Source of the DNA: a virus
Virus record (IMG/VR): IMGVR_UViG_3300046328_000417
Span: 1 to 34,760 of that record
Direction: 5' to 3' (one strand)
DNA: 34,760 nucleotides
The notes under the pieces were generated by a model that saw only the letters and a list, made by a program, of their open reading frames with translations, did not search any database and was not told where the DNA came from. Of this stretch, positions 1 through 34,760 are shown piece by piece (the first letter of the stretch is position 1; every line of letters begins with the position of its first letter). The translations under genes and the position numbers were made by a program.

Positions 1-352
1 TTTTTAATGTGAGCGGTATGCCATTAAACCAAAACGCCATGCCTTCAGCTTCTTTACTTTTCGGATCGATTTCCTCTGCACACAATGAGCCGCCTTCTAT
101 GAAAGCCGATAGGATTTTAGGTTGATCGTCGCCATCCCATGTGGCTTCCTCACCCACTGTAAATTCTACCTTGATACCGTGGTCACTGGTGACAGTGTAA
201 TAATCGTATGAGTCGCGTATTTCATGTGTGAATTTCATTTTATTTTCCTTTCTGTTACAGAACACGCGGTGCTTGCGTTCAGCGGTTGCTCTTAAAACTG
301 GTTTTTTGAAATAATACCAATAGCCCATAATCTTCCATGCGGTTTGCTTCAT
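1..352 (-). CDS. hypothetical protein, 3' end beyond window
   Basis: An open frame without a stop runs leftward off the window edge. Two starts are credible and in frame. ATG at 352 overlaps the stop of the upstream gene as ATGA and has an AAGGGA-like ribosome-binding site. ATG at 238 has an even clearer site (AGAAAGGAAAAT). From 238 the product begins MKFTHEIRDSYDYYTV and is acidic, while the 38 residues added by the 352 start are strongly basic and aromatic. The two parts may once have been separate small genes. I do not recognise the family. It is the third gene of a leftward mini-operon. Confidence 0.6.
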   Translation of the reverse strand, partial: MKQTAWKIMGYWYYFKKPVLRATAERKHRVFCNRKENKMKFTHEIRDSYDYYTVTSDHGIKVEFTVGEEATWDGDDQPKILSAFIEGGSLCAEEIDPKSKEAEGMAFWFNGIPLTLK

Positions 353-459
353 AATTTATTTCCCTTTAGTGTCATAAGTGAGCGAATGGTTAAGTCTGTT
401 ATCGTCTGCGCCGCTGCCAATCGCTTGCGGCATATCCATATTTCTAAATCAAAGCTCAT
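349..459 (-). CDS. small hypothetical protein (36 aa)
   Basis: A 36-residue frame starts MSFDLEIWICRKRLAAAQ and is predicted to be a short amphipathic helix. Its ATG overlaps the stop of the preceding gene (ATGA at 459-456), and its own TGA overlaps the next ATG at 352. A purine-rich site (GAGGAGGA) lies a few bases upstream of the start, inside the preceding gene. The double start/stop overlaps and good ribosome-binding site are the evidence for translation. No family is recognised. Confidence 0.55.
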   Translation of the reverse strand: MSFDLEIWICRKRLAAAQTITDLTIRSLMTLKGNKL

Positions 460-581
460 TGTGCGTCCTCCTCTTGATCGTCTTCAATATCAAATGTTGC
501 CAGCTTTGCCACAATCTCAGCAAGCGCGTGTTTGCATGAGCGGTCATTGAATGCGTATGGGCTTGGCTTTCTGTTTTTCAT
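456..581 (-). CDS. small hypothetical protein (41 aa)
   Basis: This is the first gene of the leftward mini-operon. The frame begins MKNRKPSPYAFNDRSCKHAL and has an acidic C-terminus (DIEDDQEEDAQ). The start is preceded by AAGAAAGGGAATAAGACG, a good ribosome-binding site at normal spacing. A promoter candidate at 671-643 points toward it. No family is recognised, and with so short a protein the case rests on context. Confidence 0.55.
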   Translation of the reverse strand: MKNRKPSPYAFNDRSCKHALAEIVAKLATFDIEDDQEEDAQ

Positions 582-642
582 CGTCTTATTCCCTTTCTTA
601 CTTCGAGAAACAATCTTGCTCGCTTCCCCTCTCTATAAAACC

Positions 643-671
643 ATCATCTCACACATTTAAAACAATGTCAA
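643..671 (-). promoter_or_regulatory. promoter candidate for leftward genes
   Basis: On the minus strand there is a perfect -35 box TTGACA (671-666), a 17-base spacer, and GATGAT (648-643) as -10 with a TGTG stretch just before it. Transcription would start near 636 and reach the first small gene at 581. The -35 lies inside one of the recurring TGTCAACA words, so a protein binding that word could control the promoter. The -10 matches the consensus at only four of six positions. Confidence 0.45.
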
Positions 672-905
672 CAAAAAAATATATTTTTATTTTATATTTT
701 ATTCAGACCGGTGAAATTATCTATATTTATTATTATACACGATTAAAATATACTTTTCAGTATTATGCAAACGAGGTAACAAAATCGCAAAACTTTTGTT
801 GACATCCAAAACCACGGTCACAGCCAAGGTGACGAGGTAACGGATTTTCAGAAAATACCCCCCCCCCCAACTATATCAGTATCATTAGGGGTTAAGGCAT
901 AGTTT

Positions 906-935
906 TTGTTACCTATATATATATATTTATATAAT
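906..935 (+). promoter_or_regulatory. promoter candidate for late operon
   Basis: TTGTTA (906-911) and a consensus TATAAT (930-935) are separated by 18 bases, which would start a transcript near 942. The -35 overlaps a partial AGGTAAC word on the opposite strand (914-908), and the leader would run through the tandem repeats before the small terminase gene. In such AT-rich DNA, TATAAT occurs easily by chance, so this is tentative. Confidence 0.35.
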
Positions 936-970
936 AATATAATAATAATAAGGGGTTACGTGTTTTTGTT

Positions 971-1013
971 GAGGTAACAAGATGTCAACAAACGAGGTAA
1001 CAAAGTGTCAACA
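971..1013 (+). repeat. tandem 20-bp repeat, 23-bp period
   Basis: Two copies of GAGGTAACAA-nn-TGTCAACA lie at 971-990 and 994-1013, differing only at the two central bases. Each unit joins the two words that recur singly elsewhere in this control region. A period of 23 bases is about two helical turns, so bound proteins would sit on roughly the same face of the DNA. Confidence 0.75.
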
Positions 1014-1108
1014 GAATGGCGATTTTCCAAAAATCCGTTACCTCGTAATTTTATTGCGCGTTTCGGCGGGTGTTGCGTGTTTTGCGGCGGTTGTGTTATG
1101 GTGATTGT

Positions 1109-1600
1109 ATGAGTGATTTTAACGCCAATGATGACGAGGATGCGCCGTGGTTGCAAGTGGCGGTTGCCGGTAATGCCGCCAGTAGCGACACTGCAAGGCG
1201 CGGCGCGAATGTAGCTGACAGCGACAAAGAGATAGACAACGCAACCCTGCGAAACATGGCACGCCAAACCCTCGCAACCCTGATTGACGACATGCAGCAA
1301 AACCCGTCCGCATTCAAGCCTAACGAGATCATAGCCGCGATACGTGAAGCCCTCGACCGCACAGAAGGCAAGGCGGCGCAGACTCTCAACGTCGAGAGCA
1401 AGGCAACAGTTACGCACGAACACATCATGAGTATAGCGCCCGCCGATGCGTATCGTATGCTCCTAGATGGCGGCACCATAGTAGACCTCGCGGCCAGCCA
1501 GCCGGCACTACCGCACCACACTCGCCCAAATCTGAACGGGGGGGATATGCGGAAATCGGGCGGCGGGGTGTATGTATTGGCAAGCACCCCCACAAATTAA
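1109..1600 (+). CDS. terS: terminase small subunit (probable)
   Basis: The 163-residue product begins MSDFNANDDEDAPW. The small terminase subunit recognises phage DNA and loads the large subunit for packaging. The assignment rests on position directly before the large terminase and on a central helical segment at about residues 60-100 that includes EALDRTEGKAAQ, a pattern I know from phage small terminases. ATG 1109 was preferred over an in-frame GTG at 1070 because the added residues (CGRRL-like, Cys-containing) look like non-coding DNA. Neither start has a strong ribosome-binding site. Long frames on the opposite strand here are shadows. Confidence 0.65.
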   Translation: MSDFNANDDEDAPWLQVAVAGNAASSDTARRGANVADSDKEIDNATLRNMARQTLATLIDDMQQNPSAFKPNEIIAAIREALDRTEGKAAQTLNVESKATVTHEHIMSIAPADAYRMLLDGGTIVDLAASQPALPHHTRPNLNGGDMRKSGGGVYVLASTPTN

Positions 1601-1624
1601 CTATCAAAAATTAGGAATTACACT

Positions 1625-3142
1625 ATGGAAATTAACTGGAAAAGCCCTGATTACGATGCGGTGTATGCTGAGAGGCGGGATCGTTTGATGCGGTTGCGCC
1701 AGGATCCTGCATTGCTTGCGGGGTTGCGGGAATATTACAAGGATCGGCCTGCGGATTTTGTGAACGACTGGGGGTGTACGGTTGATCCTAGGAATGCGGA
1801 GTTGGGGAGGAGTGCTGTAGTTCCGTTTTTGTTATTTCCAAAGCAGCGGGAGTTTATTGACTGGCTGTATGACCGGTGGCGCGGGAGGGAGAAGGGCTTG
1901 GTGTATAAGAGCCGCGATATGGGTATTAGTTGGTGTTGTGTGGCGTTTGGGGTGTGGATGTGGTTATTCCATGAGGGGAGTGTGGTTGGGTATGGGAGCC
2001 GCAAGGAGGAGTATGTTGACGAGCTGGGGGACCCGAAAAGTTTGTTCTGGAAGGTGCGTGAGTTTGTGAAGATGCTGCCTGCTGAGTTTAGGCCTGAGCA
2101 GTGGACGGCGCCATTCATGAAGGTGTTGAATGGTGATAATGGGAGTGTGATTGTGGGCGAGGCTGGGAATAGCATTGGCCGTGGCAACAGGACGTCGATT
2201 TATTTTGTGGATGAGAGCGCTCACCTGCCGAATCAGGAGATGGTGGATGCGGCGTTGAGTGCGACGACGAATTGCCGTATTGACGTGAGTACGCCGCTGA
2301 GTGCTGGCGGTTTGTTTGAGCGGAAGGTGATGGCGGGGAGGATACCGCTGTTTACGTTTCCATGGAAGGACGACCCGAGGAAGGATGAGGCGTGGTATAA
2401 GCGCCAGTGCGAGGAGTTAGATCCGGTTGTGGTGGCGCAGGAGATTGACCTGAACCCGATGGCGAGTATTAGCAACGTGCTGCTGGATGGTCACGCGGTT
2501 ACTGGGGCGATGAATGGGCTGGTTTTGCCGCCAGAAGGATCAGGGCCGTGGATGATAGGGGTTGATGCCGCGCACGAGGGGAATGACGCCACGGTAATAC
2601 ACAGCAGGCGGGGGCGGTTAAATTTAGAGCAGATCGTGCTGAAGGGTCGGATAACGGGCGATGTTATAGCGGCGGCGGTTGAGCACCACTGCGATAAGCT
2701 GGTCTCCATGAAGGGAGAGATCGGGCAGATCGTTATCGAGTTAGATGGCCCAGGAACGAGCGTGTACGATTTCCTGAAGTTGGGTCGGTATAAGAGCGCG
2801 GTGAGGGGGATACACACGGGGGCGAGGCAGAAGGATGATAAGCACTACAACCTGCGAGCGTTGTTGTGGATGCGGGCGAAAGAGTATTTCGAGGAAGGCG
2901 GGGTTCACCTGCCGGATAATTTTGAGTTAAGGCAGCAGCTCTGTTCGATGCTGTATAATTTCAAGGACGGAATGTACCTGATGATGAGCAAGAAAGAGTA
3001 TAAAAAATTGTTCAAGAGATCGCCAGATAATGCGGATGCATTTGTGTTGACATTCAATCCGTATATGCCTAAAATGTATACGCGGGATAATGATCCCTTC
3101 AGATCGTATGAGAACAGTAAAGTAGGATGGATGGGGTATTAA
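1625..3142 (+). CDS. terL: terminase large subunit (ATPase/nuclease)
   Basis: The 505-residue motor protein cuts concatemeric phage DNA and pumps it through the portal. The ATPase half shows a Walker A variant KSRDMGIS (95-102) and a Walker B strand IYFVDE (192-197) with the catalytic Glu197. The nuclease half shows acidic residues in GVDAAHEGND (Asp314), IELDGPG (Asp374) and SPDNADAF (Asp468, Asp471), the RNase H-like arrangement of large terminases. Length is normal for the family. AGGA sits nine bases before the ATG. Its DNA is noticeably richer in G and in GGG/GTG codons than the genes that follow, which suggests a different ancestry for this segment. Confidence 0.95.
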   Translation: MEINWKSPDYDAVYAERRDRLMRLRQDPALLAGLREYYKDRPADFVNDWGCTVDPRNAELGRSAVVPFLLFPKQREFIDWLYDRWRGREKGLVYKSRDMGISWCCVAFGVWMWLFHEGSVVGYGSRKEEYVDELGDPKSLFWKVREFVKMLPAEFRPEQWTAPFMKVLNGDNGSVIVGEAGNSIGRGNRTSIYFVDESAHLPNQEMVDAALSATTNCRIDVSTPLSAGGLFERKVMAGRIPLFTFPWKDDPRKDEAWYKRQCEELDPVVVAQEIDLNPMASISNVLLDGHAVTGAMNGLVLPPEGSGPWMIGVDAAHEGNDATVIHSRRGRLNLEQIVLKGRITGDVIAAAVEHHCDKLVSMKGEIGQIVIELDGPGTSVYDFLKLGRYKSAVRGIHTGARQKDDKHYNLRALLWMRAKEYFEEGGVHLPDNFELRQQLCSMLYNFKDGMYLMMSKKEYKKLFKRSPDNADAFVLTFNPYMPKMYTRDNDPFRSYENSKVGWMGY

Positions 3143-3143
3143 T

Positions 3144-3440
3144 ATGGGAACGATTGTAATTGAGCAGTATAATGCACTGGGCAGCGCCGCCAACAGAGAC
3201 GCTCCAATTTATGATTTGCAATCTCTGCTAGTAACCACTGCAGACGCAACGACCAGCACCACGGCAGAGACGATAACTCTAGGGATCAACACGCGTGCGG
3301 TATCTATTTACGCACTCGAAAACCACCGCGTTCAGATTGGAGCGGATGCTGGTACGACATACGCGTTTATTCCGGCTGGAAGCGTTAAGGATTTTGGCGT
3401 AACGCCAGGGACGGTTCTTCAGTATAGATTGGATGCGTAA
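3144..3440 (+). CDS. conserved small phage protein, function unknown
   Basis: The 98-residue product begins MGTIVIEQYNALGS and ends with a beta-rich stretch (TYAFIPAGSVKDFGVTPG) suggesting a small beta-sandwich. No transmembrane segment or catalytic motif is visible. It follows the large terminase by one base, with GGATGGGG just upstream as ribosome-binding site. Position between terminase and portal suggests a virion or packaging accessory role, but I cannot name a function. Confidence 0.7.
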   Translation: MGTIVIEQYNALGSAANRDAPIYDLQSLLVTTADATTSTTAETITLGINTRAVSIYALENHRVQIGADAGTTYAFIPAGSVKDFGVTPGTVLQYRLDA

Positions 3441-3730
3441 TGTTGTCAGCAAAAGAGTTTCACGACGGTATCTATTCAGCGAATACCTATAATAACCTTA
3501 AAAAGAAGTTTCGGGATTTTGAGGTTAGGTATGTAGGCGTTCAAAATAAAGAAACTGTTTACCAAGTGCTGATTGACGCGGAAAATTCACAATATGTATT
3601 GTGGGACGCACCAATTAAGAATTTAGATAGAACGGTTAATGTTATTAAAAATGTTTATCCGGTTTTAAGAAGTGCTTTTTTTACTAAAAACGACAAAAAG
3701 AAATTCCCTAAGGATACTGGTAATGTATAA
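3440..3730 (+). CDS. hypothetical protein (96 aa)
   Basis: The product begins MLSAKEFHDGIYSANTYNNL and is rich in Lys, Tyr and Asn. Its start overlaps the preceding stop as TAATG. The DNA is much more AT-rich than the terminase gene, a change of composition that continues to about 3890 and may mark inserted accessory DNA. No recognised motif, signal or membrane segment. Confidence 0.65.
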   Translation: MLSAKEFHDGIYSANTYNNLKKKFRDFEVRYVGVQNKETVYQVLIDAENSQYVLWDAPIKNLDRTVNVIKNVYPVLRSAFFTKNDKKKFPKDTGNV

Positions 3731-3854
3731 GATATACAGAAAATCACCAAAAACAGTATGCGAATGGAAAAGATTAGTTGGTATTTCTGGCGGTAAAGAT
3801 TTAAGTATGTTTCGGGCGTCTTTTTGCAGTGTCGGAGGATTGTTTAATGTCTAA
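3723..3854 (+). CDS. hypothetical protein (43 aa)
   Basis: The frame begins MYKIYRKSPKTVCEWKRLVG. It starts inside the last codons of the preceding gene and ends inside the next tiny gene. AAGGAT lies about nine bases before the ATG. An in-frame upstream ATG at 3672 would lie wholly within the preceding gene and is less likely. The product is basic (pI high) with two cysteines. No family is recognised. Confidence 0.5.
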   Translation: MYKIYRKSPKTVCEWKRLVGISGGKDLSMFRASFCSVGGLFNV

Positions 3855-3891
3855 GAAAAAAGGCTGCAAAGGCGGCGGAAAAAAGAAATAA
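3847..3891 (+). CDS. 14-residue Lys/Gly-rich micropeptide
   Basis: The frame encodes MSKKKGCKGGGKKK followed by TAA. It is preceded by an ideal ribosome-binding site, GGAGG at 3834-3838, eight bases before the ATG, better than that of most genes around it. The peptide is eight lysines-plus-glycines-type sequence with one Cys, strongly cationic, with no room for a fold. Nucleic-acid binding or a structural additive to the head is conceivable. The strong initiation signal is the evidence that it is translated, since the short length alone would prove nothing. Confidence 0.5.
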   Translation: MSKKKGCKGGGKKK

Positions 3892-3894
3892 ATT

Positions 3895-3955
3895 CAGGTT
3901 TTGACCTGTCTTACATCTATGGCTTGCTTTCGTAAGCTTAACCCCTAGTTCTAGG
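3895..3955 (+). promoter_or_regulatory. three hairpins masking portal start region
   Basis: In 61 bases before the portal gene there are three stem-loops: CAGGT-TTTG-ACCTG (3895-3908), GCTTGC-TTTC-GTAAGC with one G-U pair (3922-3937), and CCTA-GTTC-TAGG (3944-3955, with further pairing inside). The last stem contains the AGG of AGGAA (3953-3957), the only Shine-Dalgarno candidate for the TTG start at 3966. This suggests that portal translation is held low or controlled by RNA structure. No U-run follows, so it is not an obvious terminator. Confidence 0.5.
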
Positions 3956-3965
3956 AATCGCGTCG

Positions 3966-6140
3966 TTGTCAGACGAGAAGATTATTGATCGTGCCGTTAA
4001 GCGTGCGGCCTATACACAGGAGATGCTTTCGGAAGTATATCGGAAGGCGTACGATGACCTGCGTTTTATCTCTGACACTCCTGGCGCTATGTGGGATGAG
4101 CAGGATTACTCTGCCAGATTAAAACGCAGCAAGCCCTGTTTGGAAATTGACCAGCTCAAGCAGTTTATCAATCAGGTGGCAAACGACAGCCGCATGAACA
4201 CCCCAAATATCGCTGTAATTCCCCATGCTGGTGGCTCTGATATTGAGACTGCGGAGATTATTGAGGGTTTAATCAAAGATATTGAGTATTACAGTAACGC
4301 GGACAGTGCGTACGATTTAGCTGTCACCAACGCGATTAAATGCTCGCTTGGATTTCTCCGTGTAGAGCACCGCTACGTAGACCAAGACAGCTTTGACCAA
4401 GAATTGTGCATAAAGCGCGTTCCATTCCCCTTGTCAGTGTATTTAGACCCAGACAGCACCGAAATTGACGGTTCAGACGCTAGATATGCATTTGTGTTTG
4501 AAGATATTACCATTGATGAGTTCAAATCACGCTACGGTGAAAAAGAAGCCATAAGTTTCGAGGCTAACAAGCCAACAGGCGGCAGCACAATAAGGGCCAA
4601 TCAAGAAACGGTGCGAATTGCTGAGTATTTTGAATTAATCGATGAGAAAAAGAAAATTTCCGTTGATGACATGGGTAATATTATCGACGGCGGTAAGGGC
4701 GGGCGCAGTCGTGAGGTTATAGTTAAGACGAAAGTAATGCGATACGTCCTGTCTGGTGCGGACGTGCTGGAAGAAAGCGTGTTTCCTGGTAAATATATTC
4801 CTATCGTTCCAGTTTACGGCGAAGAGTCGTTTATCGACGGACGCAAGCAGTATCAGAGCTTGATACGGAAGTCCAAAGACCCTCAGAGGCGTTATAACTA
4901 CTGGGCGTCTACTGAGGCTGACTTGTTGATGCGTGCGCCAAAGGGTATGTTCTTGGCTCCAGAAGGAGTTACGGAGCAGTACGCGCAAGACTATCAAAAT
5001 CCAGAAAAAGCCATGGTTTTGCGTTATAGCGCAACCGATTTAGAAGGTCGCGCTGCTAATCCTCCTCAGTATATACCGCCCCCACAGATCCCGTCTGGTA
5101 TCGTTGGAGCCATGCAGCAGGCACTAGAGGACATAAAGTCCACAATGGGGCTGTATAATGCGTTTTTGGGGCAAAGAAGCAACGAAACGTCCGGTGTGGC
5201 GATTAATGCTCGCAAACAGGAGGGAGACCGCGCTGTCTTCCATTTTACGGACAATTTGACCAAATCAATTTGCCATCTTGGAACGGTTATTGTGAATTGT
5301 TTCCCAGACATCTACGACACGCCAAGGATTGTTAAAATGGTGTCTAAAGAGGGCAAGGACAAGGATGTTGGCATTAATGGCGCTGTTGTCGAGGGGCAGA
5401 AACGGGATTACTATATCACAGAGGGCATTTACAACGTCCGTGTAGTAACGGGGCCAAACTACGCTACGCAGCGCCAACAGGCGGCAGAATTTTACCAAAA
5501 AGTGCTGCAAACTAACGTTGACCTTATGCCTGTTATCGGTGACTTGGCGTTTGAACATATGGATTTCCCAGGAGCTATTCAGATTAGCAACCGACTTAAG
5601 AAAACTATGGACCCAATGTTGCTGGATGACGGAGACAGGGCCGATCCTGCACTTATGGCGGCAGAGCAGAAAAGCATGGAGCTTGAGCAAATATTGCAGC
5701 AGATGCAGGGCGAAATGCAAATGTTGCAGAAAAAGTTAGATGACAAGCAGGCTGAAATTCAAGTTAAAATTATGGCTGAAAATAATGATGTTCAGGCCGA
5801 TCAAAATAAAAACGCCCTTGAATTACAAAAAATGCAGTTGGAAGAACGTAAATTGGCGGTGGAGTTTGAGTTAAAGCAAGCCGAGATTCAGCTAAAAGCG
5901 CGTGAGTTAGAGTTAAAACAGCAAGAAACTATCCTAAATGCCCAAACAGCACAAATGCAAGCGCAGCAACCAGCGAAGCAAGAGCAGGTTAAGCCAGACC
6001 CTTCTTTACAACCCGCGCAATCCGATAATTCAGAGGCCATGGCCTACGCATTGGCCGGAATTGCCCAGGCCATGAATAATACCGCTGCCCCAAAAAAAAT
6101 AATTCGCAACAAACAAGGTTTAATAGATCAAATAGTATAG
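3966..6140 (+). CDS. P22-like portal protein
   Basis: The 724-residue product matches the P22 gp1 portal in length (725) and in the stretch AEYFELIDEKKK ... GKYIPIVPVYGE ... DPQRRYN, where gp1 has the equivalent of IAEFYEVVEKKE ... EHIPIVPVFGE. Portal dodecamers form the DNA entry/exit channel at one capsid vertex and dock terminase and tail. Residues about 560-680 are a Gln/Glu/Lys-rich coiled coil, corresponding to the long helical barrel of P22-type portals. The start is an unusual TTG with AGGAA eight bases upstream, partly buried in a hairpin. Confidence 0.93.
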   Translation: MSDEKIIDRAVKRAAYTQEMLSEVYRKAYDDLRFISDTPGAMWDEQDYSARLKRSKPCLEIDQLKQFINQVANDSRMNTPNIAVIPHAGGSDIETAEIIEGLIKDIEYYSNADSAYDLAVTNAIKCSLGFLRVEHRYVDQDSFDQELCIKRVPFPLSVYLDPDSTEIDGSDARYAFVFEDITIDEFKSRYGEKEAISFEANKPTGGSTIRANQETVRIAEYFELIDEKKKISVDDMGNIIDGGKGGRSREVIVKTKVMRYVLSGADVLEESVFPGKYIPIVPVYGEESFIDGRKQYQSLIRKSKDPQRRYNYWASTEADLLMRAPKGMFLAPEGVTEQYAQDYQNPEKAMVLRYSATDLEGRAANPPQYIPPPQIPSGIVGAMQQALEDIKSTMGLYNAFLGQRSNETSGVAINARKQEGDRAVFHFTDNLTKSICHLGTVIVNCFPDIYDTPRIVKMVSKEGKDKDVGINGAVVEGQKRDYYITEGIYNVRVVTGPNYATQRQQAAEFYQKVLQTNVDLMPVIGDLAFEHMDFPGAIQISNRLKKTMDPMLLDDGDRADPALMAAEQKSMELEQILQQMQGEMQMLQKKLDDKQAEIQVKIMAENNDVQADQNKNALELQKMQLEERKLAVEFELKQAEIQLKARELELKQQETILNAQTAQMQAQQPAKQEQVKPDPSLQPAQSDNSEAMAYALAGIAQAMNNTAAPKKIIRNKQGLIDQIV

Positions 6141-6149
6141 GAGAATAAA

Positions 6150-6557
6150 ATGTCTGCATCTAATACCACCGAAAATGACCTAGCCCTTTATATCTTTGAC
6201 AGCACTGCGCCAAGTTGGGCTTCGGACGCAAACTTCTTTGTCCGTCTTCACTCATCTGATCCAGGTGAAGCAGGGACAGCGGTAACGAACGAAATTGCCT
6301 ACACCAGCTATGACGGCGTGGCTGTATCCCGCACTACTGGCTTTACGGTTAGCGGCAACACGGCAAGTAATGCGGCTCTTGTTCAGTTTCCAACTTGCAC
6401 AGGTAGCTCGGCAACAGCCACGCACTTTTCGGTGTGTACAACGCAGAACGGGGCGGGACAGATTATTGTGTCCGGCGCACTTACCTCATCATTGAACATC
6501 TCAAACGGTATTCAGCCTCAGTTTAACATTGGCGAATTGGATGTGGTAATTGACTAA
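6150..6557 (+). CDS. virion-associated beta-rich protein (probable)
   Basis: The 135-residue product contains LHSSDPGEAGTAVTNEIAY, close to the L.tadPGe.G...nEv.. signature seen in a common family of small phage structural proteins. The remainder is Thr/Ser/Gly-rich beta sequence. A TAGGAG ribosome-binding site precedes the ATG. It opens a block of accessory virion genes between portal and scaffold that P22 itself lacks. A capsid decoration or fibre role is plausible. It is not proved by sequence. Confidence 0.65.
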   Translation: MSASNTTENDLALYIFDSTAPSWASDANFFVRLHSSDPGEAGTAVTNEIAYTSYDGVAVSRTTGFTVSGNTASNAALVQFPTCTGSSATATHFSVCTTQNGAGQIIVSGALTSSLNISNGIQPQFNIGELDVVID

Positions 6558-7432
6558 TGGCTGGATTTGGCAACATAGCGGAGTATGCCAGATCTGACGA
6601 AGAGGGGCGGTCTTGGGTTACTTCTTTCAGAAAATCCATCGGTGTGTCTGGAACAACTGGCAATCAATGGATTGACTGGTCTTTTTTCAGCGGTACACCC
6701 TTGCCAAATTATTATGCGTCTACGCCGTTAGAGTCAAATATTGTAGCAGCGCGTTCTGGTGTATATTTGCCGTCCGTGCCCGATTCGAGTATGTTTCTTC
6801 ATAACGTAACAGTCATGGGTAATGCTGCGTTATTTAATCTTAGTGTCAGGCAAAAACTTATTGTTTGCGATTATTTGCTTTATTATCCATACATTGATAT
6901 GTCCACAACTGACGAGCAAATTATGACGCAAGCTGAGACTATACCAAGGTATAATGCCGGAAGCGTTATTGCTGTTTGTCAATCTAGTATAACATCTACC
7001 GCGTCTTTTATAATTAATTACACCAATCAAGACGGCGTTTCGGGCAGAGTATCACCAGTAAATGACACTGTCTCCGCCCCAGAGGCGGGAGTATGCGTTT
7101 TAACAGCTTCAGGCTCATCAGCAAATGACCATCCGTTTTTACAGCTTCAAGAAAACGACACTGGGGTAAAGTCAATTGAAAGCGTTACTTTTACCTCAAC
7201 GGTTTCTGGGCTTATTTCATTGGTTATTGTTAAGCCAATTATAACCACATATTTATTTGAATCTATTGTGACGTCCACTAGGCAGGGGGCGGCATCCGCT
7301 CTTACAAGCGTGCTTATGCGAGCTGGCGCGCCAGAAATAAAAGACGGCGCAGTAATAAATTTCATATCGTATATTAACAACGGCGTGGAAGATCACTTTT
7401 TAACTGGACACATTGAAACTTATTGGAATTAG
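6557..7432 (+). CDS. phage structural protein, paralogue A
   Basis: The 291-residue beta-rich product is homologous to the next gene's product. Both share an N-terminal G.(A)G.W.D....G.P pattern, a central INYTNQDG/VNYLDTGG segment, the segment PFLQLQENDTGVKSIESV (PFLPLAVGDTGVSDIVSV in the neighbour), and PEIKDGAVINFI (PQIKDGAHIQFI). I know this family as phage virion proteins encoded near the coat gene. The exact role (decoration or head fibre) is uncertain. It overlaps the preceding gene as TAATG. Confidence 0.7.
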   Translation: MAGFGNIAEYARSDEEGRSWVTSFRKSIGVSGTTGNQWIDWSFFSGTPLPNYYASTPLESNIVAARSGVYLPSVPDSSMFLHNVTVMGNAALFNLSVRQKLIVCDYLLYYPYIDMSTTDEQIMTQAETIPRYNAGSVIAVCQSSITSTASFIINYTNQDGVSGRVSPVNDTVSAPEAGVCVLTASGSSANDHPFLQLQENDTGVKSIESVTFTSTVSGLISLVIVKPIITTYLFESIVTSTRQGAASALTSVLMRAGAPEIKDGAVINFISYINNGVEDHFLTGHIETYWN

Positions 7433-7442
7433 GAGAAAATAA

Positions 7443-8330
7443 ATGGGATTTACATCTTTAGATGACTTAATAAATCAAATAACCGTTAACGGCAAAACAG
7501 GAAGCCCTTATTACAATAAATCATTGGTGGCGGCTGGTACGGCCGGTGCATGGCAGGATTTGTGTGATTCAACAGGATATCCTGCGGCGCATACTTATGG
7601 CGCGGCTGATTTAACGTTTACCGATATGACAGACACTTTTTCTGAAGGCGCGCTTTACCATGGTGGAAACGTATCAACAGCAACAAAACACTTTACAACC
7701 GGTGGAGTTTCCGTTTCTGCGGCGGCTGGCGCGCCGTGGTTTCTCATGGCGATTGATGTTGTAGGGTACGTAAAGCTCTCTGGAACCAACGTGTCTACAA
7801 CCGGAACTAAAACAGTCACCATGACCGCATTAGGTGCTGGAGCGCGTTATCCTAACGGGGAAGGATTGCGTATGTATATGTCCGCACAAGGTGCGGCTCT
7901 CGGAGCAAACGCCCCAACCTGCATTGTCAACTATCTTGACACTGGCGGCGGTGCTGGAGCCACGACTACGTTCACATCTACCGCTTCAGCAACTAGGGGC
8001 AGTATTATTAACTCTGGAGCAGCAGCGAACAAATACAACCCGTTTTTGCCACTTGCTGTGGGCGATACCGGCGTTTCTGACATTGTTAGCGTTGTTTGGG
8101 CTGGGACGGCTCACGCCTCTGGTACGGTTGTCCTTAAGCTTGTCAAGCCATTGTGGATGCTGCCTGTGCCGTCATCCGGTGTTTACACTAAGGCCGACTT
8201 TGTAAACTCATTACCATCTTTGCCACAAATTAAAGACGGAGCGCACATCCAGTTCATAATGTACAATAATGCCGCAACAACAGCAGGCGGGTCAATAACG
8301 TGTGATTTTGATTACGCGTATGGTGGTTAA
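7443..8330 (+). CDS. phage structural protein, paralogue B
   Basis: The 295-residue product begins MGFTSLDDLINQITVNGKTG, the usual N-terminus of this phage structural family, and aligns over most of its length with the preceding gene's product. It has a strong GGAG ribosome-binding site before ATG 7443. Unlike paralogue A it keeps the SLDDLINQ start and the high Gly/Ala content typical of the family, so it is probably the ancestral-like copy and A the diverged one. No enzymatic motif is visible. Confidence 0.75.
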   Translation: MGFTSLDDLINQITVNGKTGSPYYNKSLVAAGTAGAWQDLCDSTGYPAAHTYGAADLTFTDMTDTFSEGALYHGGNVSTATKHFTTGGVSVSAAAGAPWFLMAIDVVGYVKLSGTNVSTTGTKTVTMTALGAGARYPNGEGLRMYMSAQGAALGANAPTCIVNYLDTGGGAGATTTFTSTASATRGSIINSGAAANKYNPFLPLAVGDTGVSDIVSVVWAGTAHASGTVVLKLVKPLWMLPVPSSGVYTKADFVNSLPSLPQIKDGAHIQFIMYNNAATTAGGSITCDFDYAYGG

Positions 8331-8331
8331 T

Positions 8332-8493
8332 ATGCAGAAGGAAATTATAGATATAGTGGCAAATTTTGATGGATGGAGAGGCAACTCTTATACTTTATCA
8401 ACCCTTGTTGCGGTTTTTGTTAAAGATAAATGCGTTGAGTTGTTGCGGGAAGATTACCCAGAGGCTGCTCGCAAGCTGGAGATTGATTTGTGA
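8332..8493 (+). CDS. small hypothetical protein (53 aa)
   Basis: The frame reads MQKEIIDIVANFDGWRGNSY and is predicted to be helical and acidic. It starts two bases after the preceding stop and ends overlapping the next gene (GTGA). An in-frame ATG at 8320 would add four residues, and the ribosome-binding site is weak for either start. No recognised family. Confidence 0.6.
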   Translation: MQKEIIDIVANFDGWRGNSYTLSTLVAVFVKDKCVELLREDYPEAARKLEIDL

Positions 8494-9257
8494 TAAAGCA
8501 AAACAATAACCGTTCGGCGATGGGGAGTGTTAAATTTTTTGGCTCACAAAACATTAGCGTTTTGGCTGCAAATTACCAACTTGTTGGGGCATACAGAAAC
8601 ATATTTGCTGGCCAAGGTGGGATAAATCCCAAGTCTGCAATCCCTGCTGGTGCAAGGCATCCGGTGGCCATACAAATGGCGCAGAAAGCTGGGGGACTGG
8701 CTTCAAGAAACGCTGCTAAGATTATTCTTGACGAAACTGGAGCTGCGGTCAAGGGGCTTCCAGCGTTTGGGACGGCAACGGTCACGCTTGATGTCACTGA
8801 CGCCACAGGGAAGCTGGTAATTTTTGCTGTCGGAACTGCTGATATTAGTTTTTCAGCGTCAGGGTCTATCTTCAGTATTGCAGCGGCTAGTGGCAGCGCA
8901 AGCATCACAATAACGCCAACAGGAACAATGAACGCCTCTGCTTATATGTCAGGGCAAGCAACGGCAACCATATCTCCAGCGGCAAACATTAGCGCGATAG
9001 GCTATATATCAGGCACATCATCCAGCGAGAGCGAGTTTTCACCTGCTGCGTTGTCTAATGCTGTTTGGGGGACAATTATCGAAAGCGGCTTTGACGCCCA
9101 AGAAATATTACGCCTTCTTTCTGCAGTGGCCGTAGGCAACGCAACAGGCCTTGAGGGGGCTGCTCCTGTGTTTAAAGATATATCAGGCTCCAAGCCAAGA
9201 GTTACAGCAACATATAATAACGGGACGCGTGAAATAACCGTGCTGGACGCAACATGA
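8490..9257 (+). CDS. phage protein with 20-residue beta repeats
   Basis: The 255-residue product has four degenerate 20-residue repeats, starting at about 94, 115, 135 and 155 (GTATVTL, GTADISF, GSASITI, GQATATI). They are followed by a C-terminal module AVWGTIIESGFDAQEILRLL ... PVFKDISGSKPRVTATY. Both parts are recurrent in phage structural proteins, where the C-terminal module follows various repeat domains. The start is GTG with GGAG eight bases upstream. Probable virion component; biochemical role unknown. Confidence 0.65.
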   Translation: MIKQNNNRSAMGSVKFFGSQNISVLAANYQLVGAYRNIFAGQGGINPKSAIPAGARHPVAIQMAQKAGGLASRNAAKIILDETGAAVKGLPAFGTATVTLDVTDATGKLVIFAVGTADISFSASGSIFSIAAASGSASITITPTGTMNASAYMSGQATATISPAANISAIGYISGTSSSESEFSPAALSNAVWGTIIESGFDAQEILRLLSAVAVGNATGLEGAAPVFKDISGSKPRVTATYNNGTREITVLDAT

Positions 9258-9664
9258 GTTACACTGGTTTATATTTTGGTTCTTATAATGGCGCTTGGTT
9301 TGGATCTGTATCGCAAGATGAAATAGAGCTTCTCGGCGGTATAATGACCAATGGAGATATATGGAGCCGCGCAAAAAAAATAGAACGCAAAAAACAAAAA
9401 CAAGCGATAGATATTATACAAGAAGTTCTTTCTGACGTTCGCTCTCACGAGCGGACACCAAAGTCAGCTTACTATGAAATATCAGAAAAATCACAACATA
9501 ACGAGCATCTTAAAGACGCTATTAAAGAAAACATACCGCACGATTTTGCGTATATTACAGAAAATCAATTGCAGGCGATACTACAAAAAATAACAAATGA
9601 ATATTTAAAGCTTATGAAAATTGTAGAAGATGATGAAATTATTATAGCTTTATATGCAAATTAG
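9254..9664 (+). CDS. hypothetical protein (136 aa)
   Basis: The start overlaps the preceding stop as ATGA. The N-terminus MSYTGLYFGSYNGAWFGSV is an aromatic/glycine repeat (YFGSYNG, WFGS) that commonly follows the preceding type of gene in phages. The remainder (residues 35-136) is helical, Lys/Glu/Ile-rich and AT-rich in DNA, unlike the N-terminus, so it may be a recombinant of two pieces. Function unknown. Confidence 0.6.
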   Translation: MSYTGLYFGSYNGAWFGSVSQDEIELLGGIMTNGDIWSRAKKIERKKQKQAIDIIQEVLSDVRSHERTPKSAYYEISEKSQHNEHLKDAIKENIPHDFAYITENQLQAILQKITNEYLKLMKIVEDDEIIIALYAN

Positions 9665-9700
9665 GTTTTGACCTAATCAAACACAAAAATCTTGTGTTTG
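9661..9700 (+). promoter_or_regulatory. two tandem hairpins before scaffold gene
   Basis: TTAGGT-TTTG-ACCTAA (9661-9676) is followed directly by a perfect 9-bp stem CAAACACAA / TTGTGTTTG (9678-9686 with 9692-9700, loop of five). The first hairpin shares the 12-base core AGGTTTTGACCT with the one at 3896-3907 before the portal gene. There is no clear U-run after the second stem, so RNA processing, attenuation or protection of the downstream scaffold/coat message is more likely than full termination. Confidence 0.5.
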
Positions 9701-9723
9701 TAACAAAAATGGAGAATAATACA

Positions 9724-10551
9724 ATGGAAAGTACAGATAATATTATTGATAATGCAGTGTCAGAGGCTTCAAGCGCCGAAACAATTGTGCCAGAGATCGA
9801 TAATGTAGAAGAGGCAGAGGCTCAAGACATTGAGCAGCCACAAGAAGACGGCGACGAAAGCGAGCAAGGCGATGAGGCCAAGCAGTCGGACTTACCTAAA
9901 GAAGTAAAAAAAGCACTTGATAAGAATAAACGGTATATCCGCAATCTCAGAGAGCGCGAAAAAGGTCTTTTGGCAGAGATTCAAAAGTTAAAATCTGAAA
10001 AAATTGAAGCCACTAAAATTGACCCTAATAGCTTTGACGGAACTTACGCAGACCTTATTAAAAAAGAGTCTATGGAAGAAATGAAGGCGCTACTGAGCCA
10101 AAATCAGCAGGAACACAAAATAAACCAACTGACGCTCCAGCAGCAGCAGATTATGGCAGAGCAAGACCAAGCAATAACGGTAGAGGCGGCAGAGTATGCC
10201 AAGCAATCCGATGATTTTGCTAAGGTAGTGCCGGCAAACGCAGAGAAACTCGACTCATTGCCGCCAGAAGTTCAAAGAATGTTTTATGAACTTGAAAGCC
10301 CTTCCCTTGCTGTATACGCGCTGGCTAAAGAAGGTAGAATTGAGCAACTAGCATATATGTCACCCTATATGGCTGCCGCTGAACTCGTTCAAGCTCAGTC
10401 AAGAGGACAGCAATATTTGCAAGCAAGCTCGAGAAAACAAGTAAGTAATGCTCCGGCTCCTATTCAGGGAGTGCGCGGAACGGCTAAGACAGCCCCCGCC
10501 CGCCTATCTGAAAAGAATCCGGATGATCTCTATAAATGGATAAATAATTAA
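9724..10551 (+). CDS. scaffolding protein (probable)
   Basis: The 275-residue product is very acidic at the N-terminus (EEAEAQDIEQPQEDGDESEQ) and then helical/coiled-coil with many Gln and Lys (about residues 60-170). It lies immediately before the coat gene. Composition, length (P22 gp8 is 303) and position are those of a head scaffold that directs coat assembly and leaves the procapsid. ATG 9724 is chosen because GGAG is at 9711-9714; upstream in-frame ATG 9709 and GTG 9694 lack a site and 9694 lies in the hairpin. Confidence 0.75.
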   Translation: MESTDNIIDNAVSEASSAETIVPEIDNVEEAEAQDIEQPQEDGDESEQGDEAKQSDLPKEVKKALDKNKRYIRNLREREKGLLAEIQKLKSEKIEATKIDPNSFDGTYADLIKKESMEEMKALLSQNQQEHKINQLTLQQQQIMAEQDQAITVEAAEYAKQSDDFAKVVPANAEKLDSLPPEVQRMFYELESPSLAVYALAKEGRIEQLAYMSPYMAAAELVQAQSRGQQYLQASSRKQVSNAPAPIQGVRGTAKTAPARLSEKNPDDLYKWINN

Positions 10552-10569
10552 CAAAAGGAAACTTAAATT

Positions 10570-11811
10570 ATGGCTAATAATATTTTAACAATGAAAAATG
10601 CCCCAGGTGTGGTGGCGAAGCTTGCTGCAAAAATGTTTGCAAACAAATTGCAGTTTGTGAAAACAATCGATCAAGCAGACGAAAGTGATTTTGGCGGTAA
10701 AAACGGCTTTAACGCTGGCGATACCATCTACATCAACAAGCCTTCACGCAGCATCCCAGGAACAACTCGTAACATTACGGGCGCTATTGGTGATATTGTC
10801 GAAGAAAAAACACCGTTGACGCTGAACATTCAGCGTGTTGACAGCGTTGCTCTTACATCAAATGAGATTGCGACTGACCTTGCTTTCAAAAGCTGGGCAA
10901 AACGCATTCTTGAGCCACGTATTTCTACAATGGCTCAGTTTGTTGAAAAAGACTTTTTACAAGCGGCATCTGATGCTGTTTTCAATTCAGTCGGTGTTCC
11001 AGGATCAAACGTATTTGATGTTGAAACTATGTTGCAAGCTAACCAAAAAATTACTGAGTTTGCTTGCCCTGACTTTGACAACAGAAACGTTCTTTTGTCT
11101 CCGTCTGCAATGACCAAAACAGTAAATGCTCGTAAAGGCCTCTTTCAATCTGCTGACAAAATTGCGTCTCAGTACATCAAAGGTCAAATGGGTGAAGCTG
11201 ACGGCTTTATGTACTACCAAAGCAATTTGCTGAACAACCACACCAACGGCAACGATGTTGTGTTTGAGGTTCGTACAACTGTATCAACAGAAGGCCAGTC
11301 AACTTTAGTTGTTGAAGGTTTAACTACAACCACAGGAACGGTTACAAAGGGAACAGTGTTCACTATTGCTACTGTTAACGCTGTTAACCCAGTGACCAAA
11401 GAAGACCTTGGCTACCTGCAACAGTTTACAGTAACTGCTGATGCTACTGCTGATGGGTCTGGATACGCCACTCTTAGCGTCTCTCCTGCGTTTTACACAT
11501 CTGCTTCTGGTGGATTGCAAAACATCACAGCGTTCCCTGTAGACGGTGACGCAATCACTCCTGTTGGGTCTGCTTCAGGCTCTTCTATTCAAAACCTTGC
11601 ATACCACAAGTCATCTTTCCGCATGGCTTCTGTGCCTTTGATTCTGCCTACAGGAAGCGTCGATATGGCGGCGCAAGAAACGTACGAAGGGATTACGATC
11701 CGTGTCATTTCTCAATATGACATCTTTACGGATCAAAGCATCATGCGTTTTGACTTCCTTGGCGGCCTTGCAAATGTACGTCCTGAGTGGGCGGTTCGAT
11801 TGCCTTCTTAA
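10570..11811 (+). CDS. P22-like major coat protein
   Basis: The 413-residue product follows the P22 gp5 plan: an HK97-fold core with an N-terminal arm, a beta-rich inserted segment at about 225-340 in the place of the gp5 I-domain (Thr/Val-rich, ending PVGSASG), and a C-terminal YEGITIRVISQYDIFTDQ ... RPEWAVRLP matching gp5 IRIVSQ ... TRPEAIGVGLP. It forms the capsid shell. AAAGGAAA precedes the ATG, and a strong intrinsic terminator follows, as expected for the most abundant structural gene. Confidence 0.9.
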   Translation: MANNILTMKNAPGVVAKLAAKMFANKLQFVKTIDQADESDFGGKNGFNAGDTIYINKPSRSIPGTTRNITGAIGDIVEEKTPLTLNIQRVDSVALTSNEIATDLAFKSWAKRILEPRISTMAQFVEKDFLQAASDAVFNSVGVPGSNVFDVETMLQANQKITEFACPDFDNRNVLLSPSAMTKTVNARKGLFQSADKIASQYIKGQMGEADGFMYYQSNLLNNHTNGNDVVFEVRTTVSTEGQSTLVVEGLTTTTGTVTKGTVFTIATVNAVNPVTKEDLGYLQQFTVTADATADGSGYATLSVSPAFYTSASGGLQNITAFPVDGDAITPVGSASGSSIQNLAYHKSSFRMASVPLILPTGSVDMAAQETYEGITIRVISQYDIFTDQSIMRFDFLGGLANVRPEWAVRLPS

Positions 11812-11818
11812 CTTAACT

Positions 11819-11850
11819 AGAGAGGGGTTTAACAACCCCTCTCTTTCTTT
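11819..11850 (+). terminator. intrinsic terminator after coat gene
   Basis: A perfect 11-bp stem AGAGAGGGGTT / AACCCCTCTCT (11819-11829 with 11834-11844) has a four-base TAAC loop and is followed by TTTCTTT. It lies seven bases after the coat stop. It would lower transcription of the downstream tail genes relative to coat. Confidence 0.85.
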
Positions 11851-11873
11851 ACCACAAATAGGAGATTAAAATT

Positions 11874-12173
11874 ATGACACAAGAAACAATTTTAAATGAA
11901 GGCGCATTTGATAAAGAAATTCGCGATCAAATTAACGCTAATTTTACGGAACTTTATGGCTCTAGCGGTACATTTACAGCAAACGGTGCAACTCCAGTAA
12001 CTGTTGCAAATACTGCTGTTACTGCTAATTCAAACATTATTTTTACTCTTAAGACAGTAGGCGGAACGGTCGGAGCTATGCCCCGTTGTGTGACAATTAC
12101 TCCTGGAACAGGGTTTAATGTCAATTGCACGGCCTCTGATACTTCGGTCTACAATTACCGCATTATTAGCTAG
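11874..12173 (+). CDS. small phage virion protein (probable)
   Basis: The 99-residue product contains NFTELYG followed by a repeating Thr/Val/Ala beta pattern ending TITPGTGF ... TASDTSVYNYRII, a widespread small phage protein pattern also found at the ends of tail and fibre proteins. GGAG lies before ATG 11874, just after the coat terminator. A decoration or head-tail role is possible; the sequence does not decide. Confidence 0.65.
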   Translation: MTQETILNEGAFDKEIRDQINANFTELYGSSGTFTANGATPVTVANTAVTANSNIIFTLKTVGGTVGAMPRCVTITPGTGFNVNCTASDTSVYNYRIIS

Positions 12174-12181
12174 GTAATGAC

Positions 12182-12334
12182 ATGATTAAACTGGTTAAGA
12201 ATAACAGTGTAAAGCTTATTGATAAAGAAAGTGGCCTTATCCAAATGCTGTTAAGCGATGGGTGGGTTGCCGAAAATCAAGAGGGCGAATATAAACAAGA
12301 ACAACCAAAACGTACTACAGGTCGAAAGAAATAG
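12182..12334 (+). CDS. small hypothetical protein (50 aa)
   Basis: The frame starts MIKLVKNNSVKLIDKESGLI, with LLSDGWVAEN in the middle and a basic, Lys/Arg-rich tail. Short proteins of this M(I)KLVK ... L...GW form occur next to head-completion genes in many phages. It fills the gap between its neighbours almost exactly, with AGGT shortly before the ATG. Function unknown. Confidence 0.6.
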   Translation: MIKLVKNNSVKLIDKESGLIQMLLSDGWVAENQEGEYKQEQPKRTTGRKK

Positions 12335-12337
12335 CAC

Positions 12338-13030
12338 ATGACGGGAACGGCTCTTGATATTATTACAGCCGGAATGCGTAAGGCAGGGATTCTGACAAAA
12401 ACGGAATCCCCCTCTGCGGACGAGGCGCAAGATGGGCTGGAAATGCTCAATGATCTTTTAGCAAGCAACGCTAATGAAGATTTGTTTGTCTACGCCAGAA
12501 CGCTTGAAAGCTTTACGCTATCAGGAGGAGTCGCGGACTATACTATAGGATCTGGCGGTGATTTTAACACTGTTCGCCCTGTTTTTATTGCCAACGCCTA
12601 TGTCCGTATAGGAACCCTTGATTACCCATTAAGCGTTATTCAAGACGGAGATTACGCCGATATTTCTTTAAAAAACCTTGCCTCAATACCATATTGGTTA
12701 AATTACACCAACGCCTACCCATTAGCTACAATTAAGCTTTACCCAGTCCCCTCTGCTGGTTGGACGTTATTTTTGCTGTCTGAAAAACCACTTTCTGAAT
12801 TTACACTTAATCAGACTGTAAGTTTGCCACCAGGCTGGGCAAGGTATCTTAAAAACCAACTTGCAGTAGAAATGGCTCCGGAATACGGGCAACAAGCGCC
12901 AGCGGAGACAGTAGATATAGCGGCGAAGGCAATGGCTGCGATTAAGCGCGGAGCCGCAAGAGTCAAGTCTATGGATAACCATATTGATTACGGCGGCCTA
13001 AGAAACGTCTTTACGGGGTGGGAAAATTGA
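12338..13030 (+). CDS. P22 gp4-like tail accessory factor
   Basis: The 230-residue product has the family features: an N-terminal helix with DEAQDGLEMLNDLLAS, aromatic/beta segments with YTIGSGGDFNTVRP, the motif ATIKLYPVPSAGWTL, and a C-terminal helical region with ALAVEMAPEYG-like sequence (LAVEMAPEYG). In P22, gp4 binds the portal as the first head-completion protein and carries a cell-wall hydrolase activity; whether this copy does cannot be read from it. It is followed by the gp10-like gene exactly as in P22. Confidence 0.82.
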   Translation: MTGTALDIITAGMRKAGILTKTESPSADEAQDGLEMLNDLLASNANEDLFVYARTLESFTLSGGVADYTIGSGGDFNTVRPVFIANAYVRIGTLDYPLSVIQDGDYADISLKNLASIPYWLNYTNAYPLATIKLYPVPSAGWTLFLLSEKPLSEFTLNQTVSLPPGWARYLKNQLAVEMAPEYGQQAPAETVDIAAKAMAAIKRGAARVKSMDNHIDYGGLRNVFTGWEN

Positions 13031-14430
13031 AAATTGGATTAGTCGGCCCTTCGTATGTACAAAGATCGCTTCCATTTGACGCACAGCGCAGCGTAAACCT
13101 ATTTCCTATTGCGGACGAGTCTGGGGCTGAAACTTCTAGTTTGTACGGCACACCTGGATTATCTTTATTTACCACGTGCGGTGCGGGGCCACATAGAGGT
13201 TCATTTAGATCATCTAATGGCCGCGCGTTCTTTGTTTCCGACTCCACATTGTACGAAGTTGATTCTAATGGGACAGCAACAAATATAGGCTCATTATTAA
13301 CAAGCTCTGGCCGCGTTTCTATGACAGAAGGGCTGACACAGCTTGCTGTTTGTGATGGAGAAAAGCTATATTATTTGACCTACTCGACAAACATCTTTGC
13401 TCAAGTTTCTGATCCAGATATTCCAACTAGCGTTGGTTTTGTCACCAATATTGACGGATATTTTATTGTTAACGAAAACGAAACAGGGCGTTTTTATATC
13501 TCTGCTATTAATGACGCCTCCACTTGGGACGCTTTGGATTTTGCCACGGCAGAAAGCAATCCAGACATACTGGTTGCTGCTATTAACGCAGTTGGGCAGC
13601 TATGGCTAATGGGAGAGATAGCGACTGAAATTTGGACTAACTCTGGGGCATCTTCATTCCCATTTGGACGAGTTGGCAATGTTGTTATGCAAGCGGGTGT
13701 TTTGGCTAAATACACAGCTCTAGAAATAGACAACAGCATCTTGTTTGTGGGGCGAGATAGGTTTGGTTCTGGTATGGTTTACAGAGCAAACGGTTTTACT
13801 CCGCAGCGCATTAGCACAACACCAATAGAAAAGCTGGTACAGGCCGCCCCAACTCCAGATGATATGTTTGCGTGGGCATACCAAGAAGAGGGGCATTTGT
13901 TCTACGTTATTTCAGGAGGAGGTTTAGAAACGTCTCTTGTTTATGACTTGACAACCCAACAATGGCATGAGCGCGCTTTTCTTAATGGGGATGGTAATTA
14001 CCAACAACACCTAGGTGCGACTTGTGTTTACGCTTTTGACAAGCAGCTTGTCGGCGATAGGCGTAATGGCAAGCTCTACGAAATGTCTCTTGATCTTTAC
14101 GATGATGCCGGAGAAGAAATAGCAAGAGAAAGAACATACACTCATTTGATTGACGAGAAAAAACAAATACGTTATAATTCATTGGAGATCAATTTCGAAA
14201 CTGGTGTTGGTCTGCAATCTGGGCAAGGCTCAGACCCACAAGTTTCCTTGCAAGTAAGCAAAGACGGCGCAAGAACATGGTCAGACTGGTTTAATGCCTC
14301 TATAGGGCGCATTGGCGAGTACCAAAAAACTGTAATATTTCGCAGATTAGGTATCGCCGAGATCATGACATTTAAAATTAGAATTACTGATGCTGTGAAA
14401 GTTGCCATTACAGGGAGTTACCTGAAATGA
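13027..14430 (+). CDS. P22 gp10-like packaged-DNA stabilisation protein
   Basis: At about 467 residues it matches P22 gp10 (472) in length, beta-propeller-like repeats and signature segments (SGRVSMTEGLTQLAV; RFYISAINDASTWDALDFATAESNPD; MQAGVLAKYTALEIDNSILFVG). In P22, gp10 forms the second ring of the tail, closing the portal after packaging. I chose TTG 13027, which overlaps the preceding TGA as TTGA and has GGGG about nine bases upstream; a GTG at 13018 is the alternative and adds three residues. Confidence 0.88.
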   Translation: MKIGLVGPSYVQRSLPFDAQRSVNLFPIADESGAETSSLYGTPGLSLFTTCGAGPHRGSFRSSNGRAFFVSDSTLYEVDSNGTATNIGSLLTSSGRVSMTEGLTQLAVCDGEKLYYLTYSTNIFAQVSDPDIPTSVGFVTNIDGYFIVNENETGRFYISAINDASTWDALDFATAESNPDILVAAINAVGQLWLMGEIATEIWTNSGASSFPFGRVGNVVMQAGVLAKYTALEIDNSILFVGRDRFGSGMVYRANGFTPQRISTTPIEKLVQAAPTPDDMFAWAYQEEGHLFYVISGGGLETSLVYDLTTQQWHERAFLNGDGNYQQHLGATCVYAFDKQLVGDRRNGKLYEMSLDLYDDAGEEIARERTYTHLIDEKKQIRYNSLEINFETGVGLQSGQGSDPQVSLQVSKDGARTWSDWFNASIGRIGEYQKTVIFRRLGIAEIMTFKIRITDAVKVAITGSYLK

Positions 14431-14852
14431 CGATTGCTATTCCACCGCTGTACGAAAAAATCACTCAAGACGACGATAAGGTTAATTTGAATTGGACTAT
14501 CTTTTTTCAGTCAGTTGCTGACGGGGATGTTGGCACTGTGTGGACGCCTACGTTTGTAAATTTGACTGCAGTTGGGACTCCGACTATTGAGGGGCGTTAT
14601 TACCAGTTATCAAAATACCTGACGTTTTTCCGCATTACAATTACGCCTGACACAAGCACATCATCTGTTGCCACATCAACGTACTGCGATAATATCCCTG
14701 TTGTTCCTAATGCCTCTGGGTTTTGCGCCGCCGTTGGTAATACAGTTGGAATTGGCCTAGGAATCGTGACAACCACAGGCCGTATTTACACTCCTGACTG
14801 GACTGGCGCGACAGTGCCTATAACCATTCTTGGCTTAGTGGAGGCTAGATAA
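14427..14852 (+). CDS. tail needle/fibre-like small protein
   Basis: The 141-residue product begins MTIAIPPLYEKITQDDDKVN and has a beta-rich body with WTPTFVNLTAVGTPTIEGRY and a terminal RIYTPDWTGATVPITILGLV. This is a common C-terminal type of phage fibre and tail-tip proteins. It overlaps the gp10-like stop as ATGA and occupies the position of the P22 tail needle gene 26. A role at the tail tip is inferred from that position. It lacks the long coiled coil of gp26, so the fold differs. Confidence 0.6.
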   Translation: MTIAIPPLYEKITQDDDKVNLNWTIFFQSVADGDVGTVWTPTFVNLTAVGTPTIEGRYYQLSKYLTFFRITITPDTSTSSVATSTYCDNIPVVPNASGFCAAVGNTVGIGLGIVTTTGRIYTPDWTGATVPITILGLVEAR

Positions 14853-16285
14853 TGGCGGCATATATACCTAAAGTTAGCTCCGGCCCTAATGGATACTCTC
14901 TAAACACCAATGTTGGTAATTACAATATTGATAAGGGTATTTATGACAGGTTGGCTATCGAAAGAAACGCCGCCAAAGGAATTGGGGATTTGTTTAATCT
15001 TGTTCCTCGTGACGCGGTTGGTAACGCCATAACCTCTAGCCCTGAATATGCGGCGTATGACAGCTTAAGAAATAGCTATACAACAGCGGATAATGCAAAT
15101 GACACTGGTGCTTTGTCAGGCATGTTTAGCTCTGACCTAGCCCCAGGAGACGATAGATTGATTGCTACCGCTGCGCTTGATAAGCAATACGGGGAAGGAA
15201 CATCTGGGCGAATTTATGACGCTGTTGGCTTAAAAGCTCAACAGGATTCAAAAGGAAAAAGTTTTGGTTCAAGGTATGTAAAACCAGGTGTAAAACTTGG
15301 TATAGGCGCGGGCTTGTCTCTTCTGGGAGGTCAGGCGCTTGGCCTTGGCACGCTTTCTGGCTTGGGGGCGTCTGGGTCTGCCCTGCCTTCCTCCGAGGCG
15401 CTATTGGCGGCTCCTGTAGGCACATCTGGCACGGCAGCGTCTTCCGCGGGGGGGTTAGGTAGCCTGTTTTCTGGAAGCGCTATTAAAGGCGCAGGTATTG
15501 GCGGAATTAGCGGTTATCTTAAAGATGGAAGTTTATCCGGTGCGCTTAAGGGCGCTTTAACTGGGGGCGCAACAGGGGGCATTAGTGATTATATATCTTC
15601 AGGCGCCAATATTCCTGGGCTTGGAAGCGCGGCGGAGACAATTAATTGGAATCAGGGTGGGACAAGCGTTCTTCGCCCTGGATCTGGTATTTTAGGTTCA
15701 TTAACAAGAGGCGCGTCGTCTCTAGGATTAAGCGGTGGAGGTAACAGCGGTATGTTGGGTAATTTATTTAAAGTTGGGGGTGGCGTACTTGATTACAAAA
15801 AAGGTCAAGATGAAAACGACGAATTATTCCGCCGTATAGGTGAGGCAAATGACCGCTCATCTGCGGCATTATCTCCGTATTCTCAAGCGGGGACAAACGC
15901 AACAAATCAGCTTTCCGCTGCTCTTGCCGCTGGCTTTAACCCTCAAGATTTACAAAATGACGCTGGATATCAATTCCGTTTAAAGCAAGGCCAACAAGGA
16001 CTTGATCGTCAACTTGCCGCTGCTGGTATGGGTCAATCTGGCGCGGCTCTCAAGGCGGCACAAGAATACGGCCAAGGCCTGGCTTCTCAAGAGTACCAAG
16101 ACGCGTACAATCGTTGGGGAAGCCAGAACAAGCAGCTACAGAGCCTTTCCGATAGCGGTCTTGGGGCTATAGACGCACAAGGCAATCTTACGCGCGGCAC
16201 AGCTATGGCAAGCGCGGCTAATTACGCAACTCAAAGCAACAGCCGCAGAAAACTACTGTCCGAGGTTCTTGGAGGGTTTATGTAA
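14852..16285 (+). CDS. DNA ejection (transfer) protein 1
   Basis: The 477-residue product has a Gly/Ala/Ser-rich, weakly hydrophobic centre (about residues 140-310). Its C-terminal helical region includes LSPYSQAGTNATNQLSAAL, GYQFRLKQGQQGLDRQLAAA and SQEYQDAYNRW, the hallmark of phage DNA-transfer proteins of the P22/Sf6 type. Such proteins are packaged in the head and injected to help form a conduit for DNA across the envelope. TAATG overlaps with both neighbours place it in a three-gene ejection block. Confidence 0.8.
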   Translation: MAAYIPKVSSGPNGYSLNTNVGNYNIDKGIYDRLAIERNAAKGIGDLFNLVPRDAVGNAITSSPEYAAYDSLRNSYTTADNANDTGALSGMFSSDLAPGDDRLIATAALDKQYGEGTSGRIYDAVGLKAQQDSKGKSFGSRYVKPGVKLGIGAGLSLLGGQALGLGTLSGLGASGSALPSSEALLAAPVGTSGTAASSAGGLGSLFSGSAIKGAGIGGISGYLKDGSLSGALKGALTGGATGGISDYISSGANIPGLGSAAETINWNQGGTSVLRPGSGILGSLTRGASSLGLSGGGNSGMLGNLFKVGGGVLDYKKGQDENDELFRRIGEANDRSSAALSPYSQAGTNATNQLSAALAAGFNPQDLQNDAGYQFRLKQGQQGLDRQLAAAGMGQSGAALKAAQEYGQGLASQEYQDAYNRWGSQNKQLQSLSDSGLGAIDAQGNLTRGTAMASAANYATQSNSRRKLLSEVLGGFM

Positions 16286-17487
16286 TGGCGGCTGAATTTC
16301 TTTATGGCCTGATGAATAACCGCAAGTCAATGAAGGATTTCGCGCGTGAAGAAGAAGATTTTGAGGCTAAAAAACGTATTCGCAATTTGGCAGAGCGAGA
16401 GGCTGAAGTAAAAATTAAGAAGTCAGAAAGTGAAATTGGCGCGTTTGACACGGACAAATTAAAAGGCCTTGCCGCCCGATCTATTTATGAGGCTTCACAG
16501 GGGCTTCCACTAACTCCGGCTGGAAGAGCGGCAATCGAGGCAGTCGGTGTTATGGAGGGCAAAAAGACCGAATACAAAACTATAAACGAAGAGGGCGATG
16601 TGAGGGCGTTTACTGCTGATAACCCATATTCTCAGTACTTGTCCTCTCTGGGTGGCGGCACTCCTCCCCCAGAGCGAGTATCAGAATACGCTACACCGCC
16701 GTTCGTTGAGTCTCCGACTATGGGTACTGGTGATCCGTTGCTAGCACACGCCTCAGCGTATGACCAACAGGTGGCTAATGTGGGTGGTAGTAATCCATAC
16801 GCACGCCCTATTACGGTTGCTGATGCTGAAAGATTTATTGCAGATCAGGGGACTCCTATGCCTGCGCCCGCTGGTGGTGGCCAAGATTTAAGTGGCATGG
16901 CTTCGGCAAGCATGGGTGATAATTATAATAGAATTAGGCAATTATCAGGAGCTGGAGGTCAGGCCGGTACAAAAACAGATGTTGCCACAAAACAAGCCGC
17001 CATTGATCTTGCGCAAAAAATCCTAGAAGAAGAAAACGCTGGGAAAGTTGCTTTAGAAACAGAAAAGGGCAAGAAGCTTGGTGAGCAGGCCGCAAAAACA
17101 GAAATTGCTGACCAAAAAAATTCAGAGGCGCTAACTCAGTTAAACAGAGCAGCTGAACTTCTATCAATTGCCCCAGGTGGGTATCTTGGATTAGCTGGAT
17201 CTGAATATAAAAAATTAGCAAACCAATCCGACGCTCAATCGCAGGCTGATAGACAATTGAAGACAATATCTGGATGGCTTGTGTCAAATGTGCCTAGAAT
17301 GGAAGGCCCGCAAAGTAATTTTGACGTAGAGAATTATAATAAAATGGCGGCAGATGTTAGTAATACTAGCATACCTACTGGTGATAGAATTGCCGCTGTA
17401 GAAGAGCTTATCCGTTTAAAAAACAAATACGAAAATAATCAAGGGTCGGCTCAAAGCGGCGGAATTAAATTTTTAGGATTTGAATAA
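16285..17487 (+). CDS. ejection/internal virion protein 2 (probable)
   Basis: The 400-residue product has a charged helical N-terminus (DFAREEEDFEAKKRIRNLAE), a low-complexity Pro/Gly/Ser middle, and a helical C-terminal domain with LKTISGWLVSNVPRMEGPQS followed by MAADVSNTSIPTGDRIAAVE. That last pattern is common in phage internal virion proteins located beside DNA-transfer genes. It likely corresponds in position to one of P22 gp7, gp20 or gp16. No membrane segment or enzyme motif. Confidence 0.7.
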   Translation: MAAEFLYGLMNNRKSMKDFAREEEDFEAKKRIRNLAEREAEVKIKKSESEIGAFDTDKLKGLAARSIYEASQGLPLTPAGRAAIEAVGVMEGKKTEYKTINEEGDVRAFTADNPYSQYLSSLGGGTPPPERVSEYATPPFVESPTMGTGDPLLAHASAYDQQVANVGGSNPYARPITVADAERFIADQGTPMPAPAGGGQDLSGMASASMGDNYNRIRQLSGAGGQAGTKTDVATKQAAIDLAQKILEEENAGKVALETEKGKKLGEQAAKTEIADQKNSEALTQLNRAAELLSIAPGGYLGLAGSEYKKLANQSDAQSQADRQLKTISGWLVSNVPRMEGPQSNFDVENYNKMAADVSNTSIPTGDRIAAVEELIRLKNKYENNQGSAQSGGIKFLGFE

Positions 17488-19113
17488 ATGCCTATAGCAA
17501 AAGTGCAAATGCCAGATGGGAAGATTGCTAGGTTTGAAGTTCCAGACGGAACCACGCCTGAGCAAGTGACGGAATTTGCGTCTTCTATGCCTACGGAGCC
17601 AGTGGCAGAAAATAGGTCGTTCACAAAATCTGTAGGTGAAAACTTAAGCCAAAGCCTTCAGCAACGCGGTGAAAAGATTTTTGAGCAGTACCCGCAGACG
17701 ATACGCGAGTCTGGTAATTCACCCGCTGCAATGGCCGGAGGTCTTTATAAGACAATTGGTCAGCTTGCAGGAGCAGGTTCTGACGTTCTGGGCGCAGGTT
17801 TACAGGTCGCTGACGATGCACTGCTTAATTTACCAAGCTCGGCTGTAAAAGCGGGCGTGGGGGCTGCTGGCTCACTACCGTCCGGCGAAGGAAAGGGCAG
17901 GTCACTAGGGGAAGCTTTAGGAGAGACTGTTCCGCAAGATATGGCAAAATACCAACAGTGGGCATCTCAAAACCCAGAAGCCGCCGAATACGCTGCCGCC
18001 ACAGGGAATATAGCTAGCGTGCTTCCTATGGGCAGAGCGTCCCCATCTAAGGCCGCTGGTCAAGGCTTTGAAGAAATGGCTAAATCTAAGCTTAAGCAAG
18101 AGGTCGGTAAAATCGCGGCTCCGATGGTTACGGCTAAGTCGGCTGAGCAAGCCCTTAAGTACAAGAAATACTCCGAAGACATATTTGGAAAACCAGTAAT
18201 TTCGTTGGGCGATAAAGAGAAAAGAGCCGTAGATATTATTTCCACCATTGACGCTTTTAAGACTGGAAAAGCGGATAAACTTTATAAGCAGCAGTACGCA
18301 ATCAAAGACAAGGCTTACCAAATATCTGGAGACTTGACTAACAGGCTGAAGCAATACGATAACATCAAAGTAAAAAAAGACGCTTTGATTAAAAATCTGG
18401 CCGCGCCAATTTATCAAGAATTAACAGACAAAAGGTATCTCACTAACAAAGCTGGCGGTATGAAAGAGTCAACCGATCTCATGTATGATTCCTTCGTTGA
18501 CGCTATTAACAAAAACCCACAAACACCCGCTGGTATTATGCAAGCGCGGAGGGATTTTGACAGCTTTATTGAGACTTTACAGCCGAATGTATTTGACGAA
18601 GGAAAGCTCACAGCCTATCGCGGATCTAAGCAAATTATTCGTGATAAAATGAATGACTTTGTTGCCAAAATAGTTGATGATCCAAATGTAAAAAATGACC
18701 TATACGACTCAAGCTCGTTGCTTAATGCTGCTGAAAAAGTTGGTGAAAAGGTTGCGTCAAGAGCCGGTAAAGTCGCTTCTGAAAATAAAAGTGTGTCTGA
18801 TACTTTAAGAAAGTATGCTGTCGGTGCATTAAGTTTAGGCGGAGTAGGGGCTGCTACGGCGTTCCCATCTTATGCTGCTCCAGCGGCAGCAGTTGGCCTT
18901 ACAGGGGCTGGTCTATATTACGGCGGTAAGTTTTTAAATAAAAGCCAGACCAAAAGAATCGTTGGAAAAGTTTTACAAGAGCAGGGCGATGTTTTAGATG
19001 CGGCGGGCAAAGAGGCTTTATCAGATTACATCAAACAACTTGAGTTAGAAGAAGAAATGGAATTGAAAAAGCCAGCAAAAGATGTTATTAAAGCTAGAGG
19101 AGATAATCGCTAA
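17488..19113 (+). CDS. ejection/internal virion protein 3 (probable)
   Basis: The 541-residue product begins MPIAKVQMPDGKIARFEVPD, an N-terminal beta module found in phage ejection proteins. It continues through helical segments (LYKTIGQLAGAGSDVLGAGL) and carries a hydrophobic Gly/Ala-rich stretch at about residues 440-482 that could insert in membrane. The C-terminus is highly charged. Start codon follows the preceding stop with no gap. Third in the ejection block, before the tail fibre, as in P22-like phages. Role inferred by context and composition. Confidence 0.72.
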   Translation: MPIAKVQMPDGKIARFEVPDGTTPEQVTEFASSMPTEPVAENRSFTKSVGENLSQSLQQRGEKIFEQYPQTIRESGNSPAAMAGGLYKTIGQLAGAGSDVLGAGLQVADDALLNLPSSAVKAGVGAAGSLPSGEGKGRSLGEALGETVPQDMAKYQQWASQNPEAAEYAAATGNIASVLPMGRASPSKAAGQGFEEMAKSKLKQEVGKIAAPMVTAKSAEQALKYKKYSEDIFGKPVISLGDKEKRAVDIISTIDAFKTGKADKLYKQQYAIKDKAYQISGDLTNRLKQYDNIKVKKDALIKNLAAPIYQELTDKRYLTNKAGGMKESTDLMYDSFVDAINKNPQTPAGIMQARRDFDSFIETLQPNVFDEGKLTAYRGSKQIIRDKMNDFVAKIVDDPNVKNDLYDSSSLLNAAEKVGEKVASRAGKVASENKSVSDTLRKYAVGALSLGGVGAATAFPSYAAPAAAVGLTGAGLYYGGKFLNKSQTKRIVGKVLQEQGDVLDAAGKEALSDYIKQLELEEEMELKKPAKDVIKARGDNR

Positions 19114-21173
19114 TGGCCGTACTCTATACGCCGCATTTTATGCAGTTTTTTGACAATAACGGCGATCCATTATCCGGTGGCAAACTGTACACATATGCGG
19201 CTGGAACGACTACTCCGAAAGCTTCGTACACGACTGCTGCAGGAACAATTGAGAATGCCAACCCAGTTGTTTTGGACGCATACGGCAGGGCTGTTATTTT
19301 TATTGAAGGCGCATATCGATTTGATTTATTCACGTCTGCGGACGTTCTGGTTAAGTCCACGGACAACGTAACATCGTTCAACGCCAGCACTGAGACGGAA
19401 GAAGGCTTCTTCCAGTCATTTTCAGGTGATGGAGCGACAACTGCTTTTACTCTTTCTGAAAACCTAGGCACGGACGAAAAGGCATTATTTGTCTTCGCCA
19501 TTAAAGAGTTTACTACAAACGGAACATTTGCTAGCGACACTGGGTGGACTAAGGGCGCTGGATGGACAATTGCGGCAGGAGTTGCCACCGCCACCGGAGC
19601 AATTAGCACGGCTCTTGAGCAAACGGCTGGAAACACATTAATTGAGGGGCGAGAGTACAGCATCAAGTACACTATAACACGGTCTGCAGGCTCTATTACG
19701 CTATCCTTGGGAGGCACGGCTGGTGCGGCTCGTTCATCTTCCGGCACATACAGCGAGTCAATTATTGCGGGATCAACTCAGGTCATAAGTTTTGGCACAA
19801 GTGGGTTTACTGGCACGCTCGATAACGTAACAATTACAGAAACCGCAGGGCAGTCAATTCTTAATCCTGCTGATTTTACTTTAAACGGGACGTCTTTAAC
19901 CTTTACACGCCCTCCTGCAACAGGAACAGGCAATATCTTTGTATTTGCTCCATACACATTGATTGGGGCCGCTGGAGCCGCCCAGACGGCAGCGGATGCC
20001 GCTATTGCCGCACAAGATGCTGCTGAGGGAGCAGTTAACGCTGTAGCTTATCAGTTCGCGTTTGATTCCAGCACAGTAATGGCTGACCCAGGAACGGGTG
20101 ATTTTAGGCTCAATAACGCCACACTCGCCAGTGTAACAGCTATTGCTGTTGACGCATTAAGCTCAGTAAGTGGAAACCCTGACGTATCCGACGCAATAGC
20201 GGCATGGGGCGCGTCTACAAACACTATCAAAGGCCAGATTAATATCCGCAAGTCCGGCACTCCGGCCACGTTCGCTGTTTATAACGTCACTGCGGCGGTT
20301 ACTGATAACACAGGATGGCTGCAAATCACTGTAGCTCACGTTGCAAGCTCCGGCACGTTTAGCGCGGCTGACGTATGTTATTTGCAATTTACTCGCAGCG
20401 GCGACGTTGGGGCTACAGGCGCACAAGGCCCGACAGGGACGATTAGCGGCGCGTCAGCTGGTACGATGGTAGGTGATGATAAGATATTGTTCCTCAAGAC
20501 ATCAAGCGGCGATGCTTTAACGTATGACGATCCTGCCACAATTGACGTGTCTATCTTTGGGTCGGGCGCGGCGGCTGATGGCTATGTATTGACTGCAGAC
20601 GGGGCTGGCGGGACAGCGTTTGAGGCCGTTTCTGGTTCTGGATGGGTTCCACTACAAACGCAAACCGTTTCAAGCCCCGTTGCTTCGGTTGATTTCACAA
20701 GCAATATCAGCAGCACATATAAAGTTTATGCCATTGTATTTGATAGCGTACAGCCAGCGAATGACGGGGCTAAACTTTATGTAAGACTGGGTAATGGCGG
20801 ATCTTTTGACAGCGGTGCAAGTGATTATAGTTGGGCGGAGTTGTATGTAGCTGAAGCCACAAGCCCAACTGCAATTCCTGACGGAGATCAAGCAGACGCC
20901 CAAATAGCGTTAAACAACACTGGGAATACTGGAAACTTGGCTGTTGAGGGTATTGATGGTGGAGTATTGTATATTTACAACCCAGCAAACACAGCAAAGT
21001 ACACGCGAATTCAAGGGTTTTTATCTGGGGCGGATACAGGTGGCGCAGGTTATAAAATAGAATTTTCGGGTAGACGCTTAGAAGCCGCAGCTCATGACCG
21101 CATTCAGTTTTTATTTTCAAGCGGCGACGTATCCTCTGGAACATTCACACTTTACGGATTGGCGGGTGCATAA
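19113..21173 (+). CDS. tail fibre protein
   Basis: The 686-residue product opens with the classic fibre N-terminus: FFDNNGDPLSGGKLYTYAAG, then TTTPKASYTTAAGT and NPVVLDAYGRAVIFIEGAYR. The middle is beta-rich. A short collagen-like GDVGATGAQGPTG lies at about residue 430-442, and the C-terminal domain is a beta-sandwich type (IQFLFSSGDVSSGTFTLYGL). Fibres bind the host surface and decide host range. No depolymerase motif is evident, unlike P22 gp9, so the attachment chemistry probably differs. TAATG overlaps link it to the ejection block and to the next gene. Confidence 0.88.
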   Translation: MAVLYTPHFMQFFDNNGDPLSGGKLYTYAAGTTTPKASYTTAAGTIENANPVVLDAYGRAVIFIEGAYRFDLFTSADVLVKSTDNVTSFNASTETEEGFFQSFSGDGATTAFTLSENLGTDEKALFVFAIKEFTTNGTFASDTGWTKGAGWTIAAGVATATGAISTALEQTAGNTLIEGREYSIKYTITRSAGSITLSLGGTAGAARSSSGTYSESIIAGSTQVISFGTSGFTGTLDNVTITETAGQSILNPADFTLNGTSLTFTRPPATGTGNIFVFAPYTLIGAAGAAQTAADAAIAAQDAAEGAVNAVAYQFAFDSSTVMADPGTGDFRLNNATLASVTAIAVDALSSVSGNPDVSDAIAAWGASTNTIKGQINIRKSGTPATFAVYNVTAAVTDNTGWLQITVAHVASSGTFSAADVCYLQFTRSGDVGATGAQGPTGTISGASAGTMVGDDKILFLKTSSGDALTYDDPATIDVSIFGSGAAADGYVLTADGAGGTAFEAVSGSGWVPLQTQTVSSPVASVDFTSNISSTYKVYAIVFDSVQPANDGAKLYVRLGNGGSFDSGASDYSWAELYVAEATSPTAIPDGDQADAQIALNNTGNTGNLAVEGIDGGVLYIYNPANTAKYTRIQGFLSGADTGGAGYKIEFSGRRLEAAAHDRIQFLFSSGDVSSGTFTLYGLAGA

Positions 21174-21427
21174 TGCAAAAACTTGTTGACGGACAATTAA
21201 CAGATTTGACGGCGGAAGAAATTGTAGCGCGGCAGGTTGAAGAAGCTGCATGGGAGGCTGGAGTTGTAGAGCGTACAAATGCAGCAGTCCGCAAGCAACG
21301 CCAAGCAGCGTACGCAGCAGAGTCAGACCCGCTGTTTTTCGCCTATCAGCGGGCTGAATGCACCAAACAAATGTGGCTCGACAAAATCGCAGAGATTAAG
21401 GCGCGCTTTCCGTATTTAGAGGAGTAA
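21173..21427 (+). CDS. small phage protein beside tail fibre
   Basis: The 84-residue helical product contains RQAAYAAESDPLFFAYQRAE followed by WLDKIAEIKARFPYLEE, a very common phage pattern directly after fibre or spike genes. Whether it is a fibre chaperone or a virion component is not established to my knowledge. Start overlaps the fibre stop as TAATG. Confidence 0.75.
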   Translation: MQKLVDGQLTDLTAEEIVARQVEEAAWEAGVVERTNAAVRKQRQAAYAAESDPLFFAYQRAECTKQMWLDKIAEIKARFPYLEE

Positions 21428-21430
21428 TGG

Positions 21431-21691
21431 ATGAATGATTTTTTTCTTGAGGCCAGTAAAATTATTGTTGCAGCTTTGTTTGCCATTACAGGGTGGACAA
21501 TAACCATGCTTGTGGCGAAAATAGAAGAAAGCGCAAAGAAGCATGATGCTCTGCAAAAAGAGCTAGAGGCCCACAAGTTTTACTCTGCTACGCATTATGT
21601 TACCAAGCTAGACATCAAGGACATTCGTGATGAGATTGTCGGGCATTTAAAAAGCATTGAAGAAAAGCTTGATAAAAAGGCAGATAAATAA
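21431..21691 (+). CDS. single-span membrane protein, holin candidate
   Basis: The 86-residue product has one hydrophobic segment at about residues 9-31 (IIVAALFAITGWTITMLV) followed by a charged coiled-coil tail ending DKKADK. It sits directly upstream of the endolysin, and TAATG connects the two genes, the usual place for a holin or holin accessory (similar in plan to haemolysin XhlA-like proteins). GGAG lies seven bases before the ATG. Function is inferred from topology and position. Confidence 0.6.
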   Translation: MNDFFLEASKIIVAALFAITGWTITMLVAKIEESAKKHDALQKELEAHKFYSATHYVTKLDIKDIRDEIVGHLKSIEEKLDKKADK

Positions 21692-22116
21692 TGTACAAGT
21701 TTTCAAAGAAATCTTTAGATAATCTTGTTGGCGTTCATCCAGATTTGCGTGATTTAGTGCAAGAGGCGATGGCATTGCAGATCATGGACTTTGCAGTCAA
21801 TGAAGGTTTGCGCGATCTCCGACGCCAGAGTGATCTATTCGCTGCGGGTAAGTCAAAAACAATGAACAGCAAGCATTTAAAGCAGCCAGACGGTTTTGGT
21901 CATGCGGTTGATTTGTATCCAAGTCCGATTGATATGGTTGCGGTTAATAAAGGTAGCGCAAAAGAGATTATTCGCTTCGGTGTTTTATACGGAATTATTG
22001 CAACACTTGCGGCAAAAAATAAAATAAAAATCCGTTGGGGCGGTGACTGGGACGGTGACGGGCAAACACTTGACCATACGTTTTTTGATGCGCCCCACAT
22101 AGAATTGGTGAAGTAA
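21691..22116 (+). CDS. endolysin, M15-type peptidase
   Basis: The 141-residue product is a zinc L-alanyl-D-glutamate/D,D-peptidase-like lysin that would cut peptidoglycan cross-peptides at the end of infection. Likely metal ligands are His62 in NSKHL, Asp74 in GHAVDLYP and His136 in DAPHIEL; the WGGDWDGDG loop (116-124) is typical of the family. There is no signal peptide, so it needs a holin to reach the wall. Length is normal for single-domain M15 endolysins. Confidence 0.9.
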   Translation: MYKFSKKSLDNLVGVHPDLRDLVQEAMALQIMDFAVNEGLRDLRRQSDLFAAGKSKTMNSKHLKQPDGFGHAVDLYPSPIDMVAVNKGSAKEIIRFGVLYGIIATLAAKNKIKIRWGGDWDGDGQTLDHTFFDAPHIELVK

Positions 22117-23888
22117 TGGCATTTGGAAAATTAGGATTAGGATTAAACTTTACTGGCAGCATTACAGCGCGTCTAACTGACCTTGTTGCACGCGGTTACG
22201 GCGACTCCACGATGGAGTACAACTGGAGCCAGTATACGGCTGCGGGTGAGGCTGCGTTTATTGCAGAGGGCGCAAACTACTACCCTGGAACCGTGACGTT
22301 TGAGGATGGAGCGAAATCCGGATCGTACTTATCATCCTTGGTTGCAATCGCAGCGGGCGCAACAGTAACAAACCGCTGGGTAAACGATACAACAGGAACG
22401 CTTGCTGACGGGGCGCAGATAACTGCAAATGTTGTTGGCCTTGGCGGAACGTTAGAAATCGCGCCATTAAGTATCGGCATCAATGACCATTCGTCTATTG
22501 TTGCGGCTGGCGTTGACGCAACAGAGTTTGCAGCAAACTTTATATACGTTGCGGACAGAAGCAGGGCGGTTCGCGGGAACAAAACCATGTTAAGAACACT
22601 TGGGCGCGACACGGGCGGCAGCGATGCTGGGGCGAACATCGTTCGCGAAAGCATTAAACTCGCCATTGCATCTGGCGGCAACATATTGCGCGGAGTTGAT
22701 TGGTATGACAAAGGACTTACTGATCCAAAACACGGAACGCAAGAAACCACAGAGACGGTTGCAGAGCGAGAAGTTGCTATGGCGGCGTATTACACTGGAA
22801 ACTCAAGCGTTCGTATTCTGGGGCCATCTGCAACGGCCGAGCTTAGGACGGATGAAATTTATCTCACATTGACGCACGTTAACGGCACAGACATCACAGC
22901 CCCCTCTGCTGGCAATGGAGGCATTGATGCGACTGATGACGGAACGCAAATGGGAAGCACTGCGTTAACGCGGGTTAGTGCAACAACTATGAAGCTGGCG
23001 TTTCCACAGGGCAAGGCTCCTGTGGTTGGCTCTGTGGTCAAAGTATGGACTCCATACGGAGCAAACGGTACAGGCTTAAATCAGGCTGCGCCTGACGTGG
23101 CAAAAGATAATTCATCTTGGACGTTACCAATCCAGTCCGATATTGTTACCGCGACAAACGGAGACCCGTTCCAAACATTAAGCGCTCTTGTCCTTTACTG
23201 GGATGCCAGAGGCTCTGTTAAAACCCTAACGGCTGGAACAGAGCTTGATGGGCTAGCTAAAATTGCCGGTTCTGTTTCTGGAATAGCGGAAGTGGCTGCT
23301 GGCGATCATGCCACTTGGAGCGCGTCTGGGTTTAAAGGCAAAGGCTCTCTACTGATGAGGGCCGAGACAGACATTAACTATTCTGCCGCGTTCACTGCTG
23401 GCGGCACGCACTGCATCATGATGGCTCTTAAAATGCCAGCTTCTATGGCCGGTGCAAACTCTAACATGGCGGCATTTGCAAACTCTGGCGGCTCTACAGA
23501 CACACAGGCTCGATGGACGTTTGCCTCTGATAACGCCCTATACTGGACAAACAACGAAGCGTCTGCTGCGGAGAAAATAACGCCAGCACTGACGGGTAGC
23601 CAAGTTATATATATATGCCATCAATTCGTGGATATAAATACCTGCAACGTTTATATTATGATTGAAGGAGACCCTACCTATACAGACTGGTCAACTCCAT
23701 ACAAAACATTCGATCCGCGCAATACAACTGATTATGAATCGCAAACCTATATCACCATAGGAGGACGTTCTGCTGCTGAGGACGGAACGCTCAATCTTGA
23801 AATGGCAGCCTGGGCGCACACGACATCTGTTCTTTCATCTAGCGACCGCGCTACTTGTTTGGCGTATTGGATTTCAAGGTTTACTTAA
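22116..23888 (+). CDS. SGNH-hydrolase/lectin-like protein (tailspike or esterase)
   Basis: The 590-residue product has an N-terminal SGNH/GDSL-hydrolase arrangement: GYGDSTME with nucleophile Ser31, a glycine block near GAKSGSY, IGIND with Asn123, and LTDPKHG with Asp203 and His206, i.e. all four blocks in order. Residues about 240-330 form a beta-sandwich-like linker. The C-terminal ~220 residues (TFASDNALYWTNN ... YITIGGRSAAEDGTLNLEMA) look like a concanavalin/LamG-type lectin. In phages such esterases remove acetyl groups from surface polysaccharide. It is the last gene of the late operon, after the endolysin. Activity is inferred from residues only. Confidence 0.68.
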   Translation: MAFGKLGLGLNFTGSITARLTDLVARGYGDSTMEYNWSQYTAAGEAAFIAEGANYYPGTVTFEDGAKSGSYLSSLVAIAAGATVTNRWVNDTTGTLADGAQITANVVGLGGTLEIAPLSIGINDHSSIVAAGVDATEFAANFIYVADRSRAVRGNKTMLRTLGRDTGGSDAGANIVRESIKLAIASGGNILRGVDWYDKGLTDPKHGTQETTETVAEREVAMAAYYTGNSSVRILGPSATAELRTDEIYLTLTHVNGTDITAPSAGNGGIDATDDGTQMGSTALTRVSATTMKLAFPQGKAPVVGSVVKVWTPYGANGTGLNQAAPDVAKDNSSWTLPIQSDIVTATNGDPFQTLSALVLYWDARGSVKTLTAGTELDGLAKIAGSVSGIAEVAAGDHATWSASGFKGKGSLLMRAETDINYSAAFTAGGTHCIMMALKMPASMAGANSNMAAFANSGGSTDTQARWTFASDNALYWTNNEASAAEKITPALTGSQVIYICHQFVDINTCNVYIMIEGDPTYTDWSTPYKTFDPRNTTDYESQTYITIGGRSAAEDGTLNLEMAAWAHTTSVLSSSDRATCLAYWISRFT

Positions 23889-23895
23889 AAAGAAA

Positions 23896-23922
23896 CCCCC
23901 GCCATCGGGAGAGACGCGGGGG
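23896..23922 (+). terminator. GC-rich hairpin at end of late operon
   Basis: CCCCCGC (23896-23902) pairs with GCGGGGG (23916-23922) around a 13-base loop, eight bases after the last late gene. Only a weak T-rich stretch (TTTTA at 23931) follows, some distance away. It is stable enough to end or protect the late message, but termination efficiency is uncertain. Confidence 0.55.
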
Positions 23923-23971
23923 CTAGTGAGTTTTACTTCTGGGGAATATAGATGAACGAACAATCTATAGT

Positions 23972-24000
23972 TTTATTTTAGTCACGCTTTGTGCTAAAAT
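23972..24000 (+). promoter_or_regulatory. extended -10 promoter candidate
   Basis: TGCTAAAAT (23992-24000) is a good extended -10, with only a poor TTTATT -35 at 23972-23977. It lies between the late-operon hairpin and the spanin genes and would let lysis accessory genes be expressed separately. Tentative. Confidence 0.35.
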
Positions 24001-24023
24001 GCAAGTAGAAAAAGGAGATTATA

Positions 24024-24254
24024 ATGGAACACGCACTAAACATTTTTTTGAATTTCTTGGCATCCGAACAAGGCGTCGCTACTTTGGCTTTATTTATCGG
24101 CTGGCTTCTCCCTACTCCTCTTAAAATCCTGAGCGATCTCGCGAAGAAAACGCCAACGGAAGAAGACGACGCGCTGCTTGCAAAGGTCGATAAAAAAGAA
24201 GCCGCTCTTAAAGCTGCGAAGAAAATCTCTGAGCTTGCCAAAAAGAAAAAGTAA
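24024..24254 (+). CDS. small membrane protein, lysis-associated
   Basis: The 76-residue product has one hydrophobic stretch (about 17-33, GVATLALFIGWLLP) and a long Lys/Glu/Ala helix ending in four lysines. An excellent AAAGGAGA site precedes the ATG. It sits just before the spanin genes, so a holin or anti-holin role is possible. The single span and charged cytoplasmic tail parallel the candidate at 21431-21691; only one of them, or both, may be holins. Confidence 0.6.
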   Translation: MEHALNIFLNFLASEQGVATLALFIGWLLPTPLKILSDLAKKTPTEEDDALLAKVDKKEAALKAAKKISELAKKKK

Positions 24255-24523
24255 TGAGTGGTTGCAGGATCGGCAAGATCAGTTTTAAGTCCGGCGGGTC
24301 AATTCATGTTTTAAAAACAGAACCGAGGAGCGATCTCCATTATTCTGTCGATAGAATGGCGGAAGCTTGCGCCGATAAAGATGCTATCTTTGCGTTTTTT
24401 GGCGTAATGCACAAAGACAGGACGGTAGCGGCAGGGTGGCCATACAAAGCAGGGATTACAAACGCCGATATACTTGGCGCGGTTGGTGAGGTCAAAAGGC
24501 GACTTATTGAGGGCGAGTGTTGA
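24254..24523 (+). CDS. hypothetical protein (89 aa)
   Basis: The product begins MSGCRIGKISFKSGGSIHVL and has an alpha/beta pattern with no membrane segment, which sets it apart from its lysis neighbours. Start overlaps the preceding stop as TAATG, and the next gene begins one base after its stop. I do not recognise a motif. Genes of this kind between holin-like and spanin genes are often unrelated passengers. Confidence 0.65.
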   Translation: MSGCRIGKISFKSGGSIHVLKTEPRSDLHYSVDRMAEACADKDAIFAFFGVMHKDRTVAAGWPYKAGITNADILGAVGEVKRRLIEGEC

Positions 24524-24524
24524 A

Positions 24525-24776
24525 ATGAACCCGAAGTTTGTTATCGGGATAGTCGGTGTTGTATTCGCAATCGTCTTTGGCGGAGCTATGACAGCATCCT
24601 ACCACCTCGGGCGAGCCAATAAGGAAAAGGAATATGCGGACACGGCTGTCTTGGCGTCAAAGAAAGCATCAACCAATCTGGAGAAAATCCAAAATGAGAC
24701 ACAAAAGATGGAGCCTGCTGCTATTGACGCTGATCTTGCTAAGCTCGGCATCATGCGCGAGAGTACAGATCGTTGA
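24525..24776 (+). CDS. Rz: i-spanin (Rz-like)
   Basis: The 83-residue product starts MNPKFVIGIVGVVFAIVFGG, giving one N-terminal membrane anchor (about 4-24), and continues as a charged periplasmic helix (NKEKEYADTAVLASKKAS). With the nested lipoprotein gene in the next frame this is the classic Rz/Rz1 arrangement: the inner-membrane and outer-membrane partners join to fuse the envelope membranes in the last step of lysis. It is shorter than lambda Rz. ATG 24525 is chosen because GAGGG is upstream and an earlier in-frame start lies inside the preceding gene. Confidence 0.8.
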   Translation: MNPKFVIGIVGVVFAIVFGGAMTASYHLGRANKEKEYADTAVLASKKASTNLEKIQNETQKMEPAAIDADLAKLGIMRESTDR

Positions 24777-24885
24777 TACGGCCTGCCAGTCTATGCCACG
24801 CGGGACTATCCACATAGAGGATACGTTAAAGACAAAAAGCTGGATGAGGACGTATGAAGTTAATCGGCGGAGTAGGTGTCTCTAA
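24694..24885 (+). CDS. Rz1: o-spanin (Rz1-like lipoprotein), nested
   Basis: The 63-residue frame lies out of register inside and beyond the i-spanin gene. It begins MRHKRWSLLLLTLILLSSAS and continues with Cys21, a lipoprotein signal peptide whose -3 residue is Ser rather than the usual Leu. GGAG lies at 24680-24683, ten bases before the ATG. Such nested lipoproteins are diagnostic of spanin pairs. It is unusual in having little proline. It ends four bases into a convergent minus-strand gene. Confidence 0.78.
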   Translation: MRHKRWSLLLLTLILLSSASCARVQIVDTACQSMPRGTIHIEDTLKTKSWMRTYEVNRRSRCL

Positions 24886-25052
24886 TCCAAATACGGAATG
24901 AACGGGTTGAGGCTCAATCTACCAACGCCGCCGAGCTGTTTATCCGGTTCGATGAGTGTCTCGATACCGTCCTGCTTTGCGACTTCTCTTGCAAGCTCAG
25001 GGTCGTCTGTGTATGCCAAAGTTCTGCCGTTAAACAAGATCGTTATGGTCAT
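24882..25052 (-). CDS. small hypothetical protein (56 aa)
   Basis: The frame reads MTITILFNGRTLAYTDDPEL, continuing with AREVAKQDG and ending NPFIPYLD. It has an alpha/beta pattern and a composition typical of a real small protein, and ends four bases inside the o-spanin gene on the other strand, so the two transcription units meet here. There is no obvious ribosome-binding site; a TATGCT element just upstream (about 25069-25064) raises the possibility of a near-leaderless message. No recognised family. Confidence 0.55.
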   Translation of the reverse strand: MTITILFNGRTLAYTDDPELAREVAKQDGIETLIEPDKQLGGVGRLSLNPFIPYLD

Positions 25053-25101
25053 ACAGTGAGTGTAGCATAATTTGCGGTCTCAATCCACAAAGTTCAATCC
25101 G

Positions 25102-25197
25102 TCAATGTACGCCGGATCGCGCCGCACTTAAATCTAACTCGCCGTCAATATCATGGGGTTTGATTAATTCTAATATCTGCGCTTTAAAATCTTCCAT
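25102..25197 (-). CDS. micro-gene (31 aa)
   Basis: The frame reads MEDFKAQILELIKPHDIDGE, then LDLSAARSGVH. Its ATG overlaps the stop of the upstream gene as TAATG, and GGAG lies just before in that gene. The product is an acidic helix. The tight coupling argues for translation. No family. Confidence 0.45.
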   Translation of the reverse strand: MEDFKAQILELIKPHDIDGELDLSAARSGVH

Positions 25198-25439
25198 TAC
25201 TCCATCTCCTTAATTTTCTCTATTGCTGCGTCAATGGCGGCGTTGTGTGCCCACTCGACGGTTCCAACTGGACTAAGCTTCATCCCCTCCAACATCTCAA
25301 TCAGCGCGGCTTCGGAGTGGTATGTATCCTTGTATGTCGGAACCGTTCTTGTGTCATTATCCATGACACTAAAAAACCATTCGGACATAGGGGCGGGCGC
25401 ATAGAAATGCCCCAGTCTTATAACTTTCGGCATACTCAT
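25197..25439 (-). CDS. hypothetical protein (80 aa)
   Basis: The product begins MSMPKVIRLGHFYAPAPMSE and includes WFFSVMDNDTRTVPTYKD and EAALIEMLEGMKLSPVGT. ATG 25439 is chosen because it overlaps the upstream stop as ATGA; a longer frame would run into that gene. No membrane segment. It resembles small cytosolic phage accessory proteins, without a nameable family. Confidence 0.6.
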   Translation of the reverse strand: MSMPKVIRLGHFYAPAPMSEWFFSVMDNDTRTVPTYKDTYHSEAALIEMLEGMKLSPVGTVEWAHNAAIDAAIEKIKEME

Positions 25440-25681
25440 TCCGCACCGCCTTTCAGGGCTTGAGTAGCTATAAATGCACAATATTCAAGAGCTTGTGTAA
25501 ACCCGTATTCCGCGCCATCATATCTGTCAGATATGCAGCGATCTTCTACCCCACAATGAAGCCCATGCATATACTCGCCAATAGGCTCAGGCCCTGTAAC
25601 AATTTCCCCCAAAGCCTGACGCAGCCGCTTGTTTTCAGCGTGCAACCGTTCAATCTCGGCTTGTGCTTTTGTGATGTTCAT
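25436..25681 (-). CDS. hypothetical protein with N-terminal coiled coil (81 aa)
   Basis: Residues 1-27 (MNITKAQAEIERLHAENKRL) form a short leucine-zipper-like coiled coil that suggests dimerisation. The rest holds four cysteines, two of them close together (HCGVEDRC), and an aromatic segment. Proteins of this build are common in phage early regions. It overlaps the next gene as ATGA. Function unknown. Confidence 0.6.
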   Translation of the reverse strand: MNITKAQAEIERLHAENKRLRQALGEIVTGPEPIGEYMHGLHCGVEDRCISDRYDGAEYGFTQALEYCAFIATQALKGGAE

Positions 25682-25682
25682 T

Positions 25683-25877
25683 TTACTTTACTCCAACAAC
25701 TGCGGTGTCTGATTTAACTGAAATTGCGTCTTCAACACAATACGCCCTCACGTTCTTGTTTTCCCGGACAGAAAATAAAGCTGTTCGACAGGCGGCTTCG
25801 CTGTGAAATTGGTGCGTAACCCCTACACCAGAGTTAAAATTAATACCGACAATTATTAAAACCCATACTTTAATCAT
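25683..25877 (-). CDS. small exported or membrane protein (64 aa)
   Basis: The N-terminus MIKVWVLIIVGINFNSGVGV is a hydrophobic signal/anchor, followed by FHSEAACRTALFSV and RAYCVEDA with two cysteines that could pair in the periplasm. This W-LII ... EF.S...C ... CV pattern recurs in short phage proteins of unknown role. An attractive guess is superinfection exclusion by an envelope protein, but nothing in the sequence proves it. Confidence 0.6.
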   Translation of the reverse strand: MIKVWVLIIVGINFNSGVGVTHQFHSEAACRTALFSVRENKNVRAYCVEDAISVKSDTAVVGVK

Positions 25878-25904
25878 TTTCTATCCTTTCAAAAATTGGA
25901 GTGG

Positions 25905-25923
25905 GGCAGACTTCCGGTCTGCC
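25905..25923 (-). terminator. hairpin between small genes (weak terminator or processing site)
   Basis: A perfect 7-bp stem GGCAGAC / GTCTGCC with a five-base loop lies in the gap between two genes of the leftward cluster. On the minus strand a short T run (ATTTTT, about 25896-25891) begins eight bases after the stem, further than ideal for a terminator. Confidence 0.4.
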
Positions 25924-25929
25924 AGCTGG

Positions 25930-26226
25930 TTAACCCCCCACATCCTCTTCACAAACATTGACCGCGCAGTGATCGTGCAGCCATTTCGTTATTACTCCGC
26001 CAGTGCCTACCAGTGCCAGCACAAGGACAACTACAAAGGCAATCTTCAGTATCCTGCGGTCATGCTCGCCCTGCGCGTCAAGTTGTAGCTTGAGATTATC
26101 CGCTTCCTCTTTGGTGTCAAAGCTTGCAACGGTCTGCATCGCAGCCCCGTCAAGCGTCATCACGTGCTTGCACACGTACCATGGCGGTTGTTCCCCAAAG
26201 AATTTACGTACTGAATAGCTGCTCAT
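25930..26226 (-). CDS. membrane protein (98 aa)
   Basis: The product starts MSSYSVRKFFGEQPPWYVCK and has one strong transmembrane segment at about residues 60-82 (LKIAFVVVLVLALVGTGGVI), preceded by a charged helix (KEEADNLKLQLDAQGEHDRR) and followed by a short tail with two cysteines (HCAVNVCEED). Start overlaps the preceding stop as ATGA. An inner-membrane protein with about 60 cytoplasmic residues; role unknown. Confidence 0.6.
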   Translation of the reverse strand: MSSYSVRKFFGEQPPWYVCKHVMTLDGAAMQTVASFDTKEEADNLKLQLDAQGEHDRRILKIAFVVVLVLALVGTGGVITKWLHDHCAVNVCEEDVGG

Positions 26227-26489
26227 TTCGATTGCTCATGCATCATACCATGACCATGAGCTATTAGCTCTAAAGCCTCTCCTATTTCCTCCCACAATTC
26301 TGGCCGCTTGTCACGTATAAAGCCCAAAGCGTATCCTGATGCCATAGCAAGCCCCAATCCGAACCCATCGAAATTAGGAGCCGTTGCCGCCCATTCGCTC
26401 GCTATTATTCGCGCTTTTTCTTGACACTCATCAAACGTTTCACGTTCAAAAACTGCCGTCAATGGAAACTCAATTACGTTTTCACTCAT
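26223..26489 (-). CDS. hypothetical protein (88 aa)
   Basis: The product begins MSENVIEFPLTAVFERETFD and contains an amphipathic Gly/Ala segment (GFGLGLAMASGYALGFI) and a helical end with HGHGMMHEQ. ATG 26489 is preceded by GGAGG and overlaps the upstream stop as ATGA; the four extra residues of a longer frame are not used. The MSENVIEFP opening is frequent in small phage early proteins. Function unknown. Confidence 0.6.
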   Translation of the reverse strand: MSENVIEFPLTAVFERETFDECQEKARIIASEWAATAPNFDGFGLGLAMASGYALGFIRDKRPELWEEIGEALELIAHGHGMMHEQSK

Positions 26490-26695
26490 TCTTTCCTCCA
26501 AATATACAAGCCCTCTGGCTCGCGCTTAGTTGTGATTTTAATGCCCGTTTGCTTCGATGCGCGTTGCAGCGTAGTGCGGAATGACTGGGTTAGCTGCTCG
26601 TTTGGCATAAACCATGCGGTTTCAGCATCAATCTTACCGAGAACATCCCTGCAAGCCTGTGCAAGACTTCGTTTGAGTGTTTTCTTAACTATCAT
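26486..26695 (-). CDS. small basic hypothetical protein (69 aa)
   Basis: The product is Lys/Arg-rich and helical (MIVKKTLKRSLAQACRDVLG, with SFRTTLQRASKQTGIKITTK). It might bind nucleic acid, but no helix-turn-helix or zinc motif is seen. The start overlaps the upstream gene and the stop overlaps the next one. Confidence 0.55.
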   Translation of the reverse strand: MIVKKTLKRSLAQACRDVLGKIDAETAWFMPNEQLTQSFRTTLQRASKQTGIKITTKREPEGLYIWRKE

Positions 26696-26802
26696 GACGG
26701 CGATGATCCTCCGTTATCGTTAGCAAAGAAATCCTCATAGCGTATTTGCATGACGTTATCGTTTGCCGTGTTTTCTTCTAGGAATGTGAGCAAGTCAGTC
26801 AT
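26692..26802 (-). CDS. first gene of leftward cluster (36 aa)
   Basis: The frame reads MTDLLTFLEENTANDNVMQI, then RYEDFFANDNGGSSPS. GGAG lies upstream of ATG 26802, and a good promoter candidate precedes it. It is acidic, opposite in charge to the next gene's product, with which its stop overlaps (ATGA), so a pair acting together is conceivable. No family. Confidence 0.5.
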   Translation of the reverse strand: MTDLLTFLEENTANDNVMQIRYEDFFANDNGGSSPS

Positions 26803-26831
26803 TTTTTATCTCCGTAAACTTTAATAAACAA

Positions 26832-26860
26832 TATATAACAACTTTAAACATATGTGTAAA
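26832..26860 (-). promoter_or_regulatory. promoter candidate for leftward small-gene cluster
   Basis: On the minus strand TTTACA (26860-26855), a 17-base spacer and TATATA (26837-26832) form a good sigma-70-type promoter in the short gap after the methyltransferase gene. Transcription would start about 20 bases before the first small gene's ribosome-binding site, making the cluster separable from the replication operon. Confidence 0.6.
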
Positions 26861-26863
26861 GGG

Positions 26864-27634
26864 TTAAATCAGTTTCTCTTGAATTATTTTTTGAGGAGGC
26901 TCTACAAAGAAATCCGGCTGTTCATAGGCCTCACGTATGCGCTTGCAAGCAATGTCAAAATAGCCCTCGTCCAGCTCAATGCCTATGAATTTGCGACCTA
27001 GCTTTACGCAAGCAACGCCTGTGGTTCCGCTACCCATAAATGGATCGAGAATTGTCTCCTTGTGATTCGTAAAGTCTTTGAGTATCTCAGCCATCAATTT
27101 AACGGGCTTTTCAGTTGGGTGTCCTCCATAACGCTGGTCGCCTTTGTTACAGTAATAAACGCCATGCTTTCCACCACCATTCCATTTGCTATGACCAGAA
27201 CTAGCCCACGCATTCACAAAGCATTCGTACCCAATACCAGGGCATTGCCCATTAAATTGAGGCATTCCGTCAGGCTTTATCCATAGACAGGCTCTTTTAT
27301 ACTTCATTTCAGATTCATTTATTTCTAATTCCCATGGCTTCACACCTTCAATAATACAAAACCCAATAAACCATCCATTAGATATTTTTTTAACCTCAGC
27401 ACAAAAAGGTTTTCTAATATCGTCTACGGCCTCAAAATTCCAAGCAGTAAACGGATTTCTTTTGTCTTTCAACTGGCGGCCAGTTGAAAGACGCTTGTTA
27501 TTCTCGTGCACTAATGCCTCATAGGGCGGATCGCAAATGACGTGGTCTACAGAATCAAGCGTAGGCATCACCTCAAGACAATCGCCCAAATAAAGCGTGC
27601 AATCGCCAATTATTTCTTTTCGCTTGTATGGCAT
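26864..27634 (-). CDS. beta-class DNA methyltransferase (N6-A or N4-C)
   Basis: The 256-residue enzyme transfers methyl groups from S-adenosylmethionine to DNA bases. Motif IV is DPPY (residues 35-38), the conserved HPTEKP is at 172-177, and motif I is DPFMGSGTTG (197-206). The order IV before I marks the beta class of amino-methyltransferases. No restriction nuclease gene is adjacent, so it is an orphan phage enzyme, likely for protection against host restriction or for regulation. ATG 27634 has GAGGAGG upstream. A perfect 29-bp palindrome lies within codons about 48-57, between motif IV and the presumed recognition region. Confidence 0.9.
   Translation of the reverse strand: MPYKRKEIIGDCTLYLGDCLEVMPTLDSVDHVICDPPYEALVHENNKRLSTGRQLKDKRNPFTAWNFEAVDDIRKPFCAEVKKISNGWFIGFCIIEGVKPWELEINESEMKYKRACLWIKPDGMPQFNGQCPGIGYECFVNAWASSGHSKWNGGGKHGVYYCNKGDQRYGGHPTEKPVKLMAEILKDFTNHKETILDPFMGSGTTGVACVKLGRKFIGIELDEGYFDIACKRIREAYEQPDFFVEPPQKIIQEKLI
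27464..27492. repeat. perfect 29-bp palindrome inside methyltransferase gene
   Basis: The arms 27464-27477 (beginning GTCTTTCAAC) and 27479-27492 are exact reverse complements around a single central G at 27478. The centre reads GGCGGCC. The mRNA could form a long hairpin early in the methyltransferase message, and the DNA could be a two-fold symmetric binding site. Confidence 0.9.
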
Positions 27635-27705
27635 TCATCCTCCTCAACCCACACCACCATTGCCGCGCCATCACAGGCTATGTATTGCAGTTTAGGTTCT
27701 TTCAT
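27610..27705 (-). CDS. micro-gene overlapping methyltransferase start (31 aa)
   Basis: The frame reads MKEPKLQYIACDGAAMVVWV, then EEDECHTSEKK. GGGGCGG lies just before ATG 27705. It overlaps both the end of the upstream gene and the first 25 bases of the methyltransferase gene, whose ribosome-binding site lies inside it. This suggests translational coupling to the methyltransferase. No family. Confidence 0.5.
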   Translation of the reverse strand: MKEPKLQYIACDGAAMVVWVEEDECHTSEKK

Positions 27706-27901
27706 TTGCCGCCCCTATTTCATTAATTGCTTTGTCCAAAAACTCACGCGCACCATCAAGTCCATATCTTTTCTGCAAACCTTCGATATCAAAGCGAGCA
27801 ATTGGAATATCATTGTAGATTAGCAATCTAGGCGTGTTTTCGTAAGAACCATCCATAATAATTTCAAACGCGCAAATTTTCTTTTCTTGTTTTGAAGTCA
27901 C
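27692..27901 (-). CDS. hypothetical protein (69 aa)
   Basis: The frame starts with GTG that overlaps the stop of the HTH gene (GTGA). It reads MTSKQEKKICAFEIIMDGSY and continues with RLLIYNDIPIARFDIE, an alpha/beta pattern, ending in a helix. No family recognised. It lies between the HTH regulator and the methyltransferase. Confidence 0.6.
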   Translation of the reverse strand: MTSKQEKKICAFEIIMDGSYENTPRLLIYNDIPIARFDIEGLQKRYGLDGAREFLDKAINEIGAANERT

Positions 27902-28089
27902 AATTGCGCCTCCAGATCCTCAAGCGCAGAGATAATACCCTGCATTTTAAGCGGTGGGATTTTCTTTACACCGTTCTCCCAGTTATAAAGCGTGCCTTCT
28001 GTAACGCCCAAAGCTGCCGCAACCTTACGCCTAGTTAAGGCCATTCGCTTACGTGCTGCCATTAATTCTTCACTAGATAGGTAACTCAT
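27898..28089 (-). CDS. XRE-family helix-turn-helix regulator
   Basis: The 63-residue product has a typical XRE/Cro-type helix-turn-helix at about residues 18-38 (RRKVAAALGVTEGTLYNWEN). It is one DNA-binding domain with no dimerisation or ligand domain. ATG 28089 is chosen since GAGG precedes it; four additional residues are possible upstream. It could bind the repeat words of the 582-1108 region or local promoters, which is untested. A candidate for the only sequence-specific regulator in the window. Confidence 0.75.
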   Translation of the reverse strand: MSYLSSEELMAARKRMALTRRKVAAALGVTEGTLYNWENGVKKIPPLKMQGIISALEDLEAQL

Positions 28090-28687
28090 CGTTTTCCTCA
28101 CTTTCTTTTGCTAATTTTGATAGTTCTTTGTTCATTGATTTTACGGCCTCAATCTCATCAGGCTCAAGCGCATTACGCCACGCCAAATACGACTCCACAC
28201 CACCAAGCGCAGATTCCTTGCCAGCTTCGTATAGAGCGTCTGTGTCAAGCAAGGTTTCTGGCTCTATGGACGCCACAGGCTTTGTATCCGTAGCTAAAGG
28301 CAGCACAACGTACTTCTCAACCTTGTGGCGGCTAACACGAACGGGCAATACCACCTGCTTACCGCCAGCCATATGGCTCATGTGCGTAAGGCGTATACCG
28401 CCAACCTCTGCGCCCCCCCATGTTACTTTGGGGTCACACACCAAAGTTATCGAGCGACCCTTAAGATCGACCTTACTACCCCAAACTTGGGCAATCACAC
28501 GGCGCATGGTTTTGCACGGCTTCCAAGGTTTATTACCCCCGCCCTCATAAAAAATATGAATAGGCTGGTCCGGATCTTGGAGTTTCTTAGCGTCGGCAAT
28601 CTTGATTGTTATGCTTCCTGCAATATCAGACGCATTAAGCTGGTCTGATTTTGCAATAATAGTATCTGAAAAATCTATAATACTCAT
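28073..28687 (-). CDS. recombination-module protein, ssDNA-binding/annealing candidate
   Basis: The 204-residue product begins MSIIDFSDTIIAKSDQLNAS. Its centre (PWKPCKTMRRVIAQVWGSK, then GRSITLVCDPKVTWGGAEVG, then GIRLTHMSHM) is a beta-rich, basic region I know from phage genes located next to lambda-exonuclease homologues. By analogy with lambda exo/bet and T7-like exonuclease/ssDNA-binding pairs, it may bind single-stranded DNA; there is no proof in the sequence. GGGG precedes ATG 28687. It overlaps the HTH gene by 17 bases. Confidence 0.6.
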   Translation of the reverse strand: MSIIDFSDTIIAKSDQLNASDIAGSITIKIADAKKLQDPDQPIHIFYEGGGNKPWKPCKTMRRVIAQVWGSKVDLKGRSITLVCDPKVTWGGAEVGGIRLTHMSHMAGGKQVVLPVRVSRHKVEKYVVLPLATDTKPVASIEPETLLDTDALYEAGKESALGGVESYLAWRNALEPDEIEAVKSMNKELSKLAKESEENDELPI

Positions 28688-28700
28688 GTTCGTTCCCCTT

Positions 28701-29372
28701 TTATAAAATGTCAAAATCGTCGTTACGTTTTGTCTGTTGTAGCCCCTTGGAATTTTCCTTGTACCTATCGACTACAGCATTAACTTCTTGCTCAAAAGCA
28801 ATCGCGGCCTCCTTGATCGCATCAATATACGTTGGGTCAGGATATGCCCGCTTAACGTACATAGGCAGTCCGCCGCAGTAGCTAATAAAGTCAAGCCATT
28901 CACGCCCAGTAACAAACAGCCCCGTTTGAAGCTGCAGCATATACTCACTCGGCACTTCATCGTTAGCAATCGTCTGAACCTGATATTTTTGAGAGCGCGA
29001 TTTAATCTCTACCAAACCTTCCTTGCGACCGATTAGGCCGTCTGGTGAATAGCCGATAACAAAACCAAGGTCATTGTTAGTGACAAAGCCAACCTGATCA
29101 ACGTGCCTATATTTCTCTGAGTACAGTTCAATAGCCAGTATTTCGTCTGCCATGCCCCTTAGCATATCATCGCTAATATATTGAGGCTCTGTGTACCCGC
29201 TTATACGCTGAGCCGCAATTTCGTATACGTGCGCTCGTGTCTTTTCGTTATTGGATGGTTTAAGTGTTTTTTCTGTAATGATATGCTTGATTTCGCTCGC
29301 GGTTAATATCCCGCAGCGCAATGCGTGCCATTCATCAGATCCTTGCTCTACATTGTGATATGTCGTTGCCAT
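28701..29372 (-). CDS. lambda-exonuclease-like (YqaJ) recombinase nuclease
   Basis: The 223-residue nuclease has the family landmarks in order: QGSDEWHALRCGILTASE (10-27), GYSPDGL with Asp111, VEIKSRS with Glu122 and Lys124 (the D-ExK active site), and YMLQLQTGL (144-152). Such enzymes resect one strand of double-stranded DNA 5' to 3' for strand annealing during phage replication and concatemer formation. GAAGGAAC precedes the ATG; it overlaps the upstream gene as TAATG and is followed by its likely partner. Confidence 0.93.
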   Translation of the reverse strand: MATTYHNVEQGSDEWHALRCGILTASEIKHIITEKTLKPSNNEKTRAHVYEIAAQRISGYTEPQYISDDMLRGMADEILAIELYSEKYRHVDQVGFVTNNDLGFVIGYSPDGLIGRKEGLVEIKSRSQKYQVQTIANDEVPSEYMLQLQTGLFVTGREWLDFISYCGGLPMYVKRAYPDPTYIDAIKEAAIAFEQEVNAVVDRYKENSKGLQQTKRNDDFDIL

Positions 29373-29563
29373 TATTTTTGTTCCTTCTTTTGCACGGATA
29401 TTTTAAAATACTTGCCACCCATATTTTCATGCTCATTAACCCAAGCACTAAGCCAGTATTCAACACCTTCAACGTTGATGTTGCCTCTATACTCTGCGTG
29501 CGTGTCTTGTGTTTTTTTATCGTTCTTGCGTAAAACGCCTTTGTTTGTGTTATCGTATGTCAT
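29372..29563 (-). CDS. DUF736-like small protein
   Basis: The 63-residue product contains YRGNINVEGVEYWLSAWVNE followed by GKYFKISVQKKEQ, the G-x-I-x-v-(n)-G ... YWLSAWV ... GKYfKi pattern of DUF736 proteins, common in phages and mobile elements beside exonuclease and recombination genes. The fold is probably a small beta barrel. Function has not been established to my knowledge. A TTGACA at 29610-29605 could be part of a weak promoter for this pair of genes. Confidence 0.7.
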   Translation of the reverse strand: MTYDNTNKGVLRKNDKKTQDTHAEYRGNINVEGVEYWLSAWVNEHENMGGKYFKISVQKKEQK

Positions 29564-29592
29564 GATTGTCTCCTTTACTTAAGATTATTATT

Positions 29593-29913
29593 TTATAAAC
29601 TATTTGTCAATTCTTTTTTTACATCTTCTGCGGATCTTGCTATAAAACCAAGCCCACCTGCCGCATTTACTAATGATAAGAATTTCACCTGTTCCGGCGA
29701 TGGCCTGCCTTTATCAGTTTTACACTCAATAGCTAGGTAGCGTCCGTCATGCGTAAAACCGATCAAATCCGCGCTGCCTGCTGCCTCCAGTCCTGCTCTA
29801 ATCTTACGTTTTCCATCCAGCGTTAGGAACATCCCCCTGTTATTCCGAAACACCGTTGCCCCGCATTCAGCAGCAGCAATCATGCAGTGCTTTAGGATTT
29901 CTGACTCTCGCAT
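29593..29913 (-). CDS. VRR-NUC domain nuclease
   Basis: The 106-residue product is a stand-alone VRR-NUC (PD-(D/E)xK) nuclease: GSADLIGF with Asp49, AIECKTDKGRPSPEQ with Glu63, Lys65 and Gln75. Short phage VRR-NUC proteins are typically structure-specific endonucleases acting on replication or recombination intermediates. It overlaps the upstream gene by 22 bases and sits in the replication operon. Confidence 0.9.
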   Translation of the reverse strand: MRESEILKHCMIAAAECGATVFRNNRGMFLTLDGKRKIRAGLEAAGSADLIGFTHDGRYLAIECKTDKGRPSPEQVKFLSLVNAAGGLGFIARSAEDVKKELTNSL

Positions 29914-30068
29914 AGCTCTATACTCCTTTTTGATTCAACGATTATTTGCTCCCCACGCCGCACCAGACGCACGTCATCGGTCGTCAGCCCAAAGCGTTTT
30001 ATATACACCTTTGCTTGTTCTTCATGTCCGATCCAGCCGGAGAATAAGGGGAATTTAGAGGGTATCAT
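29892..30068 (-). CDS. small hypothetical protein (58 aa)
   Basis: The frame reads MIPSKFPLFSGWIGHEEQAK, then YIKRFGLTTDDVRLVRRGEQ. ATG 30068 lies inside the end of the HNH-like gene, with AGAGG upstream; a longer frame is open but would overlap that gene more heavily. The VRLVRRGEQIIVE end suggests a small beta motif. No family. Confidence 0.55.
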   Translation of the reverse strand: MIPSKFPLFSGWIGHEEQAKVYIKRFGLTTDDVRLVRRGEQIIVESKRSIELCESQKS

Positions 30069-30480
30069 TGTTTTTCTTTTTACCTCTGTTTTTATAAATT
30101 TTAGCGGAGGAAATATTTCGACACGTTCTGCAATACCTATGCCCTTTTTTTGATATATAGGCACCTTCAAGCGAATGTCCTTGTTTGCAATGTGTTTTTT
30201 GTTTGTTGGATTCAGAAGTGATACTGCCCGCCGTTATCAAAACTATATGATCTGGGCAAACGCATAATTTGTTATTGCACGACATAGTCATTTGGATATT
30301 CATGTCAAAAACCTCGCCGTAATAAATACCAAATAAATACTTCTTGATATTTGTAGGTTTTTTTCCAACTCGCAAACGAGGAGCGCCCCAACTATAAAGA
30401 GCACCCGTCCAATTCCAGCACCCTGTTTCACCGTCAATCTGTACTTTTGACATTATCAATTCTTTAATTTCTTCACTCAT
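30055..30480 (-). CDS. HNH-like zinc protein, possibly catalytically dead
   Basis: The 141-residue product matches phage HNH_3-type proteins: ETGCWNWTGALYSWGAPRLR, then FGIYYGE, then MSCNNKLCVCPDHIVLIT, followed by a second zinc-like cluster (HCKQGHSLEGAY ... RYCRTCRN). In active members the finger begins H.C and contains NP.H. Here the first His is replaced by Met and the Asn by Cys, so catalysis is doubtful while metal binding may persist. Its ATGA overlap with the helicase gene makes it part of the operon rather than a free-standing homing gene. ATG 30480 is used. Confidence 0.72.
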   Translation of the reverse strand: MSEEIKELIMSKVQIDGETGCWNWTGALYSWGAPRLRVGKKPTNIKKYLFGIYYGEVFDMNIQMTMSCNNKLCVCPDHIVLITAGSITSESNKQKTHCKQGHSLEGAYISKKGHRYCRTCRNISSAKIYKNRGKKKNNDTL

Positions 30481-31844
30481 GCCTTTATCCCCTTAACTCT
30501 TGCCATTTGATGCACCCAGCCAGCAGCATAACCCCGCTCTTTTGCTATACGCTGCAAATCCGCCAGCGTCCGTGCCTGCCCTTGTTCCTGCCGCTTGGTT
30601 TTAGCCAGCCTTTCCTCTGCCTGCTGTTCTGCCTTGAGCATCTCCGGTGTGACAACAACGAGCCGCCCGTCAACTTCTTTTATTTTCTTACCATCCACCA
30701 CAAACCGCGCGTTGCAATAAGGGCAGTGCGTGCTTCCAATCTTTGACGGCTTATAGCAGGATTTGCACGTTATCAGGCTCATCGTGCGCTCACGGTATTC
30801 AACGTCACGTTTCCGCACATCTCCACTGTCCAAAACCCACTCTCTGTCCGCGCAGGGCAGGCCATGGTTTTCGTGGTAGCTATTGCCCGCCAAATCGATG
30901 ATTACAGCGTGTCCACCATCATCATAGCGTAATGCCCTACCGTTCTTCTGCAACTGCGTTGTGAGACTTCCTGTGGGCTGCAAATCAAGCATACAACGGA
31001 CGTTTACCTTGCGCCCTATCTGGCTGGCCAAATCAAATCCCATCTGGCACAGATATACATTAAAAATAATCTTTATATCTCCATCGGCAAACGCGCTTAT
31101 CAGCTTACGTCGCGTATCCTTTGGCGTGTCCGACTCAATGAACGCTGCGGGTATACCGTACTTATTAAACAACGCCTCCATAGCATACCCATGCGCCTTA
31201 TCGCGGCAGAACCCTATGGTTAGCCTGCCTCCAGCGTGCTTCTCCCATTCGTCCACCGGATCGCCGCCAAGACAACCCTTTGGCATTTTAACGCTAGGCT
31301 GCACAAGCGCATATTCAGATAAGAATTTGTTATCAATGAGCCAGCGTATAGACTGCCCCTGAACCATGTCATCAAACCAGTCTCCCATACCGTAGTTATT
31401 CTGCATGGCTGGTGTAGCGGACAACCCAACAACAAACCTGTTTTTCTCACGGCAGTCTTTTATCACGCGGTCAATCAGGTCGGCCCCCCAGTGTACCTCA
31501 TCAAGGAAGACGACATCAGGGTTAATGGCGTCTAGCCGCTTGACCAACGTATGCAGGCTGCATATGTGGGTTTTCGCCGCAGGGTTTAAGCGCATCTCTT
31601 GAGCAACAAAGCTATGCCTAATGCCGAAATCATTAAACGTGTTACCCATCTGTGTAATCAGGTCAATGCGCGGCACGACAAAAGAAGCCTTGCGTCCCTT
31701 CGCCTGACTGGCTGCTATCATGTAACTTGCAAGAACGGATTTACCCCCTCCAGTGGGAAGCTGCATCAACACGTTGCGGTTGCTTTTAAGCGAGTCCTTA
31801 AGCCGCTGAACTTGGTCAATCTGGTGGTCATATAGATTAATCAA
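30477..31844 (-). CDS. SF2 DEAD/DEAH-type helicase
   Basis: The 455-residue enzyme has Walker A PTGGGKS (30-36), DEVH (115-118), SAT (142-144) and motif VI QLQKNGRALR (297-306), plus four cysteines (360, 363, 374, 377) as a C-terminal zinc finger and an Arg/Lys/Gln-rich tail. It unwinds or translocates on nucleic acid in replication or recombination (UvsW/RecQ-like family by architecture, not closely assigned). It overlaps the primase gene by eight bases and is followed by the HNH-like gene. Confidence 0.92.
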   Translation of the reverse strand: MINLYDHQIDQVQRLKDSLKSNRNVLMQLPTGGGKSVLASYMIAASQAKGRKASFVVPRIDLITQMGNTFNDFGIRHSFVAQEMRLNPAAKTHICSLHTLVKRLDAINPDVVFLDEVHWGADLIDRVIKDCREKNRFVVGLSATPAMQNNYGMGDWFDDMVQGQSIRWLIDNKFLSEYALVQPSVKMPKGCLGGDPVDEWEKHAGGRLTIGFCRDKAHGYAMEALFNKYGIPAAFIESDTPKDTRRKLISAFADGDIKIIFNVYLCQMGFDLASQIGRKVNVRCMLDLQPTGSLTTQLQKNGRALRYDDGGHAVIIDLAGNSYHENHGLPCADREWVLDSGDVRKRDVEYRERTMSLITCKSCYKPSKIGSTHCPYCNARFVVDGKKIKEVDGRLVVVTPEMLKAEQQAEERLAKTKRQEQGQARTLADLQRIAKERGYAAGWVHQMARVKGIKA

Positions 31845-34578
31845 AACTAATCTCCTCTTCGTCTACAAACAAATCCTCAGAATTATTGATCTGTATTTTT
31901 TCTTCTACAAAATATTTAATAGGAAGCGAAACAGCTCGCTGTTTGTCCCCTGGCGCAAAGTACATTGAAGACGGTGTTTTCTCTGCTCCTGGCAAATTAG
32001 CAAACTGTTTGCCCCAGCCACCCTCCCATACAGTCCCGCGCATTAGGGCAGATAAATTTTTATTCGTGTTTCCGATGTAAACCCTGCCGTTTTCAACCCT
32101 GATAGAATATCCGTGCAAATAATTTTTTGCCGCTGATTTTTCTATGGTATGCATATGCCCAGAGGCGCAGGCAATTAGCTCGCCAATACTTAAATCACGG
32201 GATATTAATTGTATGCGAACCATGCTGGTGGCCATGTGGCGCAAAACGCGCTCTTGCTCTGTTTCCTGTTCAATAGCGGTGTGGTCATTCCATTCGTGCA
32301 AGTAAACAAGGTTTTTCGCCTCGTCTGGTTCAATTAAGCCGCCCTGTTTCATAACCCAGTATCCAGAAAGCAAAACAGATATTTGATCCGCAGCACGCGG
32401 GTCTTTAGTTTTCTCACGCGCAAACGCATATATCGTTTCAAAGTTTTTCTTAATATTCGGGTATTCTTCTATAAGCGTTGCCACTAATCGGGCTGAGAAA
32501 TTTTCAGTCAAAGTTTCCTCGACAATAGCCTGCAACTCTTTAAATTTTTGGTGTGCGTTGGCAGCTATATTTTTCTTTAGATTAAGCCTTGTGATCCGCG
32601 TTTCATCCGCAAAGTTTGTGATCGGCACGTTAATAGAAGCAAAGCAAAACATACTCTGTGCCTTAAATGAGCGTTGCCCGTACTTTGAGATAACGCCGCC
32701 CCGCGATGCTAACCGCGCAAGCTCGAGAATTGCCGGCATATTACCGCTATCGTTTGCTTTCTTTTCCGCCTCGTCAAAAATAACGGGCTGGACGTTGTAC
32801 CCCATGGCCTCCCTGATCTTTGGCTCTGTTGAGCTTCCGTCAAAATTTAAGGACACACCAGACAGAGCAAGCCTTATCCACTCAACGATTGTGGACTTGC
32901 CGGAACGTGCTTCACCAGTGATCCATATATGAGGACGCCACGGGAAGGCGGCGCACATTGGCGCAGAGGCAATCCAGCCGGCAAGAAGGATTCCAGAAAG
33001 CGCGTTTTCCCAAGTCAACAAAGTAAAAATCTTTAAAAACCGATTGCGGGCAGTAATATCAAGCGGCTCTGCCGGAAGGGGCATTTTGGGAGAGGAAACG
33101 TAAACATATTTTGTCTTTATGTTCTGCCATTGCTTCTCCTCACCATTCACAAATAACTTCTGCCCGTTGTTGTATATCAACCTGCCTTGGCTATCAGGCC
33201 ATAGGCCAGAGCCGCGAACACTATCCGACTCATAAAAAACACCACGCTTGTGGGCTTCTGTCATAAATTTATCGGCTATTAATGTGGGGATCTGGTTCCT
33301 TGGCACATGGCTAAATAATGATTCAAGGCTTGTGAGGCCGGCAAGCTGCAACAAATTATTTATTGAGTGGCTGGACGCAGTAAACGAAACGATCTGGCGT
33401 TGCATAAACGGGATATAAAAATATTTCCCCTCATTGAACCCAAGAATTTTAAACGGCAAACCAAAGTCGCCCATCAAGGTAAACTCGTTTTCATAGGCCT
33501 CTAATGGTGCAGCTTGCCTTTCGTCTTTGTCTACTGGGATTGGCTGCTTTTCAAATAAATTCTTAAATATAGCACTTAGTCGCGCAAGCCCATATATGGA
33601 GTGATAATCATTCCAATCTGTTGGCTTGCTCTTTAAATCAGCTGCGTCAAATTCAGGCCATATGACGCGCCCCTTTACCTTCATCGCTGCAGTTTGTGCC
33701 TTGTCTATACCGACGTTGTATAAATAACCTTTCTCTCGCCATTCAAACCAACGCTGGTCATCACCAGAAACATCATCCCTATCAACGTCCTGCGCCTCAA
33801 CCGGCTTAGGGTTTTTAAAAGTAAAAATGTCGCTGTCAGCGGCAATGATGATATCAGCGTCAGGCCGCTTCGCTCTATACGCTTGAGCGACTGCAGATAG
33901 GTTGCCCGCATTAAACGCCACAACAACAGGTTTACCCGTTGCTTCGCGAATGCTTGCACCAGTTGCGAACCCTTCGCAGATAAATATGACGCTAGGATCA
34001 TCGCCCTTATCAGCAATCGGATAAAACCCACCCTCTGTTTTTCCCCCGTACATAAAACGCTTATCCTTGCCCGTTTTATCTATGCGCTGAAGGCTTGTGA
34101 TCTTTCCGGCTATGTCGCATACCTTTAAAATCAGAAGCCCCTCTGTGTTGATCCTCGCCCCGTGTGGCTGTACTCCCTTTTTGTTAAGGTATGGGTGTTC
34201 GATTGCTGGCTGCGCAGCGTTCCACTCTACTTTTGCCTCTGCCGCGGCCTTGGCGTAATCCTCGGCCTGTTTCTTATCAAACGCAGCTTTGTCCGCAGCA
34301 CGGCGTTTCATGCGCTCGGCTTTTTGTTCAGGCGTTTCTTTTTCTGCGGCCTCTGGATACCACGTAAATATATCGCTGTCCTTGTAGCTTCTATACTGCC
34401 CAACTGCGCTGTCAAGATCGATCGTCAAGCGATAGCCACAAGATTTCTTACCACCTTTATCACCAATCGTTTGGTATGGCTTCCAAGATCCGCCTGTATG
34501 CTGTATCTCTCTTGAGTTAACAGCTGGCAATCCCGCAGCATCAAGCGCGGCCAAAAATTGCGATAAATAATCAGACAT
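31837..34578 (-). CDS. TOPRIM primase-helicase fusion
   Basis: The 913-residue protein starts replication by making primers and unwinding DNA. An N-terminal region (1-80) and a charged linker precede a TOPRIM domain with FICEGFATGAS (Glu202) and IAADSD (Asp248, Asp250). The C-terminal half has Walker A GEARSGKST (555-563) and Walker B VIFDEAE (599-605). The layout resembles the primase-helicases of P4-like and virulent phages. The start ATG 34578 overlaps the stop of the upstream partial gene (TGA at 34573-34571). No DNA polymerase is present, so host polymerase is likely used. Confidence 0.9.
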   Translation of the reverse strand: MSDYLSQFLAALDAAGLPAVNSREIQHTGGSWKPYQTIGDKGGKKSCGYRLTIDLDSAVGQYRSYKDSDIFTWYPEAAEKETPEQKAERMKRRAADKAAFDKKQAEDYAKAAAEAKVEWNAAQPAIEHPYLNKKGVQPHGARINTEGLLILKVCDIAGKITSLQRIDKTGKDKRFMYGGKTEGGFYPIADKGDDPSVIFICEGFATGASIREATGKPVVVAFNAGNLSAVAQAYRAKRPDADIIIAADSDIFTFKNPKPVEAQDVDRDDVSGDDQRWFEWREKGYLYNVGIDKAQTAAMKVKGRVIWPEFDAADLKSKPTDWNDYHSIYGLARLSAIFKNLFEKQPIPVDKDERQAAPLEAYENEFTLMGDFGLPFKILGFNEGKYFYIPFMQRQIVSFTASSHSINNLLQLAGLTSLESLFSHVPRNQIPTLIADKFMTEAHKRGVFYESDSVRGSGLWPDSQGRLIYNNGQKLFVNGEEKQWQNIKTKYVYVSSPKMPLPAEPLDITARNRFLKIFTLLTWENALSGILLAGWIASAPMCAAFPWRPHIWITGEARSGKSTIVEWIRLALSGVSLNFDGSSTEPKIREAMGYNVQPVIFDEAEKKANDSGNMPAILELARLASRGGVISKYGQRSFKAQSMFCFASINVPITNFADETRITRLNLKKNIAANAHQKFKELQAIVEETLTENFSARLVATLIEEYPNIKKNFETIYAFAREKTKDPRAADQISVLLSGYWVMKQGGLIEPDEAKNLVYLHEWNDHTAIEQETEQERVLRHMATSMVRIQLISRDLSIGELIACASGHMHTIEKSAAKNYLHGYSIRVENGRVYIGNTNKNLSALMRGTVWEGGWGKQFANLPGAEKTPSSMYFAPGDKQRAVSLPIKYFVEEKIQINNSEDLFVDEEEISFD

Positions 34579-34760
34579 GACGATCTGCCCCGCTCTTAAC
34601 GCAAATCCAATGGTGCGCCGCTTGGAAGTAAGTCTCCGCTAATTGGTCGTTACCATCTCTCCGCGCCTGATGACCCATGCCGTCAAGTTGCATGATGATT
34701 TTGTCTATATCTGTATTGCGAATTTTTAAGTCGCCGATGTTGGCCTCATAGACCTTAATT
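34571..34760 (-). CDS. hypothetical protein, 5' part beyond window
   Basis: The C-terminal 62 residues are visible (ends ETYFQAAHHWICVKSGADRHV) and are mostly helical. The stop overlaps the primase-helicase start, so the gene belongs to the replication operon. Too little is present to assign a family. Confidence 0.65.
   Translation of the reverse strand, partial: IKVYEANIGDLKIRNTDIDKIIMQLDGMGHQARRDGNDQLAETYFQAAHHWICVKSGADRHV

Follow-up and report, generated by a model that had tools for sequence, protein, structure and literature searches.

The origins of phage-inducible islands always consist of two sets of iterons flanking an AT-rich region (PMC6092414), and SaPI Rep recognises iterons located directly downstream of its own gene via its C-terminal domain (PMC7581432). 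For most phages, the origins are unknown. Here we describe an array of short repeated words in a phage genome (the window, i.e. the whole 34,760-bp stretch that was analysed), which we propose, with a probability of about 0.8, to be the replication origin for the phage's own 913-residue Toprim primase-helicase. We favour this proposal mainly because the predicted fold of the protein and the anatomy of the candidate origin correspond to those of staphylococcal and E. coli island elements. Origins of this kind are known in principle; what is new is the setting in a phage with structural genes and the breadth of the family.

The word array in the divergent intergenic region

The window is a whole IMG/VR record (IMGVR_UViG_3300046328_000417, positions 1-34,760). 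Junction frames reveal that the leftward genes at its left end continue across the join into the primase-helicase gene at its right end, and the map fits a genome that is circular or circularly permuted. The leftward set encodes the primase-helicase, a DNA helicase, an HNH endonuclease, a VRR nuclease, SSB, a YqaJ exonuclease, an HTH protein and a DNA methylase (26864-27634, minus strand; N6_N4_Mtase, Pfam E 3e-28), the last at the distal end of the early operon; the rightward set encodes terminase, portal, head proteins, a head connector, a DNA ejection protein and an endolysin. No integrase was found among the scanned proteins of the 34,760-bp record. The two sets are parted by a 527-bp gap (582-1108), which holds the entire array and is proposed to contain both the origin and the early promoter. 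The gap is truly intergenic, as the initial annotation had it in placing opposed gene sets on each side: the leftward ORF starts at 581 (456-581, minus strand; 41 residues, the first small ORF of the early operon, with no family match) and a good ATG of the first rightward gene lies at 1109, with the terminase large subunit (1625-3142, plus strand) as the second gene of that set.

Within the gap, GAGGTAAC is present five times (773, 834, 971 and 994 on the plus strand, 1037 on the minus strand) and TGTCAACA four times (666, 983 and 1006, plus; 797, minus), together with an extra half word, GTTACCT, at 908 (plus). These totals agree with the initial annotation, although its description of the TGTCAACA copies as two in each arrangement is to be corrected to a three-to-one split between the strands. 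It had also raised the possibility of equal density elsewhere, which does not apply: outside the gap, GAGGTAAC occurs once (15738) and TGTCAACA twice (3045 and 10836), and, judged from genome-wide densities, the gap has six copies of GTTACCT against 0.13 expected and four of TGTTGACA against 0.09 expected. Written as iterons, the A words are TTTTGTTACCTCG (773-780), ATCCGTTACCTCG (834-841), TCTTGTTACCTC (971-978) and CTTTGTTACCTCG (994-1001) on the minus strand and, on the plus strand, ATCCGTTACCTCG again (1037-1044) and the A-like TTTTGTTACCTATA (908-914), which is at the edge of the AT core; the B words are TTTTGTTGACAT (666-673), GTTTGTTGACATC (983-990) and TTCTGTTGACAC (1006-1013) on the minus strand and TTTTGTTGACATC (797-804) on the plus strand.

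The previously noted tandem 20-mer with its 23-bp period is real (971-990 and 994-1013, 90% identical), and corresponds to four iterons of the same direction (971-1013, minus strand) in the order B-A-B-A, with steps of 11, 12 and 11 bp; read from 1013 to 971, the minus strand is TGTTGAC-11-TGTTACC-12-TGTTGAC-11-TGTTACC, i.e. approximately one helical turn per step. Because both words alternate in this block, what had been termed a composite word is more simply read as two versions of one iteron, TGTTRMC, which the A and B words look like from their sequences.

The iterons form a left set (773-841) and a right set (971-1044) on either side of an AT-only core (914-951) made of (TA)6 and (TAA)4, the proposed melting site, with the half word at 908 adjoining. 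This core is among the two most AT-rich places in the genome, and a second very AT-rich stretch (674-733) is 87% AT; the 420-bp array as a whole is ~68% AT versus 54% for the genome. The 25-nt inverted repeat reported to surround AT-only DNA is likewise present, with its left arm at 832-856 (plus) and its right arm at 1022-1046 (minus), the arms being 92% complementary, enclosing the core and each including one ATCCGTTACCTCG iteron. A C9 run (859-868) follows the left iterons and precedes the AT core; runs of at least seven C or G are present in 6 of the 47 arrays considered in the survey below, and are rarer elsewhere. GGGGTTA words at 887-894 and 952-958, at similar distances either side of the edge of the AT core, belong to a repeat (D5; 873-894 versus 937-958, 77% alike), a pair that the iteron model leaves unexplained. 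Neisserial and pasteurellacean uptake words are absent.

Given that the gap is AT-rich and contains simple TA and TAA runs as well as the C9 run, its repeats might be a product of chance or of simple sequence, with no function. However, in none of 1000 dinucleotide-preserving shuffles of 600-1110 was the observed maximum copy number matched, for words of 7, 8, 9 or 10 nt; the comparative results given below complete the refutation of this reading, to which we assign a negligible probability.

The exact composite word is not conserved: it has 11 other matches in IMG/VR, all in contigs where no primase relative was detected. We therefore rejected it as a conserved unit, the matches probably being due to chance, and do not regard it as meaningful in itself. 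An extended A-word pattern matched four contigs, none with primase or terminase relatives or with arrays, and a composite B-A pattern gave no matches. A distant blastn comparison of the gap with phage records gave no match, and relatives found via the terminase (L014-L018, 56-58% identical) have neither the gap nor the words and are uninformative.

The primase-helicase and the arrays of its relatives

The proposed initiator (31837-34578, minus strand; 913 residues) has Toprim and P-loop AAA assignments from Pfam, which did not report DUF927, and is classed as a DNA primase in PHROG. Across the circular join, its gene follows the array at a distance of ~0.8-1.2 kb, and its stop codon overlaps the next gene (30477-31844), such that the array is not immediately 3' of the initiator gene. 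An AlphaFold2 model of the protein (pLDDT 88.6) has SCCmec Cch (5dgk) as its closest fold match (E 1.8e-10), with a sequence identity of 11% over the alignment, followed by the poxvirus D5/E5 helicases, SaPIBov1 Rep (8tch) and SaPI5 PriRep (7ola). The C-terminal domain folds confidently but, when searched alone, gave no significant match to solved structures.

Although a single-protein search with the primase found nothing, an alignment of six primases gave 134 loci; with five named phage loci added, primase ORFs were traced for 135 entries, which were reduced to 96 that are non-redundant and have enough downstream DNA; IMG/VR itself has at least 596 relatives. No word was preset; instead, we recorded for each locus how often its most frequent non-simple 7-mer occurs within the 500 bp at the primase stop, and every remaining 500-bp window of these loci contributed to the expectation. 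At least five copies of one 7-mer follow the primase stop in 29 of the 96 loci versus 1.97 expected, at least six in 22 versus 0.84, and at least eight in 14 versus 0.38. The winning words have a GTNAC core in 16 of 29 cases, versus 1.2% of random 7-mers, and are mostly variations on TTGTNAC (TGTTACC, TGTTACA, TGTTACG, TGTAACG, TGTCACG, TGTTCCG, TGTGAACC and TCTTACG). In the DNA available for each locus, the remaining 67 relatives have no array of at least five copies directly downstream of the primase, and some of them have one elsewhere; arrays farther from the primase were observed in L020, L029, L032, L037, L049, L068, L104, L108, L112 and L134.

The arrays share further features. Many relatives have two oppositely oriented clusters with steps of 8-12 bp that flank a gap of 130-165 bp, as exemplified by Bdellovibrio phage phi1422, in which eleven TGTTACC words form mirrored clusters in the 340 bp after the primase gene; the layout in the window is less regular than this mirrored one. 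Of 47 arrays, 15 contain a tract of (TA)5 or longer, against a single such tract in the remaining DNA of those loci, and 9 contain TAA/TAG tracts. The arrays were chosen by repeat count rather than by AT tracts, so a control with non-coding DNA matters: among 94 further non-coding gaps from these loci, none has a TA/TAA tract and none has at least five copies of a 7-mer. Both this control and the recurrence of the array type beside one gene family stand against the reading of the window's words as an artefact. The recurrence also lends good support to the suggestion in the initial annotation that the region has perhaps a role in replication, since arrays of this kind occur with the primase-helicase in many distant relatives.

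With respect to the words themselves, GGTAAC arrays were found in phi1422 (L022), Serratia phage MQ-4 (L020), L070, L074 and L112, and TTTTGTTGACAT, the B word of the window, is the array word in L068 (nine copies) and L044 (seven copies). Thus, both the A and the B word are used as array words within the family. By a Mantel test with hand-set iteron registers, iteron divergence did not follow that of the C-terminal domain (rho 0.064, p 0.23); with the same registers, the correlations with the helicase core (0.265) and with the N-terminal/Toprim part (0.191) are weak.

Several observations on individual relatives merit record. Cyanobium, Synechococcus, Vulcanococcus and related contigs (L114-L157) encode many primase-helicase relatives, often several per genome (L119-L121; L149/L150), with GTTACA, GTCACA or GTTAGA arrays right after the gene; these picocyanobacterial elements may be prophages or satellite elements. 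The most repeated array found is that of an uncultured Steroidobacter contig (L106, 17518-17990), which has fifteen words of a different type, that of AAGAAACC, 4.9 kb after its primase relative. Triplet runs are found beside (TA)n inside arrays, i.e. (CTA)6, (TAA)4 and (TAA)4TAG (L026, 305-350; window, 940-951; L019, 5744-5758), and resemble the DnaA-trios, which are triplet repeats at bacterial origins.

Proposed initiation, early transcription and alternative readings

One iteron coincides with a promoter element. A likely leftward early promoter, TTGACA-17-GATGAT with an extended TG (643-671, minus strand), is recognised purely by its match to consensus, and its -35 box is the TTGACA of the B iteron TTTTGTTGACAT. 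Thus, the proposal that -35 boxes lie inside the words is borne out for 671-666 (minus), but does not extend to the others, which lack a suitably spaced, plausible -10. On the rightward side, a consensus match, TTGTTA-18-TATAAT (906-935), falls within the AT core and shares bases with the half word at 908, and is weak evidence; overall, one word overlaps a plausible early promoter and none is clearly on a good rightward one.

The presence of divergent promoters, of a -35 box inside a B word, and of an HTH_3 protein (67 residues, 27898-28101) in the early operon could be taken to mean that the array is solely an operator array, at which a transcription regulator such as this HTH protein acts on divergent early and late promoters with no role in replication. 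The HTH gene, however, lies at the opposite end of the operon, ~7 kb from the words, and we found no support for the HTH protein (63-67 residues) as the ligand proposed in the initial annotation. Furthermore, TA/TAA melting tracts are not expected of operators, and the arrays of the relatives adjoin the primase gene, often within operons, rather than lying between divergent genes. We therefore consider a purely regulatory function to be improbable.

A second alternative, which we judge unlikely, albeit less so than the first, is that two systems overlap, with the A words being origin iterons and the B words being operators or promoter elements for another protein. The B words do contain TTGACA, and in the Microcystis phage Mwe-JY13 two inverted B words immediately precede the early operon, separated from the GGTAAT cluster. 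On the other hand, the B word is itself the array word in L068 and L044, the former with the family layout, the A and B words of the window alternate in one direction at 11-12 bp, and only one of the B words has a credible -10.

In the origin reading that we prefer, the A and B words would serve as two versions of one iteron. The primase-helicase would bind GTTACC/GTTGAC iterons to the left and right of the (TA)n(TAA)n core, open this core and assemble there as one helicase ring or two; with each strand primed by the same protein, replication would leave in both directions. Binding by the initiator would probably also dampen its own operon, because one iteron overlaps the -35 element of the early operon that encodes it; repression or timing of the early operon by the initiator is plausible. 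The cumulative GC skew reaches its lowest point within the array, at 877, and that of Mwe-JY13 likewise does so within its own array; given that the skew is confounded by the switch of gene strand at the same points, and that phi1422 and MQ-4 have no clear minimum at their arrays, it lends weak support to the origin assignment.

The array is best explained as an island-type iteron origin that has shifted to the divergent control region of a phage with its own structural genes and in which two versions of the word alternate. More broadly, and tentatively, at slightly less than even odds, we suggest that one origin type may be common to a large, as yet unmapped set of tailed phages and bacterial elements, among them proteobacterial and cyanobacterial ones, in which two clusters of a fast-drifting TTGTNAC word around TA/TAA tracts are read by a Toprim/Cch-like primase-helicase; in the lineage of the window, this origin would have moved onto the divergent early promoter with its two alternating iteron versions, so that one protein would time both replication and early transcription. 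A rule based on sequence alone, i.e. a TTGTNAC-like array plus TA/TAA tracts near a primase-helicase, points to candidate origins and initiators in dozens of phages and prophages that have not been studied, and the pairing of many initiators with many different words constitutes a data set on how this helicase family reads DNA.

Comparison with described systems

Compared with a lambda-type operator region, the window differs in that its HTH gene is ~7 kb from the words rather than beside them, and in that none of the words clearly overlaps a good rightward promoter. Much closer is Mwe-JY13 (PP438406), which has the same gene order, with divergent small genes leading into primase, helicase and YqaJ exonuclease. 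Its divergent early/terminase gap contains GGTAAT iterons, two TGTTGACA words, (TA)5 and (TAA)4, and also holds TGTCAACA; the GGTAAT words include CGGGTAATGAAATCGC (compare CGAGGTAACAAAATCGC in the window) and CGGGTAATGGATTTGC (compare CGAGGTAACGGATTTTC). A distant relative accordingly has versions of both words at the same locus, as the initial annotation would predict; it differs in that the primase is only 31% identical, the A words are GGTAAT rather than GGTAAC, and there is no alternating A/B block. In both Mwe-JY13 and the window the array is upstream of the early operon, unlike most positive relatives, where it follows the primase. We found no paper naming Mwe-JY13, and no description of arrays for this primase family, in the literature searched, which took in few subscription journals.

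The alpha protein of the satellite phage P4 is, by description, similar in uniting primase, helicase and origin recognition in one protein, and P4 has similar-looking iterons, its type I iteron being GGTGAACAG; the array word of one relative (L123) is TTGTGAACC. The 913-residue protein has Toprim and P-loop helicase regions, while its C-terminal domain matches no solved structure significantly. The two sites of P4, ori and crr, lie apart, whereas the window genome has only one clustered site, and the core of its words is GGTAAC/GTTGAC, not GGTGAACA. The SCCmec Cch (DUF927) helicase is the best structural match of the predicted protein, but is without a Toprim domain.

The closest overall correspondence is with the PICIs, including the SaPIs and the E. 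coli PICIs, so the earlier view that no described phage operator is known to have this composite word needs qualification, in that the words resemble a described class, that of the phage-inducible island origins. As in those elements, an initiator helicase of the Rep/Cch kind (by fold: 5dgk, 8tch and 7ola), sometimes fused to a primase, is encoded by the same element as two sets of short iterons around AT-rich DNA, and in most of the array-bearing relatives (at least 29 of 96) the array is directly 3' of the initiator gene. The window differs in four respects: it is a phage with its own terminase, portal, capsid, head, connector and endolysin genes, not a satellite; its initiator carries a Toprim primase; its candidate origin is at a divergent control region ~1 kb upstream of the initiator gene; and its iterons come in two alternating versions. 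Such an origin organisation has been stated in print to be confined to phage-inducible islands. If the arrays reported here are functional, complete phages share it, which would be in line with phages and their satellites exchanging replication modules.

Follow-up and report, generated by a model that had tools for sequence, protein, structure and literature searches.

Nine small leftward genes in a P22-like podophage as a probable accessory end of the early operon

Introduction

Nine small genes, c1 to c9, lie on the leftward strand of a phage genome between its lysis and replication modules, and the question that they raise is whether they act together as an undescribed system or make up an accessory locus of an ordinary kind. 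The original prediction, which was made from the sequence alone, favored the former and ranked the cluster as the strongest candidate for such a system in this DNA.

Results

Gene map of the window

The window analyzed here spans the entire IMG/VR record IMGVR_UViG_3300046328_000417 (34,760 bases) and is a P22-like podophage. Its rightward strand encodes a terminase, a portal protein (phrog_156, 6e-124), a P22-type coat protein, an endolysin (phrog_465), and weak Rz/Rz1-like spanins. The leftward arm runs from position 34578 downward through a primase, a helicase, an HNH nuclease, a second nuclease, an SSB, and a YqaJ-type exonuclease, and continues with the adjoining phrog_11517 protein, an HTH protein, and a DNA methylase. 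The nine genes are on the same strand as the replication and recombination genes, continue them directly, and form the distal end of this early arm, where they converge with Rz1 (Table 1). The predicted location between the lysis and replication modules, and with it an early accessory role, is one part of the original prediction that we can support. Described phages are distant from this one. The portal and coat proteins reached at most 36% and 33%, respectively, in the annotated records compared, and a megablast search with positions 22000-34700 returned no match in the phage collection. The window holds no matches to Rfam families and no tRNAs.

Table 1 Coordinates of c1 to c9 and of neighboring features in the window. 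SD, Shine-Dalgarno sequence.
Feature	Position	Strand	Remarks
Rz/Rz1-like lysis genes	24522..24885	+	converge on c1-c9; weak spanin matches, best 0.0016 and 0.018
c9	24882..25052	-	56 aa; no SD; least certain gene; codon z 2.4; stop overlaps Rz1 stop
c8	25102..25197	-	31 aa; weak coding evidence, codon z 1.3; strong SD AAGGAG; TAATG with c7
c7	25197..25439	-	80 aa; acidic; orphan; codon z 2.8
c6	25436..25681	-	81 aa; N-terminal coiled coil and conserved motif (residues about 36-66)
c5	25683..25877	-	64 aa; phrog_5579 member; two cysteines; short hydrophobic N-terminus
c4	25930..26226	-	98 aa; orphan; one hydrophobic segment from residue 62
c3	26223..26489	-	88 aa; acidic, pI 4.6; orphan; SD GGAGG; codon z 3.05
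c2	26486..26695	-	69 aa; basic, pI 10.1; predicted fold (single-sequence model)
c1	26692..26802	-	36 aa; acidic, pI 4.1; orphan; SD GGAG; codon z 2.0; ATGA with c2
Gap before c1	26803..26863	-	77% A+T; candidate promoter TTTACA-19-TATATT at 26860-26830
DNA methylase gene	26864..27634	-	directly upstream of c1-c9; phrog_67, 3e-54
phrog_11517 protein	28073..28714	-	4.2e-40; anchor for finding relatives; alignment and 80 loci
YqaJ-type exonuclease	28701..29372	-	phrog_149, 1.4e-32; in conserved replication/recombination core; order kept in relatives

Several other features of the window were recorded. The end of the Rz-like gene is overlaid by a nested Rz1-like lipoprotein frame (24697-24885), whose stop shares a few bases with that of c9; no terminator-like site was found between these convergent genes. 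An A+T-rich divergent control region at 582-1046 carries four exact copies of ACGAGGTAAC in both orientations, TTGTTGACA-like -35 boxes, and a 25-nt inverted repeat (92%, 832-856/1022-1046), and looks like a set of operators or an origin. The ACGAGGTAAC repeat is absent near c1-c9. Within the methylase coding sequence, a palindrome at 27463-27493 has a 14-bp stem and a 3-nt loop.

Coding evidence for the nine ORFs

All nine predicted genes were confirmed as ATG-started ORFs, and the claim that start/stop overlaps chain most of them agrees with the six of eight junctions that are coupled. ATGA overlaps join c1-c2, c2-c3, c3-c4, and c6-c7, the c7-c8 junction is a TAATG, and c5 and c6 are separated by 1 nt. 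True gaps separate c4 from c5 (52 nt) and c8 from c9 (49 nt) and leave two blocks, c1-c4 and c5-c8, together with c9; the hairpin in the first of these gaps does not stand out (z -0.26). Judged by the phage's own codon usage, every one of the nine ORFs is positive and is the best of its six frames, with z values against shuffled bases of 1.3 to 3.7. Chained ORFs with an ATG and an SD cover 1248 nt of the leftward strand, an extent that was equalled in 0 of 1000 dinucleotide shuffles (mean 327, maximum 975). A simple gene caller called eight of the nine, two of them (c4 and c7) with a later start.

The weakest of the nine ORFs are c9, c8, and c1. We lean against the reading that these three are chance ORFs and that the real cluster has about six genes, but consider it a distinct possibility. 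The codon scores of c8 (1.3) and c1 (2.0) are the lowest of the set, and c9 has no SD and is the one ORF that was not called; however, an SD and a coupled junction are found for both c1 and c8, and the best-of-six-frames result extends to all three. Given the weakness of c8 and c1 and the missing SD and call of c9, we consider six ORFs secure and up to nine real.

Promoter candidates

The original prediction also gave the cluster a promoter of its own. The gap before c1 does contain a candidate, but in 19/500 shuffles of this gap a site scored at least as well, and promoter-like sites do not rise above chance in the region-wide scan (23800-30000, 5 found and 10 expected). A better-scoring candidate, TTGACA-17-TAATCT (29610-29582, 3/500 shuffles), lies just upstream of ssb, where an internal early promoter is possible. 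Early transcription would read through the replication genes into c1-c9, possibly aided by an internal promoter, and translation would proceed in the coupled blocks c1-c4 and c5-c8, with c9 uncertain.

The same locus in relatives

Scanning with the primase and with the phrog_11517 protein yielded 160 loci, which together with earlier ones make 179 loci (2.5 Mb); a portal scan of viral contigs yielded seven loci at 24-33%. The order primase, helicase, nuclease, YqaJ-type exonuclease, phrog_11517 protein is kept in many loci (18 drawn). The phrog_11517 gene was called in 87 loci, and the run of same-strand genes was traced from it. A strand switch closes 50 of these runs, among which L090 and L100 seem to be the same phage; the other 37 reach the end of their contig and were left out. 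Of the 50, 22 contain at least six genes, and 18 contain at least six that do not exceed 160 aa. Because the run is shorter than six genes in 28 of the 50 relatives, a small-gene locus beside the replication core is common, not universal.

Co-occurrence in relatives had been proposed as a check of the prediction, and no conserved c1-c9 set was found in the 179 loci. A tblastn search of these loci with c1-c9 gave nothing below E 0.027, and phmmer against the runs returned only c5, at 0.041. Gene content at this place differs among phages with the same replication core. Since these relatives are distant, with the portal at 36% at best, turnover of genes is indistinguishable here from plain divergence of small, fast-evolving proteins.

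As a side observation, the phrog_11517 protein adjoins the YqaJ-type exonuclease in 62/87 loci and in phages of very different hosts. Our guess is that it is probably the annealing partner of this exonuclease.

The c5 and c6 families

The description of the genes as unrecognised holds for seven of them, for which the searches made found no relatives, and fails for c5 and c6. The phrog_5579 profile matches c5 over positions 3-51 of 52 (4.2e-7; 2.0e-8 in a six-frame search of the window). This family contains gene 31 of Escherichia phage aaroes (53 aa) and gp122 of Acinetobacter phage BS46 (50 aa), which sit in runs of small genes. Common to c5 and these relatives are the short length, a W-L-I-I start, an F-S-E-x-x-C motif, and a C-V end, whereas a C-terminal extension of ∼14 residues is found in c5. 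The function of the family is unassigned, and a literature search on phrog_5579 found nothing. Of the 27 pattern matches from a contig scan with the c5 alignment, none was confirmed. Neither phrog_5579 nor c7 was found in 30 related virus records, a kind of search in which an empty result shows little; the same phrog_5579 profile does match inside the window itself.

A tblastn search of the phage collection with c6 found proteins of two Klebsiella phages (1e-6 and 8e-5), both of which directly follow replication genes. A scan with these two proteins and c6 as queries gave 64 confirmed viral contigs, and one of genome contigs gave 3. The 64 viral contigs carry the c6 motif GMGCGLEDRGITDRYEA (block GMGCGLEDRGITDRYEA...YGW..A.E) in otherwise diverse phage proteins. 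Scanned contigs and two phage records together give a family of 65 distinct proteins of 86 to 584 aa, with a consensus block of about EYHxxGMGCGLEDRGITDRYEAMxYGWDxAxE. The scan requires one of two motif patterns, so part of this conservation is forced; both patterns are matched by 40 of the 65 members, one only by 24, and neither by 1. A motif profile built without c6 placed c6 at 2.7e-11 among the 789 frames of the window, with the next frame at 3.4. Like the other motif proteins (e.g., Klebsiella phage Chronis gp49), c6 has the ∼30-residue motif, with a coiled coil ahead of it as in many members, but it is the shortest seen and deviates at several otherwise near-invariant positions (H42, V45, C49, and S51).

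Two of the three genome-contig matches read like viral-contig ones (L249 as L199, L250 as L214). The contig with the motif protein at L249:800-1294 bears the title of a Candidatus Berkelbacteria MAG; because the same stretch occurs as IMG/VR contig L199, L249 was probably misbinned and belongs to a phage.

While the two Klebsiella relatives match phrog_492, c6 itself does not at E up to 10. In Pfam, two of three c6 relatives had no match and the third had one below the cut-off and outside the motif; in NCBIfam, seven relatives had none. The core string GLEDRGITDRY was found in no paper of the literature searched, a profile search of PDB sequences with alignment A5 gave nothing below 0.24, and the structure model of c6 has a pTM of 0.36. 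An Ea22-like K/R-G-E tail was considered as a general feature of the family and was rejected, as only 2/65 members end in this way; LR..G occurs near the end in 35/65.

Members of the c5 and c6 families occur in other phages within runs of small genes that adjoin replication genes or other genes of early type. The presence of c5-like genes in 6/67 c6 loci versus 1/179 controls (E up to 0.2, in partly related-looking phages) hints that the two may be linked to some degree, which we treat as a lead only. In the early regions of enterobacterial phages, c5-like small genes lie ∼1 kb past c6-like genes at L194:7000-7164 and in L188 near 7330; the former matches phrog_3766 at 2.2e-20 and phrog_5579 at 7.6e-7.

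The orphan products

No match near the cut-off was found in Pfam or NCBIfam for any of c1-c9, and the best PADLOC match was partial (E 0.023). The searches made found no relatives of c2, c3, c4, c7, or c9. The best tblastn E values in the phage collection were 3 (c2), 9 (c4), 7 (c7), 4 (c9), and 0.05 (c5), with none for c3. For the very short c1 and c8, the comparison covered families (PHROGs, Pfam, NCBIfam, and PADLOC) and the fetched loci, in which the best match of c8 was 0.016 in L011. When viral contigs were scanned with single proteins, no relative of the methylase, c3, or c4 was confirmed.

Two products had been predicted to be membrane or exported proteins. This fits c4, in which the hydrophobic segment is strong (mean 2.60 over 19) and which we guess to be a membrane protein; the hydrophobic stretch of c5 is only a short N-terminal one. 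Pairs of cysteines are found in c5 and in the tail of c4. The single-sequence model of c2 has a helix-strand-helix-strand-strand order (pLDDT 76.5), and the nearest viral models are those of uncharacterised phage proteins (best TM 0.75 at E 0.014). Against the PDB, VIA gave a best Z of 6.0 with an rmsd of 7.1 (Stn1) and a Z of 5.4 with an rmsd of 2.4 over 56 residues (R3H domain). We rejected a function for c2 based on PDB folds, where matches were weak (best Foldseek E 0.15), and did not take phrog_200 'lipoprotein' (5.6e-4) or phrog_37142 (0.008) as an identification. As a guess, c2 is perhaps a nucleic-acid binder.

Discussion

We assign a probability of about 0.7 to the reading that the cluster is the variable distal accessory end of the leftward early operon, made up of small, individually acting, and probably dispensable early genes, and that it works like the exo-xis and nin regions of lambda. 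That no conserved set was found and that c5 and c6 come from separate families argue against one nine-gene system. The rank of strongest candidate for an undescribed system is not sustained, since unrelated small genes are found in the relatives and c1-c9 have no credible match in Pfam, NCBIfam, or PADLOC. The genes are mostly real, the locus is of an ordinary kind, and the view of it as a new system is corrected to an early accessory locus in which two of nine genes are tied to wider phage families. We infer the transcription from upstream, the dispensability, and the separate functions of the products, which would serve host take-over, regulation, or interference with the membrane or with defence. 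Among our guesses are that c5 and c6 are early modulators common to many phages and that the acidic products bind host proteins.

It is unlikely that the cluster is instead a co-functional anti-defence island, in which several products would counteract restriction, CRISPR, or abortive systems of the host and the upstream methylase would be part of that strategy. Small, mostly acidic proteins beside a DNA methylase would fit such an island, and phage accessory genes of variable regions can counter defences (PMC12373910). However, c5 and c6, the two that can be recognised, are not known to be linked to defence, and neither Pfam nor NCBIfam contained a homologous anti-defence inhibitor for any of c1-c9; the lack of credible matches, PADLOC included, is a weak argument given that these libraries are poor in anti-defence families. 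For single genes, an anti-defence or exclusion role is possible; for anti-defence, position and size are the only pointers.

Quite improbable, in our estimate, is a take-over island built around c6, whose motif would be a small transplantable module with one conserved target, either in the host or within the phage's own machinery for replication or transcription. Early proteins with nothing else in common, from phages of many hosts, would carry this module; c6 beside c5 would then be the widely shared effector and the orphans its host-specific partners. Least credible is superinfection exclusion, in which c4 and c5 would block later phages at the envelope and the rest would be passengers, as the c4 segment and the cysteine pairs might suggest, but no exclusion-protein homologue was found in PHROGs, Pfam, NCBIfam, or the c4 sequence searches and no lysogeny genes were seen in the families searched.

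The most interesting by-product, and the part that most deserves following, is the c6 motif family. The motif is strongly conserved in phages and is a cleaner target for functional work than the orphan genes, and no Pfam or NCBIfam model passes its cut-off on the members tested. If it has one target, identifying that target would account for a part of the early proteins in many phages.

Among known systems, the cluster can be compared with two regions of lambda. Like the exo-xis genes (ea22, ea8.5, orf60a, orf61, and orf63), c1-c9 are small, presumably early genes of a leftward operon, located past a recombination exonuclease gene, and each region encodes one protein that starts with a coiled coil and is variable beyond it (PMC7093339). 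The early leftward promoter drives the exo-xis region, whose genes shift the lysis-lysogeny balance (PMC7093339). In contrast to lambda, no integrase was found among the proteins searched in this phage, and c6 has a motif without a counterpart in the description of Ea22 in the available part of PMC7093339. In a comparison of family names, c1-c9 matched no family named for ea22, ea8.5, orf63, or the like in Pfam, NCBIfam, or PHROGs. As for the nin region, no nin homologues were found, and dispensability is established for lambda only, where phage with all nin genes deleted still formed plaques (PMC10695390); the likeness is that both are runs of small genes past the replication genes, early in lambda and presumably early here (PMC10695390).
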